Below the pieces are notes generated by a model. That model saw only the letters and a program-made list of their open reading frames with translations. It had not been told where the DNA came from and ran no database searches. Shown piece by piece: positions 1-64,000 of a stretch of 64,000 nucleotides of DNA. The position numbers and the translations under genes were made by a program. The stretch lies in assembly GCA_019359125.1 (NCBI GenBank), contig JAHHHY010000004.1, forward strand, positions 62,001 through 126,000, given 5' to 3'. The stretch's first letter is position 1. Each line of letters begins with the position of its first letter. The stretch comes from Pleurocapsa minor GSE-CHR-MK 17-07R. GTDB lineage: Bacteria > Chloroflexota > Anaerolineae > Aggregatilineales > Phototrophicaceae.

Positions 1-300
1 CCGGTCGTGCCCGACGACAATCCGCTGCTGGGCATGAAGGCCGCGCTGGACCGCAAGGACATCAACGGCAACCCGATCGCGCCAGAACAGGCCATCAGCG
101 CCGCGCAGGCGCTGTATGCCTACACGATGGGCGGCGCGATTGCCAGCGGCGATGCCGATACCCGCGGCAGCCTGTCGCCCGGCAAGTGGGCAGACCTGGC
201 CGTGCTGTCTGGCAATCCGCTGGAGACGCCGCCCGATATGCTGCCTGCGCTTCAGGTCGAGCAGACCTACGTCGGCGGCGTGCTGGTCTATCAGCGCTGA
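1..300 (+). CDS. Amidohydrolase family 3 protein, C-terminal part (5' end outside window)
   Basis: Only the last 99 residues are visible, and the reading frame is open at base 1, so the true start lies upstream. The tail reads GSLSPGKWADLAVLSGNPL and closes with VEQTYVGGVLVYQR. This is the usual ending of YtcJ-like metal-dependent amidohydrolases, where the composite beta-sandwich closes around a G-x-ADLAVL segment. The metal-binding residues would lie in the missing part, so neither substrate nor activity can be judged. The stop is 7 bases before the next start, so the two genes may be co-transcribed. The family assignment rests on this C-terminal signature alone. Confidence 0.75.
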   Translation, partial: PVVPDDNPLLGMKAALDRKDINGNPIAPEQAISAAQALYAYTMGGAIASGDADTRGSLSPGKWADLAVLSGNPLETPPDMLPALQVEQTYVGGVLVYQR

Positions 301-307
301 CGCGGCC

Positions 308-2110
308 ATGCTGACGACGCCGCAGATCATCCTGAACGTGATTGTGCTGGCGGCGCTTGGCCTGACGCTGAGCAACCGCCTGCGCAGTGATCTGGTCGCG
401 CTGCTGGTGCTGCTGGCGCTGGCACTCAGCGGGCTGGTCACACCGACTGAGGCGCTTTCCGGCCTGAGCAATCCGGCCGTGATGACGCTGGTCGGCCTGT
501 TCCTGATCTCGCACGGGCTGGAAGAAACCGGCATCGCCCAGCGCGTGGCCGCCTTCATCAAACGCGCCGCCGGCCCCAGCGAAGTGCGCCTGATCGTGCT
601 GTTCATGGGGGCTGGCGCGCTGCTCTCGCTGGCGATGAATAATGTCGCGGCAGGAGCGGTGCTGCTGCCAGTCGCCATGCAGGTGGCCGAAGAGACGCGC
701 GTCTCCCCCTCCAGGCTGCTGATGCCGCTCTCGTTTGGCACGCTGGTGGGCGGTATGGCGACGTACTTCACCACCGCCAACATCGTCATCAGCGGGCTGC
801 TGGTCGAGAATGGACAGGCGGGGCTGTCGATGGGCGATTTTCTGCCCACCGGCGGGCTGATCGCGCTGGTCGCGCTGCTGGCAATGGCGCTGTTCGGGCG
901 AAAATTGCTGCCCACGCGCGCATCGGTCGGGACGATGGGCGCGGCATCGCTCTCGCGTGCGCTGGCCGACACCTATGGGCTGAACGAGCGACTGTGGGAG
1001 CTGCGCGTCAATTCCGGCTCGCCGCTGATCGATGTCACACTGGCCGACAGCAGCATCGGTGAAGTGCTGGGCCTGTCGGTCTTATCCATCTGGCGCAACG
1101 GCATCCGCATCCACACGCCTGCGCCCAGCGAAGTCCTGCGCCCCGGCGACCATGTGCTGATTGTGGGGCGCGAAGACCGCGTGGTGCAGTTGAACGACTG
1201 GGGCATGACACAGACCACGCCCGACATGAGCCATTTCAGGGGCGACACCACGCCCGACCTGACCGAGGTCATCATCCCGCCGGGATCGTCCGTGCTGGGC
1301 AAAACGCTGGCCGGGCTGCGTTTCCGCGAGCGCACCGGCCTGTCGTGCATCGCCATCTGGCGCGAGGGGCGCAGCTACCGCACCGATGTGCAGTTCTTCC
1401 CGCTGGAGGTGGGCGACGCGCTGCTGGTCGTCGGATCCCCTGTGAAAATTGACCTGCTGGCCCGCGACCCCGACTACTTTGTCACGCGCAGCGCGCATCG
1501 CGCCCGGCCGCGGATGCCGCAGAAGGCGGGCATCGCCCTGCTGATTACCGCGCTGGCGCTGATCGCCGCCGTCGTCGATATCGTGCCGATTTCGCTGGCG
1601 ATGCTGGCAGGCGGCGTGGCCATGGTGCTGGCCGGGTGCTTCAGCATGGACGACGCCTATCGGGCGATTGAATGGCGCGTCGTCTTTCTGATCGCCGGGT
1701 TCCTGCCGCTCAGCATCGCGCTGCAGAATACCGGCATGGCCGACATCATCGGCGGGCTGGTGGTGGGCGCGTTCGGCTCACTGGGGGTGATCGGCTTCAT
1801 TTCCGGCGTCTTCCTGGTGACGATGCTGGTCACGCAGGTGGTCGGCGGGCAGGTGTCCGCCCTGCTGATGGGGCCGGTGGTCATCGCCGGAGCGTTGCAG
1901 CTGGGCGCAGACGCGCAGGCGGTCGGGCTGGCCGCCGCGATTGCCTGTTCAGCCGCTTTCCTCACGCCGATGTCGCACCCGGTCAATGTGCTGATGATGG
2001 GCCCGGCTGGCTACAAGCCGAGCGACTTCACCCGCGTCGGCCTGCTGATGACGGTCGTCACCTATGGCGCGCTGATCGCCGGGCTGGTGTTGTTCCGCGG
2101 CGTGCGCTGA
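308..2110 (+). CDS. SLC13/DASS-type membrane carrier with two TrkA-C domains
   Basis: The 600-residue protein has a hydrophobic N-terminal half (about 1-200), two soluble TrkA-C (RCK_C) domains at about 230-300 and 318-385, and a second hydrophobic half to the end. Both soluble domains have the expected core, for example LRPGDHVLIVG and LEVGDALLVVG. This order is that of the SLC13 divalent anion:Na+ symporter / citrate-transporter-like family with inserted RCK_C domains, which usually move sulfate or dicarboxylates. The substrate here is unknown. The frame stays open upstream to 116, but that stretch overlaps the amidohydrolase. ATG at 308 begins a clean hydrophobic N-terminus and is preferred. 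Confidence 0.8.
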   Translation: MLTTPQIILNVIVLAALGLTLSNRLRSDLVALLVLLALALSGLVTPTEALSGLSNPAVMTLVGLFLISHGLEETGIAQRVAAFIKRAAGPSEVRLIVLFMGAGALLSLAMNNVAAGAVLLPVAMQVAEETRVSPSRLLMPLSFGTLVGGMATYFTTANIVISGLLVENGQAGLSMGDFLPTGGLIALVALLAMALFGRKLLPTRASVGTMGAASLSRALADTYGLNERLWELRVNSGSPLIDVTLADSSIGEVLGLSVLSIWRNGIRIHTPAPSEVLRPGDHVLIVGREDRVVQLNDWGMTQTTPDMSHFRGDTTPDLTEVIIPPGSSVLGKTLAGLRFRERTGLSCIAIWREGRSYRTDVQFFPLEVGDALLVVGSPVKIDLLARDPDYFVTRSAHRARPRMPQKAGIALLITALALIAAVVDIVPISLAMLAGGVAMVLAGCFSMDDAYRAIEWRVVFLIAGFLPLSIALQNTGMADIIGGLVVGAFGSLGVIGFISGVFLVTMLVTQVVGGQVSALLMGPVVIAGALQLGADAQAVGLAAAIACSAAFLTPMSHPVNVLMMGPAGYKPSDFTRVGLLMTVVTYGALIAGLVLFRGVR

Positions 2111-2113
2111 GGG

Positions 2114-2152
2114 TAGAGAGAAGTTAAAAGGCGAAAGTTAAAAGTTAAAAAG
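2114..2152. repeat. AT-rich inverted repeat, left arm
   Basis: The left arm contains AGTTAAAAGGCGAAAG followed by TTAAAAGTTAAAAA. Its reverse complement occurs at 2500-2537, so the pair brackets about 350 bases of palindrome-bearing sequence. It could be a small non-autonomous mobile element or the remains of one. No transposase is nearby. Confidence 0.65.
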
Positions 2153-2249
2153 GGCGGGCGTGGCCAGGCGGGCGGTTATCTGGAGTCGCAGGAGCGAACT
2201 CGTCCGCCAAAGGCGAGCGGCACACAGAAATCTCTGGTTTTGAGTCGGC

Positions 2250-2273
2250 GGGCGCCTCGCGAGGCGCCCCTAC
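2250..2273 (-). repeat. REP-like palindrome with GTAG head (copy 1)
   Basis: A perfect 20-bp palindrome, GGGCGCCTCGCGAGGCGCCC, is followed by CTAC. Read on the minus strand this is GTAG plus a hairpin, the layout of REP elements recognised by RAYT transposases. Copy 2 at 2357-2380 has the same core in the opposite orientation. Confidence 0.7.
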
Positions 2274-2356
2274 GCCACCAACCGCACGAAGAAAGAGTAA
2301 TCGTGATGGGTATTCGGCGTCAGGACAGTTCGTGATGACCTGCAAGATCGGCCCTT

Positions 2357-2380
2357 GTAGGGGCGCCTCGCGAGGCGCCC
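2357..2380 (+). repeat. REP-like palindrome with GTAG head (copy 2)
   Basis: GTAG is followed directly by the same palindromic core as copy 1. The two copies face each other about 90 bases apart, which resembles a BIME-type inverted REP pair. Confidence 0.7.
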
Positions 2381-2499
2381 GGCAGTATCATTCTGCCTAT
2401 CCGCCCCATTGTCAGGAAAACGATGTCAGGGAGTAGACAGCCTGTGCCCAACACTCAAGAGAAATGGTCGTTACCCATCAGGCAAGGCATGCCAAGCCG

Positions 2500-2537
2500 T
2501 TTTTAACTTTCGCCTTTTAACTTTTAACTCTCCCTTT
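2500..2537. repeat. AT-rich inverted repeat, right arm
   Basis: This arm reads TTTTAACTTTCGCCTTTTAA and continues into CTTTTAACTCTCC. It is the reverse complement of the arm at 2114-2152 apart from a few bases. It ends 4 bases before the stop codon of the ABC permease gene on the minus strand. Confidence 0.65.
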
Positions 2538-2541
2538 TCCC

Positions 2542-3420
2542 CTATCCCAGAATATCCTGCTTGCGGAACAGATAAAGGATCAGCGCGAGCAGCACCACCA
2601 GCCACACGGCCACCACCACTAATGAGAATTCAAGACTACGCGGCTCAAGCAGAGTGACCAGGCCGGGCGGCAAATAGCTCTCTTCCCTCGTGGCCCATGA
2701 GCCGATATTGGCTAGGTTATAGCCGGGCGTGAACTGATGCAGACCGATCAGGTTAGACAACGACGGAATCAGACTGCGCAGCAGGAGCACTACGAGCAGC
2801 ACGCTCTCCTCGGCAAACGTAAGCAGGAAGCCCACAGCTATGCCGCCGATGACCGAGCGCAACCAGATACCGCCCAGCGCGGTATAGCATGCCGCGATCA
2901 GCCCGCTGCACAGCGCAGTAAACGCATTGAGCGCATAATCGCGGGCAAACGCGCTCAGCGCCGGGCCATCATTCAGCGCAGGGGACACCGTGCCGCCGAT
3001 GGCCAGCGTCGACACCACGTTGCCCAGCGCGATCACGATCGTCATGCTGCCGTAAGCGATCACGACGAAAGCCCCCAGCGCCATGAACTTTGCGGCCACC
3101 AGCTTCACCCGCGAGCTGCGCGGGATGATATTCTTCCACGTGCCCCACTGGTATTCGCTGGCGAAGATGAAGGCCGTCAGCACCAGCAGCAAGAGGCGAC
3201 CAAACTGGTTGTTGATGATGCTCCACGCCATGTTCATCTGGTCGGTCCAGCTGACGTTCTGCTGCTGCAATCCAGAGCGCAGTTCTTCCGAGACCATCAC
3301 GCCCAGCAGCAGCAGCAGGTAGATGATCAGCGCGCCGATCGGGAAAATCCATACCGTGAACGAGACAACCAGGCGATTGCTGACGATCTTGCGCCATTCC
3401 GCGCGAAACAGGTTGACCAT
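2542..3420 (-). CDS. ABC-2 type exporter permease
   Basis: The 292-residue membrane protein has a first hydrophobic segment at about 17-44 and five or so further segments, ending in the short basic tail YLFRKQDILG. That is the layout of ABC-2 permeases of the BcrB/YhgE kind. It starts 2 bases downstream of the stop of the ATPase gene on the same strand and has GGAGAC upstream, so the two form one operon and one transporter. Such pairs often export bacitracin-like peptides, other antimicrobials or lipids. The substrate is not shown by the sequence. Confidence 0.85.
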   Translation of the reverse strand: MVNLFRAEWRKIVSNRLVVSFTVWIFPIGALIIYLLLLLGVMVSEELRSGLQQQNVSWTDQMNMAWSIINNQFGRLLLLVLTAFIFASEYQWGTWKNIIPRSSRVKLVAAKFMALGAFVVIAYGSMTIVIALGNVVSTLAIGGTVSPALNDGPALSAFARDYALNAFTALCSGLIAACYTALGGIWLRSVIGGIAVGFLLTFAEESVLLVVLLLRSLIPSLSNLIGLHQFTPGYNLANIGSWATREESYLPPGLVTLLEPRSLEFSLVVVAVWLVVLLALILYLFRKQDILG

Positions 3421-3422
3421 GG

Positions 3423-4343
3423 TTACACCGTCTCCCCTTGTGTGACCGACAGGAAATAGTCTTCCAGCGACGAACGTTCGGCCGCCACATGAAAGACATC
3501 GATGCCCGTTTCGTTCAGGCGGCGCACGATAGCCGGCACATCGGCCCGTTTGGCCTCCAGCAGCAGATGATCCTCGTATGGGGTCAGCTTCCAGCCTTCA
3601 CCCAGAATGACCTGCGCGCGGTCGAGCGGCGCGGCCTCGATGCGCACGCGCGACGACCCGTCCAGCAGCTCGGCCACGCTACCTTCGCGTTTCAGCTCGC
3701 CGCGATGGATGATGGCGACGCGGTCACACACCTGCTCCACCTCGCTGAGCAGATGGCTGGACAGGAAGACTGTCTTGCCCTGCACATCTACCAGCTCGCG
3801 GATGAAGCCGCGCATCTCCTGGATGCCGGCCGGGTCCATGCCGTTGGTCGGCTCATCGAAGATGACCAGGTCCGGGTCCTCGATCAGCGCGGCGGCCAGG
3901 GCCAGGCGCTGGCGCATCCCCAGCGAATACGTCGCCACGCGCTGGCCTGCCCGCTCGCCCAGATTGACCTGCTTGAGCAGCGCCTCGATGCGCGCGGGCT
4001 GATTTGTGCCCGACGTACGCGCCAGCACTTCCAGGTTCTGCCGCCCGGTCAGATAGTTGTAAAACACGGGCGTCTCCACCACCGCGCCCACGCGCTTCAG
4101 CACATCGCGCGCCACATACGGCGATTGGCCCAGCACGCGCACCTGGCCCTGCGTCGGGAAAATCAGCGTGAGCAGCATGCGGATGGTGGTCGTCTTGCCC
4201 GCGCCATTTGGCCCCAGAAAGCCGAATACCTGCCCGCGCTCCACCTTCAGGCTGATATTGTTCACCGCCTGCACGCGCCGTTTGCGACGGCCAAACACCT
4301 TGCTCAGCCCCTCAAGCTCGATTGCCATGCTGTTTGCAGTCAT
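3423..4343 (-). CDS. ABC transporter ATP-binding protein, BcrA-like
   Basis: The 306-residue ATPase has Walker A (GPNGAGKTTT), a degenerate signature (YSLGMRQRLALAAAL), Walker B (LVIFDEPTNGMDP) and the H-loop (SSHLLSEVEQ). A C-terminal extension of about 90 residues follows, as in BcrA/CcmA-type export ATPases. ATG at 4343 is chosen because GGAAGGGGGG sits just upstream. A GTG 18 bases further up has no ribosome binding site. The partner is the permease at 2542-3420. The YSLGM variant of LSGGQ is common in this subfamily and does not suggest inactivity. Confidence 0.9.
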   Translation of the reverse strand: MTANSMAIELEGLSKVFGRRKRRVQAVNNISLKVERGQVFGFLGPNGAGKTTTIRMLLTLIFPTQGQVRVLGQSPYVARDVLKRVGAVVETPVFYNYLTGRQNLEVLARTSGTNQPARIEALLKQVNLGERAGQRVATYSLGMRQRLALAAALIEDPDLVIFDEPTNGMDPAGIQEMRGFIRELVDVQGKTVFLSSHLLSEVEQVCDRVAIIHRGELKREGSVAELLDGSSRVRIEAAPLDRAQVILGEGWKLTPYEDHLLLEAKRADVPAIVRRLNETGIDVFHVAAERSSLEDYFLSVTQGETV

Positions 4344-4575
4344 AGGTTCCCCCCTTCCCACACATCTTACTGTGAATCAGGGCAGGCAAAGCGTGAAATT
4401 TCCGTGAAATTTCAACTGGCATTACCGAGCGAATGTGGTCATAATGGGTCATAGTAACAGGGTACGGTTCACAATTCACAATCCTGACATCCACATACCG
4501 TTCTGCGCCAGCGCTCTCCACAATGAACGCCGGGCATGATGTGCGTGCTGTCACGAAACAAGGGAGCGCATCACC

Positions 4576-5805
4576 ATGACTCACTGGCAGCCAGTGCGCC
4601 TGCATTACATCAAGTCGATCATATTTGCGCTGTCCGGCACGCTGGTGTGGACGGCCATGATTATTTATCAGGTGCAGGTGGTGGGCATGGACCCGCTGCA
4701 GCTGGTGCTGGCGGGCACCATGCTGGAAGTCACCATTTTCGTCTGCGAGATTCCCACTGGCATCGTCGCGGACCTGTACAGCCGGCGGCTGTCGTGCATC
4801 ATCGGCTTCGCCATGATCGGCGTCGCCTACGTCGTCATGGGCGCGATTCCGGCTTTCGGCGCGATCCTCGTCGGGCATTTTCTGTGGGGGCTGGGCTATA
4901 CCTTCACCAGCGGGGCCTATGACGCGTGGCTGGTGGACGAGGCCGGGCAGGAACAGGCGGCGCAGGCCTTTCTGCGCGGCAGCCAGTTTGACCGCTTTGC
5001 GAGCATTATCGGCATTTTCATCAGCATCGGCCTGGGCAGTATCAGCCTGGCGCTTCCGATCGTCATCGGCGGGCTGCTGCCGGTACTGCTGGCCGTCGTG
5101 CTGATATTCACCATGCCGGAAAACGGCTTCACCCCCACCCCGCGTGAAGACCGCAGCACGTGGGGCAAGATGATCGACACCTTCCGCGATGGCACCCGCG
5201 TCATCCGCCGCCAGCCCGCGCTGCTCAGCATCCTGCTGCTGGGGCTGTTCTTCGGCCTGTACAGCGAGGGCTGGGACCGCCTGTGGCAGGCACATCTGCT
5301 GACGACCTTCAACATGGAAGGCGAAAGCGGCATTCCGGCCATCGTGCTGTTCGGCGCGCTGAATATCATCGGCATGGTCATTGGCATCGCGGCGACTGAA
5401 ATCACCCGCCGCCGCGTGAATACGCGCCAGATCGCGCAGGTGCGGCGCGCGCTGCTGGTTTTCAGCGCCATGATGGTCGGCGGCATCATCGTGTACAGCC
5501 TGGCGCCGTCACTGCTGATCGCGCTGGCGGCCTATTTCATCTTCACGCAGGCGCGTGGGCAGATTGACCCGCTGCTGCAAATCTGGACGAATCAGGCGAT
5601 TGATACCGACAGCGGCGTGCGCGCTACCGTGCTCTCGATGCAAAGCCAGACCGACGCCATCGGACAGATGGCGGGCGGCCCACCCATCGGCCTGGTAGGC
5701 AATGCCAGCCTGCGTGCGGCGTTCGTGCTCAGCGGGGCGATTCTGTCGCCCGTGCTGTGGCTGCTGGGGCGCCGGAAAAGCGAAACGGTCAGGGTGGAGG
5801 GGTAG
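4576..5805 (+). CDS. Major facilitator superfamily transporter
   Basis: The 409-residue protein has about 12 hydrophobic segments. An MFS-type loop after TM2 reads EIPTGIVADLYSRR, a variant of the G-x3-D-x2-G-R motif, with a related IGFAMIGVAYVV segment after it. A central hydrophilic loop near residue 185-210 separates two six-helix halves. A GGGAG box lies 7 bases before the ATG. It probably exports small molecules, but the substrate cannot be told. Its start is divergent from the ABC exporter operon, with 232 bases between them. The 3' end runs into a three-hairpin repeat. Confidence 0.85.
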   Translation: MTHWQPVRLHYIKSIIFALSGTLVWTAMIIYQVQVVGMDPLQLVLAGTMLEVTIFVCEIPTGIVADLYSRRLSCIIGFAMIGVAYVVMGAIPAFGAILVGHFLWGLGYTFTSGAYDAWLVDEAGQEQAAQAFLRGSQFDRFASIIGIFISIGLGSISLALPIVIGGLLPVLLAVVLIFTMPENGFTPTPREDRSTWGKMIDTFRDGTRVIRRQPALLSILLLGLFFGLYSEGWDRLWQAHLLTTFNMEGESGIPAIVLFGALNIIGMVIGIAATEITRRRVNTRQIAQVRRALLVFSAMMVGGIIVYSLAPSLLIALAAYFIFTQARGQIDPLLQIWTNQAIDTDSGVRATVLSMQSQTDAIGQMAGGPPIGLVGNASLRAAFVLSGAILSPVLWLLGRRKSETVRVEG

Positions 5806-5810
5806 CTTCC

Positions 5811-5896
5811 AGCCTCACCCCGTTTCGCTGCGCTCAACCGCCCCTCTCCACGTTGTGGCCTGAGGGGCAGGAACCGATAGGTTCCGGGGTGAGGCT
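5811..5896. repeat. Three-hairpin mosaic repeat, copy A
   Basis: The element begins AGCCTCACCCC and ends with the inverse GGGGTGAGGCT. Inside are a left arm hairpin (GTTTCGCTGCGCTCAACC), a centre related to GCCCCTCTCCACGTTGTGG, and a right arm hairpin (GGAACCGATAGGTTCC). It lies between the convergent MFS and amidase genes and may act as a two-way terminator. Related copies are at 36465-36549 and 53887-53971. Confidence 0.75.
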
Positions 5897-5925
5897 GCGT
5901 GTTTGTGTCGCATATATCGCCTCGC

Positions 5926-7503
5926 CTACACCACCGCGACAGCCTGTTCCAGCGCCAGACCGGCGGCCAGCAAACGCGACTCGCTGGCGTATGGGCCAAA
6001 CAGCGTCGCGTTGAACGGCTGGCCGGTGCGCTTCACGCGCCCAACCGGCACGCATACCGCGGGCCAGCCCGCCGCCGCATAATACATACTGGCAAATGCC
6101 CCGATGCTGCCCACCATCTGCACATCGCTCTGTGCCATGAGATTCGTGAGATACGCATCCGCGGCGGCCCGCATTTTCAGGCCAAGTTCACGATAGCCCG
6201 CCGGGTCAAACGTGCTGGCCTGCGAAAGCAGCAGCATCGCCTGGTTATAGGGCGCGCGTTCGGCCGGGTCTTCGTCGTTATAGGCGATGATGTCGGCCAG
6301 TGCCCGCGCATACGGCGGCAGATTGTCGCGGCCCGCCAGATACGCATTGAGCTGGTCGCGGAAGCCCGCGTTCAGCACGCCCACCAGATCCCAGCCCTGA
6401 GGCTGAAGTGAAATCAACGGCAGCATGACCGGCACCGCGCCGGCCCGCTCCAGTGCCGCCTTCATCACGCGCGAGCGCGCCGCCAGCATGCTGATCAGCC
6501 CGCGAATCTCCGCAGAAATCAGATTGGTCGCACCGGGCGCGCGCAGGTTGTAGCGCAGGATGCCCACGCGCACGCCTTTCAGCGCATCAGGGTTCAGGTC
6601 AGCCAGGAAGTCACGGCCAAACAGCGGCCTGAGCGCGTCATGACCTGCTTCCGGGTCAGACGGATCATGAGCCGCCAGCGCGCCCAGCAGGACGGCCGTA
6701 TCGGCCACCGTGCGCGTCATCGGGCCGGGCGTGTCCAGCACATCGACGATCGGCACCACGCCCTGTCGGCTGACCAGCCCGATACTTGGCTTCAGGCCGG
6801 CCAGCGCGTTGGCGCTGGTGGGCGACGAAATCGAGCCGCTGGTCTCGGTGCCGATGGCCGCCGCGCCGAAGCCCGCCGCCACCGCCGCTCCGCTGCCAGA
6901 GCTGGACCCGCCCACATCAAATTTACCGTGCGGATTGCGCGTCTGACCGCCGACATAGCTGTAGCCGCTGGCGCCTTCACTGCTCATCCAGAAGGCCCAT
7001 TCGCTCAGGTTGGTCTTGCCCAGAATAATTGCGCCCGCGTCGGTCAGCCTGCTAACCAGAAATGCATCACGCGAGGCGGTCGTGTTCATCAGCACGGCGG
7101 CCCCGGCGGTCGTCGGCATCGGCGGCGCGGTGTCGATATTATCTTTCAGCAGGATGGCCATGCCGTGCAGCGGGCCGGTCACCCTGCCAGACTGGCGCTC
7201 ACGGTCACGGGCCTCGGCCTGATGCAGCGCCTCCGGGTTCAGCGCGAGGATGCTTTGCAGCGGGCCGTCAAAGCGGCGGATGCGCTCGACATAGCCCAGC
7301 ACGCACTCGGCATACGTCAGTTCGCCCGCGTCGATCTGCTCGCGCAGGTCGGTCATGGGTGCGGATGCCAGCAGCAGCACCAGCGCCTCCAGCCGGGCCG
7401 GTTCCAGCACAGCAAGGGCAGCCTCAAACGGGGAAAAATCCAGCGTCACACGGCGCTGCCGGGTGCTTTCAAGCTGGCGCAGGGTATTCGGATCTGTGGT
7501 CAT
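5926..7503 (-). CDS. Amidase signature family hydrolase
   Basis: The 525-residue protein carries the Ser-cisSer-Lys machinery of the amidase signature family. Lys120 is in AILLKDNIDTA, the Ser200-202 cluster is in GGSSSGSGAAVAAG, and the likely nucleophile Ser224 is in GTETSGSI. The family hydrolyses amides, nitrile-derived amides or aryl acylamides. Lack of GatB/GatC neighbours and the TETSGS variant in place of DTGGS argue against a tRNA amidotransferase role. Its start lies 9 bases after the sensor kinase stop, so the two are probably co-transcribed. The substrate is unknown. Confidence 0.88.
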   Translation of the reverse strand: MTTDPNTLRQLESTRQRRVTLDFSPFEAALAVLEPARLEALVLLLASAPMTDLREQIDAGELTYAECVLGYVERIRRFDGPLQSILALNPEALHQAEARDRERQSGRVTGPLHGMAILLKDNIDTAPPMPTTAGAAVLMNTTASRDAFLVSRLTDAGAIILGKTNLSEWAFWMSSEGASGYSYVGGQTRNPHGKFDVGGSSSGSGAAVAAGFGAAAIGTETSGSISSPTSANALAGLKPSIGLVSRQGVVPIVDVLDTPGPMTRTVADTAVLLGALAAHDPSDPEAGHDALRPLFGRDFLADLNPDALKGVRVGILRYNLRAPGATNLISAEIRGLISMLAARSRVMKAALERAGAVPVMLPLISLQPQGWDLVGVLNAGFRDQLNAYLAGRDNLPPYARALADIIAYNDEDPAERAPYNQAMLLLSQASTFDPAGYRELGLKMRAAADAYLTNLMAQSDVQMVGSIGAFASMYYAAAGWPAVCVPVGRVKRTGQPFNATLFGPYASESRLLAAGLALEQAVAVV

Positions 7504-7512
7504 GTGCTCTCG

Positions 7513-9255
7513 CTAGGTGTCTTTCTGGTCAGGATGATGCGGTTTTTCGGGCACACGATGCGGGACAATCAGCCTGAATGTGCTGCCCTTACCAATCGTG
7601 CTGCACACACTCACGCTGCCGCCGTGCATCGTCGCGCAGTCTTTCACAATCGTGAGGCCGAAGCCGGTGCCAGGAAACTGGTCGCTGTTCCGGCCGCGGA
7701 AAAACGGCGTGAACAGATTGGCCTGGTCTTCTTCGGGGATGCCGATGCCGCTGTCGCTGACGGCCAGCTCGAGCTGGCCGTTCTTCTCGACCAGCGTGAT
7801 GCGGATCAGGCCTCCGGCAGGCGAATACTTGATCGCGTTGTTGACCAGGTTCTCGACGGCGCGGGTGTACTGGCGCCTGTCGATCAGCACCGGCCCCAGC
7901 GCGCGGGCAGGCGGATCATAGGTGATCTGATGGCTGCCACCGCTGCGCACCTCGGCAGCCCCCACCACGTGCTGAATCAGGTCATTCAGCAGCACCGGCT
8001 CGAGATGCAGCGGCAGCGGATTAAACGCATTCTGCATCATTGCGGCAATTTCGCCGATCAGGTCGGTCAGCGTGCCCACGCTGCTGCGAATAGTGGTCAG
8101 GCGGTCGTGACGGCGCTCCGGCGTCATGCGGTCAAAATGGCCTTCCAGCAGGTCGGTCGCCGTGCGAATCTGGGCCAGCGGCGTGCGAAACTCATGCGAG
8201 ATGGTCATCATGACCTTGTTCTTGACTTCGTTAAGCTGGCGTTCCTTTTCGACCTCGGCCTTGAGACGCTCGGTCTCGATACGGTCCAGCTCCGCCTTGC
8301 GGTAGTTGGTTACGTCGGTGCCAATGCCATAGAAATAGGTTGGCTTGCCCGTTTTTGTATCGAGTATGGGTGTGCGGATGACATTGATCCAGCGCGTCTT
8401 TCCATCTCGCGTGATCAGGCGAAACTCGTTTTCGCTGGGCAGTCCACTCAACACAGGCGTGATTGCATCCAGCATGTCGGCCACATCGTCAGGATGCACT
8501 ATTGTATGCAGACCCCCCTGTTCGATGTCTTTCCAGTCGTATCCAGAAAGGCGCTTGAAGGCATCTTCGGTCATCCAGTCCACGACTACCCTGCCATTGC
8601 GGATGAAGCATCCGAATGCATAGTCGCTCATCATGTCGCTGATCATGCGGTAACGTGTTTCGCTGACTTGCAGCCGCTGGCGCCGCTCGTCTTCCAGGCG
8701 CTCACGAAATGCCATCGCCACGATGATGAGCAGCGAAAACACCAGCACATACACCAGCTCCTGCGAGATGACGAGCTGCATCACGATGCCCCGGTTGATG
8801 AGCGGAATCAGCAAAATGATGACGCTGATGACCAGCGTGGCATACACGGCCTGTCGCGTGGAATAGATAATGGCCGTGAACAGGATGATGAGGACGGAGA
8901 ATTTGAGCGCGCCGATCGTCGGTTGTCCGGTAATCAGCACATGCAGGAACAGGATGCTGCCGCCGAACACGATCAGCACGAAGCCCGCCAGACGCCAGTA
9001 GCCGCGCCGCCAGATGGCGTAGGTGACGAACATGGACGCGATTGAAATGCTGAGGGGCGTGGCTTCAGGATTGCGGATGGGCAGCCAGCCGATCAGGGCG
9101 AAAATGACCAGCGTCAGCATCTGCACGCTGAACGAGCCCAGCACCATCCAGCCCAGCAGGCGGGCGCGGGCGCGCTCGTCGGGATCGGTGATATCCGGAT
9201 GCGGCTCTGTGAGCGACTGAAGAATGCGGGTAATCTCGCTGCGGATAGCGACCAT
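7513..9255 (-). CDS. Membrane sensor histidine kinase with PAS domain
   Basis: The 580-residue protein has about six membrane segments (35-185), a coiled stretch, a PAS domain (about 200-320), a HisKA domain with phospho-acceptor His354 in TISHEFRTPL, and a HATPase domain. The ATPase shows the N box (VNNAIKYSP, about 471-479), G1 (DSGIGIPEED, 501-510) and G2 (GTGFGLTIV, 529-537). It should autophosphorylate on His354 and pass the phosphate to a response regulator. No response regulator is encoded in this window, so it is an orphan kinase. The amidase gene follows directly. Confidence 0.92.
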   Translation of the reverse strand: MVAIRSEITRILQSLTEPHPDITDPDERARARLLGWMVLGSFSVQMLTLVIFALIGWLPIRNPEATPLSISIASMFVTYAIWRRGYWRLAGFVLIVFGGSILFLHVLITGQPTIGALKFSVLIILFTAIIYSTRQAVYATLVISVIILLIPLINRGIVMQLVISQELVYVLVFSLLIIVAMAFRERLEDERRQRLQVSETRYRMISDMMSDYAFGCFIRNGRVVVDWMTEDAFKRLSGYDWKDIEQGGLHTIVHPDDVADMLDAITPVLSGLPSENEFRLITRDGKTRWINVIRTPILDTKTGKPTYFYGIGTDVTNYRKAELDRIETERLKAEVEKERQLNEVKNKVMMTISHEFRTPLAQIRTATDLLEGHFDRMTPERRHDRLTTIRSSVGTLTDLIGEIAAMMQNAFNPLPLHLEPVLLNDLIQHVVGAAEVRSGGSHQITYDPPARALGPVLIDRRQYTRAVENLVNNAIKYSPAGGLIRITLVEKNGQLELAVSDSGIGIPEEDQANLFTPFFRGRNSDQFPGTGFGLTIVKDCATMHGGSVSVCSTIGKGSTFRLIVPHRVPEKPHHPDQKDT

Positions 9256-9355
9256 GTCACTTTCTGTCTGTGCAGGCCAGCGCCTGTCACCCTGCTGACG
9301 AAAACGCGAGGGGCTGCTAATTCTGCGCTGCCCCTCGCACTGTCGGCTGATGCAC

Positions 9356-10435
9356 TTATGGAATCGGGTATTTGTCCAGCTCGTCCATCAGTTCGTTGAA
9401 CTGCGGGATGTACAACTGCTGCTTGGCATCGCTCATGGCGACGGCCGGATTCGGATGCACTTCCACCATCAGGCCGTCCGCGCCGCTGGCCTTGGCCACG
9501 CGCCCCAGCGGCATGGCGATATCGCGGCGGCCCGCGCTGTGCGAGATATCCACCACCACCGGCAGATGCGATTCCAGCTTCAGCACCGCCACGCCGCCAA
9601 TGTCCAGCGTGTTGCGCGTCGATTTCTCATACGTGCGGATGCCGCGCTCGATCAGGATCACGTTCGGATTGCCGCTGCTGACGATGTATTCGGCGGCATA
9701 CATAAATTCTTCCAGCGTGGCGGCCAGGCCGCGCTTCAGGATGACCGGCTTGTTGATCTTGCCCAGCGCGCGCAGCAGGAAACTGTTCTGCATATTGCGG
9801 GCGCCCACCCAGAAGATGTCGACATAGTCCAGCATCATATCGATCTGGCTCTTGTCCATGATTTCGCTGGTGATGAACATGTTGTACTTGTTGGCCACCT
9901 GGCGGGCAATCTGCAGGCCTTCCTCGCCCATGCCCTGGAATTCATACGGGGACGTGCGCGGTTTGTAGGCCATGCCGCGCAGGATCTTCACGCCGCGGGC
10001 ATTCAGCGCGGCAGCGGTTTCATCCATCTGCTCATAGCTCTCCACGGCGCACGGCCCGGAGATGATCTGGAAGCTGCCATCGCCAATTTTGGTCACGCCG
10101 TCGGGCAGCGTGATGATCGTGCGCTCGTCCGCGCTCTTGCGCTGGACACGAATTTTCGCTTTGGCCTGCGATTCTTCCAGCGCCAGCGAGGCGCGAAAAA
10201 TCTCGCGGAACAGGGCCTTGATCGTCTCGTTCGAGAACGGGCCTTTATTGGCCAGCTCGAGCGCCGTCAGCATCTGGGCCTCGCGGGACGGGTCGTAATG
10301 TTCGCTGCCCAGTTCCGTCAGCACCTTGCCGATCTCGGTCACGACACGGGCGCGGGCGCTCAGCAGCTCCAGCAGCTGCATATTGATAACATCGATCTGC
10401 GAACGCAGGTCCTGCAAACTGTCTTGCGAAGTCAT
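9356..10435 (-). CDS. aroF: Bifunctional chorismate mutase / 3-deoxy-7-phosphoheptulonate synthase
   Basis: The 359-residue protein has an AroQ-type chorismate mutase domain at about 1-90 (LQDLRSQIDVINMQLLELL) fused to a DAHP synthase barrel that begins near IISGPCAVES. This is the AroA(G) arrangement of Bacillus subtilis, where the mutase domain acts as an allosteric sensor of chorismate or prephenate for the first step of the shikimate pathway. GGGGAAAAC precedes the ATG. The leader contains a 7-bp stem (10471-10490). No aromatic amino acid genes are adjacent. Confidence 0.92.
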   Translation of the reverse strand: MTSQDSLQDLRSQIDVINMQLLELLSARARVVTEIGKVLTELGSEHYDPSREAQMLTALELANKGPFSNETIKALFREIFRASLALEESQAKAKIRVQRKSADERTIITLPDGVTKIGDGSFQIISGPCAVESYEQMDETAAALNARGVKILRGMAYKPRTSPYEFQGMGEEGLQIARQVANKYNMFITSEIMDKSQIDMMLDYVDIFWVGARNMQNSFLLRALGKINKPVILKRGLAATLEEFMYAAEYIVSSGNPNVILIERGIRTYEKSTRNTLDIGGVAVLKLESHLPVVVDISHSAGRRDIAMPLGRVAKASGADGLMVEVHPNPAVAMSDAKQQLYIPQFNELMDELDKYPIP

Positions 10436-10470
10436 GTTTTCCCCGATTGATTCTCACCGACGCGAAACGG

Positions 10471-10507
10471 CCATCCCGCTCATGGGATGGCGCATGCACG
10501 CATTATA
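10471..10507 (-). promoter_or_regulatory. Possible aroF leader hairpin and -10 box
   Basis: On the minus strand TATAAT lies at 10507-10502, about 65 bases before the aroF start. CCATCCC and GGGATGG (10471-10490) can pair in the leader between them. No convincing -35 element is present. A regulatory role for the hairpin is a guess. Confidence 0.4.
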
Positions 10508-10583
10508 TCGCTAGTGTAATTCAAAGGCAGATATTGGACAGTAAATGCCTAATACTTAGGCGAAGACGAGCAGGCGCCCCTGG

Positions 10584-12032
10584 CTAGGGCGCGTCGGCCA
10601 GCGTGACCGTGGGCACGGTCGCCCGGAAAGAGGTGTCCTGCGCGGGCGGGGAAAACAGCGCGACGGCCAGCAGCAGCCCCAGAATGGCGGCCGCCAGGGC
10701 CATCGCAGCGGCCATGCGGGCAGGAATCTGACGCTGCATCTGCGCGCGGAAGGCCGGGTCGCGGATCAGCTCGGCCGGGCGAAAGCCAGGCGCGCGCGGC
10801 AGGCCGTCTGCCGCTTCAGCCAGCTTACGCACCGGCGCAGCCAGCGCCGGGCCACGCGATGACGTCGTCACCACCCTGCCCGTGCCGACATTGTCCAGCA
10901 GCCACGACTGCATCAGCCCGCTCACTAGCGTGACGCCATCGGCTGATGTATGCGCCATTTCAACATACTCCAGCCCGCGCAGCGCCGACCGGATCGCCGT
11001 CATATCCATCGGCAGCTCACCCTGGGCCAGGAAATTCTCAATCGCGCCGGGGTCGACACGCTTCAGCGGGTCGCTGTAATGCAACTGGCTGACCGCGCCC
11101 AGCACGCGTTTTTCCGGCGGCGTCAGACGCAGATAAGCCGCCCGAAAGTCGGCCTCGGCATAGCGATAGAGCGCGGCGGTGTGCGACCGGATATCCTCTG
11201 GCGAGACCACCATCAGGTCATTGACCGTCTCCCAGCGCCGGAACAGCAGATAGCCCAGATGCTGCACCAGGGCGGGCTCGCCGCCGGTCAGCTTCTGCGC
11301 GGCGGTCACCGCATCATCGCCGACCGAATAGCAGCCAACCGCCGGGCCGGTCAGCAGCCAGCGCGTCTCCGACTCGCTCAGGTTATTCAGGCGATGGGTG
11401 TCTTTCAGGCCGATCAGCGGGGCAAAGCCATCCACGTCGGCCTCATATTCAGCGTCGAGGGTCAGCGCCATGCCCAGCCCGCCAAACTGGCGAATCAGGC
11501 CATGCAGAAAAGAAAATGTATCGGGGGGCAGCGCGCCGGAACGAATCGCAAACAGCATGCGCTCGGCATCATCAAAGCACAGCGCCAGCTTTCGTCCGCG
11601 CATGGCCGCCAGCGCAATCGGCAGGAAGGACCCCGCCAGCCAGGTGCGCGCGGTCTCGTGCGTCGGCTCTTCCAGGTCCATCAGCCGCTGCAGGCTGACG
11701 CCGCTGGCCACCATGCCCTCGGTCACCGCCTGCGCGATGGCCAGAATCAGGTCCAGCTCACTGTCCAGCACCGCCTCGCGCATGAACAGCAGCGCCACCA
11801 CATGCGTATCCGCAAACGTGCCCTCGGCCGCCAGCAGCACGGCCGTCTTGCCGATATGCTGCCGCCCGACGATGCACAGTGAGCGCGTGGCGTTGGGCGC
11901 CGGATCGTTGAACTGGCGATGCAGGTGGCCCAGCACATCTTTGCGTCCGGCAAAAGGCACGCCGCCGTAGTCGATGTCGGCCAGATCATCGTTCAGGTCA
12001 TGGTGGTACGGATTGACGCGATTCATATCCAT
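10584..12032 (-). CDS. STAND-like P-loop ATPase with C-terminal membrane anchor
   Basis: The 482-residue protein has Walker A GRQHIGKT (56-63) and a Walker B-like LALCFDDAE (149-157). A helical region follows (TRWLLTGPAVG... to LLFRRWETV), with a winged-helix-like part after that and one hydrophobic helix near the C-terminus (MAAAMALAAAILGLLLAVAL). This resembles AAA_16/STAND ATPases used in signalling, with the ATPase facing the cytoplasm. The ATG at 12032 is 8 bases after a TATAAT box and lacks a ribosome binding site, which suggests a leaderless message. A second ATG 6 bases on is also possible. The function is unknown. Confidence 0.75.
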   Translation of the reverse strand: MDMNRVNPYHHDLNDDLADIDYGGVPFAGRKDVLGHLHRQFNDPAPNATRSLCIVGRQHIGKTAVLLAAEGTFADTHVVALLFMREAVLDSELDLILAIAQAVTEGMVASGVSLQRLMDLEEPTHETARTWLAGSFLPIALAAMRGRKLALCFDDAERMLFAIRSGALPPDTFSFLHGLIRQFGGLGMALTLDAEYEADVDGFAPLIGLKDTHRLNNLSESETRWLLTGPAVGCYSVGDDAVTAAQKLTGGEPALVQHLGYLLFRRWETVNDLMVVSPEDIRSHTAALYRYAEADFRAAYLRLTPPEKRVLGAVSQLHYSDPLKRVDPGAIENFLAQGELPMDMTAIRSALRGLEYVEMAHTSADGVTLVSGLMQSWLLDNVGTGRVVTTSSRGPALAAPVRKLAEAADGLPRAPGFRPAELIRDPAFRAQMQRQIPARMAAAMALAAAILGLLLAVALFSPPAQDTSFRATVPTVTLADAP

Positions 12033-12038
12033 AGAAAC

Positions 12039-12069
12039 GGATTATACACACTTTCGTGGTGTATAATCC
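12039..12069. promoter_or_regulatory. Palindromic divergent promoter
   Basis: GGATTATACAC and its exact reverse complement GTGTATAATCC are separated by 9 bases. Each arm contains TATAAT reading outward: 12046-12041 serves the ATPase gene on the minus strand, and 12062-12067 serves the nucleotide kinase on the plus strand. Neither side has a recognisable -35 box. The symmetry could also make this a repressor operator. Confidence 0.65.
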
Positions 12070-12113
12070 CGCCAGTTATCGCCCCATTGGCTTTGAAACA
12101 GGTAGGGAATTCG

Positions 12114-12692
12114 TTGGTCGCAAATCAACCTCGCAGACGGCAGGCGCTGGCGCTTGTCGGGATGCCCGGATCGGGCAAATCGGTGTGTGCAGCCCATCTG
12201 GAATCGATGGGCTTTTTTCAGTTTCGTTTCGGCAGCATCGTCGTCAACGAAGTGGCGCACCGCGGCTGGCCGCTGACGCCGGAAAACGAGCGCATCGTGC
12301 GCGAAGAACTGCGCGCCCAGGACGGCATGGCCGCGATCGCGCGGCGCGCCCTGCCCATCCTGCGCGATGCGCTGGAACAGCACCCGTGCATCGTCATCGA
12401 CGGGCTGTACAGCTGGAGCGAGTATCGCCTGCTGAAGCAGGAGCTGGATGCGGACCTGGTCATCGTGGCGGTGGTGAGCGAACGCGCCCTGCGCTATGCG
12501 CGCCTGGCCTCGCGCACGGAGCGCCCGCTGACAGCCGCGGAAGCCGAGACACGCGATATCGCCGAAATCGAGCATCTGGAAAAAGGCGGCCCGATCGCGC
12601 TGGCCGATTTTACCCTGCTGAACAATGGCTCTCAGGACGCGCTGGTCGACCAGCTTGCCCACGTGCTGGCCACCATCGATTTTACGCGCTGA
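12114..12692 (+). CDS. P-loop nucleotide kinase related to dephospho-CoA kinase / UPF0200
   Basis: The 192-residue protein has Walker A GMPGSGKS (16-23) very near its N-terminus. Its C-terminal half (RDIAEIEHLEKGGPIALAD, then NNGSQDALVDQL) matches the pattern of archaeal UPF0200 nucleotide kinases and dephospho-CoA kinases. The frame is open further upstream, but TTG at 12114 is chosen because AGGTAGGG sits just before it and the glycine loop then lies at the usual depth. The true phosphate acceptor is not known. It is read from the palindromic promoter at 12039-12069. Confidence 0.72.
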   Translation: MVANQPRRRQALALVGMPGSGKSVCAAHLESMGFFQFRFGSIVVNEVAHRGWPLTPENERIVREELRAQDGMAAIARRALPILRDALEQHPCIVIDGLYSWSEYRLLKQELDADLVIVAVVSERALRYARLASRTERPLTAAEAETRDIAEIEHLEKGGPIALADFTLLNNGSQDALVDQLAHVLATIDFTR

Positions 12693-12717
12693 ATACATCC
12701 GCCGCGCAACTCGATGC

Positions 12718-12733
12718 TATACTGTACGTAATG
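12718..12733 (+). promoter_or_regulatory. -10 box seven bases before a start codon (leaderless type)
   Basis: TATACT (12718-12723) is followed by 7 bases and then ATG at 12731. Transcription would begin at or next to the start codon. No -35 element is evident. Confidence 0.5.
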
Positions 12734-13213
12734 GTTTCTAACCCGTGGTATCCAGAAAGAGATGTGAGCATGGCCGCACCCGCCCCTGATATTTCAGCAA
12801 ACAGCCCGGAACGCACCCTGAAAGTCTTCAAGGAAAGCAAGTGGCGGCCAGGATTCTGGGTCCGCGCCATCCTGTCACTGTCAATCTGGTACTGGACGGT
12901 ATACATCCACAACCGCATCGAGCTGACCAACCGACGCATCATCCAGAAGCGCGGCACATGGCTGTCGCGCAACGAGACATCGATCCTGCTTGCGAACATC
13001 ACCGACGTGACCGTCAACCAGTCGTTCCTGGGGCGCGTGTTTAACTACGGGGATATCGCCATCAGCTCGGCAGGCAGCAGCGGCGCTGAAATCGCCAAGC
13101 TGGGCATCAGCGATGCGCCGCATCTGCGCGACCTGGTGTTTGACCTGCGCGATGGCCGCCTGGACGAAACGCAGATTGCCCAGGTGATGGAAAAGAAGGC
13201 CAAAGACGTCTAG
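12731..13213 (+). CDS. Bacterial PH-domain (bPH2) membrane-associated protein
   Basis: The 160-residue protein has a hydrophobic stretch (FWVRAILSLSIWYWTVYI) followed by a bPH2-type domain. The domain shows IELTNRRIIQKRG, then ILLANITDVTVNQSFLGR and YGDIAI, the hallmark strands of the YdbT/YdbS family. The role of such domains is not well defined, and envelope stress has been suggested for relatives. ATG at 12731 follows TATACT by 7 bases. A second in-frame ATG at 12770 has AGAAAGAG upstream and would give 147 residues. The 3' end overlaps the convergent DUF952 gene by 4 bases. Confidence 0.75.
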   Translation: MVSNPWYPERDVSMAAPAPDISANSPERTLKVFKESKWRPGFWVRAILSLSIWYWTVYIHNRIELTNRRIIQKRGTWLSRNETSILLANITDVTVNQSFLGRVFNYGDIAISSAGSSGAEIAKLGISDAPHLRDLVFDLRDGRLDETQIAQVMEKKAKDV

Positions 13214-13581
13214 AGCTGTGGCGGGGCGAATTTCCCATCCGGGCCGGGCGCATACGGGATGACATTCACCACGGCATCCAGGTTGATCGGCCCGTACAGG
13301 TGCGGAAAATCGCCCAGATCCACCAGCTCATCGCTGTCCGGCACCGGAAAAGGATGCGCGGCCGCCTCGTATTTCAGCGGGGCGGTCAGGTTTTCGCTTT
13401 CGATCACCAGCAGCAGCAGGTCCTCGCTGCCAGTGTAAAAGCGATTCGCCACGAACGGGATCTGTTCCGGCGTGGAAAAATGGATGAATCCCTCAGCCGC
13501 CAGCGACGGCGGCGCATACCTCGGCTCGTGTTTGGCATGCGCCCATACATCCTGTGCAATCAGGTGCAGGATAATCGTCAC
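13210..13581 (-). CDS. DUF952 family protein
   Basis: The 123-residue protein begins MTIILHLIAQDVWAHA and contains GFIHFSTPEQIPFVANRFY and FPHLYGPINLDAVVNVIPY, the three conserved blocks of DUF952. The family looks related to the ADP-ribosyltransferase/Tpt1 fold, but no activity is established. Its ATG overlaps the stop of the GNAT gene by 4 bases (13578-13581), so the two are translationally coupled. Confidence 0.85.
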   Translation of the reverse strand: MTIILHLIAQDVWAHAKHEPRYAPPSLAAEGFIHFSTPEQIPFVANRFYTGSEDLLLLVIESENLTAPLKYEAAAHPFPVPDSDELVDLGDFPHLYGPINLDAVVNVIPYAPGPDGKFAPPQL

Positions 13582-14060
13582 AGCACAATCTCCAGCTCAA
13601 TTTCGTCATAAAGGGGAATGCCATCGTCGCCAGTCGCCGGGATTTCAGGCTTGATCGCGCGTGCCCGTGTGACCGCATCACGGTAGAGCGCCGACAGCCG
13701 GAATCCGCGCTTCTGATACCAGCGCAGCGCATCGGTATTGTCGTTGGTGGTCACCAGCCACACGCGGCGGCTGCCTTTTTCGCGGGCCGCCTGAAGCACC
13801 GCCTCCACCAGCTGGCTGCCCGCGCCCGAGCCTTCGATCGAGCTGTGCAGCGACACCAGCTCGCAGTCGCCCTGGCCGTCAAAGGCATAGCTGGCCAGGC
13901 CCGATGGCTCGTCGTCCACCAGCGCGATAAAGGCCGGAAGCTCTGGCAGTTCGTGGCGCTGCCCGCGCGAGACAATCGCTTCGGAACCCCAGAACACGCG
14001 CCAGGCATTGCGCGCCCAATCCATATCATGCGGGGCGAGCGGGCGAATCATCACGGTCAT
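13578..14060 (-). CDS. GNAT family N-acetyltransferase
   Basis: The 160-residue protein has the acetyl-CoA loop in EGSGAGSQLVEAVL and the downstream block NTDALRWYQKRGF, which is typical of GNAT enzymes. GAGGAAGGAC stands before the ATG and supports the start. It is the first gene of a two-gene operon with the DUF952 gene. The acceptor (small molecule or protein) cannot be inferred. Confidence 0.88.
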   Translation of the reverse strand: MTVMIRPLAPHDMDWARNAWRVFWGSEAIVSRGQRHELPELPAFIALVDDEPSGLASYAFDGQGDCELVSLHSSIEGSGAGSQLVEAVLQAAREKGSRRVWLVTTNDNTDALRWYQKRGFRLSALYRDAVTRARAIKPEIPATGDDGIPLYDEIELEIVL

Positions 14061-14169
14061 GGCGTGTCCTTCCTCATGTGCACCGGATCACAGGCGACGG
14101 GTGCATTGGCACAGACATATCGCGCCTAAGAGATTAGCCGCTGCCGCCGTTGATGTCCACTTTGTGGCA

Positions 14170-15006
14170 CTACAGCGACACGAAACCGGCGCTTTCGCAC
14201 AGCGCACGTGTCTCGTCCAGCAGGCCCAGCATCGCCCGCTGTGCGCCCGGTAAATCGGCTGATCCCAGCGCATCGCCCACCCGCGCCGCGAAGCCGTCCG
14301 GCCGTGCTGCGAAGCGATCCACTGCCGCCGCCGACCCCTTCTCGTTGATGAAGTAGGCCTCGTTCAGCCCATACAACGCCTGAATCAGGCAGGCCGCCGC
14401 GCGAAACAGACACCCGTGCACATGCAGCGCATCCCCTCTGACGGCACTTTTCTCGCACACGCTCAGCGAAAACCCGGCTTCCCACAGCCCGCCCTGGATG
14501 ACTGCCTGTTTCAGCGCGGGCGGATACGGCAGGGCACGCCGCTTGAGCGCATCGACCTCGCCATACGGATCCTCCAGCGGGATGCACAGCGCGGCCTCGG
14601 CCAGATAGATATGCGTGTGAAAGGCGTGCGGATGCCCCGGCTGATAATGTGCCACCGGGCTGCCCGCGATGCACGCGCTGATATAGTCATGCACGCGCGG
14701 CAGATTGCGGTACAGCCAGTCGACGCGCTGGCCGCCGATCGTCAGCCATGCCCCGCCGTTGATCCACTGGCCCCACGCGCCGGTCGCCGTCACCGCATCG
14801 CCGCTGCCGGAGTCATCCAGTTCAGCGGCCAGCCTGCGCAGCGCCTCCAGATCGAGCGGCTCTTTAGGGTCATAGTACAGCGCCAGGTCGATATCGCTGG
14901 AGGCATCAGCGGCCCCGCGCGCATACGACCCGCCCAGCACGACAGCGCGCACACCATCGACGTCGATCAGCCGTGCGGCTACGTCTTCAGCCAGCCCAGG
15001 AATCAC
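14170..15006 (-). CDS. Nucleotidyltransferase domain protein
   Basis: The 278-residue protein has the pol-beta superfamily motif GSYARG (26-31) followed by the metal-binding SSDIDLAL with Asp38 and Asp40. A long helical C-terminal part of about 150 residues follows, like the substrate domain of aminoglycoside or lincosamide nucleotidyltransferases. It could modify a small molecule or act as an antitoxin-type transferase, but no toxin partner is adjacent. Its ATG overlaps the stop of the upstream DUF4177-like gene by 4 bases. Confidence 0.8.
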   Translation of the reverse strand: MIPGLAEDVAARLIDVDGVRAVVLGGSYARGAADASSDIDLALYYDPKEPLDLEALRRLAAELDDSGSGDAVTATGAWGQWINGGAWLTIGGQRVDWLYRNLPRVHDYISACIAGSPVAHYQPGHPHAFHTHIYLAEAALCIPLEDPYGEVDALKRRALPYPPALKQAVIQGGLWEAGFSLSVCEKSAVRGDALHVHGCLFRAAACLIQALYGLNEAYFINEKGSAAAVDRFAARPDGFAARVGDALGSADLPGAQRAMLGLLDETRALCESAGFVSL

Positions 15007-15296
15007 GGGCTCTTCTCCTCAAGCGGGCGCTTGAACGTGCAGAAATATGTGAATGCCCATGTCCTCCCGCCACTGCCTGCATCGGCTACCAGTACATCGG
15101 CATTGCGCCCCACGTTCACCGGCATGATCTGGATCAGCTCCCAGCCCTGCGCGCCATAGGCGTTCAGCAGCGGAATGAGCGACTCAGGCGTATAGATTGG
15201 CATGCCCTCTTTCCATGAGTAGTTTGCCACCAGAAAGTCTTCCTCGCGCTTGCTGTCGGCCTTCAGAAACGTCGTGATGTACTCCCAGCGAACCAT
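15003..15296 (-). CDS. DUF4177-like small protein
   Basis: The 97-residue protein begins MVRWEYITTFLKAD and contains LNAYGAQGWELIQIMPV, the W-E-Y ... G-W-E-L pattern of DUF4177. It ends with FTYFCTFKRPLE. AGGGAGG lies 7 bases before ATG 15296, so this start is preferred over an open frame extending 14 codons upstream. It is coupled to the nucleotidyltransferase gene by a 4-base overlap. Function unknown. Confidence 0.7.
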   Translation of the reverse strand: MVRWEYITTFLKADSKREEDFLVANYSWKEGMPIYTPESLIPLLNAYGAQGWELIQIMPVNVGRNADVLVADAGSGGRTWAFTYFCTFKRPLEEKSP

Positions 15297-15391
15297 CGGG
15301 CATCCTCCCTGAAAACAAAGATGCAGGGCGAAGGCCACCTGCGCCCGCGCCCTGCATCTGCCATCGAGTTTCGTGCTGCTTGCCCTGCGGG

Positions 15392-15775
15392 CTATTCCGG
15401 CAGGCGAACGATCATCTCAATTTCGACACGCGCATCCAGCGGCAGACGCGCCGCCTGAATGGTCGTCCGGGCGGGAGCAACCTGGAAATAGGTCGCGTAG
15501 ACCGCGTTCATCGCCGCAAAGTCGCCCATATCGGCCAGATACACCGTGCTCTTGACGACATCCTCGAAGGTCGCGCCGGCTGCCTCGATCACGCCGCGCA
15601 GGTTCTCAAACACGCGCGCGGTCTGGGCGCCAATATCGCCCTCCACCAGCTTGCCAGTGGCCGGGTCGAGCGGGGTCTGGCCGGCAGTGAACAGAAACCC
15701 GCCCGCCACGATGCCCTGGTTATACGGCCCCAGCGCGGCCGGAGCCTTGTCTGTTTTGATAATCTGTTTTGCCAT
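15392..15775 (-). CDS. ridA: RidA-family enamine/imine deaminase
   Basis: The 127-residue protein has the standard length and motifs of RidA: GPYNQGIVAGGFLFTAGQ, then VVKSTVYLADMGDFAAMN and the catalytic loop PARTTIQAARLP with Arg103. Arg103 sits where RidA enzymes bind the carboxylate of 2-aminoacrylate. The enzyme speeds hydrolysis of reactive enamines formed by PLP enzymes. AGGTGACT precedes the ATG. It lies 39 bases after the stop of the large kinase gene on the same strand and could be co-transcribed with it. Confidence 0.93.
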   Translation of the reverse strand: MAKQIIKTDKAPAALGPYNQGIVAGGFLFTAGQTPLDPATGKLVEGDIGAQTARVFENLRGVIEAAGATFEDVVKSTVYLADMGDFAAMNAVYATYFQVAPARTTIQAARLPLDARVEIEMIVRLPE

Positions 15776-15814
15776 GAGTCACCTGTCCCTGTCAGCGAAT
15801 CTGTGCAGTGCGCC

Positions 15815-18800
15815 TTATTCGTCGTGCGGCGATGTGTCGCGCACCACCAGCGTATCAAAGTCGGCCGATGTGCCCGGATCGACGCCCAGCGCCAGGCTGC
15901 CGCCCAGCTGGGTGGCATTGCTGATGCTGTGCACCAGCTGGCCATTGACGAAGAACGCGACCAGGTTGTCCAGCGTCAGGATTTCCACAGGAATCCAGTC
16001 GGGCGTTGGCGTGCCATCGGCCGGCGCAGGCACCGCCCCGCGATACAGTTCCGTCTGGGCGATCGGGGTCACCTCACGGATGACCACGCTGGTCGTGCCA
16101 TCGGCGGCCCGCTCCAGCACCAGGTAGTAACCTTCCAGCGAGGCCCCGGTAATCGTGGGCACGGCGCGCACGGCCACCCACGCGCTGCCGCCCATGCTGC
16201 CCACCGGGAAGCGCACAAACACGGTGGCATAGATATCTGTGGAGCGCGCCAGGCTGCTGCCGCTTTCGATCACTTCAATACCGATGACATCCCGCAGGAT
16301 GCGCCACTGCTGGCGGTTCGAGCTGTCCTGCATGCGCAAAAACTGCCGATGCTCGGTCGCGTTCGGGTCGTTGGTGAACGTGCCCGCCGCGTTGGTGCCA
16401 TCCTGCCAATAGTCGTCGGTGCGCAGGATTTCATCGAAATTGTCGTCAAAGTCGCTGCGCAGGATGCGGAACGGACGGCTGATGGCCAGGTCGCGCAGCG
16501 CGAAAATGGGACGCGTCAGCTCGTTGGAGCTGGCCGCCGCCGGGGCAATCGCGCAGTAATCGATGCGCATGATGTCGCCGCTGCCCGGCGTGGAGAAGGT
16601 GACCAGGCCAGCCTCTGGCGCGCTGGCGATCGAATCGGAGTAGCGCTCGACGCCATCGCGGTCGATATCGAGCGTGCTGCCGATGAAGCGGATGTGCAGC
16701 AGCTCCCAGCGGTTGCGGTTATAGAAGTTGGCGACATTACCCACGGGCACGCTGCCGCCTGAGGCATCGGTGCGCGTGATGTCCAGGTTGCCGCCGACGG
16801 TCGTCAGCGCGATGCTGCCCTGCGCGCCTTCGCGCAGCGAAATGCGGTAGCCGCCATTTTCGCTCCACACGGCGCAGATCATGGTGAAATTGGTCAGGTC
16901 GCCCGTCAGCGGCGTGACCGATGCACCGGGCGCCAGCCGCAGATAGCTGCCCGACGAGTCGGTATTCACGCTGACCAGCGATTCGCTGGAATTAACGCGC
17001 CAGTTGCCGGGCACGACGCCGCTGTCAAAGCCGGTCGAAATCTCGCTCGGTTCCTGAATCAGGAAATCGTCGAAGCGAATCGGGCGCGTCTGGCTGGTCA
17101 CCTGCAAGAGCACCTGGCCATTGCTCACCGGCGGGGTGAAATTATCGGTGACGGACATCAGCAGCACGCCGTCGAGGTAAATGCGAATCGAGTTGTTCTG
17201 CTGCCAGATGGTCATCTGGTACCAGCGGTTGCTGGACAGCGGCGCGCCGATCGTTTGCAGGACTGGCTCGGTCTCGCGGGTGAACAGGTCGGGGACCGGG
17301 CCGTTGCGCTTCACGCTGACCAGGCCGGGGAACATCTCCAGCACGCGGTACAGGCCGGTCGTCGGCTGATAGTTGAAGACGACGCGCGCGCCCACCGCCT
17401 GCGGATCGAGGAATACGCGGAAATTGATCAGGATGCCATTGGAGGCCGTCCACGGCTGCGCGCCGGTGCCCTGGATGATGGCTGGCTGGCGCAGCGATCC
17501 CTGGCCGCTCAGATAATGCTCGCTGCCTTCATCGACAATCGTCCAGGCAGAAGCATCATAGTCCCATGCGGCGGCCGGATTGTCACCTTCAAAATCTTCC
17601 AGATAGGGGAAGCCTGCCTCAGGGGGCGGCTCCGGCGTATTGGTGGGCGCATCCGTAGGCGCTGCCGTCGGCTGCACCGGCGTCGGCTCGGCCACATTGA
17701 CGATCAGGCGCACGGTGTTGGCCTGGCCGTCGGGGCCGGTCACCGTCAGCGCGACGATGTAAGCGCCTGAGGCGGCATAGGTGTAGACCGGATTCGATTC
17801 TGTCGACTGCGCGCCATCGCCAAAGTCCCAGTTGACCGCCTGCACCGGGCCGGTGGACGCGTTTTCAAACGCGACCGACAGCGGATTCTCAGGCAGGACC
17901 GCAAAGGTGAAGACCGCCGCGACAGGCTCAATGACCTGCGTCTCGGTTGGCGTCGGCGTCAGGGTCGCGGTCGGTGTTTCGGTCGGTGCCGGCGTGTCCG
18001 TCGGCGGAGGGGTATCCGTCGGCGTGCTGGTCGGCGTGGGTGTCTCGCTGGGGACAGGCGTCTCGGTCGGCGTGTCCGTCGGCGTCGGCGTATTGCTGGG
18101 CGTATCGGTCGGCAGCGGCGTCTCGGTCGGCGGGTCCGCATTCGGCACGACATTCAGGTTGCCAAATGTCTGGATGAACTGCGGGTTATTGGCGATCCAG
18201 CCAATCTGGCCATCGGCCAGCGCGATCTGGTACCAGGCGAGGTCATCGCTGATGCCCAGGATCGTCAGCGGGGCGCTGGGGTCTGTGTTGCCCATCGACG
18301 GATACTGTGCGCCGGGGCCTACGCGCACGACCAGCGCGCGGCCAGACACCGCTATCGGCGTGGCTGGCGTGGGCGTCTCCGTCGGGCGCGGGGTGTCCGT
18401 GGGCTGCGGTGTATTGGTGGGCTCCGGCGTGTTGGTGGCAGTCGCCGTCGCTGTCGCTGTTGGCGAAGGCGTGGTCGAGGGCGTGAACGTGGCCGATGGG
18501 GTCACGCCAGGGGGCAGCGTCGCCGCCTGGGCGACGGCCGTCTGGGCATTGGCGGTCAGCGCGAAAACGGTGCTTTCGGCGCCGATGGCGGCCTGGGCCG
18601 TCTGCTGCGCTGCGCTGGTCACGCCCGCCGCGGCTGTGCGCGCAATCATGGTATTTTCGTTGCCCATCGCCGCCTGTGAGGTCTGGCGTGCGCTTTCGGT
18701 GCGGTTCAGCTCATTGGCGGCAGTCGTCGCGGTACCGGCGGCAGCAATCACCGCGCCCAGCGTCTGATCCTGCTGGATGGCCTGCGCCGTCTGCGTCAGC

Positions 18801-20065
18801 GAGACGCCGCCGTCACCACGGCCGAGCACCAGCACCAGCACCACCGCGATGAGCGCCACAGCAGCGATGCCCGCGCCGATAAAAATCGGCGTGCGGTTCG
18901 GCGCGGGCGGTTCGGCGACAGGGGGCGGCTGAAGCGGAGATGTCGCCTGACGGCTGGTGCCTGTGCCGCCGCGCGCAATGCGCTGGTCGGTCGGCGTGAT
19001 CGTCGTCGGCACATATTCGTCGGCCAGCGTCTCACCCGGCTGAATGCCCGGCGGCGGGCCGCCCGGCTCGGTGCGGGTAGCGCCTGTGTCCGGACGTCCG
19101 GCTTTGCGCAGCGTGCGGCTGGCCTCAAATTCAGCCATGGTGGCGTCAATCTGGGGCTGGCGCTCGGCACGGCGCTTTTGAATATCCTCGACAGCGGCAC
19201 GGGCCGCGGCGCGCAGGGCATCCGGGCGCAGGTTGGACGTCGACAGCTTGCCCACAGCACGCGTCAGCTCGTCAGCAAAGTCGATCGCTGAGGCGAAACG
19301 ATCTTCCGGCTTCTTGGCCAGTGCTTTGGCAATCGCCAGATCAAGCGCCTCCGGCAGATCGGGATTGAGCGCACGCACGCTGGGCACCGGATCGTTGATG
19401 TGCTTCATCACGATGGCCAGCGGCGTCTCGGCGCTGAAGGGCATGCGCCCGGTGATCATCTGATAGGCCATCACGCCGAGTGAATAAATGTCGGCGCGCA
19501 GGTCGATATTGTCCAGGCCCATGCCCTGTTCGGGCGCCATGTAGCCGGGCGTGCCGACAGCGAAGCCGGTCTGCGTCAGGCCTTCGGCGCTGCCAGCGGC
19601 CAGTCGGGCGATGCCGAAGTCCATCAGGAAGGCATTGCCGTCCTGATCGATCATGATATTGGAGGGCTTGATATCGCGGTGCACCACGCCCTGGCGGTGC
19701 GCATATTCCAGCGCGGAGGCCGTCTGGCGCATGAAGTAGCTGATATCGACCAGCGGCAGTGCGCCCCGGTCCAGCACATCTTTCAGCGTGCCGCCCTCGA
19801 GATAGCGCATGACGATATAGGGCGGCTCATGCGCGCCATCATAGTCATACACAGGCAGCAGATGCGGATGTTCCAGGCGAGCAATCAGGCGCGCTTCACG
19901 CTGAAAACGCTCCAGCGCGCGCGAGTCTGAGGAAATCGCCCGGTGAATGATCTTCACCGCGACATAGCGGCCGATATTCGGCTGATAGGCGCGGAACACC
20001 GTCGCCATACCGCCTCTGCCGATTTCTTCGATGATCTCGTATTGACCGAGCCGAGTTCCAATCAT
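15815..20065 (-). CDS. Giant membrane Ser/Thr protein kinase with SH3, PKD and lectin-like outer domains
   Basis: The 1416-residue protein starts with a Hanks-type kinase domain (8-265): IGRGGMATVF loop, Lys38 in YVAVKII, HRDIKPSN with Asp131, DFG at 149-151 and GTPGYMAPEQ. One membrane helix lies near 394-416. Outside are an Ala/Thr/Gln-rich stalk (about 420-515), a TP-rich linker, an SH3b-like domain (about 572-640), a second TP-rich linker (about 642-708) and a PKD domain with NWDFGDGAQS (about 718-792). About 600 residues of beta-rich LamG/DUF1080-like repeats follow. This fits a receptor kinase whose outer part binds glycans or wall polymers; the ligand is unknown. Confidence 0.9.
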   Translation of the reverse strand: MIGTRLGQYEIIEEIGRGGMATVFRAYQPNIGRYVAVKIIHRAISSDSRALERFQREARLIARLEHPHLLPVYDYDGAHEPPYIVMRYLEGGTLKDVLDRGALPLVDISYFMRQTASALEYAHRQGVVHRDIKPSNIMIDQDGNAFLMDFGIARLAAGSAEGLTQTGFAVGTPGYMAPEQGMGLDNIDLRADIYSLGVMAYQMITGRMPFSAETPLAIVMKHINDPVPSVRALNPDLPEALDLAIAKALAKKPEDRFASAIDFADELTRAVGKLSTSNLRPDALRAAARAAVEDIQKRRAERQPQIDATMAEFEASRTLRKAGRPDTGATRTEPGGPPPGIQPGETLADEYVPTTITPTDQRIARGGTGTSRQATSPLQPPPVAEPPAPNRTPIFIGAGIAAVALIAVVLVLVLGRGDGGVSLTQTAQAIQQDQTLGAVIAAAGTATTAANELNRTESARQTSQAAMGNENTMIARTAAAGVTSAAQQTAQAAIGAESTVFALTANAQTAVAQAATLPPGVTPSATFTPSTTPSPTATATATATNTPEPTNTPQPTDTPRPTETPTPATPIAVSGRALVVRVGPGAQYPSMGNTDPSAPLTILGISDDLAWYQIALADGQIGWIANNPQFIQTFGNLNVVPNADPPTETPLPTDTPSNTPTPTDTPTETPVPSETPTPTSTPTDTPPPTDTPAPTETPTATLTPTPTETQVIEPVAAVFTFAVLPENPLSVAFENASTGPVQAVNWDFGDGAQSTESNPVYTYAASGAYIVALTVTGPDGQANTVRLIVNVAEPTPVQPTAAPTDAPTNTPEPPPEAGFPYLEDFEGDNPAAAWDYDASAWTIVDEGSEHYLSGQGSLRQPAIIQGTGAQPWTASNGILINFRVFLDPQAVGARVVFNYQPTTGLYRVLEMFPGLVSVKRNGPVPDLFTRETEPVLQTIGAPLSSNRWYQMTIWQQNNSIRIYLDGVLLMSVTDNFTPPVSNGQVLLQVTSQTRPIRFDDFLIQEPSEISTGFDSGVVPGNWRVNSSESLVSVNTDSSGSYLRLAPGASVTPLTGDLTNFTMICAVWSENGGYRISLREGAQGSIALTTVGGNLDITRTDASGGSVPVGNVANFYNRNRWELLHIRFIGSTLDIDRDGVERYSDSIASAPEAGLVTFSTPGSGDIMRIDYCAIAPAAASSNELTRPIFALRDLAISRPFRILRSDFDDNFDEILRTDDYWQDGTNAAGTFTNDPNATEHRQFLRMQDSSNRQQWRILRDVIGIEVIESGSSLARSTDIYATVFVRFPVGSMGGSAWVAVRAVPTITGASLEGYYLVLERAADGTTSVVIREVTPIAQTELYRGAVPAPADGTPTPDWIPVEILTLDNLVAFFVNGQLVHSISNATQLGGSLALGVDPGTSADFDTLVVRDTSPHDE
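17941..18140 (-). repeat. Coding minisatellite for a TP-rich linker (second linker)
   Basis: Within the kinase gene, short units encoding variants of PTDTPTETP are repeated about 20 times with small changes. The linker separates the SH3b-like and PKD domains. Slippage could change its length. The antisense strand reads as a Gly/Val/Ser-rich open frame, which is a shadow. Confidence 0.75.
18360..18490 (-). repeat. Coding minisatellite for a TP-rich linker (first linker)
   Basis: Repeated short units encode TNTPEPTNTPQPTDTPRPTE-type sequence between the Ala/Thr-rich stalk and the SH3b-like domain of the kinase. The style matches the linkers in the proteins at 42642-44610. Confidence 0.7.
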
Positions 20066-20401
20066 AGCGGGATGTAGTCCGTGCCAGTCGGGAAATTGTC
20101 TGTAATCAGAATGACTTCAGGGATTGTAGCACAGGAAAATTGTCGGCGCGAAAATCGCACTCACGAGGGAAGAAAACTGGTCACAGGCTGATGACAGCGG
20201 CGCGCATCCCGGCTGGCCCGCAGGTTACTCCGGCACAGGCTCCGCGGCCAGCGCATCACCCCAGGTATAAAAAACCTGAAAAAAGCGGGGCACGCCTTCC
20301 TTTAGGAGAATGTTATATGTCTTGACACATTGTAGAAATTTATATACTTTTAAGGTTAGTTAGAGGTCTGTTATGCTTTACCCATCAGGCAGGACAATCC
20401 T
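20066..20401. other. Divergent intergenic region, promoters only
   Basis: This 336-base gap separates the kinase gene (minus) from the DUF177 gene (plus). It holds a TACAAT box for the minus strand (20128-20123), a plus-strand TTGACA box (20322-20327) with AT-rich sequence after it, and a weak hairpin with AT loop around 20262-20290. No open frame with protein features is seen. Confidence 0.6.
20322..20348 (+). promoter_or_regulatory. Probable promoter of the DUF177-sigma factor unit
   Basis: A perfect TTGACA (20322-20327) is followed by TATACT at 20343-20348. The 15-base spacing is short, and a weaker -10 two bases further on would restore 17. The GTG start is about 55 bases downstream. Confidence 0.5.
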
Positions 20402-20926
20402 GTGAAACAGTCACCCAATGGTTTTGTGAACAACCGCGTGCTCAGGCTGAATGTTGGCTTTCTGCTGGGTGCAGGGCCGGGCAAGCATCACGAAACCGGG
20501 TTCGATGTGCCGCGTATGCGCATCGATGACGAGGTGGAGGTGGCCTATCTGCGCGGGCCGCTGACGCTGAGCAGGACGAAAGAAGGCATTCTCGTGCAGG
20601 GCACGCTCACGCTGGGCGTCGACACAGAATGCAGCCGCTGCCTGACCCCGGTCCAGCAGGAAATTGAGCTGGACATCGAAGAATTATACGCATACCCCAA
20701 CCCGAATGGCGCTGAGTTCATCATCGGCGAAGACGCGGTGCTCGACCTGACGCCGCTGGTTCGTGACGAAGCACTCATCGCAGACACCCACAGCGTGCTG
20801 TGCCAGCCTGACTGCAAAGGCCTGTGCGTCAACTGTGGGGCTAATCTGAACGAGGGAAAGTGCGAGTGCGATGATGATATCGATCCACGATTTGCAGCGT
20901 TGAGACAGCTTCTCAACAACAAGTAA
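20402..20926 (+). CDS. DUF177 / YceD family protein
   Basis: The 174-residue protein has the conserved ECSRCLTPVQQEIELDIEE block and a Cys-rich tail. Cys77, Cys80, Cys134, Cys138, Cys142 and Cys145 suggest a zinc site, followed by DPRFAALRQLL. YceD proteins help 23S rRNA accumulate, and their gene usually precedes rpmF. Here rpmF does not follow, and the next gene is the primary sigma factor 61 bases on. GTG is used as start, with AGGA 7 bases before it. Confidence 0.88.
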   Translation: MKQSPNGFVNNRVLRLNVGFLLGAGPGKHHETGFDVPRMRIDDEVEVAYLRGPLTLSRTKEGILVQGTLTLGVDTECSRCLTPVQQEIELDIEELYAYPNPNGAEFIIGEDAVLDLTPLVRDEALIADTHSVLCQPDCKGLCVNCGANLNEGKCECDDDIDPRFAALRQLLNNK

Positions 20927-20987
20927 CAGCGAAAAATGACAACTAAAAGCACGTACGGAATGCTGGTAGTGAAGGGGGCGCGACACC

Positions 20988-22088
20988 TTGAATGACTACG
21001 AAGCTGGCTTTGATGCACCATTGGACCGGCTGCTGGGCGAAGAAGAATTTATTGAAGACGACGAAGATTTTGAAGCAGCAGGCGATTTAGAATTTGAAGA
21101 CATCGATGACGACTTCATCGCTGCAGACGAGATGGAAGACTGGGACGAAGTCGATGACCTGGTCTTTGCTGACCGGTCGTACAGCGAAATCTCCAGCGAT
21201 GTCGTCGGCCTGTACCTGAAAGAAATGGCGCGCGTCCCGCTGCTGAATACCGAGGAAGAAATCTCGCTGGCGATGCGCCTTGAAGCCGGTGCCGAGGCCG
21301 CCCGCAAGCTGCGCGCCAATCCCAACAGCCCGAAAGCCGCCGAGTGGGAGGCCGCCATCGTCGAAGGCCAGACCGCCCGCGACCACCTGATCAAGGCCAA
21401 TACGCGCCTGGTGGTGTCGATTGCCAAGAAGTACATGGCGCGCGGCGTGCCGTTCCTCGACCTGATTCAGGAAGGCAACCTGGGCCTGATGAAAGCCGTC
21501 GAAAAATTCGACTATCGGCGCGGCTTCCGCTTCAGCACGTATGCCACCTGGTGGATCCGCCAGACGATCACGCGCTCGATCGCAGACCAGGGCCGCACCA
21601 TTCGCGTGCCCGTGCACATGAGCGACCGCATCCGCCGCCTGTATCGTGCGGCCCGCCAGCTGGAACAGGACAACGGCCGCAAGCCCACGCCCGAGGAACT
21701 GGGCGCGGCGCTGAAGCTCGACCCGCGCAAGGTGCGCTGGATGCTGCGCGTGAGCTGGCAGCCGCTCAGCCTGGAACGCCCGGTCGGCGAAGATGACGAC
21801 AGCGAATTTGGCCAGTTCATCGAAAATGACAGCGTGCCCAGCCCGGCCCAGGCCACCTACGACAAGATGCTGCGCGAGAAGATCGAAGCGCTGCTGAAGA
21901 CGCTGACGCCGCGTGAGGCGCGCATCCTGTGCCTGCGCTTTGGCCTGCTGAATGGCAAAAGCCACACGCTGGAAGAAGTGGGCCAGAAATTCGGGCTCAC
22001 CCGCGAGCGCATCCGCCAGATTGAAGGGCGTGCGCTGCGCCGCCTGCGCCATCCACGCCGCAGCCGCCACCTGCGCGACTACGTTTAG
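20988..22088 (+). CDS. rpoD: Primary RNA polymerase sigma factor (sigma-70, RpoD/SigA type)
   Basis: The 366-residue protein has region 1.2 ([16 protein letters not shown]), region 2 with [17 protein letters not shown] and [17 protein letters not shown], region 3, and a region 4 helix-turn-helix ([20 protein letters not shown]). These are group 1/2 sigma-70 signatures. The first 65 residues are extremely acidic (runs such as [20 protein letters not shown]) and replace a normal region 1.1. TTG at 20988 is the start, with GGGGG about 10 bases upstream, and there is no better in-frame ATG. A strong terminator follows. Several primary-like sigma factors may exist in such genomes, so the symbol is tentative. 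Confidence 0.88.
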
Positions 22089-22114
22089 CAGCGCAGTATC
22101 CCTGCACATGATGC

Positions 22115-22155
22115 AAAAGCCCCGCCCGGTGTCACGCCGGATGCGGGGCTTTTTT
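22115..22155 (+). terminator. Rho-independent terminator after the sigma factor gene
   Basis: AAAAGCCCCG and CGGGGCTTTT pair around a 19-base inner region that can itself fold, followed by a T run. It lies 26 bases after the stop codon. Confidence 0.9.
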
Positions 22156-22190
22156 GTGCCCAGGCACCCGTGACGAGCGGATTTTCACGC

Positions 22191-22196
22191 TACAAT
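22191..22196 (+). promoter_or_regulatory. -10 box of the M23 peptidase gene
   Basis: TACAAT lies 31 bases before the ATG at 22227, and CAGAGGG supplies a ribosome binding site in the short leader. The -35 region is not clear. Confidence 0.45.
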
Positions 22197-22226
22197 ACGG
22201 GCAGCAAAAACAGTCTCAGAGGGCTC

Positions 22227-23846
22227 ATGAGCAGGAAAATCATCACCATCGCGGCGGGATGCCTGCTGCTGGCGGGCGCATCCGGGCCGACAACCGCGCA
22301 GGCCCAGTGTGGCTTTGCCGATGGCTTCGCCTTCCCGGTCGACACCAGCGCGTTCAGCATCACCCAGGATTACGCCGTGCAGAGCGGGCGCTTTCAGGGG
22401 CGCTATCACACCGGCGAGGACTGGTTCATCGACCGCACGCCCGTCTCAGGCACGACGCGCGGCACAGCCTACGGCGAAAACGTGCGCGCCGTGGCCAATG
22501 GCCGCGTGGTGCTGTCTGAGCCGAACGCGTGGGGAGACGATGGCGGCGTTATCCTGATCGAACACACCCTGCCCGACAACAGCATCGCCTACAGCATGTA
22601 TGGCCATATCACCGACGAGACCGGCATCGCGTTTCCGGCGAATTTTGCCTGCGTGCGCACGGGTGACGTGCTGGCCGCGGTGGACGATGTGCGCCCAGTC
22701 CCGCATCTGCATTTCGAAATCCGCGAGGGCAGCAACCTGACGCCGGGGCCCGGTTATGTCTGGCTCGATCCGGAATCGCTGGGCTACCGCCGTCCGGGCA
22801 AATTTCTCATCAACTGGAATGCGCGCCTGCATGACGCCTATCGCTGGCACATCGACCTGGCTGATGAATCCGGCCCGGCCGCGCCGCCCATCGTCAACAG
22901 CGACAACAGCCTGATTTACCTCGACCGCGCCGCCGGGACCGAGCGCGTCGTACTGGCCACGTCAGACGGGCGCGTGCTATGGCGCACGCTGCTGAGCGAT
23001 GATGCCGTGGGGCTGGATGCGGCCAACGCCGATATCGTGTTCGCGGATGGCGGCTATCAGCCGGTCTTTAACGATGGCACCCTGGGCACGCGCCAGTCGC
23101 TGGGCTATCCCGTGCAGGCGGTCTACGCGTCATCCCCTGACCTGCTGGTGCGCACGGGCGATGGCGCGCTGCAAAGCCTGACGCTGCGTCCGGATGCACA
23201 AACCAGCCCGCGCGAAAACTGGCGCATCGCCCCGGCCGACGCAGTGCTGAGCGCCGCTTATTCGCCCGCATGGCGGGCCTGGGTGACACAATCGCCATCC
23301 GGAAGCACGCAGTTCGTGATGGCCGCGCCAGACGGAAGCCTGATCGACCGCGCCTTCCTGAGCGAGCCTGCCGGACTGGCTGCCGCACCAGACGGATCGG
23401 CGGTGCTGTTCTCACGAGGCGGCCTGTGGAACGTGGATGCATCCGGCACATGGACGCTGCGCGACCCGGATTTCCCGTTCACCGGCGGCGAACACGCGTC
23501 TGTGGCGCTGGACGAGAGCGGGCGATTATTTGTGTTTGATGGGCTGGTGGCGGTGGCCTTCAATGCCGATGGCCAGGGCGCCTGGCAGACCGCGCCGCAA
23601 TTTCAGCCTTTGGGCGGACGCAACCAGCTTATCGTGCGTGATAATGTACTGCTGCTGGTCAGTTCATACGGCGACATCATCGCGTGGCGGGCCAATACCG
23701 GCGCGGAATGCGCGCGCACCCGCGTGTGGGGCGACTGGCGCACGGGCGTCTGGTTTGAGATTGGCGCGGACGGCATCCTGCGCGCCTGGATTGGCGACCA
23801 GATCATCGGCTACGACTGGCGCGCCTTCACCCGTCTGTGCCGCTGA
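22227..23846 (+). CDS. Secreted M23-family metallopeptidase with C-terminal propeller-like region
   Basis: The 539-residue protein has a signal peptide (residues 1 to about 26, ending AQA). The LytM/M23 domain shows zinc ligands His61 and Asp65 in YHTGEDW and the HLHFEI motif near residue 170. These enzymes cut peptide cross-bridges in peptidoglycan. The remaining 350 residues repeat blocks such as TSDGRVLWRTLLSDDAVG, which suggests a beta-propeller of PQQ-like repeats. ATG 22227 follows CAGAGGG. The catalytic set looks complete (H, D, H-x-H), so it is probably active outside the cell. Confidence 0.85.
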   Translation: MSRKIITIAAGCLLLAGASGPTTAQAQCGFADGFAFPVDTSAFSITQDYAVQSGRFQGRYHTGEDWFIDRTPVSGTTRGTAYGENVRAVANGRVVLSEPNAWGDDGGVILIEHTLPDNSIAYSMYGHITDETGIAFPANFACVRTGDVLAAVDDVRPVPHLHFEIREGSNLTPGPGYVWLDPESLGYRRPGKFLINWNARLHDAYRWHIDLADESGPAAPPIVNSDNSLIYLDRAAGTERVVLATSDGRVLWRTLLSDDAVGLDAANADIVFADGGYQPVFNDGTLGTRQSLGYPVQAVYASSPDLLVRTGDGALQSLTLRPDAQTSPRENWRIAPADAVLSAAYSPAWRAWVTQSPSGSTQFVMAAPDGSLIDRAFLSEPAGLAAAPDGSAVLFSRGGLWNVDASGTWTLRDPDFPFTGGEHASVALDESGRLFVFDGLVAVAFNADGQGAWQTAPQFQPLGGRNQLIVRDNVLLLVSSYGDIIAWRANTGAECARTRVWGDWRTGVWFEIGADGILRAWIGDQIIGYDWRAFTRLCR

Positions 23847-23861
23847 AAAATCATGTGCAAC

Positions 23862-23889
23862 TTTACGGCATGGGCGCGCGTATTATAAT
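23862..23889 (+). promoter_or_regulatory. Promoter of the small membrane protein gene
   Basis: TTTACG (23862-23867) is separated by 16 bases from a perfect TATAAT (23884-23889). The leader of about 55 bases ends with AAGGGGGATACATC before the ATG at 23950. Confidence 0.6.
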
Positions 23890-23949
23890 TTCGTATGCGA
23901 ACATAAAACGCAGGCCACGGCACGCGTGGCTGAATAAGGGGGATACATC

Positions 23950-24366
23950 ATGTGGGCAAAAACTGTCACAACCGGCATGATCTGGACGCTGGGTCTGGGC
24001 GCGGCCATCACTGCAATAGCGCTGACCACCAGCACGTCGTATCTGGGCGGGGGCAACTGGCTGACCTCGCTGGCGGCGATTTTCTTTGGGTGTATTCTGC
24101 TGATGGCACTTTACCGTACGACCGTCTTTATCTGGAACTATTCGCCTGATGCCCAGCGCATCAGCCCTGAGGACTACGTGCGCCGCGCCCCGTCCATCTC
24201 GTCCAAGACGAAGAATGAGGCCTATGCCCGCGCGCGCCAGCTGGCCGAGCGTTTGACGCCGGAAGAGCTGGAAGACCTGGCGACGGCCTACGGCATCGAG
24301 GACCGCGACAATATCTCGCTGGATGACCTGATAAAAGAAGAAGCCAAACGCCAGCGTTACCAGTAA
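23950..24366 (+). CDS. Small membrane protein of unknown function
   Basis: The 138-residue protein has two hydrophobic helices (about 8-30 and 37-60). A charged C-terminal tail follows, with a predicted helical hairpin (YARARQLAERLTPEELEDLA, then ISLDDLIKEEAKRQRYQ). The tail looks like a short oligomerisation or SHOCT-like segment facing the cytoplasm. AAGGGGG lies 9 bases before the ATG and it has its own promoter. No family is recognised. Confidence 0.7.
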   Translation: MWAKTVTTGMIWTLGLGAAITAIALTTSTSYLGGGNWLTSLAAIFFGCILLMALYRTTVFIWNYSPDAQRISPEDYVRRAPSISSKTKNEAYARARQLAERLTPEELEDLATAYGIEDRDNISLDDLIKEEAKRQRYQ

Positions 24367-24467
24367 GGGGTGTGTACAGTCATACACATTCAGGTAATTA
24401 CGAAGTGTATCCCGCGCCGCGATTTCCCAATCACAACCCGCGCCAGACGCCAGGGATTCGCGGTGTA

Positions 24468-24495
24468 GTAGTGGCATGGCATGCCATGCCACTAC
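24468..24495. repeat. 28-bp perfect GTAG...CTAC palindrome
   Basis: The left half is GTAGTGGCATGGCA and the right half is its exact reverse complement. GTAG stands at both ends. It lies in the gap between convergent genes. The core GGCATGCC is shared with the palindrome at 49556-49583. Confidence 0.75.
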
Positions 24496-24530
24496 GGGAA
24501 CCTTCAGACAGTGATCAGGGATATGCCTCG

Positions 24531-25751
24531 CTAATCAGGCACGAACGTCAGCAGGGTCTCAAGCGACGTATCCCGCGCCGGAGTCAGGCACAATTCGCCG
24601 CCTGACGCATCCCAGCACACGGGTTTCATGTCACGGGCGATATCCTCCGGCGCCAGCGCCAGCACAGCCTCCACAAATTCGTCCGCATCCTGCTGGCTGT
24701 CCCAGCGCGATGCCAGCGACCACGCCGTGCGGCCAGCAGTCGATTCATACAAACCGAAACGGTCGCCATTCCAGCCGGACGCCGCCAGCCGGAAACTCGC
24801 GATATTCAGCCCACGCAGCAGTTCCTGCGTGTAATACTCGCCCAGCGTGATTTCCCACAACGGCGTCAGGCCGGGCGCATCCAGCGGCACCATGGCCACT
24901 GTCTCCCCAAACTCCCCCGCCAGATATTTCTCAGGATGCAGAATCTGCTCGCTGCTGGCGGGCGGATTGTCATACGCGGCATTGACCGCCTCCCAGCCGC
25001 CCTCGCTGTACAGCGCCGTGGCAAACGCCATGCCATAGTCATACGGGAACGTCAGCTCACGCGTCAGGCCGGCCGGGATGCCTGGCGGCAGCACCAGCGT
25101 GCCCGCCGAGGCGCTTTCGGCCAGCAGCGCAAACGCCAGCAGCGGATTCTGCGCCAGCGCCAGCTGGGTGTAGGCATTCATAGCCAGCGAGGCATCGCCC
25201 TCGATCAACGAGAGCACGGCCAGCGCGCCATCCGGGTTATCCAGCAGCGATTCGTTATACACCAGGTCCAGACCGAAATGCATATCCTGTAACGCGTGGG
25301 TGTACTCGTGCACGAAGATGATCTGTTCAGACGGGCTTAACCCCTCGCCCACATCATCGCCGCTGGACGGCAGCACGTTCATGGTGCGCTCGTCGCTGCT
25401 GTAGAAGCCGCCCACCTGCGAACCAAGCAGGTCGAGGAAGGTCTGGCGCAGGTCGGCATCCGGCGGAATCATGCCCAGCGCGCGGTAAAACGCCTGCTGG
25501 CGCGCCAGCAGCACCGGGTCGGCATCAGCATCATACAGCGCTGTCAGGTAGGCGATGGTCTCGTCACGGGTGGGAAAGGCGCGCTCAACCTCGAAGGTCG
25601 TCGGCAGGCCGCGGATGGTCTCGGTCACCAGCACGAGCTGGTCCAGTTGTTCGGCCAGCGCGTCAGGAAGCGGGTCTTCCTGGGCGACCAGCGGCAGCGC
25701 AAGGCAGAAAGCGCAGGCAGCGGCGGCCGCCCATCGTTTTATCAGGGGCAT
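24531..25751 (-). CDS. Secreted HExxH metallopeptidase of unknown family
   Basis: The 406-residue protein has a signal peptide (MPLIKRWAAAAACAFCLALP...AQ). A zinc site of gluzincin type follows: His148-Glu149 and His152 in FVHEYTHALQD, with Glu184 in LIEGDASLAM as a likely third ligand. The sequence around FVHEYTHALQDMHFGLD is known from uncharacterised Chloroflexota proteins. The rest is helical with no recognised domain. GGAG precedes the ATG, which lies 34 bases after the stop of the TolB-like gene, so the two probably form one operon. Confidence 0.75.
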   Translation of the reverse strand: MPLIKRWAAAAACAFCLALPLVAQEDPLPDALAEQLDQLVLVTETIRGLPTTFEVERAFPTRDETIAYLTALYDADADPVLLARQQAFYRALGMIPPDADLRQTFLDLLGSQVGGFYSSDERTMNVLPSSGDDVGEGLSPSEQIIFVHEYTHALQDMHFGLDLVYNESLLDNPDGALAVLSLIEGDASLAMNAYTQLALAQNPLLAFALLAESASAGTLVLPPGIPAGLTRELTFPYDYGMAFATALYSEGGWEAVNAAYDNPPASSEQILHPEKYLAGEFGETVAMVPLDAPGLTPLWEITLGEYYTQELLRGLNIASFRLAASGWNGDRFGLYESTAGRTAWSLASRWDSQQDADEFVEAVLALAPEDIARDMKPVCWDASGGELCLTPARDTSLETLLTFVPD

Positions 25752-25785
25752 GAGTTGATGTCTCCAGAACGGTTATCGGACGGAT

Positions 25786-26730
25786 TCAGTGCGGACGCCA
25801 GGCCGGGCGCTGGTCATCGATGTCGCCGCTGGCAATCGACAGCGGGATTGTCTCGCCAGAACCGATATCGACCACGAACATCTTGCGGCCATCGCTGCGG
25901 TTGCTGACGAACACGATGCGTTCGCTGTCCGGCGCCCACGACGGACTGGCCTCGATCGACGGCGCATCGGTCACGGCGCGCAGGCCGGTGCCATCCGGCC
26001 GCATGACGTAAATCTCGCTGGAGCCGGTGCGGTCGCTGACGAACGTGATCCACTGTCCGTCCGGGGACCAGTCTGGCGAGGTATCGGTATAGTAGCTTTC
26101 AGTGATGCGTGCCGGGGCTGGCAGCGTGGTATGCGAATCGAGCGCGCCCATAATCTGCGGGTCAAACACATAGATTTCGCTGTTGGCCACCGGGGAAAAC
26201 GAAAACGCCAGCCTGCCGCCCGGCGAATACGTGGGCGAATACAAATTACCCACGCGCGGCACGATCTGCTGGCGCTGGCCTGTCCCCACGTCATAGGCAT
26301 ACACAGCCTGCTGGCCGCCGCTGTTCTGCGCGGCGATGGCGATGTGGCCGCCATCGGGGCTCCAGTCCATCAGCGTGCTGCCGTAATTCACGGTATACAG
26401 CGGCGCGATGATGCGCGGGTTGCGCCCGTCCCAGTCGGCCACAATCAGGTTCATGCTGTTGGAATTGGCCATGCTGATGTAGGCCAGATGCTGGCCATCG
26501 GGCGACCAGGCCGGGCTGATTTCCTGGGCGCCGGTTGTGCGCGTGATAGCGATGCGGTTGCCATGCCACACGTCGGCCAGATACAGGTCACTGCCGCGCC
26601 CGGCGATGCTGTCAAACGCGATCTGCTCGGAGGGACGCGCACCCCCCACGCCCAGCGAAATGGCCACCGCCAGCGCACCAGCAGCCAGCATCGAAAGCGT
26701 CACGGTGAGGGTAAAGCGCAGAATCATCAT
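25786..26730 (-). CDS. TolB-like WD40/PD40 beta-propeller protein
   Basis: The 314-residue protein has one N-terminal membrane helix or signal anchor followed by repeated PD40 blocks (SPAWSPDGQHLAYISM, DWSPDGGHIAIAAQ, SPDWSPDGQWITFVSD, SPSWAPDSERIVFVSN). This is the C-terminal propeller of TolB without the anticodon-like domain. It probably acts outside the membrane as a binding scaffold. TATAAT lies 7 bases before ATG 26730 and overlaps an upstream ATG at 26739, so 26730 is chosen as a leaderless start. The HExxH protease gene follows. Confidence 0.8.
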   Translation of the reverse strand: MMILRFTLTVTLSMLAAGALAVAISLGVGGARPSEQIAFDSIAGRGSDLYLADVWHGNRIAITRTTGAQEISPAWSPDGQHLAYISMANSNSMNLIVADWDGRNPRIIAPLYTVNYGSTLMDWSPDGGHIAIAAQNSGGQQAVYAYDVGTGQRQQIVPRVGNLYSPTYSPGGRLAFSFSPVANSEIYVFDPQIMGALDSHTTLPAPARITESYYTDTSPDWSPDGQWITFVSDRTGSSEIYVMRPDGTGLRAVTDAPSIEASPSWAPDSERIVFVSNRSDGRKMFVVDIGSGETIPLSIASGDIDDQRPAWRPH

Positions 26731-26743
26731 GCCTGTCATTATA
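26728..26743 (-). promoter_or_regulatory. -10 box seven bases before a start codon (leaderless type)
   Basis: On the minus strand the order is TATAAT, GACAGGC, ATG. The in-frame ATG upstream overlaps the -10 box itself and so cannot be on the message. No -35 box is visible. Confidence 0.6.
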
Positions 26744-26757
26744 GCGAAACTGCTGAA

Positions 26758-27054
26758 TCAGGCACTACCACCCTTCAGCCGATTCTTATTCTCGCCGCGA
26801 ATCTCCTGCTCCCACGGCTTTTTCGCGCTGCCGGAATAGCCCATTTCGCGCAGGCGCTGCTCCTCCAGCGACTCCAGCGCAGCACCCTGTGCAGCATAGT
26901 CTGACGGGGGAATGATCGCATCCACGCCGTCCGCCCCGCGATAGACATAGCCCACGCCCGCGCACCACGCGCATTCCTGCGCCGGGCTTTCATCTTCTTC
27001 CAGCCAGCCATACCCGTCGCACGACGGGCAGCGCACAATCTCGCGGTCGGTCAT
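26758..27054 (-). CDS. Small zinc-ribbon-like protein
   Basis: The 98-residue protein has two CxxC pairs, Cys9/Cys12 in CPSCDGYGW and Cys28/Cys31 in CAWCAGVGYVY. They resemble the CxxCxGxG repeats of DnaJ and suggest one zinc ion. The rest is polar and ends RGENKNRLKGGSA. GGGGGAAC precedes ATG 27054, which is preferred over an open frame reaching 15 codons further upstream. No partner is evident. It could bind nucleic acid or protein. Confidence 0.65.
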   Translation of the reverse strand: MTDREIVRCPSCDGYGWLEEDESPAQECAWCAGVGYVYRGADGVDAIIPPSDYAAQGAALESLEEQRLREMGYSGSAKKPWEQEIRGENKNRLKGGSA

Positions 27055-27098
27055 CGTTCCCCCATAACTTATGCTGCTGACTTTATCTATTGCGTGCA

Positions 27099-27205
27099 CA
27101 ACCTCACCCTGCGTGGATTAAAGAAACGCTTCCCACACAACCTCACCCTGCGTCGCTGCGCTTCGCCGTCCCTCGCCACGTTGTAGAGAGGGACAGGCAA
27201 GCCAT
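27099..27205. repeat. Degenerate relative of the three-hairpin repeat
   Basis: ACAACCTCACCCTGCGT occurs twice (27099 and 27138). The second copy continues through CGCTGCGCTTCGCCGTCCC to CCACGTTGTAGAGAGGGAC, which parallels the left arm and centre of the copies at 5811, 36465 and 53887. The gap from 27055 to 27255 holds nothing else. Confidence 0.55.
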
Positions 27206-27255
27206 TCCCTTTTCCACGCAGTGGAGCCTGCGGCAACAGGCTTCCCCGACACGCG

Positions 27256-29574
27256 TTACGCGCCCGTGCTGCCTTCAGGAATCGGCTGCAGCGGCACATA
27301 CGAATTCTCGAACCACCAGTCGGGATACGGGGCCACCTGTTCGGGCGGCACATTGAAATACGTGTCGAGGATGCGGCGCACAATCGGCGCGGCCGTCTCC
27401 GAGCCTTCGCGGCCGTATTCGACCACCCCGGCGATCGCAATCTGCGGGTTATCGGCGGGCGCAAAGGCGACAAACCATCCGTGCGGCTCCGGCTGGCCAG
27501 TCTGCGCCGTGCCCGTCTTGCCGCACACCGTATACGACGTGACCGGGTAGAAATCCGGGTCGGTAAACACAAACCAGGCTGTGCCCACGCGCCGGCCGCT
27601 GGTCATGCCCATGGCGGTGCTGTCGGTCACCTGGCACATGCCTTCGCGCACTTCTGCCAGGATATCTTCCGGGACGCCAATGTCGCCTACCACGACCGGC
27701 TCAGTCTCCGGGCCATCGCCTACCTGCTGCACCACATAGGGCTGATACAGCGTGCCTCCATTGGCGACGCTGGCCACCATGCGCGCCATTTGCAGCAGCG
27801 AGACCTGGATATCGCCCTGGCCAATCGCCTCGGAAATGGCGATGTCGATACTGCGCGGCAGCGGCAGGCTGCCTGCCGCCTCAGGCACCACGCTGATATC
27901 GATGCCCGTCGGGCGGCCCAGGCCCATGCGCCGCGCATAATCAGTCAGCGTGGAGGGCGCGCGGTCACGGAACAGCAGCGCGCCCATCTGGTAGAAGAAC
28001 GGGTTGCACGAGGCCGCCAGTGCATTGGCCATCGTCACTTCGCCGGTATCGAAATTGGCTTCTTCCGGCTCGAAGTTACGCCAGTCAAAGCGTTCGCGCT
28101 GAGAATCGCCAAACTGCGCGCCCTCCCACACGCGTCCACAGTAAAAGGTCTCGTCTGGCGAAAACACGCCTTCTGCACCTGCTGCCGCGGTAGTGATGAT
28201 CTTGAACGTCGACGCTGGCGCATAACTGCTCTGCACCACGCGGTTCAGGAATGGCTGGCGGATATCACGCCCTAGCCCGATGATGGTGTCGCCCACGAAA
28301 AACATCGGCGTATCCGGGTTAAACATGCCGGGATCATAAGTGGGATAGCTGGCCATCGCCAGCACCGCGCCCGTATTCACATCCATCACGACGACGCCAG
28401 CGCCCGTACTGTGTTCGCGCCCTGCCCAGTTGCCCTCGGCATAGTTAAACGCGTCGGACAATGCCTGGCCGGCCGCCATTTGCAGTTCGTAATCGATGAC
28501 AAGCTGCACATCCACCGGGTCTGCGCCAACGGTGGTGGCCAGCTCGCGCACGGGCAGGCCGCCCGGCTCGACAATGCGCAGCACACGGCTGGCTCCGCCG
28601 GCCAGCTCTTCCTCAAACTGCGCCTCCATACCACCCAGGCCCACCAGCTCGCCGAAGTCATAGCCGCGCTCGCGGTAGGCATCCACCTGCTCGCTGGGGA
28701 TGCCGCCGATGTAGCCGGTGATGTGCGCTGCCGCGCCGTGGCCTGCATAACGGCGCGTCTCGCGAGTGGTGGTGACGGCCGCGCAGTTTTCATCCAGCGC
28801 GCCCTGATACTCGGCCAGCTTTTCAGGATCGATTTCGCCTACCGGGAACTGCGTCTCGAAGTTGTAATCCGCGAACACAGCCTCCAGGTCACCACGCTGA
28901 ATCATCACGGCATACGACAGCGTATCCAGACAGGCCGACTCGTCGGGGATATTCCCGCGCGTCACGTAAATCGTCGCCACCGTGCCATCGGTCTCCACCA
29001 GCGGGCGGCCGTCAGACGCCAGGATATTGCCGCGCGGTTCACGACGCGTCGCCGAGGTCAGCGTCGTCCCCGGCGCATAATCGTTCAGGATGTCCATCGT
29101 CGTCCAGGCGATGCGCCACTGTTCGCCCTCGCGCACCAGCCGCGACATGCGCCCCTCGTCCACGATCATGCCAAAAGTGTTCGAGGTGATTTCAGCATCA
29201 TAGCTGATGGCGGCGGTCGTGCCCTGTTCGGTCACCTGAACATTCGCCAGCGTGACGCCAGCGGTACCCAGCGCGGCATCCGCCTGCTCGTAAATCTCGT
29301 TGAACACAGGCTGAGAGGTAAGCTGCTGGCTGCGCGGGGCGAGCAGCAGATACATGGTCGCATAGTCGCGCGCGCCCCAGGCGGTCATGAAACTGGTCAG
29401 GACTTCGGTCGGCGTCTGCGGGGATTGCAGGATGCTGGCGACACTGCCGCCGTCGCTGCTGCTGCCCCCAGTCAGGCTGCCAACCGCCTCGCAGGCCGTC
29501 AGGCTGAAGGCCAGCAGCGCACAGGCAGACGCCCGCACGGCGGTCATTCGTGAAAGAGAAGCTGTCTGTGCCAT
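27256..29574 (-). CDS. Penicillin-binding transpeptidase, lipoprotein, MecA-like layout
   Basis: The 772-residue protein has a lipobox (LTAC, Cys28). An NTF2-like MecA_N domain follows (about 50-140, VLTSFMTAWGARDYATMYLL), then a PBP dimerisation region and a transpeptidase domain. The catalytic motifs are STFK (near 453), SCN (near 522) and KTG in VCGKTGTAQ (near 684). It cross-links peptidoglycan on the outer face of the membrane. The layout is that of Staphylococcus PBP2a and Enterococcus PBP5-like class B enzymes, often of low beta-lactam affinity; that property is not proven here. ATG 29574 has GAGGTG upstream. Confidence 0.9.
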   Translation of the reverse strand: MAQTASLSRMTAVRASACALLAFSLTACEAVGSLTGGSSSDGGSVASILQSPQTPTEVLTSFMTAWGARDYATMYLLLAPRSQQLTSQPVFNEIYEQADAALGTAGVTLANVQVTEQGTTAAISYDAEITSNTFGMIVDEGRMSRLVREGEQWRIAWTTMDILNDYAPGTTLTSATRREPRGNILASDGRPLVETDGTVATIYVTRGNIPDESACLDTLSYAVMIQRGDLEAVFADYNFETQFPVGEIDPEKLAEYQGALDENCAAVTTTRETRRYAGHGAAAHITGYIGGIPSEQVDAYRERGYDFGELVGLGGMEAQFEEELAGGASRVLRIVEPGGLPVRELATTVGADPVDVQLVIDYELQMAAGQALSDAFNYAEGNWAGREHSTGAGVVVMDVNTGAVLAMASYPTYDPGMFNPDTPMFFVGDTIIGLGRDIRQPFLNRVVQSSYAPASTFKIITTAAAGAEGVFSPDETFYCGRVWEGAQFGDSQRERFDWRNFEPEEANFDTGEVTMANALAASCNPFFYQMGALLFRDRAPSTLTDYARRMGLGRPTGIDISVVPEAAGSLPLPRSIDIAISEAIGQGDIQVSLLQMARMVASVANGGTLYQPYVVQQVGDGPETEPVVVGDIGVPEDILAEVREGMCQVTDSTAMGMTSGRRVGTAWFVFTDPDFYPVTSYTVCGKTGTAQTGQPEPHGWFVAFAPADNPQIAIAGVVEYGREGSETAAPIVRRILDTYFNVPPEQVAPYPDWWFENSYVPLQPIPEGSTGA

Positions 29575-29727
29575 CACGACACCTCAATATGTCAGGCAAT
29601 ACCAGCCCGGCCAGCGCGCAGGGCGCGGGGGCTGTTGTTCTACTATATAACGGCAGGGGGGACGCTTTCGAGACTAAATCGAAACGCATGCGCGCCGTTT
29701 ACCCTACGCCGCCGCGCGCCAAACAGG

Positions 29728-29733
29728 TACAAT
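29728..29733 (+). promoter_or_regulatory. -10 box of the Fur-family gene
   Basis: TACAAT lies 31 bases before the ATG at 29765. GAAAGG in the short leader is the ribosome binding site. An operator was not identified. Confidence 0.45.
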
Positions 29734-29764
29734 GGCGGCCAGGTATCCAGAAAGGCTTTCGGGC

Positions 29765-30220
29765 ATGGAACACACACAGCTTCCCCGCGTGCAGCGGCTG
29801 CGCGAGGCGGGCCACAAGCTCACCCACGCGCGCCTGACCGTGCTGGATGTGCTGGAACACAGCAGCGGTCATCTGACCTCGACCGAGATTCTCGACCGCG
29901 TCAACCAGGTGGACGCCAGCATCGGCCGCGCCAGCGTGTTCCGCTGCCTCGACCTGTTCACGCGCATGAGCTTTGTGCGCCCCACCTACATCGACAGCAG
30001 CGTCACGCCCGCCTATGTGCTGCTGCCCGACGGTCATCACCATCACATCATCTGCACGCGCTGCGGCGTCGTGATCGAATTTGAAGACTGCGGCCTGGGC
30101 GACATGGCGCACATGCTGGAAGACCGGCTGGGCGTGAAGCTGGCCGGACACCTGCTGGAATTTTACGGGCTGTGCCCGGCCTGTGCCGCCGCGCCCGCCG
30201 CCGACAGCGAGGACGACTAA
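29765..30220 (+). CDS. Fur-family metal-responsive regulator
   Basis: The 151-residue protein has an N-terminal winged helix (about 1-80, with RLTVLDVLEHSSGHLTSTEI). The metal-binding C-terminal domain shows HHHHIICTRCG (His91-94, Cys97, Cys100) and CPAC (Cys137, Cys140), the structural zinc site of Fur/Zur/PerR. Which metal it senses cannot be told. Zur is plausible because of the HHHH run. It usually represses uptake genes, but no such transporter is adjacent. The next gene starts 5 bases after its stop and may share the transcript. Confidence 0.88.
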   Translation: MEHTQLPRVQRLREAGHKLTHARLTVLDVLEHSSGHLTSTEILDRVNQVDASIGRASVFRCLDLFTRMSFVRPTYIDSSVTPAYVLLPDGHHHHIICTRCGVVIEFEDCGLGDMAHMLEDRLGVKLAGHLLEFYGLCPACAAAPAADSEDD

Positions 30221-30225
30221 AGCTG

Positions 30226-31392
30226 ATGCATGTCGCGCTCAACTGCTGGTTCTGGGACCAGCCCTATACAGGCAGCGGACAGTACGTGCGCCATCTGGCC
30301 GACGCGCTGGCCCGCACCCAGTCGGCCGATGTATCGCTGACGCTGGTCATGCCGCCGCATATTGCCCAGCCACAGGGGGTGCCAGCCGGTGCGAACGTCG
30401 TGCACACCAGCGGGCCCGGCGGCAACCCGGGCAAAGTCTGGTTTGAGCAGCGCACCTTTCCGGCAGCGGCGGCCCGTGCCAAAGCAGACCTGGCGCATGT
30501 GCCTTACTGGGGCGCGCCGCTGTCCTCGCCCGTGCCGCTGATCGTGAGCGTGCTGGATGTCATCCCGCTGGCCATCCCTGCCTACGCCAGCGGCTTCCTG
30601 CCCCGGCTGTATACCAGCCTGCAAACAGCAGCAGCGCGCGGGGCCGCACATATCATCACCATCAGCCACGCCGCCAAAGCCGATATCGAGCAGCACCTGT
30701 CGCTGCCCGCCGACATGATCACGGTGACGCATCTGGCTGCCGACGAGGCTTTTCATCCGCGCATGGGCAAAGAGCGCGACGAAGACGTGCGCAAAAAATA
30801 CAACCTGCCCGACCAGTTTGTGCTCTACATCGGCGGCTTTGATGTGCGCAAGCAGGTGACGCAGCTCATCTCGGCCTACACCTATGTCGCGCCCGCGCTG
30901 GGCGAGGAAGCGCCGCTGATTCTGGCTGGACGCCAGCCGGACTGGGGCAGCCCGCTGTTTCCGGATATCCCGGCAGAAATTGCCGAGGCAAAGCTGGGCG
31001 ACCTGATCACCTTCATCGGCCCGGTGGACGAAGCCGACAAGCCCTCGCTGATGCGCCTGGCCGACCTGTTCGTGTTCCCGTCCAGCTATGAGGGCTTCGG
31101 CCTGCCGGTGCTGGAAGCGATGGCGTCGGGCACGCCGGTGGTGGCCAATGACATCCCGGTGATTGCCGAGGTGTCTGGCGATGCGGCCTATCTGGTCGAA
31201 GCGGGCAGCTCGCGCAAGATGGCCGCCGCTATCATCGCGCTGTCGGTGGACAAGACGCTGCGCGAGACGCAGATTTCGCGCGCGCTGGGCCAGTCGACGC
31301 ATTTCCATTGGCGCAAAACGGCCAAAGAAACCGTCGCCGTATACAAACAGGTCTTCGAGCGCGCCAATCCCCCCAGCCTGTCAGCCTCCTGA
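30226..31392 (+). CDS. Glycosyltransferase family 4 protein
   Basis: The 388-residue protein has a GT-B fold layout. The C-terminal half shows VLYIGGFDVRKQVTQLISAY, then VFPSSYEGFGLPVLEAMASG with the E-x7-E motif that contacts the nucleotide-sugar. The N-terminus MHVALNCWFWDQPYTGSGQY is typical of mannosyltransferase-like GT4 enzymes. The sugar and acceptor are unknown. It starts 5 bases after the Fur-family gene. Its end overlaps the convergent selA by 12 bases. Confidence 0.88.
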   Translation: MHVALNCWFWDQPYTGSGQYVRHLADALARTQSADVSLTLVMPPHIAQPQGVPAGANVVHTSGPGGNPGKVWFEQRTFPAAAARAKADLAHVPYWGAPLSSPVPLIVSVLDVIPLAIPAYASGFLPRLYTSLQTAAARGAAHIITISHAAKADIEQHLSLPADMITVTHLAADEAFHPRMGKERDEDVRKKYNLPDQFVLYIGGFDVRKQVTQLISAYTYVAPALGEEAPLILAGRQPDWGSPLFPDIPAEIAEAKLGDLITFIGPVDEADKPSLMRLADLFVFPSSYEGFGLPVLEAMASGTPVVANDIPVIAEVSGDAAYLVEAGSSRKMAAAIIALSVDKTLRETQISRALGQSTHFHWRKTAKETVAVYKQVFERANPPSLSAS

Positions 31393-32766
31393 CAGCGCGG
31401 CGCGCAGGCCAGCCAGCAGCGCCTCGGCCTGGCCAGGCAGCACCGTGCGCGGGTCCAGCAGCAGGCGGTCGTCCTGCACGCGGGCGATAATCGGCGTGTC
31501 GCAGGCGCGCAGGCGTGCAGCCAATGTATTCGGCGACGGCCCATCTAAGGCGAGGCAAAATGTCGGCAGCGTCGCGCCGGGCAGGCTGCCGCCGCCCACG
31601 GTCGATTCGCTCTCCACAACAGACGCGCCGGGGCCGAGCAGCTCAGCCCATGACGCGGCCTGCGCCCGAATCGCATCGGCGGATAACGCCATCATGCGCC
31701 AGACAGGAATCTTCTCGATAGCTTCGCCCCGTCGGTAATGCTCCAGCGTGGCGGATAATCCCGCCAGGCACAGCTTGTCTGCGCGCACGGCCCGCGCCAG
31801 CGGATGCCGCTTCAGCACGTCGATGATGGCCTTTTTGCCCGCCAGGATGCCCGCCTGAGGGCCGCCCAGCAGCTTGTCCGCGCTGAAGGCGACCAGGTCG
31901 CAGCCGGCGGCCAGGCTTTCCTGCACGGTCGGCTCGTGCTCCAGGCCATACGCGGCCGTGTCCAGCAGCGCGCCGCTGCCCAGGTCATCCACACACAGCA
32001 GGCCGTGCGCATGGGCAATCGCGCTCATCTCGGCCAGCGAGACTTCTTCGGTGAAACCAATCTGCTTGAAGTTGCTGGCATGCGCGCGCATCAGCATGGC
32101 GGCCGGCGGATGATATGGGCGCGGATGGCTGATCGCCTGGGTGAAGTCTGACGGGCGCGTGCGGTTGGTCGCGCCAACCTCGATCAGCACTGCACCGCTT
32201 TGCTCCATCACTTCCGGCACGCGGAATCCGCCGCCGATTTCGACCAATTGCCCGCGCGAGATAATCACGCCCCTGCCCTGCGCCAGCGCCGACAACAGCA
32301 GCACCAGCGCCGCCGCGTTGTTGTTGACGACCAGCGCGGCCTCGGCCCCGGTGATCTCGCGCAGCAGCACATCGGCATGCAGCAGGCGGCTGCCCCGCGC
32401 CCCGGCCTCAAGATTGTATTCGAGGGTGTTGTACTGGCTGGCGATGTCCGAGACGGCGCGGGCGGCCTCGTCAGACAGCGGGGCGCGGCCCAGATTGGTG
32501 TGGATAATCACGCCGGTCGCGTTGATGACCGGGCGCAGCGTGGGCGCAAACTGCGCATGCAGGCGCACCGCCATCTGATTCAGCAGGGCATCCGCATCGG
32601 GCGCGGGCTGGCCGCGCTTCAGCGACTCGCGGGCGGCGTCGATGGCGTCGCGGGCGGCATCGACCACAGCGGCGCGGCCATAGCGGGCGACCAGCGCGGA
32701 CGCGCCTTCAGCCCCCGCCAGCCTGTCGACCGACGGCAGCGCACGAAAACCCGCGGCGTCACTCAC
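31381..32766 (-). CDS. selA: L-seryl-tRNA(Sec) selenium transferase
   Basis: The 461-residue protein matches bacterial SelA over its full length: INATGVIIHTNLGRAPLS, then VVNNNAAALVLLLSAL, and the PLP lysine Lys298 in FSADKLLGGPQAG. SelA converts Ser-tRNA(Sec) to Sec-tRNA(Sec) using selenophosphate. selB, selD and a tRNA(Sec) gene are not in this window; selA and selB are often adjacent, so their absence is notable. Its start overlaps the stop of the small membrane protein gene by 8 bases, so they are one transcript read from the leaderless promoter at 33183-33188. Confidence 0.92.
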   Translation of the reverse strand: MSDAAGFRALPSVDRLAGAEGASALVARYGRAAVVDAARDAIDAARESLKRGQPAPDADALLNQMAVRLHAQFAPTLRPVINATGVIIHTNLGRAPLSDEAARAVSDIASQYNTLEYNLEAGARGSRLLHADVLLREITGAEAALVVNNNAAALVLLLSALAQGRGVIISRGQLVEIGGGFRVPEVMEQSGAVLIEVGATNRTRPSDFTQAISHPRPYHPPAAMLMRAHASNFKQIGFTEEVSLAEMSAIAHAHGLLCVDDLGSGALLDTAAYGLEHEPTVQESLAAGCDLVAFSADKLLGGPQAGILAGKKAIIDVLKRHPLARAVRADKLCLAGLSATLEHYRRGEAIEKIPVWRMMALSADAIRAQAASWAELLGPGASVVESESTVGGGSLPGATLPTFCLALDGPSPNTLAARLRACDTPIIARVQDDRLLLDPRTVLPGQAEALLAGLRAALSGG

Positions 32767-33175
32767 GCGATAATTCCCGTGAGCGCAAAAACACCTCGAT
32801 CACCACCACGGCCAGCGCCATGAAAAAGGCGATTGGCAGCGTGAGCACGCGCGGGATTTGCAGCCACGCATAGGTGACGACCAGCAGGCCGGCCCATGCG
32901 CTCTGGCGCACGATGATGCCGCCGGGCGGCAGCGGCCGATCAAGCGGGGTGAAGCGCACATTCAGGTAGCGGATGACTGGCATCACCGTGCCCGCCACTG
33001 CGAGAAACAGCAGCACAAAGAAGATCCAGCGCGGCCCCACACGGGGAATCTGCGCGTTGACGAGATAGTACAGCCCGCCCCAGCCGACTACGATCAGCAC
33101 GATCGAAGCGATGATGACGCCGATATGATCCGGCGGGGTGGAACTGCGTTCCTGAGAGAAGTTTGATTTGGCCAT
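32759..33175 (-). CDS. Small membrane protein upstream of selA
   Basis: The 138-residue protein has a polar N-terminus and about four hydrophobic helices arranged as two pairs (IGVIIASIVLIVVGWGGLYY; WIFFVLLFLAVAGTVMPVI; AWAGLLVVTYAWLQI; IAFFMALAVVVIEVFL). No family is recognised. ATG 33175 lies 7 bases after TATAAT without a ribosome binding site, so the message is probably leaderless. The gene overlaps selA by 8 bases. Selenium uptake is possible but not shown. Confidence 0.7.
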   Translation of the reverse strand: MAKSNFSQERSSTPPDHIGVIIASIVLIVVGWGGLYYLVNAQIPRVGPRWIFFVLLFLAVAGTVMPVIRYLNVRFTPLDRPLPPGGIIVRQSAWAGLLVVTYAWLQIPRVLTLPIAFFMALAVVVIEVFLRSRELSRE

Positions 33176-33182
33176 GTCGGAA

Positions 33183-33211
33183 ATTATAGCGCAATTCAGC
33201 CGTGTTATAAT
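33183..33211. promoter_or_regulatory. Divergent pair of -10 boxes
   Basis: ATTATA at 33183-33188 (TATAAT on the minus strand, 7 bases before the ATG of the small membrane protein gene) and TATAAT at 33206-33211 (plus strand, towards the ABC-F gene) face outward with 17 bases between them. Each -10 box sits where the other promoter's -35 box would be. Confidence 0.6.
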
Positions 33212-33256
33212 GCCTGCGCATTGGTCGAAAACTATCCCCGGGGCACACACGATCTC

Positions 33257-35152
33257 ATGAGCTTGATTGTCGGGTCAGGGCTGACAAAATACTTTGGGCC
33301 GGAGGAAATCTTCAGTGGCATCAGCGTCAGCGTGCCAAAGGACTCCAGAATTGCGCTGGTGGGGCCGAATGGCGCGGGCAAGACCACCCTGCTGAATATC
33401 CTGGCCGGGCTGGACACACCCAGCGAAGGCAGCGTCACGCGGGCGAAAAACACCCGCATCGGCTATCTGACGCAGCGGCCAGAGCTGCTGGGCACGCATA
33501 CCATCCACGAGGAAGTGCTGCGCGCCTTCGACGGCCTGCGCGCCATGGAGGACGATCTGCATGCCCATGCCGACGCGCTGGCGACCGCAACCGATCACGA
33601 GTCGGCACTGGCGGCGTATGGCGCGCTTCAGGAACGCTTTGAGGCGGCCGGCGGCTACACCTACGAGCAGCGCCTGAAGACGGTGCTGACCGGGCTGGGC
33701 TTCACGCCGGATGATTACAATACCCGGCTGGACACGCTGTCTGGCGGGCAGAAGACGCGCGTGCTGCTGGGCCGTCTGCTGCTGGAGGAGCCGGATGTGC
33801 TGGCGCTGGACGAGCCCACCAACCATCTGGACATCGGCGCGGTCGAATGGCTGGAAGGCTACCTGCGCGACTTTCCCGGCGCGGTCGTCATCGTCAGCCA
33901 TGACCGCTACTTTCTGGATGCCGTCTCGCAGACCACCTGGGAGCTGGACTTCGGCTCGCTGGAATCGTATAAGGGCAACTACAGCGCGTATACCCGCCAG
34001 CGCGAGGAACGCCACGAGCGCCTGCTCAAGGAATTCAGCGCGCAGCAGGAATTTATCGCCAAAGAAGAAGAATACATCCGCCGCAATATCGCCGGGCAGA
34101 ATACCCGCCAGGCCAAAGGCCGCCGCGCCCGCCTGGAACGCCTGAAGCGCGATGACCTGGTGCTGCGCCCGCGCAGCCGCAAAGACTTCACCGTGCATTT
34201 GAACACCGGCCTGCGCTCTGGCGACCTGGTGCTGCGCACATTTGGCCTGCGCGTGGGCTATCCGGGCAAGCCGCTCTTCAGCCCGCCGGACATCGTGCTG
34301 CGGCGCGGGGAAGTCGCCGCGCTGATCGGGCCCAATGGCGCTGGCAAAAGCACGTTCGTCAAGACGGCGCTGGGCGCATTATCTCCGCTGGCGGGCGAAG
34401 TCAAAATCGGCGCGGCGGTGAAAATAGGCTACTTCGCCCAGGCACAGGAGCTGCTCAACCCGCAGAATAGCATCCTGGACGAAATCACATCAGCGAAGTC
34501 GATGGGCCTGAACGAAGCCCGGTCGTACCTGGGCAAATTCCTGTTCGAAGGCGACGACGTGTTCCGCACCATCGACACGCTGAGCGGCGGCGAACGCGGG
34601 CGGGTCGCGCTGGCGAAGCTGGCCCTGAGCGGGGCCAATTTCCTCATGCTGGACGAGCCGACCAACCATCTGGATATCGCCAGCCAGGAAGCCCTGCAAA
34701 ACGTGCTGGCCGCCTTCGACGGGACGATTCTGCTGGTCAGCCACGATCGCTACCTGATCGACGCGCTGGCCACGCAAATCTGGGCGGTGCGTGACGGCGC
34801 GCTGGATGTGTTCGCCGGCAGCTATCAGGAATATCTGGCCAAACGCGAGCACGATCGGTTGCTGGCGGCCGCCGCGCGCGAAGCCGAGAAAAATGCGTCG
34901 CGCCCCGCCCCGGCCAAAGCGCCCGGCCAGCGCAAGATGGGCCTGAATCCGTTTGAGCTGGCGCGCAGGATCGAGTCTGTCGAGGCGGAAATCACCGCGC
35001 TGGAGACGCAGCTGGCGGGGATTCATGCCGAGCTGGAACGGGCCAGCGCCGCCGGAGACGCCAAACGTGTGCATGTGCTGGGCGACCAGTATACGCAGGT
35101 GGAAGCGACACTGAACGCGGCTATGGACCAGTGGGCGCTGCTGTCGGATTAG
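33257..35152 (+). CDS. ABC-F family ATPase (translation factor type)
   Basis: The 631-residue soluble protein has two ABC domains and no membrane helix. Domain 1 has GPNGAGKTTLLN, LSGGQKTRVLLG and ALDEPTNHLDI. Domain 2 has GPNGAGKSTFVK, LSGGERGRVALA and MLDEPTNHLDI. A charged helical linker of about 80 residues joins them and a coiled-coil tail closes the protein. ABC-F proteins such as EttA, Uup and antibiotic-protection factors act at the ribosomal E site. The tail is Uup-like, but the subtype is uncertain. ATG 33257 fits family starts. A TTG at 33221 lies 9 bases after TATAAT. Confidence 0.9.
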   Translation: MSLIVGSGLTKYFGPEEIFSGISVSVPKDSRIALVGPNGAGKTTLLNILAGLDTPSEGSVTRAKNTRIGYLTQRPELLGTHTIHEEVLRAFDGLRAMEDDLHAHADALATATDHESALAAYGALQERFEAAGGYTYEQRLKTVLTGLGFTPDDYNTRLDTLSGGQKTRVLLGRLLLEEPDVLALDEPTNHLDIGAVEWLEGYLRDFPGAVVIVSHDRYFLDAVSQTTWELDFGSLESYKGNYSAYTRQREERHERLLKEFSAQQEFIAKEEEYIRRNIAGQNTRQAKGRRARLERLKRDDLVLRPRSRKDFTVHLNTGLRSGDLVLRTFGLRVGYPGKPLFSPPDIVLRRGEVAALIGPNGAGKSTFVKTALGALSPLAGEVKIGAAVKIGYFAQAQELLNPQNSILDEITSAKSMGLNEARSYLGKFLFEGDDVFRTIDTLSGGERGRVALAKLALSGANFLMLDEPTNHLDIASQEALQNVLAAFDGTILLVSHDRYLIDALATQIWAVRDGALDVFAGSYQEYLAKREHDRLLAAAAREAEKNASRPAPAKAPGQRKMGLNPFELARRIESVEAEITALETQLAGIHAELERASAAGDAKRVHVLGDQYTQVEATLNAAMDQWALLSD

Positions 35153-35184
35153 GCCGGTCGAGACTTTACAGGAGACCCAACACA

Positions 35185-36414
35185 ATGCGCCTGACAATGC
35201 GCTTTGCAGCCATCATGCTGCTGCTGACCACATTCCCTGCCGCCGCACAGGACAACACGCCCGCCCCGGTGACGCCCGGCGTCATCATGGCCACCAACAC
35301 GCCGTTTGGACAAGCCACGCCGATGGTGCCGATCACGACAGCCGCGCCAGTGCGCACGCCAGAGCCGGTCACGCTGCCCGCCGATGATCCGCGTGCGCCG
35401 GGCTGTGCTGCCCACGCCATCGCCGGATTCCTGCCCTATACCCAGCCCGACGCCTCGCTCGACCTGCTGATGCTGGGCTCAGTCCTGTACAGCCCGGCGC
35501 GCACGGCCGCGCTCAACTGCCTCGACAGCGAGGACAGCGTGCGGGCGCAGGCGGCTATCTGGCTGCCGATGGACACCTTCGCGGTGGGCGGCGGGACGGT
35601 CGAAGCCCTGACTGCATCAACAGACGGGGCCGCTGGACGCATTGCAGATTTCAGAGCGGGCGCATCGAGCGTGCAAAACACGACGGGCGTGACGCTGCAA
35701 TGGAACACGACGGCCGAGTCGGTCACGCTGTCCATCTGCCCGCTGGAGGCCGATGCCGCGCCCGAAGACGCTGCGTCGTGCGTGCTTGCGCAGGACCCGC
35801 GGGCGGGCGGGCCGCGCCTGTATGCCCCGGATGCCCGCGTGAGCCTCCCCAACTTTTATCGGCCCGGGCGATATGCGGCGGTGCTGAGCGCACAGGATGC
35901 CTCCGGCGCACAAACCGACCGCGCAGCGCTGGCCTTTGACGTGACCTGCGCCTATGCCGCGCCTGAATTTGCCGCGTTCGACACAGGCGCATGCCCACCG
36001 GAAACGGTGCGCGTCGGCTCTGGCGCAGTGCAGGCCTTTGAGCAGGGCTGGATGATCTGGCAGGCCGACACGCGCACCATCCTCGTGCTCACCAGCGACG
36101 GCCTCGCCCGCGAATTCACCGATACGTTTCAGGAAGGTATGACCGCAGACACAGGCGATGCGCCTGAAGGCCTGCTGGCCCCGGTGCGTGGATTCGCCCG
36201 CGTGTGGCTGCATCTGGGCGGCGCGGAAGCCAGCGGGCTGGGCTGGGCACAGTCGCTCGAAATGGGCACCACGCTGGTGACACAGCGCGCCGGCGCAGAC
36301 AGCTATACCCGCCTGGTCGCGCTGCCCAACCTGCCCGACGACGCCTCGCTGGTCTTCGCGCTGACGCAGTTTCCCGGCCAGGACATCGGCTTCTGGAGAC
36401 AGTCCGGGGCGTGA
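35185..36414 (+). CDS. Secreted protein of unknown function
   Basis: The 409-residue protein has a signal peptide (MRLTMRFAAIMLLLTTFPAAAQ). A Thr/Pro-rich stretch follows, then beta-rich sequence with paired cysteines, for example TLSICPLEADAAPEDAASC. The middle part (GVTLQWNTTAESVTLSICPL) looks like an immunoglobulin-type strand set. AGGAGACC precedes ATG 35185, 33 bases after the ABC-F stop, so the two may share a transcript. No family is recognised. Confidence 0.65.
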   Translation: MRLTMRFAAIMLLLTTFPAAAQDNTPAPVTPGVIMATNTPFGQATPMVPITTAAPVRTPEPVTLPADDPRAPGCAAHAIAGFLPYTQPDASLDLLMLGSVLYSPARTAALNCLDSEDSVRAQAAIWLPMDTFAVGGGTVEALTASTDGAAGRIADFRAGASSVQNTTGVTLQWNTTAESVTLSICPLEADAAPEDAASCVLAQDPRAGGPRLYAPDARVSLPNFYRPGRYAAVLSAQDASGAQTDRAALAFDVTCAYAAPEFAAFDTGACPPETVRVGSGAVQAFEQGWMIWQADTRTILVLTSDGLAREFTDTFQEGMTADTGDAPEGLLAPVRGFARVWLHLGGAEASGLGWAQSLEMGTTLVTQRAGADSYTRLVALPNLPDDASLVFALTQFPGQDIGFWRQSGA

Positions 36415-36433
36415 GGGGAAGATAATTCTCACC

Positions 36434-36457
36434 GGGCGGCTCGCGAGCCGCCCCTAC
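36434..36457 (-). repeat. REP-like palindrome, GGCTCGCGAGCC core
   Basis: GGGCGGCTCGCGAGCCGCCC is a perfect 20-bp palindrome followed by CTAC, so on the minus strand it starts with GTAG. It differs from the 2250/2361 copies by one symmetric pair of bases, meaning a change in one arm is matched in the other. Confidence 0.7.
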
Positions 36458-36464
36458 AAAGGCC

Positions 36465-36549
36465 AGCCTCACCCCAAAACCCTGCGGGTTTTTGCCCCTC
36501 TCCACGTTGTGGAGAGGGGCGGTTGAGCGCAGCGAAACGGGGTAAGGCT
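36465..36549. repeat. Three-hairpin mosaic repeat, copy B
   Basis: The element runs from AGCCTCACCCC to GGGGTAAGGCT. The left arm hairpin is AAAACCCTGCGGGTTTTT, the centre pairs GCCCCTCTCCAC with GTGGAGAGGGGC, and the right arm is GGTTGAGCGCAGCGAAAC. It is the reverse orientation of copy C at 53887-53971. Confidence 0.8.
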
Positions 36550-36755
36550 ACGGCACGCACGGACTCCTTTATCTGTTACGCCCCTTGAAGCCTGTCTAAT
36601 CCCCCGTCCAAATCACCCACCAATTCCGCCAACGCCATCGTTCCCACGCACATCCTTGTGCCATTTTGCACAAGAAATTTCCCTGCTTTTGTGTGCTTTC
36701 ACTATTTGCTGAAACGCGATTTCCGCGTCTAAAATAAATATCTGTTAAAGAAACG

Positions 36756-37721
36756 ATGAGCCTTTCAGCAATAGTAGCCAAACACAGGTCCCAAACAATG
36801 ACGGATTCGGCCCCCAGCCGTGAAAGCCAGCTTGCCGCAGTCGCACGGGCGGATCGTCCGCCTGCCGATTACAGCGGCCTGCGCACCGCCCTGATTTCGC
36901 TGGCGATTGTCGTCGTGCTGCTGCTGTTCTGGGAGGGCATGAAGGCCTTCTCGGCCGCCAACAACTATGCGGTCACCATCGGCGGGACGGAAATCGACCT
37001 GACGATCTTCAACAACTCGCAGCTTCCGCACCTGGGCGATATCGCCGCGTCGTTCATGGAGCCGGCTCAGCGCAACGGCCCGCCGCTGTATCAGACGCTG
37101 CTCGATGCGGTCAGCTTTACGCTGGTCTCGGCCATTCAGGGATTTCTGATCGGCGCGGGCATCGGCTTCGCGCTGGCGGTGCTGTTCGCGCATTTCGGCT
37201 TCCTGTCACGCGGGCTGATGCCGTTCGTGGTCGCCTCGCAGACGGTGCCGATTCTGGCTATCGCCCCGATGATCGTGATCTGGTTCGGGCGCGCGGGCAA
37301 TTCGCAGATGGCCATCCCGGTCATCGCCGCCTACCTGACGTTCTTCCCGGTGACGATCTATACGCTGCGCGGCCTGACGTCTGTACCCGCCACGGCGGTC
37401 GAACTGATGGAGACGTACGCGGCCAGCAAGCTGGAAATCCTGGTCAAGCTGCGCCTGCCCAATGCCATCCCGCAGATTTTCACCGCGCTCAAGATTGCGG
37501 CCACCTCCAGCGTGGTGGGCGCCATCATCGGCGAGCTGCCCAGTGGCTTCCAGAACGGCCTGGGCATCGCCATCCTCAATTTTGCCCGCTACTACAACCA
37601 GAGCCCGGAACGCCTGTGGGCGACGATCTTCGTCGCCGGGCTGGTCGGCATCCTGTTTTTTGCCTTCATCGCGCTGGTCGAACGGCTGGTCGTGCGCTGG
37701 AAGCCGAAGGAGAGCAGCTAG
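36756..37721 (+). CDS. NMT1/THI5-like ABC importer, permease 1
   Basis: The 321-residue permease has an N-terminal helix, then a BPD_transp_1 domain of about six helices. The EAA-like loop reads AASKLEILVKLRLPNAIPQI, where it docks on the ATPase. Relatives include SsuC, TauC and ThiX/RibX permeases. It is the first of four importer genes. TAAAAT (36730-36735) may be its -10 box. An ATG at 36798 with AGG upstream is an alternative start that would remove 14 residues. Confidence 0.85.
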   Translation: MSLSAIVAKHRSQTMTDSAPSRESQLAAVARADRPPADYSGLRTALISLAIVVVLLLFWEGMKAFSAANNYAVTIGGTEIDLTIFNNSQLPHLGDIAASFMEPAQRNGPPLYQTLLDAVSFTLVSAIQGFLIGAGIGFALAVLFAHFGFLSRGLMPFVVASQTVPILAIAPMIVIWFGRAGNSQMAIPVIAAYLTFFPVTIYTLRGLTSVPATAVELMETYAASKLEILVKLRLPNAIPQIFTALKIAATSSVVGAIIGELPSGFQNGLGIAILNFARYYNQSPERLWATIFVAGLVGILFFAFIALVERLVVRWKPKESS

Positions 37722-37782
37722 GCTGCCTGCCTGCTTCCGCCATGACCGTGCCTCCCGTCTGTTTCTTTTAAAGGACTGAACT

Positions 37783-38601
37783 TTGGCTTCCGTAATCAGC
37801 ATTTCCAACGTCAATAAAATTTTCCGCGCTGCCGACGGGCTGTCGGTCACCGCGCTGCAGGATATCAACCTGGAAATCTCGCAGGGCGAGTTTATCAGCT
37901 TCATCGGCCCCAGCGGCTGCGGCAAATCGACGCTGCTGCGCGTGATTGCCGACCTGATCCAGGCCAGCAGCGGCACGGTGACGGTCAATGGCAAGCCAGC
38001 AGCAGAGGCGCGCAAGAACCGCGAATACGGCTTCGTCTTCCAGAACGCGACGCTGTACGACTGGCGTACGGTCATCAAGAACGTGCAGCTTCCGCTGGAG
38101 ATCATGAAGTACTCGAAAGAAGAGCGCGACGCCCGCGCCCGCGAGATGCTGAAGCTGGTGGAGCTGCAGGACTTCGCTGAGAAGTATCCGTATCAGTTGT
38201 CGGGCGGCATGCAGCAGCGCGTGAGTATCGCGCGGGCGCTGGCCTTCCAGCCCAAAATCCTGCTCATGGACGAGCCGTTTGGCGCGCTGGACGAGATGAC
38301 CCGCGAGCGCATGAATAACGAGCTGCTCAGCATCTGGGCGCGCCTGAAAGACATGACCGTCATTTTCGTCACGCACAGCATCGCCGAGGCTGTCTACCTG
38401 AGCAGCCGCGTGGTGGTGATGTCGCCGCGCCCGGGCAAGATTTCCGAAATCATCGACATCGACCTGCCCCGGCCGCGCGGGCCGGAAACGCGCGACATGG
38501 ACGCCTTCTTCCATTACACCAGCGAAGTGCGCCATGCCCTGCGCGGCACCAAACCTGTCGACCGCAGCGGCGCTGTCATCCGCGATGGAGCCATCGAATA
38601 A
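37783..38601 (+). CDS. NMT1/THI5-like ABC importer, ATP-binding protein
   Basis: The 272-residue ATPase has Walker A (GPSGCGKSTLLRVI), the signature LSGGMQQRVSIARAL, Walker B (ILLMDEPFGALDEMT) and the H-loop (VTHSIAEAVYLSSRV). This is the NrtD/SsuB/TauB group that pairs with NMT1-type binding proteins. The start is TTG 37783 with AAAGGA 7 bases before it. It is followed 2 bases later by the second permease. It powers import by the complex encoded at 36756-41172. Confidence 0.9.
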   Translation: MASVISISNVNKIFRAADGLSVTALQDINLEISQGEFISFIGPSGCGKSTLLRVIADLIQASSGTVTVNGKPAAEARKNREYGFVFQNATLYDWRTVIKNVQLPLEIMKYSKEERDARAREMLKLVELQDFAEKYPYQLSGGMQQRVSIARALAFQPKILLMDEPFGALDEMTRERMNNELLSIWARLKDMTVIFVTHSIAEAVYLSSRVVVMSPRPGKISEIIDIDLPRPRGPETRDMDAFFHYTSEVRHALRGTKPVDRSGAVIRDGAIE

Positions 38602-38603
38602 CC

Positions 38604-40013
38604 ATGCTTGACGATGCGCTGAATCGCAGTGCGATGGAGCGCGAGAGCACCGGCTCCGCATCCACCAGCCACAGCTTCACCCAGGCCCAGCAAAGCGATC
38701 TGGAAGCCGCCGCGCCCAGCCTGCTGACCGTGCCCGCCGATGAAATCATCGAGTACGAGAACCGCTCGCTGGGGCGCGACTTCCTGGCCATCACCGTGAT
38801 TTTCCTGCTGGCCGCTGCCTATCACATTCAGAACCCGCTGCTGCTGACGCTGCAATTCGGGCGTTCGTGGCGCAGCGCCACGCTTCAGCCGGTCATCATC
38901 ATCCTGCTGTTCATCACCTGCGCGGCGCTGATTCGGGCGTCGCTGGCGGGCGAACGCGGCCAGCCGAAGCCAGCCGGCCTCGACCGTACTGTGCGCCTGG
39001 TCGCGGCGGGCATCCTGATCGCCTTCTGCGTATTCGTGGGCGTCAGCCAGTTTGCGCGCTTCAATGTCATCAGCGCGGTCAGCGGCATAGAGACCAGCCT
39101 GATGTTCGAGCAGGTGCGCGACGACACTGACCCGGCGCTGCTGGCCGCGCTGTCGAACGCCGCGTCGCTGTCCGGCATTTTTGAATATGCAGCCATCGGC
39201 GCAATCATCGCGCTGTGGCAGCCGTGGACGCGCCTGGGCACGTATCGCCGCACAGGCCGCAAACAATTTGCGGCCATCGTCGTCGGCGTGACGGTGGTGG
39301 TGGCGTGGGAAGTGCTCATCAATATCACCGGCACTCAGGAATTCCTGCTGCCGCGCCCCAGCGTGATCTTCGGCGCGTTCATGGACGGCTATCCGCGCCT
39401 GATTTCCGCCGCGTGGGTCACCTTCCAGAATGCGTTCTGGGGCTTTGCGCTGGGCTGTGGGCTGGGCGTGCTGACCGGCATGGTCTCGGCGCGCTTCCTC
39501 AGCTTCAGCCGGGCGCTGCTGCCGGTGGCGATTGCCGTCAACGCGGTGCCGATCATCGCACTGGCCCCCATTTTCAACAACTGGTTCGGCGCGCTGAACC
39601 CGTTCTCCAAAGTGGCCATCGTGGCGGTGATGACGTATTTCCCGGCGATGATCAGCACCGTGCGCGGCCTGACCAGCGTCGACACGCTGTCGCTGGAGCT
39701 GATGCGCTCGTATGCGGCCAGCCAGCTTGAAATCTTCCGCAAGGCGCGCCTGCCCAACGCGCTGCCTTTCATCTTCTCGGCGCTGAAAGTGGGCACGACG
39801 CTGGCCACCATCGGCGCAATCGTGAGCGAGTATTTCGGCGGCAGCACGGCCGGCCTGGGCTTCCGCATCCGCGACGACGCCGGCCTGTTCAAGTATCCCG
39901 ATGCATGGGCGGCCATCGTCATGGCGTCGCTGTTCGGCATCCTGTTCTATCTTGTGGTTTCTGCCGTGGAACGCGCACTGCTGCACTGGCATGTGTCGTT
40001 CCGCGAGAAATAA
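38604..40013 (+). CDS. NMT1/THI5-like ABC importer, long permease 2
   Basis: The 469-residue permease is much longer than the usual 250-270. Residues 1 to about 230 form an extension with a polar head and three or four membrane helices (FLAITVIFLLAAAYHIQNP; VIIILLFITCAALIRASL; LVAAGILIAFCVFVGVSQ). The BPD_transp_1 core follows, with the EAA-like loop AASQLEIFRKARLPNALPFI. The two permeases differ, so the importer is a heterodimer. The extension has no recognised domain. The gene starts 2 bases after the ATPase stop. Confidence 0.85.
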   Translation: MLDDALNRSAMERESTGSASTSHSFTQAQQSDLEAAAPSLLTVPADEIIEYENRSLGRDFLAITVIFLLAAAYHIQNPLLLTLQFGRSWRSATLQPVIIILLFITCAALIRASLAGERGQPKPAGLDRTVRLVAAGILIAFCVFVGVSQFARFNVISAVSGIETSLMFEQVRDDTDPALLAALSNAASLSGIFEYAAIGAIIALWQPWTRLGTYRRTGRKQFAAIVVGVTVVVAWEVLINITGTQEFLLPRPSVIFGAFMDGYPRLISAAWVTFQNAFWGFALGCGLGVLTGMVSARFLSFSRALLPVAIAVNAVPIIALAPIFNNWFGALNPFSKVAIVAVMTYFPAMISTVRGLTSVDTLSLELMRSYAASQLEIFRKARLPNALPFIFSALKVGTTLATIGAIVSEYFGGSTAGLGFRIRDDAGLFKYPDAWAAIVMASLFGILFYLVVSAVERALLHWHVSFREK

Positions 40014-40059
40014 GCAGTCTCAAAGCGTTCGTCTGGCTTCGTTTTGTGGAGGAATACAA

Positions 40060-41172
40060 ATGCGTAAATTGGTTCTTGGAGCAGCAGCCCTCGCACTTTC
40101 GGCAGTTCTCGGCGGGGCGGCCGTAAGCGCGCAGGATCTCATCCCTGTGTCGATCGTCCTCAAGTGGGTGCCGCAGGCGCAGTTCGCAGGCTATTATGCC
40201 GCGGAAGCGATGGGGTATTACGAAGAAGCAGGCCTGGACGTGACGATTATCCCCGCTGGCGTGGACATCAACCCGCAGCAGCTGCTCGCCTCTGGCGAAG
40301 CGGAATTCATCGTCGACTGGATGGGCAACGCGCTGGCGACCAAGGAAGCCGGCGGCGACCTGATCAACATCGCCCAGATTTACCAGCGTTCGGGCATGCG
40401 CCAGATTACCTGGATCGACAGCGGCCTGACCTCGTTTGAAGACCTGGGCGACCAGGTGGTGGGCGTGTGGTGCTGCGGCAACCAGTTCCCCACCTTTGCC
40501 GCGCTCACCAAGGCCGGTTTTGATGTGGACCAGCTGCAGGCTGACGGCCTGATCGCGCAGCAGGCGTTTGATATGAACGCCTTCCTGAACCGCGAAATCG
40601 CCGCGGGCAGCGCCATGACCTACAACGAACTGGCGCAGGTGCTGGAAGTCGTCGGCGAAGACGGCACCTTCCCCGTGTACACGCTGGAAGACCTGAACGT
40701 GCTGGACTTCAACGACTATGGCACGGCCATGCTGGAAGACGGCCTGTATGCCCGCACCGAATGGCTGGCTGAAGAAGGCAACGAAGACGTGGCGACCGCC
40801 TTCCTGGCCGCCAGCTTCCGTGGCTGGACTGCCTGCCGTGACGATGCCCAGGCCTGCATCGATGCCGTGCTGGCCGCTGGCCCCACGCTGGGCGTCGGCC
40901 ATCAGGCGTGGATGATGAACGAAGTCAACAAGCTGGTCTGGCCGTCGGAAAATGGCATTGGCATCCTGGATGCGGCCGCGTTTGACACCACCCACCAGAT
41001 CGCGCTGGACTTCGGCGTCATCACCGAAGCGATTGAAGGCGACGGCGTCATGTATCGCACCGACCTGGCCCAGGCCGCCCTCGACATGATCGTCGAAGGC
41101 TTCCCGGAAACCGATTTCTACGGCGCGGAATACGTGGCTGAAGAAGTCGCGGTCACGCCCAACGGCGAATAG
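40060..41172 (+). CDS. NMT1/THI5-like ABC importer, substrate-binding protein
   Basis: The 370-residue protein has a signal peptide (MRKLVLGAAALALSAVLGGAAVSAQ) and an NMT1 domain: VLKWVPQAQFAGYYAAEAMGYY and LLASGEAEFIVDWMGN. The segment GVWCCGNQFPTF matches the pyrimidine-pocket region of ThiY/THI5-like proteins, where a Gly-Asn-Glu stretch is typical. Candidate ligands are thiamine precursors (formylaminopyrimidine) or riboflavin, as for Chloroflexus RibXY. Neither a THI nor an FMN riboswitch was recognised. GTGGAGGAATACAA precedes the ATG. A terminator follows. Confidence 0.85.
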   Translation: MRKLVLGAAALALSAVLGGAAVSAQDLIPVSIVLKWVPQAQFAGYYAAEAMGYYEEAGLDVTIIPAGVDINPQQLLASGEAEFIVDWMGNALATKEAGGDLINIAQIYQRSGMRQITWIDSGLTSFEDLGDQVVGVWCCGNQFPTFAALTKAGFDVDQLQADGLIAQQAFDMNAFLNREIAAGSAMTYNELAQVLEVVGEDGTFPVYTLEDLNVLDFNDYGTAMLEDGLYARTEWLAEEGNEDVATAFLAASFRGWTACRDDAQACIDAVLAAGPTLGVGHQAWMMNEVNKLVWPSENGIGILDAAAFDTTHQIALDFGVITEAIEGDGVMYRTDLAQAALDMIVEGFPETDFYGAEYVAEEVAVTPNGE

Positions 41173-41187
41173 TCTCCACAGCTCTAT

Positions 41188-41228
41188 AAAAAAGAGGGGC
41201 AGGCCGGTGTCGGTCTGCCCCTCTTTTT
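41188..41228 (+). terminator. Rho-independent terminator of the importer operon
   Basis: AAAAAGAGGGGCAG pairs with CTGCCCCTCTTTTT, separated by 13 bases. It begins 15 bases after the stop of the binding protein. The symmetric A and T runs could make it act in both directions. Confidence 0.9.
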
Positions 41229-41232
41229 GTGT

Positions 41233-41685
41233 GCAGACGCGGCAGGCCGCGTCCCTACAGCGAAACATGATTCTGTAGGGACAACGCCCGCGTTGTCCGG
41301 TTGTGCACTATCCGACTTCTTCCCCGTTTGCCCGGCAGACGCGGCAGGACGCGTCCCTACAGCCAAACATGATTCTGTAGGGACAACGCCCGCGTTGTCC
41401 GGCCCCCACCGTTGTGCGACTTCTTCCCGGTTTGCCCGGCGGACGCGGCAGGCCGCGTCCCTACGGTGAATTATGATTCTGTAGGGACAACGCCTGCGTT
41501 GTCCGGCGGTGCATTGTCCAATTTCCCCCGTTTGTCCGGCGGACGCGGCAGGCCCCGCGTCCCTACAGCCAAACATGATTCTGTAGGGACAACGCGGGCT
41601 TTGTCCGACGGTGGATTGTCCAATTTTCCTCGTTTGCCCGGCGGACGCGGCAGGCCGCGTCCCTACGCCACAATGATTCGGGAAA
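41233..41685. repeat. Tandem BIME-like array of paired palindromes
   Basis: Units start at 41233, 41335, 41439, 41539 and 41641 (periods 102, 104, 100 and 102); the fifth is cut short. Each full unit has two hairpins facing each other: GGACGCGGCAGGCCGCGTCC followed by CTAC, then about 20 bases later GTAG followed by GGACAACGCCCGCGTTGTCC. So each unit is a pair of GTAG-headed palindromes in opposite orientation. The linkers differ between units, with GCCC or GTCC before each new unit. The array has no uniform spacers and is not a CRISPR. Confidence 0.85.
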
Positions 41686-41800
41686 AACCTGACACCCGGC
41701 CCGTCAGGACGCGGGTTTTGCCTGCTACAAGGCTGTTTTCAAAAAGACTATGCTTTTGTCATCAAACGAACGCAACACAAAAACAGCAGGAGATGACAAA

Positions 41801-42406
41801 ATGCTCGATTTTCTGAAGGTGAAGCAGCACAGGGTGATTACCGATCCGCCCTTCGTCACCCGATTCCTGACCGACTCGCGCTTCTCAGTCCTGTTCCTGG
41901 TCCTGCGCGTGTGGCTCGGCATCCAGTGGCTGACCTCCGCCGGTGGCAAGCTGACCAACCCGGAGTGGATGGAAACCGGCGTCGCCCTTCAGAACTACTG
42001 GCTGCGCGCCGTCGCCATCCCTGAAACCGGACGCCCGCCCATCAGCTTCGACTGGTACCGCAGCTTCCTGCAGGGCATGCTGGACGCCAACGCCCACACC
42101 TGGTTCGCCAAGCTGATCGTTTTCGGCGAGCTGCTGGTCGGTATCGGCCTGATCATCGGTGCATTCGTCGGTATCGCCGCCTTCTTCGGCGCCGTGCTCA
42201 ACTTCAACTTCATGCTCGCTGGGTCCGCCAGCACCAACCCTGTCCTGTTCGTGGTCGCTCTGATCCTCATCGCCGCCTGGAAGACCGCTGGTTTCATCGG
42301 CGCAGACTACTTCCTGCTGAACTGGATCGGCACCCCCTGGGCTCGTAACAAGTTCGCCGACTCGTCAGGGTCGCAGCAGAAGAAGGCCGTCACCCAGGCA
42401 GGCTGA
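41801..42406 (+). CDS. DoxX-like membrane protein
   Basis: The 201-residue protein has about four membrane helices (FLVLRVWLGIQWLTSAGGKL; WFAKLIVFGELLVGIGLIIG; FFGAVLNFNFMLAGSAS; NPVLFVVALILIAAWKTAGF) and the family block TNPVLFVVALILIAAWK...GADYFLL. DoxX/DoxD proteins include the subunit of archaeal thiosulfate:quinone oxidoreductase, and many bacterial members have no known substrate. ATG 41801 follows CAGGAGATGACAAA. Its codons favour C-ending forms more than the neighbours do. A terminator follows. Confidence 0.8.
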   Translation: MLDFLKVKQHRVITDPPFVTRFLTDSRFSVLFLVLRVWLGIQWLTSAGGKLTNPEWMETGVALQNYWLRAVAIPETGRPPISFDWYRSFLQGMLDANAHTWFAKLIVFGELLVGIGLIIGAFVGIAAFFGAVLNFNFMLAGSASTNPVLFVVALILIAAWKTAGFIGADYFLLNWIGTPWARNKFADSSGSQQKKAVTQAG

Positions 42407-42439
42407 CATCCCCGATAACTCCCCTAACACCCCTCCTCG

Positions 42440-42480
42440 GAAACACCCTCGATGACCACCATCGGGGGTGTTTCTTTGTT
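42440..42480 (+). terminator. Rho-independent terminator after the DoxX-like gene
   Basis: GAAACACCCTCGATG pairs with CATCGGGGGTGTTTC around a short loop, followed by TTTGTTT. The stem starts 34 bases after the stop. Confidence 0.85.
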
Positions 42481-42563
42481 TCACCTCGTTGGGCATCAAC
42501 ATGCACATGTGGTGCTTGACCCAGGACATACCCCATGACGACCTGACACATCCGGCCAGGCAG

Positions 42564-42633
42564 GGGCGCGTCGCGACGCGCCCGCCAAGATATTTTGAAC
42601 CGCCAAGACGCAAAGAGCACCAGGATTTGAAGC
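42564..42633. repeat. Composite repeat: 20-bp palindrome plus CCGCCAAG element
   Basis: GGGCGCGTCGCGACGCGCCC (42564-42583) is a perfect palindrome. About 15 bases later comes TTTTGAACCGCCAAGACGC and then CACCAGGATTTGAAG. The same two parts in the same order occur at 60065-60139. It lies in the gap behind convergent genes. Confidence 0.7.
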
Positions 42634-42641
42634 AGGAAAGC

Positions 42642-43745
42642 CTATTCCGCATCGCGCACGAAGCGCACCACGCTGATATTCCAGTCGCAGCGGCTGCTGG
42701 TGGTGATCGGAATGACATCGCTCACAGGCGTCCCGTTCGGGTCAAACAGTTGCAGGGCGAACTGGGCATCGCGCGCCTCAAACCCAAGCTGAAGCTCGAA
42801 GCCGCCCTCGCCGTAGGCCGTGCTGGTGCCGCTGATGAGCGTCTCGTTGAGATCATCGCCCAGCACGCGAATCTGATAATCATCGAGCGCATCGCCATTC
42901 TCATCGGTCACATTGCCGCCGATGCTGCTCCAGGCACATCCGCCGCGCTGATCGGGATTGGTGATATACACCTGGTTACTGCCCAGCGTGCGCGGCACAC
43001 TGAACGAAAAGGCCGGCACAGGCGTGCCCGGTTCGGGGGTATCGGTGGGCGCGGCGGTCGGGGCTGGGGAGGGCGTCGCGCTGGGCGGCAGGGTGGCCGT
43101 GGGCGTGGCGGACGGCTGGGGGGTATCGCTGGGCGTCGGCGTCTGTGAGACAACAATCGGCACCGGCGTCAGCGGCGGCAGCGGATTGATCGCGCTGAAG
43201 GGGTTGTTCCAGATGGTGACGAAGGCCGCGACCATGCCGCACGTGCCCAGCGTGAAAAACACGGTGAGCAGATTGGCCGTCACGCGCCTGCCTGAATTGG
43301 CCGGCGCGGGCACGTCTTCCGGGCGCACGGGACGCGGGCGCGGCGCGGCCTTTCCGGCGGACTGCTGGCGCGCAGCATAAGCGGCCTGTTCCTGCGGGGT
43401 GACGGCGCGCAGGCGTTTGGTGTCGTATTCGATGGCATCCAGCAGCGCGTCGTCAGACGCCGGGGCGGGCAGGTCTTTGGGAGACTCGGCCTCACGCGCA
43501 GGCGCCGACGCAGCCTGCAACACGGCCATCAGGGCCTCGTCACTCAGGTCATCGGGGAGTTCAGGCAGGCCAGGCAAATCCGGCGGCAGCGGAGGCGCAT
43601 TGTCGTCCGGGCGCGCGGGCGGCTGCTTGCTGTTCGGATTGGGCGCCAGCGCGCCAAACTCAAGCGTCGGCTTGTCGAGCTTTGATTTGCGGTCTTTTGC
43701 TCCGACGCGCCGAACGCCGCCAGACTTTGAGTGTTCGTCGGTCAT
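42642..43745 (-). CDS. Membrane-anchored stalk protein with C-terminal beta domain (paralog 1)
   Basis: The 367-residue protein has a long polar cytoplasmic part (about 1-150, rich in Pro and Asp). One membrane helix follows (LLTVFFTLGTCGMVAAFVTI), then a TP-rich stalk (QTPTPSDTPQPSATPTATL) and an outer domain of about 110 residues. That domain shares a pattern with the next gene: C-A-W/S-x-G-G-x-V-x-D, then a strand set and a late cysteine. The fold may be carboxypeptidase-regulatory-like. It sits last in a likely operon behind a foldase lipoprotein and its paralog. Function unknown. Confidence 0.72.
   Translation of the reverse strand: MTDEHSKSGGVRRVGAKDRKSKLDKPTLEFGALAPNPNSKQPPARPDDNAPPLPPDLPGLPELPDDLSDEALMAVLQAASAPAREAESPKDLPAPASDDALLDAIEYDTKRLRAVTPQEQAAYAARQQSAGKAAPRPRPVRPEDVPAPANSGRRVTANLLTVFFTLGTCGMVAAFVTIWNNPFSAINPLPPLTPVPIVVSQTPTPSDTPQPSATPTATLPPSATPSPAPTAAPTDTPEPGTPVPAFSFSVPRTLGSNQVYITNPDQRGGCAWSSIGGNVTDENGDALDDYQIRVLGDDLNETLISGTSTAYGEGGFELQLGFEARDAQFALQLFDPNGTPVSDVIPITTSSRCDWNISVVRFVRDAE
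43022..43140 (-). repeat. Coding TP-rich minisatellite, paralog 1
   Basis: Short units encode PTPSDTPQPSATPTATLPPS-like stalk sequence. The degenerate period is a few codons. The style matches the kinase linkers at 17941-18490. Confidence 0.65.
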
Positions 43746-43758
43746 CGCGGGCCGCCGA

Positions 43759-44610
43759 CTAGAACGGTCTGTTTTGCTGGAAATTCACCAGCGCCAGATT
43801 GCGCGCGCAGTCCGCCGGGAAGGTCACCGTCTGCTGCGGCGAAATGATCGTGCCTGCCGGGCTGAGCAGCTCGACAATATAGCTGTTCGTGCTGATCACG
43901 TTGGCGACGGCGATTTCCCAGCCAGACGACCCGTACAGCGTGTTTGAGCCGCTGGTGGTGCGCACGTCGACCCCCGCGCCAAACACATGCACGGTGATGC
44001 CAACCAGCGGATTACCGGCGATGTCGAACACCTGCCCGCCCATCCCCTGCCAGGAACAGCCGTTGGTATTGGCGAAGTTGGGAGCAAAGGTGACCTGATT
44101 ATCGCGCACGCTGAACGGGAACGGCGACGGCGGCGGCTCGGTCGGGCGCAGCGTAAACGCCAGCGACGGCGTCAGCGTGGGCGTGGCCGTGACATTGAGC
44201 GTGGCCGAAGGCTGCACCGTGGTCGTGATGGTCGCGCTGGGCACGGCGGACGGCGTGTTGGTGATCGACGGCGTCAGCGTGAAGGTCGGCGTGGTGGACG
44301 GCGGCGGCGTGTCGCTGGGCGTGAACGTAAACGTAAACGTGGTCGACGGGATGGCCGTGTCGGTGGGCGTCGCCGTCTCGGTCAGCGTGGCCGTGGGCGT
44401 AAAGGTTTCCGTCGGCAGGGGGGTAATCGTGGGCGTAAATGTGGGCGTCTCGGTGGGAAGCTGAGCGACCGTGGGGGCCGCCGCCACAGCGACGACCCTC
44501 ACCGGCGCAGGCTGAACCAGCTGCACGACGACATAGATCAGCCAGATGATGCTGATGATCACCAGCAGCAGGCTGATGATATTAAAAATACGTGCGCGTC
44601 CCTGACCCAT
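43759..44610 (-). CDS. Membrane-anchored stalk protein with C-terminal beta domain (paralog 2)
   Basis: The 283-residue protein has an N-terminal membrane helix (FNIISLLLVIISIIWLIYVV). A long TP-rich stalk follows (about 50-155), then an outer domain beginning FPFSVRDNQVTFAPNFANT. It shares NGCSWQGMGGQVFDIAGNPL with the CAWSSIGGNVTDENGDAL segment of paralog 1, including the two conserved cysteines. The domain is probably displayed on the cell surface. GGGGGACGCGCA precedes the ATG. The gap to paralog 1 is 13 bases, so they arose by tandem duplication and share a transcript. Confidence 0.72.
   Translation of the reverse strand: MGQGRARIFNIISLLLVIISIIWLIYVVVQLVQPAPVRVVAVAAAPTVAQLPTETPTFTPTITPLPTETFTPTATLTETATPTDTAIPSTTFTFTFTPSDTPPPSTTPTFTLTPSITNTPSAVPSATITTTVQPSATLNVTATPTLTPSLAFTLRPTEPPPSPFPFSVRDNQVTFAPNFANTNGCSWQGMGGQVFDIAGNPLVGITVHVFGAGVDVRTTSGSNTLYGSSGWEIAVANVISTNSYIVELLSPAGTIISPQQTVTFPADCARNLALVNFQQNRPF
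44160..44460 (-). repeat. Coding TP-rich minisatellite, paralog 2
   Basis: Repeated short units encode a stalk of about 100 residues rich in Thr, Pro and Ser, for example TFTFTPSDTPPPSTTPTFT. The antisense frame reads as a Val/Gly/Ser-rich shadow and is not a gene. Confidence 0.7.
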
Positions 44611-44637
44611 TGCGCGTCCCCCGCATGAAAAGAATAG

Positions 44638-45564
44638 CTACTGAATAAAACGCTCAATCGTGGCCGCTGCCGACAGGCTGGACAGCCAGTTGGTGAAGCG
44701 CGCCTGCGCCAGCACCGCCCGGCGGTCATCGGCCACAGCGCGGTTCTCGCGCTCTGTTACTTGCAGCACATGATACCCCAGTTCTGTGCGAATCGGGCCT
44801 TGAAGCTGGCCGATTTCGCCTGCAAACGCCGCATACGCCAGCGCCGGCTGCAACAGCTCATCCTCGGCAAACCAGCCCAGGTCACCGCCATTGTTCTTCG
44901 TCGTCTCGTCGGCCGAATACTGGCTGGCCAGCGCGGCGAAGTCACCCCCGGCTTCAATCTGCTGCATCAGGCTGAGGGCGGTATCGACACTCGACACCAG
45001 AATATGACGGGCGCGCGCATACGGCACGTCGCCGGTCGCCAGCGAGGCGGTCACAAAGTCGCGCATACGGCTCGTCAGCAGCGCATCATACAGCGTGGCG
45101 CGAAATTCTTCTTCGGTATAGGCATTGATATCCAGCCACTGCTGCCAGGCGTCAGCCCCGCCTGCCAGCTCGATGCTGCCCTGAAGCTCGGCATTCACTT
45201 CTTCATCGCTCACCGTGACGGCCAGCGACTCGGCAGCCTGGGTGATGAGCGACTGCTCCACCAGGATATTGAGCACGCTGTCCTGAAAGCCGGGCACATT
45301 CTGCACGACGATCTGCTGAATCTCGGCCCGCTCCAGCGCGCGCTGGAAGGTGGGCAGCAGGATCGCCTGGCCATTCACCCGCGCCACCACCTGCACGCCA
45401 TCTTCCGTGGTCGGCAGCGGGGCGGTCGTGACGACGGCGCTCATCGGGGTGACAATCAGGGTGGCCTGGTTCACACTGGCCGCCGCGCCGCCGCATCCAC
45501 CCAGCAGCGCAGCCACACACACACATGCGGCCGACACGGCCGCCACACGGAATCTCACAGTCAC
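44638..45564 (-). CDS. Parvulin-type peptidyl-prolyl isomerase lipoprotein (PrsA/SurA-like)
   Basis: The 308-residue protein has a lipobox (LGGC, Cys24), a SurA_N-like helical part (GQAILLPTFQRALERAEIQQ...) and a rotamase domain (YARARHILVSSVDTALSLMQ, then DLGWFAEDELLQPAL and LGYHVLQVTERE). It should catalyse proline isomerisation in proteins after export. GTG 45564 follows GAGG and places the signal peptide correctly; the open frame extends 20 codons further upstream without support. It heads the operon with the two stalk proteins, whose TP-rich stalks are rich in proline. Confidence 0.88.
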   Translation of the reverse strand: MTVRFRVAAVSAACVCVAALLGGCGGAAASVNQATLIVTPMSAVVTTAPLPTTEDGVQVVARVNGQAILLPTFQRALERAEIQQIVVQNVPGFQDSVLNILVEQSLITQAAESLAVTVSDEEVNAELQGSIELAGGADAWQQWLDINAYTEEEFRATLYDALLTSRMRDFVTASLATGDVPYARARHILVSSVDTALSLMQQIEAGGDFAALASQYSADETTKNNGGDLGWFAEDELLQPALAYAAFAGEIGQLQGPIRTELGYHVLQVTERENRAVADDRRAVLAQARFTNWLSSLSAAATIERFIQ

Positions 45565-45642
45565 CAAGACAAACCTCAGGGTTTCGCAGGAAAATCGGTC
45601 ATCAGGGCGCAAAAGATCGCTCACACCCTCGTTCAGAACATC

Positions 45643-45648
45643 ATTATA
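45643..45648 (-). promoter_or_regulatory. -10 box of the foldase-stalk operon
   Basis: TATAAT on the minus strand lies about 79 bases before the GTG start at 45564, leaving a leader of about 70 bases. It is divergent from the antiporter promoter at 45687-45692. Confidence 0.45.
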
Positions 45649-45686
45649 ACGTCACATGTCTTTGTGCGCATATGGTTTCGGTCAGG

Positions 45687-45702
45687 TATACTGCGCGCCA
45701 TG
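45687..45702 (+). promoter_or_regulatory. -10 box seven bases before a start codon (leaderless type)
   Basis: TATACT (45687-45692), then GCGCGCC, then ATG at 45700. There is no purine-rich ribosome binding site and no -35 box. Confidence 0.6.
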
Positions 45703-47148
45703 ACGATTGAACCCATCCTGATTATTTCCGCCGTGTTTCTGCTGGTCGGCATTTTCGCCAGTAAGATTGCTGTTCGCACCGGCGTGCCTGCGCTGGTGCT
45801 GTTCCTCGCCATTGGCATGCTGGCCGGCTCTGACGGGCCGGGCGGCGTCTACTTCGACAGCCCGTCGCTGGCGCAAGGCGTGGGCGTGGTCGCCCTCGCA
45901 TTCATCCTGTTTTCCGGGGGGCTGGACACCCAGTGGGGCCATATGCGCCCGGTCCTGCTGCCCGGCCTGTCGCTGGCGACGATCGGCGTCATCATCAGCG
46001 CGACGCTGGTCGGGGTGATGGCATCGCAGGTGCTCGGCTTCACGATGCTGGAAGGCATGCTGCTGGGCGCGATTATCGCCTCCACCGACGCAGCCGCCGT
46101 GTTTGCCATGCTGGGCGGGCGCGGCATCGCGCTTAAGGGCAAGCTGAAGCCGCTGATCGAGCTGGAATCCGGCAGCAACGACCCGGTCGCGGTGCTGCTG
46201 ACGATTGGCGTGATTCAGCTCATCGGCAATCCAGACCTGTCGCCCATCGCGCTGATTCCCCTGTTCCTCCAGCAAATGATTATTGGCGCCGCGGTCGGCT
46301 GGCTGTTCAGCCGCCTGATCGTGCCGCTGATCAACCGGCTGCGGCTGGAATTTGACGGCCTGTATCCGGTCCTCACCATCGCGGCGGTGCTGCTGACGTA
46401 TGGCGTGACAGCCATTTTGGGCGGCAGCGGCTTCCTGGCCGTGTATATCCTCGGCATCATGATGGGCCGCGCCGAATTCATCCACAAGCGCAGCCTGGGC
46501 CAGTTTCATGATGGCATCGCCTGGCTGATGCAGATTGTGATGTTCGTCACGCTGGGCTTGCAGGTCTTCCCGTCAGAGCTGCCCGCGGTGGCCGGCGAGG
46601 GCATCCTGGCCGCGCTGTTCCTGCTGTTTGTGGCCCGCCCCGTCAGCGTATTCATCGCGCTGGCCGCATCGCGCCTGACGGTGCGCGAGAAGCTGTTCAT
46701 CTCGTGGGTGGGGTTGCGCGGGGCGACACCGATTGTGCTGGCGACCTTCCCGGTGCTGGCGGGCGTGGCACAGGCCGATGCCATCTTCAACCTGGTCTTC
46801 TTCATCGTGCTGATTTCGGTGCTGATGCAGGGCACGCTGGCACCGCCGATGGCGCGCTGGCTGGGCGTGCAGGCGCAGTCACAGCCGCCCTCCAGCCTGT
46901 CGTATGTCATGCGCGACGGCGTCATCTCGAACAACCTGCGCGAAATCACGCTCTCGGAAAATTCACCCGCGGCAGGCCGTCAGATCGTGGACCTGTCGCT
47001 GCCCGCGGACGTGCTCATCATGCTCATCGGGCGCGCCGACGACAGCATCATCCCCAGAGGCTCCACCATCCTGGAGGCCGGCGATACCGTGCTGGTGCTG
47101 GCGCGCGACAATGCCCAGGACGAGCTGACGCAGATTTTCGGGGATTAG
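45700..47148 (+). CDS. Potassium/proton antiporter, NhaP2/CvrA type
   Basis: The 482-residue protein has about 12-13 membrane helices of the CPA family and a C-terminal TrkA-C domain (about 405-480, ending LEAGDTVLVLARDNAQDELT). The core has LVLFLAIGMLAGSDGPGG and ASTDAAAVFAMLGGRGIAL, with Asp residues in the ion-binding cross-over. It exchanges K+ or Na+ for H+ to adjust pH or osmotic balance. ATG 45700 is the first codon after TATACT plus 7 bases, so the message is probably leaderless. The longer upstream open frame would run through the divergent gene. Confidence 0.9.
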   Translation: MTIEPILIISAVFLLVGIFASKIAVRTGVPALVLFLAIGMLAGSDGPGGVYFDSPSLAQGVGVVALAFILFSGGLDTQWGHMRPVLLPGLSLATIGVIISATLVGVMASQVLGFTMLEGMLLGAIIASTDAAAVFAMLGGRGIALKGKLKPLIELESGSNDPVAVLLTIGVIQLIGNPDLSPIALIPLFLQQMIIGAAVGWLFSRLIVPLINRLRLEFDGLYPVLTIAAVLLTYGVTAILGGSGFLAVYILGIMMGRAEFIHKRSLGQFHDGIAWLMQIVMFVTLGLQVFPSELPAVAGEGILAALFLLFVARPVSVFIALAASRLTVREKLFISWVGLRGATPIVLATFPVLAGVAQADAIFNLVFFIVLISVLMQGTLAPPMARWLGVQAQSQPPSSLSYVMRDGVISNNLREITLSENSPAAGRQIVDLSLPADVLIMLIGRADDSIIPRGSTILEAGDTVLVLARDNAQDELTQIFGD

Positions 47149-47189
47149 GGCTGCGTCAACGCATGATATCGATCGGCTGAGAAACTGAC

Positions 47190-47729
47190 ATGACGGATGT
47201 GGATGCCAGGCATATGCTCGATGTGGTGACGCAAGCATATGCAGTCAATGATTACAAAGCACCCAATGTGCTTGCCTATATGCACGCGCTTGCCGAAGCT
47301 CAGGACCAGCCAGCCCGGGATTTCATGGCCGCTTGTCTTTCAGACGAGCGACCAGACTGGACTCTGTATTGTCTGACGAATATTGGATTTCACTATGATC
47401 TGCGAAATGATACGTCTATTCTGGAAACAATCAGGCATCTGCTGCGTTCCAGTGCAGACGTAGATGTCAGAATATGCGCAGCCAGTGTGCTGGGAATCCG
47501 ATCAACGTGGCCAGATGAGACTGTGCACACTGCATTGTTCAGCGATCCTGATGACTGGGTTCGGTCGTCAGCTTTTGAAGCCATACTGCGCATGAATCAT
47601 GTTCCCCACTTTGAAGCGCGTAGCCTGGGCGAACAAGTCTTCACAGACAACGCAAAAAGCGACACGACATTCGACATAGAAAAGGCGCTGTCAATCCTGC
47701 GCAATCGGCTGCCGGAACTTGGCTTCTGA
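47190..47729 (+). CDS. HEAT-repeat-like protein, AT-richer than its neighbours
   Basis: The 179-residue protein is helical and contains HEAT-like blocks (SSADVDVRICAASVLGIRST and DPDDWVRSSAFEAILRMNH). Relatives serve as adaptors or as immunity-type proteins. Its codon use is clearly more AT-rich than the flanking genes (for example AAT, GAT, TCT and TTG are frequent), so it was probably acquired recently. GAGAAAC before the ATG is a weak ribosome binding site. No toxin partner is seen next to it. Confidence 0.65.
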   Translation: MTDVDARHMLDVVTQAYAVNDYKAPNVLAYMHALAEAQDQPARDFMAACLSDERPDWTLYCLTNIGFHYDLRNDTSILETIRHLLRSSADVDVRICAASVLGIRSTWPDETVHTALFSDPDDWVRSSAFEAILRMNHVPHFEARSLGEQVFTDNAKSDTTFDIEKALSILRNRLPELGF

Positions 47730-47789
47730 TGTGTCAGTTGCTGCCAGTGATATGCATGATCCGGGACATTTTCGTGGGCAAAGGCCTTA

Positions 47790-48263
47790 TCAGTCTTCGG
47801 GCGTGAGGCGGAAGGCGAAATCGATATACGGGTCCCCGCTGTCCATCAGCTTGCCTGATGCCAGGATGATGATGCGCGGGTCGGCGCTGAGCAGTGCGGC
47901 TTCGCGCTGTTCCAGCGTGGTCGGCTGCAGGCGCGAGAAAATCGCCGTGAACGCGCCGTCTTCATGGGCCTGAAAGCCGCGCGTATACAGCCCCGCCCCT
48001 TCCAGGATTTCACCCACTTCGTCTGAGCTGAGCAGCAGATAGCCGCCCTCGGTGGCTGTTTCGCCGGCATCGTCGTCCAGCGCCGTCAGCGATTCATAGA
48101 TGATGTCCGCGACCTGCTGGGCCACGTCATACACGCCGCGATAGTAACTGGCAGTGGCGATATCGCCCGATTTCTCGGCGCGGCTTTTCGGGCGCGCTTC
48201 TTTCGCCAGCGAACGCATATCCACCAGCAGGGCTTCCAGCATCGCGCGGTATTCTTCACTCAT
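47790..48263 (-). CDS. Conserved small protein paired with LUD-domain gene
   Basis: The 157-residue protein begins MSEEYRAMLEALLVDMRSLA and ends DPRIIILASGKLMDSGDPYI...FAFRLTPED. It is helical at the front with a compact alpha/beta tail. No family is recognised. ATG 48263 lies 11 bases after the LUD gene stop, so the two are co-transcribed. An open frame extends 37 codons upstream but would overlap the LUD gene. It may work with the LUD protein, but that is only positional evidence. Confidence 0.62.
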   Translation of the reverse strand: MSEEYRAMLEALLVDMRSLAKEARPKSRAEKSGDIATASYYRGVYDVAQQVADIIYESLTALDDDAGETATEGGYLLLSSDEVGEILEGAGLYTRGFQAHEDGAFTAIFSRLQPTTLEQREAALLSADPRIIILASGKLMDSGDPYIDFAFRLTPED

Positions 48264-48274
48264 GGCGGCCTCGC

Positions 48275-48970
48275 TCACTGCTTGATGATGGCGATCACAC
48301 GGCCAGGCCCGTGCACGCCCAGGATCAGTTCCATTTCGATGTCGCCGGTGCGGCTGGGCCCGCTGATGAAGCACACGTTGGCGCTGTCCAGCACGTCCGA
48401 CAGGCCGTTGGCGCGCTGGGCAGCGACCCAGTTTTCCAGCCGCGCCACAATCTGGCCGGCCTCGATCACGGCGATATGCACCGGGGCCAGCACAGTGGCG
48501 ATGCGGCCACGCCCCGCGCCCGTGCGCACGATCATGGTGCCAGTGGCAGCGACGGCAGCGGTCACACCGGTCACGCTGGCCCCGGCAGCCTCGGCGGTCG
48601 CCAGCATCTGCGTGCGATATTCGTCGGTTGTATCCGGATACAGGATGTCGATGCCCGCTTCAGCAATCGCTTCGCGCAGGCCGGCCACGGGGATATGCTG
48701 AAAATCCCAGGCGAGGATGCTGGTCGTGCCGATCGCTTTGAGCGCGCTGATAACCGCTTCACGGGCTGCATCATCGCCGGTCACGAGTTGCGGCTCGCCC
48801 TTGAGATTGGTCATCTCGGCAGCGAAACGCGCCACCAGCGCGTCCTGCGAGGTATCTTCCAGATCATTGGCGACGGGGATATACATTCTGGGGCGCGGCG
48901 GGGCATTCTCAAACGGGCGCTGGGCGGCGCGCAGTTTATTCAGGATGGCATCGCGGGCGGTGGTGGACAT
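48275..48970 (-). CDS. LUD-domain protein (LutC-like)
   Basis: The 231-residue protein has the LUD/DUF162 core: GVTAAVAATGTMIVRTGAGRG, then VHIAVIEAGQIVARLENWV and FISGPSRTGDIEMELILGVHGPG. This is the LutC signature. LutC with LutA and LutB oxidises L-lactate, but lutA and lutB (iron-sulfur proteins) are not adjacent, so the role may differ. ATG 48970 is preferred over a GTG four codons upstream. TATACT on the minus strand at 49015-49010 gives a leader of about 30 bases. Confidence 0.85.
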   Translation of the reverse strand: MSTTARDAILNKLRAAQRPFENAPPRPRMYIPVANDLEDTSQDALVARFAAEMTNLKGEPQLVTGDDAAREAVISALKAIGTTSILAWDFQHIPVAGLREAIAEAGIDILYPDTTDEYRTQMLATAEAAGASVTGVTAAVAATGTMIVRTGAGRGRIATVLAPVHIAVIEAGQIVARLENWVAAQRANGLSDVLDSANVCFISGPSRTGDIEMELILGVHGPGRVIAIIKQ

Positions 48971-49048
48971 GGGGTTCTTCACTCAAAGTCAGCCTGACAG
49001 GATGACCAGAGTATACCCCGCATCGGGGCCGCCCGCATACGCATGGCG

Positions 49049-49453
49049 CTATTCGGACTTCGGCTCCAGCTTCAGCGAGAGCGAGTTGATGCAGTAGCGC
49101 AGGCCGGTGGTGTCCTGCGGGCCGTCGTCAAATACGTGCCCCAGGTGCGACCCGCAGCGCCCGCACAGCACTTCCACGCGGCGCATCCCGTGGCTGAGGT
49201 CGGTTTTGACCTCGACGTTGCCTTCTTCCAGAATGTCCCAGAAGCTGGGCCAGCCAGACTGCGAATTGTACTTGGTGTCCGACGAGAACAGCCCCAGCCC
49301 GCAGGCCGCGCAGGTATACACGCCGGGCGTCTTGGTATTCACATACTGGCCGGTGAAGGCGCGTTCGGTGCCATGCTGGCGCAGCACGGCGTACTGCTCT
49401 GGTGTGAGCAGCGCGCGCCACTCGGCGTCGGTCTTCTGAATCTTATCGGGCAT
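49049..49453 (-). CDS. msrB: Peptide-methionine (R)-S-oxide reductase
   Basis: The 134-residue protein is a full-length MsrB. It has two zinc pairs (Cys48/Cys51 and Cys97/Cys100) and catalytic Cys121 in GLRYCINS, with SGWPSFW at 66-72. It reduces methionine-R-sulfoxide in damaged proteins. The catalytic residue is cysteine, not selenocysteine, although selA is in the same window. AAAGGAC precedes ATG 49453. An open frame extending 39 codons upstream passes through the palindrome-bearing region and is not supported. Confidence 0.95.
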   Translation of the reverse strand: MPDKIQKTDAEWRALLTPEQYAVLRQHGTERAFTGQYVNTKTPGVYTCAACGLGLFSSDTKYNSQSGWPSFWDILEEGNVEVKTDLSHGMRRVEVLCGRCGSHLGHVFDDGPQDTTGLRYCINSLSLKLEPKSE

Positions 49454-49555
49454 GATTCGTCCTTTCGTATGTTGCTCATCGTGAATCTGTCTTTGTTTCG
49501 GGATACCGGGGGTTCTCTCGTACTCTGTGTTTATTTCGGGAACCCTAGTTCTCTC

Positions 49556-49583
49556 GTAGCGGCTTGGCATGCCAAGCCGCTAC
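49556..49583. repeat. 28-bp perfect GTAG...CTAC palindrome
   Basis: The left half is GTAGCGGCTTGGCA and the right half is its exact reverse complement. It shares length, ends and the GGCATGCC centre with 24468-24495. The two differ at symmetric positions only, as expected if the hairpin is under selection. Confidence 0.75.
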
Positions 49584-49630
49584 CAACCACTGTTGTTCTT
49601 CCGGTTTTATATCACTTTGGTTCGTTTCAC

Positions 49631-51013
49631 TCACCCGTCGACCAGGATTTTGTCCACGGCGGCGGCCAGCTCGCGCAGGTTGCTCACCTTATACACGGCA
49701 GTCGCGGCCTGTGCGTACAAATGCATATCGCTGTCGCCACTTCCCCACTGATGCTGCGGCTCCGGATTGAACCAGATCAGGCGGCGCGCCCGGCGCATGA
49801 TGTCCTGCGCGAGGTCGGTGCGCGGATTGTTGTAGTTGTTGCGCCCGTCGCCCAGGATGATGACGGTCGTTTTGCTGGACATCTTACCCATGTGGTCTTT
49901 GCTGAAGGTGTCCAGGCTGTGGCCGAGGTCAGTGTTGTAGTAGCCGGGGCGATTCTCGTTCAGCACCAGCCCGACCGCCGTCTGCGGCTCATTTTCGTTG
50001 AAGACCATGCTGATATCGACCAGATCGCCGATGAAGACGAAGCTGTCTGTGCGCGCCACCTGGTCCTGAAGCTCGTAAATCAGCGTGAGCAGGAATTCGG
50101 CGCAGTAGCGCATGCTGGTGCTGATGTCGCAGATGAGCACGAGGGCAGGCTTGACATGTTTGGTGCGGAAACGCATCTCGATCGGCACAGCGTCGTAGCG
50201 CATATTGGCGCGCATCATGCGGCGCGTGTCCAGCGTGCCCGCTTTGGCGCGGCGCTGGCGCAGGGCGGCGCGGCTGCGCAGGCGGGCGGCCAGGCGGCGG
50301 ATTTCATCGCGAATCTGGTCGACCTGTTCGTCGCTCAGGCGCGTAAAGGGCACATCAAGCAGGTCCGGGCGCGGTTCCGGCTCGCGGTTGGCCATGCGCT
50401 CGGCCAGCGACGCGCCGGTAAACTGCGAGACCTGGTCGGTCAGGCCATCGGCATTCTGCTGCAGCATCTCGCGAATCTGGTCCATCGCCTCGGCGCTCAT
50501 GCCCATCTGCGCCAGCATCTCCATCAACTGCTGGATCATGTCCTGAATCTGCTTCAGGCTGAGCTGCTGCTGCATGCGGCGCTCCATCCACGGGCGCGCC
50601 TGCATGCTATCGGCCTGGCTCATGCCGGTCTGTTCGGCGGCCTGTTCCAGCTGGTCGCGGCTGAACGGCTGGCCCTGCATCAGCTGGTTCATCAGGTCAC
50701 GCAGCGCCTGCATATCGCCCATCAGCGCCTGCAGGGCTTCCTGCAAGGTGGCCTGCTGGTCGGGCGTCAGCTCGCTGGGGATATTCTGCATCGGCGGGCG
50801 TCCGCCGCCGAAATACAGCGGGAAGAAATAGTCAAACGTCCCCTGGTCGCGATTTTCCTTGACCAGCGTCGTCTTCATGGCAGAGCGAAACAGTTCGCGG
50901 TCGCCCACGCCCACGACCTCCACGCCGCGCATCGCGTCCATGCTTTCGGCCAGCGAAATGCGGACGCCAGCCGCGCGCAGCACGCGGATGAAATCGACCA
51001 TGCGCTTGTCCAT
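49631..51013 (-). CDS. VWA-domain protein, CoxE type
   Basis: The 460-residue protein has an N-terminal helical region (VDFIRVLRAAGVRISLAESM), a Gln/Met-rich helical middle (about 105-215), and a VWA domain. The MIDAS motif is near residue 295 (ICDISTSM). CoxE-like proteins work with MoxR-type AAA ATPases to mature metalloenzymes such as CO dehydrogenase. No MoxR gene is adjacent. TATAAT at 51053-51048 gives a leader of about 30 bases to ATG 51013. An ATG at 51049 overlaps the -10 box and is ruled out. Confidence 0.85.
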   Translation of the reverse strand: MDKRMVDFIRVLRAAGVRISLAESMDAMRGVEVVGVGDRELFRSAMKTTLVKENRDQGTFDYFFPLYFGGGRPPMQNIPSELTPDQQATLQEALQALMGDMQALRDLMNQLMQGQPFSRDQLEQAAEQTGMSQADSMQARPWMERRMQQQLSLKQIQDMIQQLMEMLAQMGMSAEAMDQIREMLQQNADGLTDQVSQFTGASLAERMANREPEPRPDLLDVPFTRLSDEQVDQIRDEIRRLAARLRSRAALRQRRAKAGTLDTRRMMRANMRYDAVPIEMRFRTKHVKPALVLICDISTSMRYCAEFLLTLIYELQDQVARTDSFVFIGDLVDISMVFNENEPQTAVGLVLNENRPGYYNTDLGHSLDTFSKDHMGKMSSKTTVIILGDGRNNYNNPRTDLAQDIMRRARRLIWFNPEPQHQWGSGDSDMHLYAQAATAVYKVSNLRELAAAVDKILVDG

Positions 51014-51172
51014 CAGGGAAAGCCTCGTTGTCTCGACGATAGCCTCCATTATAGGCAGTCGTGATGAGAAAAGGGTGATTCCCGCCTGACGGTTTTCCCT
51101 GTCCCTTTGGTTAGCCCGCTGTTATGCAGTTTTAGAAACCGCCTCACCTATTAGGGCATTGACCTAACGATG

Positions 51173-51316
51173 ATTTGAACCGCCAAGACGCCAGGAACGC
51201 CAGGATTTAAGGTTTAGAGGCCGGCTGGCAATCAACCTTCAGCTTTATCACCTGTTTTGAGAGTCGATGCGTATAAGCGCTCCGCGCCTTGAACCAGCAT
51301 GGCGTCTTGGCGGTTA
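51173..51316. repeat. Inverted pair of CCGCCAAGACGCC repeats
   Basis: The left copy (51173-51210) reads ATTTGAACCGCCAAGACGCC, then AGGAACGCCAGGATTTAA. The right copy (51299-51316) has ATGGCGTCTTGGCGGTTA in inverse. About 90 bases lie between them. The layout is that of a small element with inverted ends. Confidence 0.7.
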
Positions 51317-51364
51317 ATCACTCTTTTGCAATCCAGAGGTTATGCAGATGGGCGCATCCTCGCC

Positions 51365-51370
51365 TATAAT
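51365..51370 (+). promoter_or_regulatory. -10 box of the LysE-type gene
   Basis: TATAAT is followed by a leader of about 15 bases that includes AAGGAGAG, then TTG 51392. No -35 box is clear. Confidence 0.5.
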
Positions 51371-51391
51371 GTAGCCGAAGGAGAGTGACCC

Positions 51392-52033
51392 TTGACTGAC
51401 TTTTTCAGCAGCCTCGCCAGCGGCCTGCCGCGTGGCACAACCGCCGGACTGCTGCCCGGCCCATTGCAAACCGTGCTGATTCAGCGCACGCTGGCGCTGG
51501 GCTGGCGACGCAGCATCATCGGCATACTGGCGCCACCCCTCAGCGATATTCCGGTCATCCTGCTGGTGGTGGTGCTGTTCCGGTCGCTGCCGGATACCAT
51601 CATCGACCTGATCCGCATCGCCGGCGGGCTGTTCCTGCTGTGGCTGGCGTGGGGCGGATTCAAAGGCTGGCGCGCCGGCCAGTCGATCGGCGCAGGAGAC
51701 AGCACAGCACCAGTCGACACGTCGTCCAACATACGCTTCCTGTGGCGCATGCTGCTCGTCAGCCTGATGGGGCCGGGGCCATGGGTATTCTGGGCCACCG
51801 TCAACGGGCCGATTTTCACCGATGCCATCCGCATCTCGCCGCTGAACGGGCTGGGCTTCCTGATCGGCTTTTACGTGCCCTTCATGCTGATTCTGGCCGG
51901 CTGGATCTTCCTGTTCGACCGCCTGCGCCTGCTGAATCCGCGCATCACGCGGGCGCTGCTGCTGGTTACGGTGGTGGTGCTGGCGCTGCTGGGATTGCAG
52001 CTCATCGCGCAGGGGCTGGGCATCATCGCATAG
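51392..52033 (+). CDS. LysE-family exporter
   Basis: The 213-residue protein has six membrane helices and the N-terminal LysE/RhtB pattern, with a P-G-P turn in TAGLLPGPLQTVLIQRTLA. Later helices include LLVSLMGPGPWVFWATVNGP. The family exports amino acids or related small solutes. The substrate is unknown. TTG 51392 is used, with AAGGAGAG 7 bases before it. It is followed after 72 bases by a hypothetical gene with its own -10 box. Confidence 0.82.
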   Translation: MTDFFSSLASGLPRGTTAGLLPGPLQTVLIQRTLALGWRRSIIGILAPPLSDIPVILLVVVLFRSLPDTIIDLIRIAGGLFLLWLAWGGFKGWRAGQSIGAGDSTAPVDTSSNIRFLWRMLLVSLMGPGPWVFWATVNGPIFTDAIRISPLNGLGFLIGFYVPFMLILAGWIFLFDRLRLLNPRITRALLLVTVVVLALLGLQLIAQGLGIIA

Positions 52034-52105
52034 AAAAAAGTCTGACGGTATACTTAAGCGATACGTGACGCATCCGCAGATAGGATGTCACCCGGTAAGG
52101 AAGCC

Positions 52106-52909
52106 ATGTTGTCTGATGCACGCCTGGAAATCGCTCTGATCGCCGCTGCCCGACGCCACGCGCCGTCGCTGGTGCCCGCTGGCTGGGCGCATGCCGGGGA
52201 TTATCGCGCGCCGCTGGGCCTGCTGGCGGGCGAGCTGGCGCGTCATCATCTGCTTGCCACCACCGGCGTGTCTGATAATCAGGATGGGCTGGCGGGCATG
52301 CGCTATAACGACTGGGCGGGGCTGTATACCGCGCTGTACACGCGCATCAGCGGCGCGCTGTTCCCGTCATATCCGGAAGTCAGCGCATTTTATGCGGACG
52401 ATCAGTTTCCGCCGATCCTGCTGGTGCATGGGCAGGTGATGCCCGTCATCGACGCCATCGCCCGCTATATCGTGCCGTTTGTGGCCGCCAAACAGGGGTC
52501 ACATGTCGCGGACCTGGAGCTGCTGGGTCTGATCGACAAGGTGCTGCTGGCGCTGGAGGGCGATGATCTGGCGCGCGCGGACTATCGCGGGGTGCAGGGC
52601 GAATGCGCCGCCATCGTGCGCGCCCTGCTGGACTGCGGCGTGCGCCAACATTCATTGGTGCCGCCCGCCGACGAGCTGGGGCTGATTACCCTGCCGACCG
52701 ACCTGCCCGCGAACGCGCCGGCACCGCCGCCACCCCCGGCCGAGCTGCCGGAGACCGGTCAACTGGCCGCCCTGCCGGACCTGCCCCCTTCCCTGCCAGA
52801 GGATGACCCGCTGCCGTTTCGCGCGGGCGATGTGCCGATTTTCTTTAGCCCGAAACGGACGGCAGAAGGCCAGAAGCGCCGTCCCCCTGTACCCGACCTG
52901 CCGGAGTAG
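52106..52909 (+). CDS. Soluble protein with Pro-rich C-terminus, unknown function
   Basis: The 267-residue protein is mostly helical in its first 190 residues (LEIALIAAARRHAPSLVPAG). A Pro-rich tail follows (NAPAPPPPPAELPETGQLAA), with a polar end. No domain is recognised. ATG 52106 has TAAGGAAG upstream. An ATG at 52085 is also in frame but has a poorly spaced site. TATACT at 52049-52054 is a possible -10 box. The next gene starts 5 bases after its stop, so the two form an operon. Confidence 0.6.
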   Translation: MLSDARLEIALIAAARRHAPSLVPAGWAHAGDYRAPLGLLAGELARHHLLATTGVSDNQDGLAGMRYNDWAGLYTALYTRISGALFPSYPEVSAFYADDQFPPILLVHGQVMPVIDAIARYIVPFVAAKQGSHVADLELLGLIDKVLLALEGDDLARADYRGVQGECAAIVRALLDCGVRQHSLVPPADELGLITLPTDLPANAPAPPPPPAELPETGQLAALPDLPPSLPEDDPLPFRAGDVPIFFSPKRTAEGQKRRPPVPDLPE

Positions 52910-52914
52910 ACCTG

Positions 52915-53883
52915 ATGAACAGACGTATCACCGCCATCCTGCTGACGTGCTGCGCGCTCGTGCCCTCGCTGGCGCTGGCACAGATGACGCCGACCCCCGA
53001 TCCGGCCGTTTCGGTTCCGGCAGCCGAGCCCACCTTTGATCCGCTGGCCTTGACGCAGCGCCAGCTGGAGGCACTGCCGATCCTGATCAATGTGCGCGCT
53101 GACATCGAAATCGCGGCGGACGCCTACTTCGGCGTCGGGTCGACGCGTCCGGAAGGCTGGGTGAGCAACCTCGACATCAACGACCCGCAGTTGGCCGTGC
53201 TGCTGCGCCTGAATCTGGAAATTCTGGCCGGGCTGATCTATGGCCCGGATGTGCGGCCGGACGGGTGGTTCGGCGCGATTTTCAGCACACCCAATGGCAT
53301 CGCCCGCGACCTGCGCCATGACCTGGAGCTGGTGGCCGACCGCGTCTCTGGCGCGCCGACGATTCGGCCCGCCGGCTGGCTGGGTGACAGCCCGGTCATG
53401 CGCTGCGACCGCGAGACGCAGGCGCTGGTCACGCTGCTGGAGCGTTCCGGTTATGTCGTCGGCATGGACTTCATGTCCGCCGACCCGTGCGCCGGCCTCG
53501 CGCTGGATGCCGCGCTGTATGCCGAACAGACGCTGATTCAGCCAGACCTGAGCAGTGGCTCAGCCGCGGCGGCCAACGGTGACAGCCCGGTCGTGTCGTC
53601 GGGCGGCGGCACTATCCTGCCCTTCCGCACCGACAGCCCGTTCGTGGTCGCGTTCCTCGACCGCGATGCGCGCCGCCGCGTAGGCGTGCTGCCCATCGGC
53701 GAGGGCTTCCGCCCGCTCAACCGCAGCGAGACCGAGTTCTCGAACATGATGCTGATCGGCGGCGATGGATTTGAGTTATACGTCGACTATACCACCACGC
53801 CGCTGACCACCTTTGAGTACTTTTCGCTCCAGCCCGCGGGCGAAGCTGGCGGCACATATTGCCAGGCCGCCTGGTGCGATTAG
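52915..53883 (+). CDS. Secreted protein of unknown function
   Basis: The 322-residue protein has a signal peptide (MNRRITAILLTCCALVPSLALAQ). A mixed domain follows with two similar blocks (YFGVGSTRPEGWVSN and IYGPDVRPDGWFG), which suggests an internal repeat built around R-P-x-G-W; a third, RPAGWLGD, follows. Its function is not known. The gap to the previous gene is 5 bases. A three-hairpin repeat begins 3 bases after its stop. Confidence 0.62.
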   Translation: MNRRITAILLTCCALVPSLALAQMTPTPDPAVSVPAAEPTFDPLALTQRQLEALPILINVRADIEIAADAYFGVGSTRPEGWVSNLDINDPQLAVLLRLNLEILAGLIYGPDVRPDGWFGAIFSTPNGIARDLRHDLELVADRVSGAPTIRPAGWLGDSPVMRCDRETQALVTLLERSGYVVGMDFMSADPCAGLALDAALYAEQTLIQPDLSSGSAAAANGDSPVVSSGGGTILPFRTDSPFVVAFLDRDARRRVGVLPIGEGFRPLNRSETEFSNMMLIGGDGFELYVDYTTTPLTTFEYFSLQPAGEAGGTYCQAAWCD

Positions 53884-53886
53884 ATT

Positions 53887-53971
53887 AGCCTCACCCCGTT
53901 TCGCTGCGCTCAACCGCCCCTCTCCACGTTGTGGAGAGGGGCAAAAACCCGCAGGGTTTTGGGGAGAGGTT
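53887..53971. repeat. Three-hairpin mosaic repeat, copy C
   Basis: The element starts AGCCTCACCCC. The left arm hairpin is GTTTCGCTGCGCTCAACC, the centre pairs GCCCCTCTCCAC with GTGGAGAGGGGC, and the right arm is AAAAACCCGCAGGGTTTT. The end (GGGGAGAGGTT) is degenerate. It is copy B turned around. Confidence 0.8.
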
Positions 53972-54041
53972 GAGAAATTGCGCCCGCCTGATTTACGCGG
54001 ACACACTGTTAACACATCTCATCACTCGAAAGGAAAGACCC

Positions 54042-54248
54042 ATGTCCAGACTGATTTCACTCGCCATTGGCATCGCCGTAGGCGCGCTGGTGGGGGCGGC
54101 TGTGGTCGCGCTGACCGCGCCTGCCACCGGCGACAAGCTGAAGGGCAATCTCAAACGCGGCTATGACGAGGCGATGGACGAGGCGCGACGCGCCAGTGAA
54201 GCACGCCGCGCCGAGCTGGAAGCCCAGCTAGGACGGCGCAGCCGTTAG
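54042..54248 (+). CDS. Small YtxH-like membrane protein
   Basis: The 68-residue protein has one N-terminal helix (LISLAIGIAVGALVGAAVVA) followed by T-A-P-x-x-G-D-K and a charged amphipathic tail (RGYDEAMDEARRASEARRAE), as in YtxH-domain proteins. These are stress-linked or of unknown role. AAGGAAAG precedes ATG 54042. The last 21 bases overlap the convergent protease gene. Confidence 0.72.
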   Translation: MSRLISLAIGIAVGALVGAAVVALTAPATGDKLKGNLKRGYDEAMDEARRASEARRAELEAQLGRRSR

Positions 54249-56132
54249 GCTGAACGCCATCGGAATGGTGGTGCCGCGCGCCATCGCGCCCAGTGTGATG
54301 ACCACGCGCCCCGTGCCTTCCGGCAGCGTGAACGATTCGTCCAGCACCATCAGCGGGCTGTCAACACTTTCCACGGGATAGCTGGCGCTGATGACGCCGG
54401 TGCGGGTGAACGCGCTCACATGCACCACGGCTGATTGTCGCGTGTAATTCTCCACCAATCCCCAGCCCTGCGCGTCCCAGCCGGAGCATTCGTCCTCGAA
54501 GTCCTCGCTGTAGCCCAGCGCGTCGATGCGCACATCATCGATGGCCAGCCCCTCGTCGTTCACGCCGTCGTCATTGACCACGGCGAAACGTACCAGCACC
54601 GTGCCGCCCGCGTACGGCGACAGGTCCACCTGCTGATCGATCCAGCCACCAGACGCGCCGTTATAGCCCGGGCCGTAGGTCACATTGTGCGGGTCAACGG
54701 TCGTCATACTCGCGCTTTCCAGCACATCCCAGGTCACGCCACCGTCAGCGCTGGCCAGCACATAGCCATAATCCCAGTTTTCTTCCAGCGCATAGTACAT
54801 GCGATAGTCCAGCGTCGCCTGCGTCACGCCCGACAGGTCAAACGCGCGCGTGAGTGAGGTAAACGCCTGGTCTGCGCGGGCGGCCAGCATGAAGCGCGTC
54901 TGATTGGTCCCTCCGTCGCTGATCAGCGCAGCATCGGCAGGCGCTTCCAGCAGGATATCGAGCGACTTGACGCCGTCCAGGTCGGTCAGTTCCCAGGATT
55001 GTGCCGCAAACTGCGACACTGAGCCCACCAGCCCGCGCACGCCATTGTTTCCGGTCGGCTCGGCATACTGCGGGCGAATGCGCCCATCCACGTTGACATA
55101 CTGATAGGCTGGGTCATCGGTCGCTTCAAACACGGTATTGGCCAGAATCCAGCGGCTGTACAAGTCCTCAAACGACATGCCAGTCGCCAGCATGACGGCA
55201 TCCTCAGCGCGCATGTCGGGAGGGGCATCCGCGATGGCCTGCACCGCCTCCAGCCCAAACTGCCCGTAGAGGTACCACAGGAACAGCAGCGAGGCACCAT
55301 AGTTAAAGCCCCGAAAATCGGACGCGAGGCTCCAGGCATTGAGCTGGGTATCCGCGCCATACTCCAGAAAGTCGGCCGCGAACCAGGCCTCGTCGTCATA
55401 CAGATACCACTGCGTGAATTCGCTGAAGCCTTCATTCAGCCACAGCTCGGTGGACGGGCGCTCGTTGAAGCGGATCATGTGCTGGAATTCATGCGCGATG
55501 ATGCTTTCCACGCTGTCCAGGTCGCCCAGCGCATCCAGGCTGAACAGGAACATCTCGCGCGCGTTGCCCGCCGGGGCAATGCCAGCAGGCACACTGTTAT
55601 CGCTGGAGAAATAGGCCGCGGCGCTGAAGCCCAGCTCGCTGGTGAACAGGCCGTGGATACGCGGGTCATTGTCCACGCCTGGATTGGCCTCGCTGCCCCA
55701 CAGCGCCCGCGTGCGGTCATACACACGCCGGTCAAAGCGGTCGGCCAGGCTGAGCAGATCACTGTCGCTGATGGCGTCACTGTCGCTGGTCTGCACCCAC
55801 AGATAGATGTATTCGCCCACCACGCGCAGCGTCGCGTCAACGGCCCGCGTCTCGTTGGAATCGCTGTCGATCACATAGAACGTGTCGATATCGCCGGCTT
55901 TATGGTCCGGGGGCTGCACCGGGATACCCGCATCAACATAGCCTTCCAGCGCCTCGGCCAATTGCACGCGGTCGCGAAACGGCACCGGCTCGGCCAGCAG
56001 CGCCGCCACCAGCGCGTCTGCATCGGCATCAGCCAGCAGGGCGCACACATCGGCATCGTTCAGCCCGTCCTGCGCAAACGCCGCAGGGGCCAGCAGCAGG
56101 CCAGCCAGAAGCAGTGAAAACAATCGTTTCAA
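54228..56132 (-). CDS. Secreted zinc metalloprotease with immune-inhibitor-A-like C-terminus
   Basis: The 634-residue protein has a signal peptide (MKRLFSLLLAGLLLAPAAFA), a long pro-region, and a zinc site His214-Glu215-His218 in IIAHEFQHMI with Glu234 in LNEGFSEF as a third ligand. The C-terminal half is a beta-sandwich (SADGGVTWDVLESAS, DLSPYAGGTVLVRFAVVN, LAIDDVRIDAL) like the M6 immune-inhibitor A C-terminal domain. It probably degrades extracellular protein. It overlaps the glycosyltransferase gene start region by 4 bases and the YtxH gene tail by 21 bases. Confidence 0.82.
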   Translation of the reverse strand: MKRLFSLLLAGLLLAPAAFAQDGLNDADVCALLADADADALVAALLAEPVPFRDRVQLAEALEGYVDAGIPVQPPDHKAGDIDTFYVIDSDSNETRAVDATLRVVGEYIYLWVQTSDSDAISDSDLLSLADRFDRRVYDRTRALWGSEANPGVDNDPRIHGLFTSELGFSAAAYFSSDNSVPAGIAPAGNAREMFLFSLDALGDLDSVESIIAHEFQHMIRFNERPSTELWLNEGFSEFTQWYLYDDEAWFAADFLEYGADTQLNAWSLASDFRGFNYGASLLFLWYLYGQFGLEAVQAIADAPPDMRAEDAVMLATGMSFEDLYSRWILANTVFEATDDPAYQYVNVDGRIRPQYAEPTGNNGVRGLVGSVSQFAAQSWELTDLDGVKSLDILLEAPADAALISDGGTNQTRFMLAARADQAFTSLTRAFDLSGVTQATLDYRMYYALEENWDYGYVLASADGGVTWDVLESASMTTVDPHNVTYGPGYNGASGGWIDQQVDLSPYAGGTVLVRFAVVNDDGVNDEGLAIDDVRIDALGYSEDFEDECSGWDAQGWGLVENYTRQSAVVHVSAFTRTGVISASYPVESVDSPLMVLDESFTLPEGTGRVVITLGAMARGTTIPMAFSLTAAPS

Positions 56133-57343
56133 GGGGTTTTCCGTTCGGCTATAAAGCGGATGATTTCGTCTGCGCCGCGCTCCTGCCCGCCTGCCGCGCG
56201 GAATCCTTCAGCAAGGCGAGCAGCCGTCTGTTTATACGACGGATTCTCAAAGATGCGCGTCGCGGCGGCGCGAATCTGCTCGGTGGACGGTGTGTCATCG
56301 GCCAGCATGACGCCCGCGCCCAGCTCCTGCACGCGCCCGGCCACGCCGCGCTGCTCCACCGTCTGCGGCACGACCAGCAGCGGCACGCCAAAATACAGCC
56401 CTTCATGCACGCTGTTCATGCCACCGTGGGTCACAAACAGCGCCGCCCGCTCCAGAATCTCCAGCTGCGGCACATGCGGCAGCGCGATCACGTTGGCGGG
56501 CAGCGGGCCCAGGTCTGACGGGCGCACGTGCCGTCCCAGCGACACGACCACCTGCACCTGCCAGGTCGCGAACGCATTCATGCAGGCGCGGAAAAATGTC
56601 AGGTTGTTATTGATGACAGTGCCCAGCGACACATAAATGACGGGCACGCCGGTCAGCCGGTCAAAGGGAAAATCGGGGCTGTCGGCGCGCGGGGCGATGC
56701 TGGGGCCGACGTAGCGCACATGGTCGCCAAAGGCGGCGGCATTCGGCTGAAACTCTGCTGATGTGAACGAGACAATCAGGTCGGCCGGGTTGAGCAGCGT
56801 TTCGGCAAAGCTGAGCGCTTTCACGCGATGTGCCCGTGCGATGCGCCGCGACGCTACAGCGTGGGCGGCCAGATGCTTCGCCCCGCGTGCCACCATGCCC
56901 GCCACGCCCGTCAGGCCCGCCTGCCTGACCAGCATGCCGGGATCAATAAACAGCAAACACATCGACTCGATGCGCGGCACATTCAGCGCCTGCCCGATCA
57001 GGTTGCCCCACGGGCACATCACGTCATACATCACATAGTCGGGCGGGTTTTCGCGCAGCGCGGGCAGCAGCGCATCCATCAGCTTCCCGGTTGCCTCGAT
57101 CAGATAGCGCGCGCTGTGCGGCGGATTGCTGCCATCGAGTTTTTCGCGCTCGAAGAAATCGGGCGGCACGATGTCCGCCGGATACGGGATGAACTGCGCG
57201 CCGGTCGCTTCCACTTTGGCGCGGTATGGTTCCGTCAGGTACACGCTGACCTGCTCACCGCGCCCCACCAGCGCCTGAATGAGCGGCAGCGATGGATTGA
57301 CATGCCCGGTCGTGGGCACGTTGAAAAATATGACTTGACTCAT
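56129..57343 (-). CDS. MGT/UGT-family glycosyltransferase
   Basis: The 404-residue protein begins with FFNVPTTGHVNPSLPLIQAL, the acceptor-domain start of macrolide/UDP-glycosyltransferases. It carries the donor motif LFVTHGGMNSVHEGLYFGVP. Such GT1 enzymes move sugars to small acceptors such as macrolides or lipids. AGGTGACACC lies before the ATG. It is coupled with the downstream protease gene by a 4-base overlap. The pairing of a small-molecule glycosyltransferase with a secreted protease has no evident metabolic logic. Confidence 0.88.
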   Translation of the reverse strand: MSQVIFFNVPTTGHVNPSLPLIQALVGRGEQVSVYLTEPYRAKVEATGAQFIPYPADIVPPDFFEREKLDGSNPPHSARYLIEATGKLMDALLPALRENPPDYVMYDVMCPWGNLIGQALNVPRIESMCLLFIDPGMLVRQAGLTGVAGMVARGAKHLAAHAVASRRIARAHRVKALSFAETLLNPADLIVSFTSAEFQPNAAAFGDHVRYVGPSIAPRADSPDFPFDRLTGVPVIYVSLGTVINNNLTFFRACMNAFATWQVQVVVSLGRHVRPSDLGPLPANVIALPHVPQLEILERAALFVTHGGMNSVHEGLYFGVPLLVVPQTVEQRGVAGRVQELGAGVMLADDTPSTEQIRAAATRIFENPSYKQTAARLAEGFRAAGGQERGADEIIRFIAERKTP

Positions 57344-57406
57344 GGTGTCACCTCATCTGGACAGACCAGCATACTCTGATGATAACTCTGTTTGACCGAA
57401 AGCCGC

Positions 57407-59164
57407 TCAGCCCACCAGCTCGGCCTGGATGCCCAGCTCGGCCAGCGCGGCGCGCAGCGGATCAGCCTGGTCGCCCCGGATAATGACCGCCATCTCACCC
57501 AGCCGCGCGCCCAGATAACGGCGCAGCGCGGGATCGTTATACACCTGGTCCAGCACCTCTGGCGAGGTGGTGCGCAGCACCAGCAGGCGCTCAAACGTCA
57601 CGCTGGCCGATGCGCCCCCGCGCCAGCGTTCCAGCAGGCGGGCGACATTGGGCGGCAGCGGCGCCCCCGACAGATTGGTCAGGGTGCCGCTGATCTGCGC
57701 GGCATTGATGCCCTGCGCGGCAGCCTTCTCGACCGAGCCGCCATCCAGCTTGTAGGTGTAGCGCGACTCGCCCGCCCCCGGCGGAGACAACCACGAGGTC
57801 ATGCGCGACACGGTATAGCGGTCCATGCGCGAGGCCCGGCGCGACACATAAATCGTGCCATCGGCCGCAATTTCCACCTTCTCCGGCTGATCCGGCGGCG
57901 TGGGCCATTTCTTCAGTTTGAGGAAAGCCAGCCCGTAAGCCGTGAACCGGCCGGCGTTTTCCGCCAGATCGACCAGCCCCAGCCAGTGGAACGGGCCGGT
58001 CAGCAGATACTCCAGCATCGCGCCTTCAACCTCGTGCCAGCTTTCATAGCCGTTCAGGTATTCACCATCCGCGCCGCGAATATACCAGCTGTTGAAATCG
58101 CCGTTTGGCCGCTGGAAATCGGCATTTTCGTCATGCACCGCTTCGATGAAGATGCTGCGCGGCCACCAGCCTTCCTGCGGCAGCAGGCTGGCCATCATGT
58201 CGATGATGACTTCGCGCACAGCGGCCGCGTCGTACTGCGCCAGATCGCCGGCTTCCATATCCGGGCGCAGGCCGGGCACAAAGGCCAGGTCGATGATGTA
58301 GCGGGTCTGCCGCCATGCCTCCACCAGCTGGCGTACCTGCTCGTGGCGCGGTGCAGACAGCCACGGCTGGGCGGCAGTGCGGTGCGGCAGCGCGCGCCCC
58401 TGATGCACATCGATCAGCCCGGCGGCCAGCGCCAGCGCGGTCAGGAAATACAGCCTGCGCCGGTCGGGCACGATCAGGCCGCGCTCCAGCTGCGTCATAT
58501 CGTCCGCCGACAGATAGCCGCCGTCCAGCAGCGGATTGAGGATGCGCACGTAGGCCAGCAGCGTGGCCATGTCGTCCACCAGCGAGGTATCGGCTGGGCG
58601 CGGGTCGGTCACGTCCTCCAGCACCGGGATATCGACCGCGCCTTCCATGCCCTCGGCAGCAGCCATCCATGCGGCCTCGTCGGCTTCGGGCGGCATATCC
58701 TTCACATTGTCGTAGCTGGTCTTGCGCAGTGGCAGCACCGCCCGCAGGTCGTCGGGGATGAAGATGATCGTGCGCGTGCCTGTGCTGGCATTCTCGTAGG
58801 CTTTATGAATCAGCCCGCGATAATACAGCGCATCGGCCGTCGACTTTGGCCGCTGGAGCGGCTTCTCCTGCGCGATACCGTCGCTGCCCATCTCGTGAAT
58901 CTCGCCAAACAGGCGCTCGAACTGCTTTTCCGGCATCTGGCCGCCGCCGCCATTCAGCATCTGCATGGCGCCGTGCGCATGATCGTCCAGGCTGTCCCAC
59001 ACCGCTTCGGCACGGGCGGGGTCCAGCATGACGGCCAAGATCGCCTTTTTCAGCTTGTCACCCGTCAGCCCGACTTCCTTCATGCCCCAGGCCTGGGCGA
59101 ACACAGGCAGCAGCACCGGATCGGTATTTCCGCGAAACAATTGAGAGAGCGTCATCAGGGGCAT
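57407..59164 (-). CDS. Helicase-associated-domain protein without helicase motor
   Basis: The 585-residue protein matches the XPB/Ssl2 N-terminal-domain-like group (helicase_C_3) over its C-terminal part (VTFERLLVLRTTSPEVLDQV, then YLGARLGEMAVIIRGD and AALAELGIQAELVG). No Walker A or DEAH motif is present, so it is not a helicase itself. The first half contains winged-helix-like segments. It may bind DNA or a helicase partner. It is divergent from lexA, with a near-perfect LexA box (59191-59202) about 27 bases upstream of its start. ATG 59164 is used; ATG three codons on is possible. Confidence 0.72.
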   Translation of the reverse strand: MPLMTLSQLFRGNTDPVLLPVFAQAWGMKEVGLTGDKLKKAILAVMLDPARAEAVWDSLDDHAHGAMQMLNGGGGQMPEKQFERLFGEIHEMGSDGIAQEKPLQRPKSTADALYYRGLIHKAYENASTGTRTIIFIPDDLRAVLPLRKTSYDNVKDMPPEADEAAWMAAAEGMEGAVDIPVLEDVTDPRPADTSLVDDMATLLAYVRILNPLLDGGYLSADDMTQLERGLIVPDRRRLYFLTALALAAGLIDVHQGRALPHRTAAQPWLSAPRHEQVRQLVEAWRQTRYIIDLAFVPGLRPDMEAGDLAQYDAAAVREVIIDMMASLLPQEGWWPRSIFIEAVHDENADFQRPNGDFNSWYIRGADGEYLNGYESWHEVEGAMLEYLLTGPFHWLGLVDLAENAGRFTAYGLAFLKLKKWPTPPDQPEKVEIAADGTIYVSRRASRMDRYTVSRMTSWLSPPGAGESRYTYKLDGGSVEKAAAQGINAAQISGTLTNLSGAPLPPNVARLLERWRGGASASVTFERLLVLRTTSPEVLDQVYNDPALRRYLGARLGEMAVIIRGDQADPLRAALAELGIQAELVG

Positions 59165-59190
59165 AGGCTCACTTTTGAAACAGGTGTGCG

Positions 59191-59221
59191 GAACAAATGT
59201 TTGACATAGAACGAGCGTTCT
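59191..59221. promoter_or_regulatory. Two LexA (GAAC-N4-GTTC) operators
   Basis: The perfect box GAACGAGCGTTC lies at 59209-59220, with symmetric A and T flanks. The near match GAACAAATGTTT (one symmetric mismatch) is at 59191-59202. The spacing of centres is 18 bases, so two LexA dimers could sit side by side. This is the Gram-positive type of SOS box. Confidence 0.85.
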
Positions 59222-59229
59222 TTTACAAT
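59201..59229 (+). promoter_or_regulatory. lexA promoter
   Basis: TTGACA (59201-59206) and TACAAT (59224-59229) are spaced by 17 bases, and the perfect LexA operator fills the spacer. A leader of about 54 bases ends with AAAGGGG before GTG 59290. An ATG at 59197 lies upstream of the promoter and cannot be the start. Confidence 0.85.
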
Positions 59230-59289
59230 GAGGATTATAGCGTGAAATATGAAAATTATGGCGACAGGCCTTGCAGAAAGGGGCTTCGG

Positions 59290-59970
59290 GTGCGCGAGCG
59301 GACGAAACTTTCAGACAGACAGCGCAATATTCTGCGCTTCATGGAAACCTATGTGGAAGCACACGGGTATCCTCCCACGATCCGCGAAATCGGGAACGCG
59401 ACCGGCATCAACTCCACCTCGGTGGTGAATTACAACCTGAACAAGCTGGTCACCGGCGGCTACCTGACGCGCACGGGCCGCGCCAGCCGCGGCATCCGCC
59501 TGGTGAAAGCGCCTGGCTCGCGCGCGACCAAAGTGTCGATTGCGCCGGTCAGCTCGCTGGTGCGCGTGCCCGTCGTCGGCCAGATTGTGGCCAGCGAACC
59601 CGTGCCGATTCCCGAAGACATGGGCCGCTATTACGATGAGGATGCCATGCTGGAAGTGCCGCAGTCGATGCTGCGCGGCGTGGATGCCAATGAAGTGTTT
59701 GCCCTGCGCGTGAAGGGCGACTCGATGATCGACGCCATGATTCGCAACGGCGATATCGTGCTGCTGCGCAAGCAGGCCACCGCCAAAGATGGCGATATGG
59801 TGGCTGTGTGGCTGGATGAGCGCGGCGAAACCACGCTGAAGTATTTCTTCCCGGAAGGGCCGAAGGTGCGCCTGCAGCCCGCCCACCCCACGATGGCCCC
59901 GATTTACGTGGATGCCACGCACTGCGAAGTACAGGGGCGCGTGCTGTCCGTTATGCGCATGAGCGTTTAG
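59290..59970 (+). CDS. lexA: SOS repressor LexA
   Basis: The 226-residue protein has an N-terminal winged helix (LSDRQRNILRFMETYVEAHG, with TGINSTSVVNYNLNKL as recognition helix). The S24 peptidase domain has Ser145 in KGDSMID and Lys184 in TTLKYFF as the catalytic pair. The usual Ala-Gly cleavage bond seems to be Ala101-Ser102 in VGQIVASEP. It represses SOS genes until RecA-stimulated self-cleavage. It has two operators upstream and so represses itself. GTG 59290 is the start, supported by AAAGGGG 7 bases before it. Confidence 0.93.
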   Translation: MRERTKLSDRQRNILRFMETYVEAHGYPPTIREIGNATGINSTSVVNYNLNKLVTGGYLTRTGRASRGIRLVKAPGSRATKVSIAPVSSLVRVPVVGQIVASEPVPIPEDMGRYYDEDAMLEVPQSMLRGVDANEVFALRVKGDSMIDAMIRNGDIVLLRKQATAKDGDMVAVWLDERGETTLKYFFPEGPKVRLQPAHPTMAPIYVDATHCEVQGRVLSVMRMSV

Positions 59971-60002
59971 CGCATCAATTCAATCTCATGAGCGTCATTA
60001 TT

Positions 60003-60037
60003 CGGGCGAGCCTGCGCAGGTTCGCCCGATTTTGTTT
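60003..60037 (+). terminator. Rho-independent terminator after lexA
   Basis: CGGGCGAGCCTGC pairs with GCAGGTTCGCCCG (one G-T pair) with no loop bases beyond the centre, followed by ATTTTGTTT. It begins 33 bases after the stop of lexA. Confidence 0.85.
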
Positions 60038-60064
60038 GTCCGCAAATTCTTGGCTGAAAGCAGC

Positions 60065-60139
60065 GGGCACGTCGCGACGCGCCCACACTTCAAAAGAACG
60101 ATGAACCGCCAAGACGCCAAGCACGCCAAGACACAAAGC
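60065..60139. repeat. Composite repeat: imperfect palindrome plus CCGCCAAG element
   Basis: GGGCACGTCGCGACGCGCCC (60065-60084, one mismatch) is followed about 16 bases on by ATGAACCGCCAAGACGCC and AAGCACGCCAAGACAC. This matches the order seen at 42564-42633. Confidence 0.7.
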
Positions 60140-60287
60140 TATTGCAGCAGGTTACGGAAAAGCCCATCAACAATCGCCAACTGTGTAAACATTGACCACC
60201 AAGACAAATGATGGGTCGGAACTATCGTTGCCAGACGAATATTACCGTTCAAATCTTGGCGTTCTTGGCGCCTTGGCGGTTCAAATT
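60101..60287. repeat. Inverted pair of CCGCCAAGACGCC repeats
   Basis: The left copy is at 60101-60139. The right copy at 60248-60287 reads CAAATCTTGGCGTTCTTGGC, then GCCTTGGCGGTTCAAATTG, which is the inverse. About 108 bases lie between them. Confidence 0.72.
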
Positions 60288-60323
60288 GTCTTTAAGGCAA
60301 TCCACACAGGTCTTTACCTCGCC

Positions 60324-61448
60324 CTATTTCGTCAGGAACTCGTGAATCAGCGACTGGAAATGATGCACACCGTTTTCGCGCTTCACGCTGAAGCGACCGC
60401 GGTCATAGGCGCGTGATTGCAGGCCCTTCTGCACCGTCTCGCAGATTTCGATATCTTCCTGCTGAATCTCGTCGCTGAAGGCGATCGTCTGCTGCATGCT
60501 TTCCCAGCCATCGCCCGTGCCCGGCTCCTCGAAATACCACTCGAAGATGGTCAGCGTCTTGTCGTGGCCCACCGGCAGGATGATATTGATGCTCATGTTG
60601 TCGGGATACACGTTCAGCATCGTATTCGGGAAAATCCAGTAGTACAGCGCCTCAGCCTCGGCCTCGGTGCGCACATAGCGGCGGTCGCGCCCCTGGATAT
60701 CGCCATCCTTCGACGGGCGAATCGGCGCGTACTGCGACGAATAGTAGCGGAACGTGTCCACGCGGTACTGCTCGTAGTCCAGCTCGCGGTACAGCCCCGG
60801 ATGCGCGATCGGCACGTGGTAGCCTTCCAGATAATTGTCCACGTACACTTTCCAGTTGCAGTCGATGTAGTAATCGCGCCGCTCCATCGCCCGCATCCGG
60901 CCGATGTCGAAGCCCTTGCGCCGGATTTCTTCGTCGATGCTGCCGTACACCTCCATGAAGTCGGGCGCGCTGTCGTCCAGATTGACGAAGATGAACGGCC
61001 CCCACTCCACCACGCGCACCGGCTGCAGGCAGACCGCGCTTTTGTCCCAGTTTTCCACGCCGTCAAACTCCGGCGCGTTCATCAGCTTGCCATCCAGCGT
61101 ATACGTCCAGCCGTGATATTTGCATTGCAGGCTCTTGCGATTGCCCTTGCCCGACGCGACTGGCCCCGCCCGATGCGCGCACACGTTGAAGAACGCCTTC
61201 AGCTTGCCGTCGGTGCCGCGTGTGATGACCAGCGGCTCGCCCACCACGTCGCAGGTGAAATAGTCCCCCGGGCGGGCGACCATATCGGCGCGGCCGACCG
61301 GCTGCCACGTCTTCCAGAAGACTTTTTCTTTCTCCAGCTCCAGAAACGCCGCGTCGGTATACCAGCGCGACGGCATCGTTTCGGCCGTGGCCAGCGTGCC
61401 GGACGGGTGATAATCAGACAGGTCAGGCGTCTGCCTGTGTTCCAACAT
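60324..61448 (-). CDS. Rieske non-heme iron oxygenase, alpha subunit
   Basis: The 374-residue protein has a Rieske [2Fe-2S] site with Cys90/His92 in VCAHRAG and Cys109/His112 in CKYHGW. The catalytic domain shows DNYLEGYHVPIAHPG with iron ligands His211 and His216 and Asp204 as the likely bridging residue. The pattern is closest to the choline monooxygenase / GbcA / CntA group acting on quaternary amines, but the substrate is unproven. It needs an external reductase, which is not in the window. GGAGG precedes the ATG. It is last in an operon behind an M24 peptidase and an SDR. Confidence 0.9.
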   Translation of the reverse strand: MLEHRQTPDLSDYHPSGTLATAETMPSRWYTDAAFLELEKEKVFWKTWQPVGRADMVARPGDYFTCDVVGEPLVITRGTDGKLKAFFNVCAHRAGPVASGKGNRKSLQCKYHGWTYTLDGKLMNAPEFDGVENWDKSAVCLQPVRVVEWGPFIFVNLDDSAPDFMEVYGSIDEEIRRKGFDIGRMRAMERRDYYIDCNWKVYVDNYLEGYHVPIAHPGLYRELDYEQYRVDTFRYYSSQYAPIRPSKDGDIQGRDRRYVRTEAEAEALYYWIFPNTMLNVYPDNMSINIILPVGHDKTLTIFEWYFEEPGTGDGWESMQQTIAFSDEIQQEDIEICETVQKGLQSRAYDRGRFSVKRENGVHHFQSLIHEFLTK

Positions 61449-61465
61449 AACCAGAATCCTCCGCG

Positions 61466-62566
61466 CTAAATCTCAAGGCTCTTGCGAAAATGGGTCATCA
61501 CTTCCAGGCCAGAGTCGGTGATCAGCACATTGTCTTCAATGCGCACGCCGCCCACGCCCGGCAGATAAATCCCCGGCTCAATTGTGAAGGTCATGCCCGG
61601 CTCGAGCAGATAGGTGATATTGCCGGCGATCTGCGGCATCGAGCGCTGGCCGTCCATGCCCAGGCCGTGCCCGGTGCGATGCGTGAAGTACGGCCCGTAG
61701 CCGGCCTCCTCGATCACGCGGCGGGCGGCGCGGTCCACCAGCCCGGCAGCCACGCCCGGCCCAGCGGCGGCAATCGCGGCCTCGTTGGCGGCTTTGACCG
61801 TGTCATAGATGCGCTGCATCTCCGGCGTCGGGTCGCCCAGCACGAACGTGCGCGTGATGTCGGAATAGTAGCCGCCGACCTTGCAGCCGAAGTCGATCAG
61901 CAGGAACTCGTCAAAGTCGAGCGCGCGGTCAGTGGTGTTGCCATGCGGATTGCTGCTGTTCGGCCCGGTCTGGATGAGCGTGTCAAAGGCCAGATCTTCA
62001 GCGCCATAGGCGAATTGCAGGTCGTTCAGCGCCTTGGCGATTTCCTTCTCGGTCATCTCCGGGCGCAGGTCGCTCAGCAGGCTGTCCAGCGCACGCTCGC
62101 TGATATTCATCGCCCGCTGCATCAGCTCCAGCTCGTCCGGCGTCTTGATGGCGCGGATGCGCAGCAGGTCCAGCTCGATGCCCTTCAGCTTCAGCGAGGG
62201 CATCGCCTGGCCGATCCATTCCTGCTCGTAGAAGCGCATCGTCTGGCCATCGACGCCCAGCGTCTTGCCCGACAGCTTCAGGCTTTCCAGCGCGGCAGCT
62301 ACGGCGGCCAGCGGCCCTTCCTCGTCGTTCCAGGTGAAAATCTCGGCATTCAGGTCCGGGCGATTGTGCAGCGTCTGCGATTCCAGCAGCGGCACCACCC
62401 ACGCGCAGGCGTCCGGCGTATAGATCGCCAGGATGATGCGCTCGGACGAAAAATAGGTGATGCCGGTAAAGTAGCGCATGTTCATGCCCGGCACCAGCGC
62501 CACCGCGTCCACACCCGGAATGGCGCGCAGCCGTTTCAGCCGCCCCTCGTAATCAAACTGTGTCAT
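61466..62566 (-). CDS. M24-family aminopeptidase P-like hydrolase
   Basis: The 366-residue protein has a creatinase-type N-terminal domain (about 1-130) and a pita-bread M24 domain. The metal ligands Asp225, Asp236, His300, Glu330 and Glu344 are all present, with His208 nearby. Members include Xaa-Pro peptidases, creatinase and ectoine hydrolase. The full ligand set means it binds two metals, so it is not creatinase-like in chemistry. ATG 62566 has AGAAAG upstream. The 17-base gap to the Rieske gene suggests a joint catabolic role. Confidence 0.88.
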   Translation of the reverse strand: MTQFDYEGRLKRLRAIPGVDAVALVPGMNMRYFTGITYFSSERIILAIYTPDACAWVVPLLESQTLHNRPDLNAEIFTWNDEEGPLAAVAAALESLKLSGKTLGVDGQTMRFYEQEWIGQAMPSLKLKGIELDLLRIRAIKTPDELELMQRAMNISERALDSLLSDLRPEMTEKEIAKALNDLQFAYGAEDLAFDTLIQTGPNSSNPHGNTTDRALDFDEFLLIDFGCKVGGYYSDITRTFVLGDPTPEMQRIYDTVKAANEAAIAAAGPGVAAGLVDRAARRVIEEAGYGPYFTHRTGHGLGMDGQRSMPQIAGNITYLLEPGMTFTIEPGIYLPGVGGVRIEDNVLITDSGLEVMTHFRKSLEI

Positions 62567-62615
62567 GAGATCATCTTTCTGTAGGGTGATAAACAAAAAA
62601 TAGATCTGTGGCCGC

Positions 62616-63347
62616 TTACAGCGCCTCGCGCATCGGGCGCATGCCGATCAGGAACACGCGCGACTTGGGCGGCTGCATCACGGCAAACACGACCGCCTCG
62701 GCCACATCTTCCGAGTCGAGGAATTCTTCCAGCACCGGATCGCCCTGCGTGCGGCCCGTGCCAAAGGCGAAATAGGTGTGCACGCCGCCCGGCGCGATAT
62801 AGCTCACCTTGATGTTGTGCTCACGGCATTCGGCGTCCAGCGCGGTGGCAAAGCCATACTGGGCATGCTTGCTGGCGCAGTAGACCGCCTCCATCGGCAG
62901 GCCCTTCAGCCCGGCGACCGAGCCGATGAACACGATATTGCCCTGCTTGCGCGCCTGCATCTCGCCCAGAAACGCGTGCGTCACCAGGAAGGTGGTGCGC
63001 ATGTTGGTATTCATCATCCAGTCGTAATCGGCCACGCTGAGATTGCCCAGCGGGCCATACTTGCCCACACCTGCGTTGTTCACCAGGATATCGACATGAC
63101 CAAACTCGGCCATCGTCTCGGCATGCAGGCGCTTCACGTCGTCTTCGTTAGCGGCATCCCCGGCGACCACCAGCGCGCGCCTGCCCATCGTCACGATTTC
63201 ATCCGCCAGCGATTCCAGCTCAGACTGGGTGCGCGCCGTCACCACCACGTGCGCCCCTTCCGCCGCCAGCGCCAGCGCCGCCGCGCGCCCGATACCCCGG
63301 CTCGCGCCGGTGATCAGAGCGACCTTGTCCTGAATCGTCACAGCCAT
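62616..63347 (-). CDS. Short-chain dehydrogenase/reductase
   Basis: The 243-residue protein has the NAD(P) loop GASRGIG (14-20), NNAG (90-93) and the catalytic Ser143, Tyr156 and Lys160. These make it a classical SDR. Arg residues after the second strand (VTARTQSEL) suggest NADP preference. It probably oxidises or reduces a small alcohol or ketone. AAGGAAG precedes the ATG. It is first in the operon with the M24 peptidase and Rieske genes (49-base gap). Confidence 0.9.
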   Translation of the reverse strand: MAVTIQDKVALITGASRGIGRAAALALAAEGAHVVVTARTQSELESLADEIVTMGRRALVVAGDAANEDDVKRLHAETMAEFGHVDILVNNAGVGKYGPLGNLSVADYDWMMNTNMRTTFLVTHAFLGEMQARKQGNIVFIGSVAGLKGLPMEAVYCASKHAQYGFATALDAECREHNIKVSYIAPGGVHTYFAFGTGRTQGDPVLEEFLDSEDVAEAVVFAVMQPPKSRVFLIGMRPMREAL

Positions 63348-63501
63348 CGCAGACTTCCTTTTACTCGTTCGGATGCATAGCGTAATGGTAACTTTTCGCG
63401 CCTCAGACTGCCATATGGCCAGCCCTGCGCGGTGTTCTCACAGGCGGCTCAGGCGGGCGGCGTATACTGCCGGAAACAGTCATCACACAGGAGACATCCC
63501 T

Positions 63502-64000
63502 ATGCTGCCAGAGCAGGCTTACTTCCAGCTCACACCCGACCTGCGCATCTGCCGCGTGCTGAACGGGATGTGGCAGGTCAGCGGGGCGCACGGGCGCATC
63601 GACCCAGCAAGCGCAGTAGCCGCCATGGACGGCTACACCCGCGACGGCTTCACCACCTGGGACCTGGCCGACCACTACGGCCCGGCGGAAGACTTCATCG
63701 GCCAGTATCGGCGCGCGCTGGCCACCGACGGGCGCGACCCGGATGCGACGATTCAGGCCTTCACCAAGTGGGTGCCCCGCCCCGGCCCGATGACCCGCGC
63801 CGTCGTCGAGCAGGCGGTCGATGTGTCGCTGCGGCGTATGCAGACAGGCCGGCTTGATCTGCTGCAATTCCACTGGTGGGATTATGCCGACCGGCGCTAT
63901 CTGGATGCGCTGAAGCATCTGGCCGACCTGCGCGAGGCGGGCAAAATTCGTCACGTCGCGCTGACCAATTTCGACACCGAGCGCCTGAAGCTGATCACCG
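63502..64000 (+). CDS. Aldo/keto reductase, N-terminal part (3' end outside window)
   Basis: Only the first 166 residues are visible. They contain FTTWDLADHYGPAEDFIGQY (Asp and Tyr of the catalytic set), TKWVPRPG, and DLLQFHWWDYADRRYLDAL, typical of the AKR barrel. The third motif of the fold, ADLREAGKIRHVALTNF, follows. AGGAGAC precedes ATG 63502. It is divergent from the SDR. The substrate is unknown and the cofactor-binding end is missing from the window. Confidence 0.85.
   Translation, partial: MLPEQAYFQLTPDLRICRVLNGMWQVSGAHGRIDPASAVAAMDGYTRDGFTTWDLADHYGPAEDFIGQYRRALATDGRDPDATIQAFTKWVPRPGPMTRAVVEQAVDVSLRRMQTGRLDLLQFHWWDYADRRYLDALKHLADLREAGKIRHVALTNFDTERLKLIT

Follow-up and report, generated by a model that had tools for sequence, protein, structure and literature searches.

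The tandem array of paired GTAG palindromes considered here lies directly behind a transcription terminator and in front of a DoxX-like gene, and it raises the question whether the array serves this locus or is a repeat that came and grew there without a local role. The window, that is, the whole stretch of 64 kb that was analysed, lies on contig C11 of a draft genome (G000; a 4.85-Mb assembly of 23 contigs); below, C-numbers are contigs of this genome and L-numbers are fetched sequence stretches. An earlier note had described a unit of about 102 bases in 4.4 copies, containing paired GTAG palindromes with unlike cores, and this description was confirmed by TRF and by REP calls. TRF gave a period of 102, 4.4 copies and 83% matches at 41236-41679, and a 12-mer of the unit recurs at successive spacings of 102, 104, 102, and 100 nt. 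The sequence GTAGGGAC was found nine times in the window, every time inside the array, where 0.46 occurrences are expected and none of 100 shuffles reached nine. Nine REP hairpins at 41235-41679 make up four complete units and half of a fifth (Table 1). They have the form GTAG followed by GGACnnnn-loop-nnnnGTCC, and a minus-strand core GCGG alternates with a plus-strand core AACG. The cores within each pair are therefore unlike, the linkers between successive pairs are 38, 40, 36, and 36 nt long, and pairwise identity among the complete units is 81-88% (12-19% divergence). The GTAG ends of each pair point inward across a spacer of 16 nt, which is "tail-to-tail" in the naming of Di Nocera (2013; PMC3733652).

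Table 1. Positions of the array units, their neighbours and other GTAG REPs in the window.
Feature	Position	Strand	Description
ABC importer substrate-binding protein (NMT1/THI5-like)	40054..41172	+	Pfam PF09084, E 5.3e-28; upstream of array; start codon chosen by the analyst
Terminator-like hairpin and T-run	41189..41228	+	Inverted repeat, 18-nt arms, 94% complementary; 3' of substrate-binding gene
Unit 1	41235..41336		GCGG REP (-) 41235-41258, spacer 41259-41274, AACG REP (+) 41275-41298, linker 41299-41336
Unit 2	41337..41440		GCGG-type REP (-) 41337-41360 with one stem mismatch, AACG REP (+) 41377-41400, linker 41401-41440
Unit 3	41441..41540		GCGG REP (-) 41441-41464, spacer, AACG REP (+) 41481-41504, linker 41505-41540
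Unit 4	41541..41642		GCGG REP (-) 41541-41566 with 2-nt loop insertion, AACG REP (+) 41583-41606, linker 41607-41642
Half unit 5	41643..41679		GCGG REP (-) 41643-41666 and truncated spacer
Segment homologous to C3 (L031 2606-3698)	41381..42477		93.2% over 1099 columns
DoxX upstream region (GGGAAAAACCTGACA...GCGGGTTTTGCCTGCTAC)	41680..41800	+	Similar in relatives by eye
DoxX-like membrane protein gene	41801..42406	+	Duplicated along with array on contig C3
Second REP family (GTAG followed by GGGCGCCTCGCGAGGCGCCC)	2250..2380		Inward-facing homodimer, 83-nt spacer
Single REP, second family	36434..36457	-	

When folded as single-stranded DNA, all four pairs were more stable than their shuffles (z -3.2 to -6.2), even the weakest being matched by only 1 of 200. 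The minimum-energy fold consists of a REP hairpin, a spacer hairpin and a REP hairpin in three of the pairs and differs in the fourth, and the two linkers folded, of four, were no more stable than shuffles. The REPs of the array are short hairpins with an unpaired GTAG tag at one end, as in the GTAG REP super-family, and their alternating orientation and tandem pairs are those of BIMEs and REPIN clusters. The second-order structure that had been called BIME-like, in which dispersed REPs form inverse pairs and the pairs are repeated in tandem, is borne out by this anatomy and by pairs throughout the genome.

The earlier note had proposed to look for the unit elsewhere in the genome and held that its occurrence at this place only would speak against such a structure. 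The unit has 38 BLAST matches in this genome, and the exact inward-facing pair pattern occurs 34 times, against none for a reversed control pattern; restriction to one place is excluded by these pairs and by further arrays. REPs of the same family number 94 in the window and 22 fetched stretches, which were picked for holding matches or transposase genes and in which one two-ended palindrome was counted on both strands. Their cores are AACG (27), GCGG (24), GAGG (21), ACGG (9), GATG (4), and others (9). The many dispersed copies typical of the GTAG REP super-family are thus present, and their extragenic position was checked on C11 and C3. Other GTAG palindromes are also seen. A second REP family (GGGCGC...GCGCCC) with partly similar spacers of 81-84 nt is found in the window at 2250-2380 and in L038 (2200-2331), L044 (4535-4664), and L047 (1645-1879), the copies in L047 adjoining a RAYT-like gene. 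Two perfect 28-nt palindromes of the window with GTAG at both ends (24468-24495 and 49556-49583) are 'double foot' REPs in the term of PMC6006769.

Tandem arrays are present at no fewer than 11 loci (at least 11) of this genome, with unit lengths of about 85 to 145 nt. The linker is repeated within each array, and most arrays have a linker of their own. Wholly locus-specific linkers were rejected, since C11 and C3 have a common linker and those of L029 and L044a are related. Linkers as copies of flanking DNA were likewise rejected as a general rule, since neither flank is similar in 8 of the 12 arrays compared, the window's included. Linker sequence also lies in both outer flanks of L029 and in one outer flank of L044a, as if the element had been duplicated together with its flanks, which would be a different history. 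Weak similarity on one side is seen in L045 and L032; of the remaining eight arrays, L042b is borderline on one side, with a score reached by 11 of 200 shuffles.

We consider it probable that the array is a BIME-type cluster of GTAG REPs which was spread by RAYT, grew by recombination or slippage and is a selfish or neutral repeat, most likely with no dedicated role at the importer/DoxX locus. The REPs would have been spread by a RAYT acting on single-stranded DNA, with the GTAG hairpin as its recognition and cleavage site. The starting module at the locus would have been two REPs of the same orientation with one inverted REP between them. The identical GCGG REPs would then have served as sites of recombination or replication slippage by which the module grew. 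This would account for the identical REP at the two ends of the window array and for the lack of linker sequence in its flanks. An odd number of REPs with an identical REP at both ends was found in 5 of the 11 arrays that have two or more units (window, L032, L040, L042, and L045). The number is even in 6 of the 11, the C3 array among them, and even-numbered arrays are outside the prediction of the simple module model, although the C3 array may be truncated.

Odd-numbered arrays fit growth of such a module by exchange between identical REPs, or else the rolling-circle model of Nunvar (2010), whose starting point is a direct pair of REPs enclosing an inverted one (PMC2817692). According to this model, RAYT itself would have made the tandem growth by cutting at two REPs of the same strand, forming a circle, copying it by rolling circle and re-inserting the product as a modular BIME. 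We hold this to be the less likely course. Its starting structure bounds the five odd-numbered arrays of this genome, and a bare three-REP module persists at L042 6222-6342. Against it, no RAYT with the REP family of the array was found in this assembly, and two relatives that bear such a RAYT, G007 and G001, have no exact-pair loci in tandem (0 of 8 and 0 of 9), where fragmented assemblies may have lost arrays.

Pfam Y1_Tnp has three matches in this genome (C16:1115, C4:56166, and C5:535798). The gene at C16:1115 is RAYT-like (NF047646, 67.7 bits), and a protein search gave a second RAYT-like gene at C16:238.8k (75.3 bits); RAYT-like proteins score 61.9-75.3 bits, all under the NCBIfam cut-off of 80. 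C4:56166 was rejected as a RAYT, being an IS200-type transposase (NF033573, 81 bits against a cut-off of 55), and the 8-kb stretch of the weak match at C5:535798 (L048) is free of GTAG hairpins. Many relatives have weak Y1_Tnp matches comparable to that of L048, often one per genome, which lie within long open frames (about 550-1280 aa). The REPs at C16:1115 and C16:238.8k belong to other families, GGGCGCGTCGCGACGCGCCC and GGGCAAGGCATGCCTTGCCC, so that neither of the two RAYT-like genes examined in the draft genome carries the family of the array. In this genome and its relatives together, a perfect GTAG hairpin lies within 300 nt of 14 of 20 RAYT-like loci versus 2 of 29 other Y1 loci, counts that are approximate because the gene limits come from search matches.

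In G007, the AACG REP of the array is located both within a RAYT gene and 107 nt upstream of it. In G001, this REP is inside a related RAYT gene, and related REPs are about 500 nt away. The two proteins are 97% identical over 121 of 153 residues; that of G007 has no Pfam match, and its matches in the genome of the array are only 51% and 39%. The GCGG partner was seen at no RAYT locus; at the loci of G007 and G001, GATG and GACG cores are present instead (GATG being the partner in G007). A GTAG REP is also placed in frame inside the RAYT gene, between the HuH motif and a conserved LG..IG.(F/Y)K, in 16 of 23 open frames from this genome and relatives (L194 2752-3488, which is C16:238.8k, and L176, L179, L181, L182, L184-L193, and L199). 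Thus C16:238.8k has a REP between HuH and Y and C16:1115 does not. REPs are found alongside the gene as well in 10 of the 16, the inner REP being of the same family by eye in nine. Such REPs inside RAYT genes were dropped as a novelty, since they have been described for subclass 2.4 (PMC6006769).

The REP family of the array may be an orphan in its own genome, as far as the sequences indicate, a status to be taken with caution because the assembly is a draft and REP or RAYT loci lie near contig starts (C1:171 and C16:1115). A more speculative extension, which we hold to be rather doubtful, is that the orphan family has been amplifying without its lost cognate RAYT, in arrays made by homology, one of which served as the breakpoint when the array was duplicated as a cassette along with the gene, its upstream region and its terminator. 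If true, it would separate the spread of REPs, for which the transposase is needed, from the growth of REP arrays, for which it is not.

Comparison with relatives bears on the same problem. The unit was detected by BLAST in 7 of 41 genomes searched, all of the same genus, and the exact inward pair is present in 7 of 15 genomes of the genus. With pairs counted as tandem when their starts lie no more than 300 nt from each other, G000 has 7 tandem cases among its 16 exact-pair loci, as against 0 of 9 in G001, 0 of 8 in G007 and 0 of 49 in G012. G012 is assembled in about 20 contigs, whereas the assemblies of G001 and G007 are broken into about 260 and 350, so arrays may have been lost in the latter two. 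The contrast between G000 and G012 within one genus bears on the question by what steps inverted REP pairs give rise to ordered tandem arrays. Homodimers are absent from G000 (0 of 16 loci, 3.6 expected, P 0.016), G001 (0 of 9, 3.3 expected, P 0.019) and G007 (0 of 8, 2.7 expected, P 0.042). A strict heterodimer rule was nevertheless rejected as a general constraint, since G012 has 19 homodimers in 49 loci versus 11.5 expected; these counts leave out G002 (32 pairs), G006 (1 pair), and G013 (1 pair). Among the matches listed, G002 has at least one close couple of dissimilar dimers.

Turnover of the array can be followed at its second copy on C3. The homology between C11 and C3 covers part of the array, the upstream region, the DoxX gene and its terminator; it starts inside a REP and ends just past the T-run of the DoxX terminator. 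By this alignment, the array marks one border of the duplicated gene segment. The right-hand half units (U5 on C11 and V3 on C3) are 97% identical (36 of 37 positions) and therefore correspond to each other. Among the C3 units, V1 and V2 share 98% identity with one another and 95% with the C11 unit U1; V0 is nearest to U3 (91% over 56 positions). The array consists of four pairs and a half on C11 and two pairs with halves on C3. Since unit number and order differ between the copies, the array must have turned over after the duplication, and the duplicated array is a within-genome record of this turnover. Variable array length, another mark of BIMEs and REPIN clusters, is thereby found between paralogues of one genome, one genome per species being available.

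On C3, the array starts at the stop codon of a LuxR gene, with no terminator between. At L031 2600-2606, the LuxR stop TAG overlaps the GTAG directly before the first REP, as if REP material had supplied the stop. A LuxR-type regulator is located upstream of DoxX in five of the six relatives displayed (L114, L067, L069, L115, and L070), as on C3, and is absent within 420 nt upstream of DoxX in L068. The gap between the two genes has no REPs in L114, L069, L115, and L070 and has REPs with other stems in L067; in L114, the importer genes flank DoxX at its other end, in opposite orientation. The LuxR-DoxX order in relatives makes C3 the probable ancestral arrangement; the window copy, in which DoxX runs in the same direction as the importer, would then be derived. 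Because the C3 array starts at the LuxR stop, a terminator neighbour is not common to both copies, and the terminator beside the window array is probably secondary, an accident of the duplication.

The neighbourhood of the window array has also suggested functional roles. As the earlier note had stated, the array is directly behind a terminator, only six bases away from a strong hairpin (41180-41232 folds as DNA at -20.8 kcal/mol, z -10.2). On the other side, the region before DoxX is a probable promoter/operator of that gene. By eye, a motif GGGAAACCCTGACA followed by GCGGGGTTTGCCTGCTAC, with variations, is seen upstream of DoxX in L069, L114, L115, and L070 and in the window at 41680-41730; it resembles an operator/promoter that may belong to the neighbouring LuxR-type regulator. 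The DoxX-like protein scores 21.0 bits against Pfam DoxX, under the cut-off of 23.6, and 43 of 60 named loci among its relatives are Chloroflexota by title, the closest being an Anaerolineae MAG (72%), by which the genome is probably Chloroflexota and Anaerolineae-like. The position of the array between co-directional genes, after a terminator and before the DoxX upstream region, would suit an element acting at the RNA level, with hairpins that either shield the importer mRNA at its 3' end or act as an insulator for the DoxX promoter. This is unlikely, because the terminator precedes the array and most importer mRNA should end before it, sister arrays of the same REP family are found at many other loci, and an Rfam search of 41100-41850 gave only matches below the gathering score.

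Still less likely is a functional gyrase site of the BIME-2 type that would absorb supercoils from the importer operon, as the earlier note had proposed together with IHF binding. An IHF site is present within only some BIMEs. With WATCARNNNNTTR as the IHF consensus, no match was found within the array and two elsewhere in the window versus 1.03 expected, so the claim of an IHF target was not upheld. The REP stems of the array differ from E. coli REP stems, which was also counted against a gyrase site. The architecture is the same as that of E. coli BIME-2, which is cut by gyrase, and the terminator is immediately upstream; however, the gyrase signal at E. coli BIME-2 is independent of transcription and rises when transcription is blocked with rifampicin, which poorly fits the collection of supercoils from a neighbouring operon (PMC6379681). 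The paralogue behind the LuxR stop codon, where no terminator intervenes, and the probably accidental adjacency of the terminator in the window also speak against supercoils of the importer operon collecting at the array. Finally, an assembly artefact, conceivable in a draft genome of 23 contigs, can practically be dismissed, because differences of 12-19% between the full units (81-88% identity) speak against a repeat made by assembling identical reads, two loci with unlike flanks carry the array and unit lengths differ in other arrays.

A repeat of the kind favoured here has close counterparts in known systems. E. coli BIME-2 likewise has two REP types alternating in tandem, and it differs in that the IHF consensus is absent from the window array. 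For TnpAREP/RAYT subclass 2.4, canonical long REPs with a G-C foot and 'double foot' REPs are described, and REPs are in frame between the HuH and Y motifs as in the RAYT frames here (Corneloup, 2018; PMC6006769); this likeness concerns the RAYT genes and not the array, whose REP family is without such a gene in its own assembly. REPIN clusters of Pseudomonas fluorescens SBW25, 16 in number, are also inverted REP pairs in tandem, and the largest has four REPINs and one REP, where the window array has four pairs and one REP (Bertels and Rainey, 2011; PMC3116915). The SBW25 clusters typically include flanking sequence, whereas most linkers of this genome resemble neither flank, and phylum and REP sequence differ. 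Bertels and Rainey inferred a second mechanism for clusters from the fact that not every REPIN-bearing genome has them (PMC3116915). In the GTAG REP super-family, as here, GTAG-tagged hairpins of 20-40 bp form dimers with unlike stems; dimer clusters reiterated in tandem with flanking DNA are reported, Chloroflexi included, and GTAG-23 elements of T. roseum are clustered at few loci (Di Nocera, 2013; PMC3733652). Those elements are from other species. REPs were predicted in three Chloroflexota genomes in a report whose account of them does not describe tandem arrays (PMC12306157). Tandem clusters of paired REPs, REPs of Chloroflexi and REPs inside RAYT genes are thus already in print, and in view of these reports (PMC3733652, PMC3116915, PMC6006769) the window array is a further example of a known repeat type, to which the comparison of the C11 and C3 paralogues and the contrast between G000 and G012 may be worth keeping.
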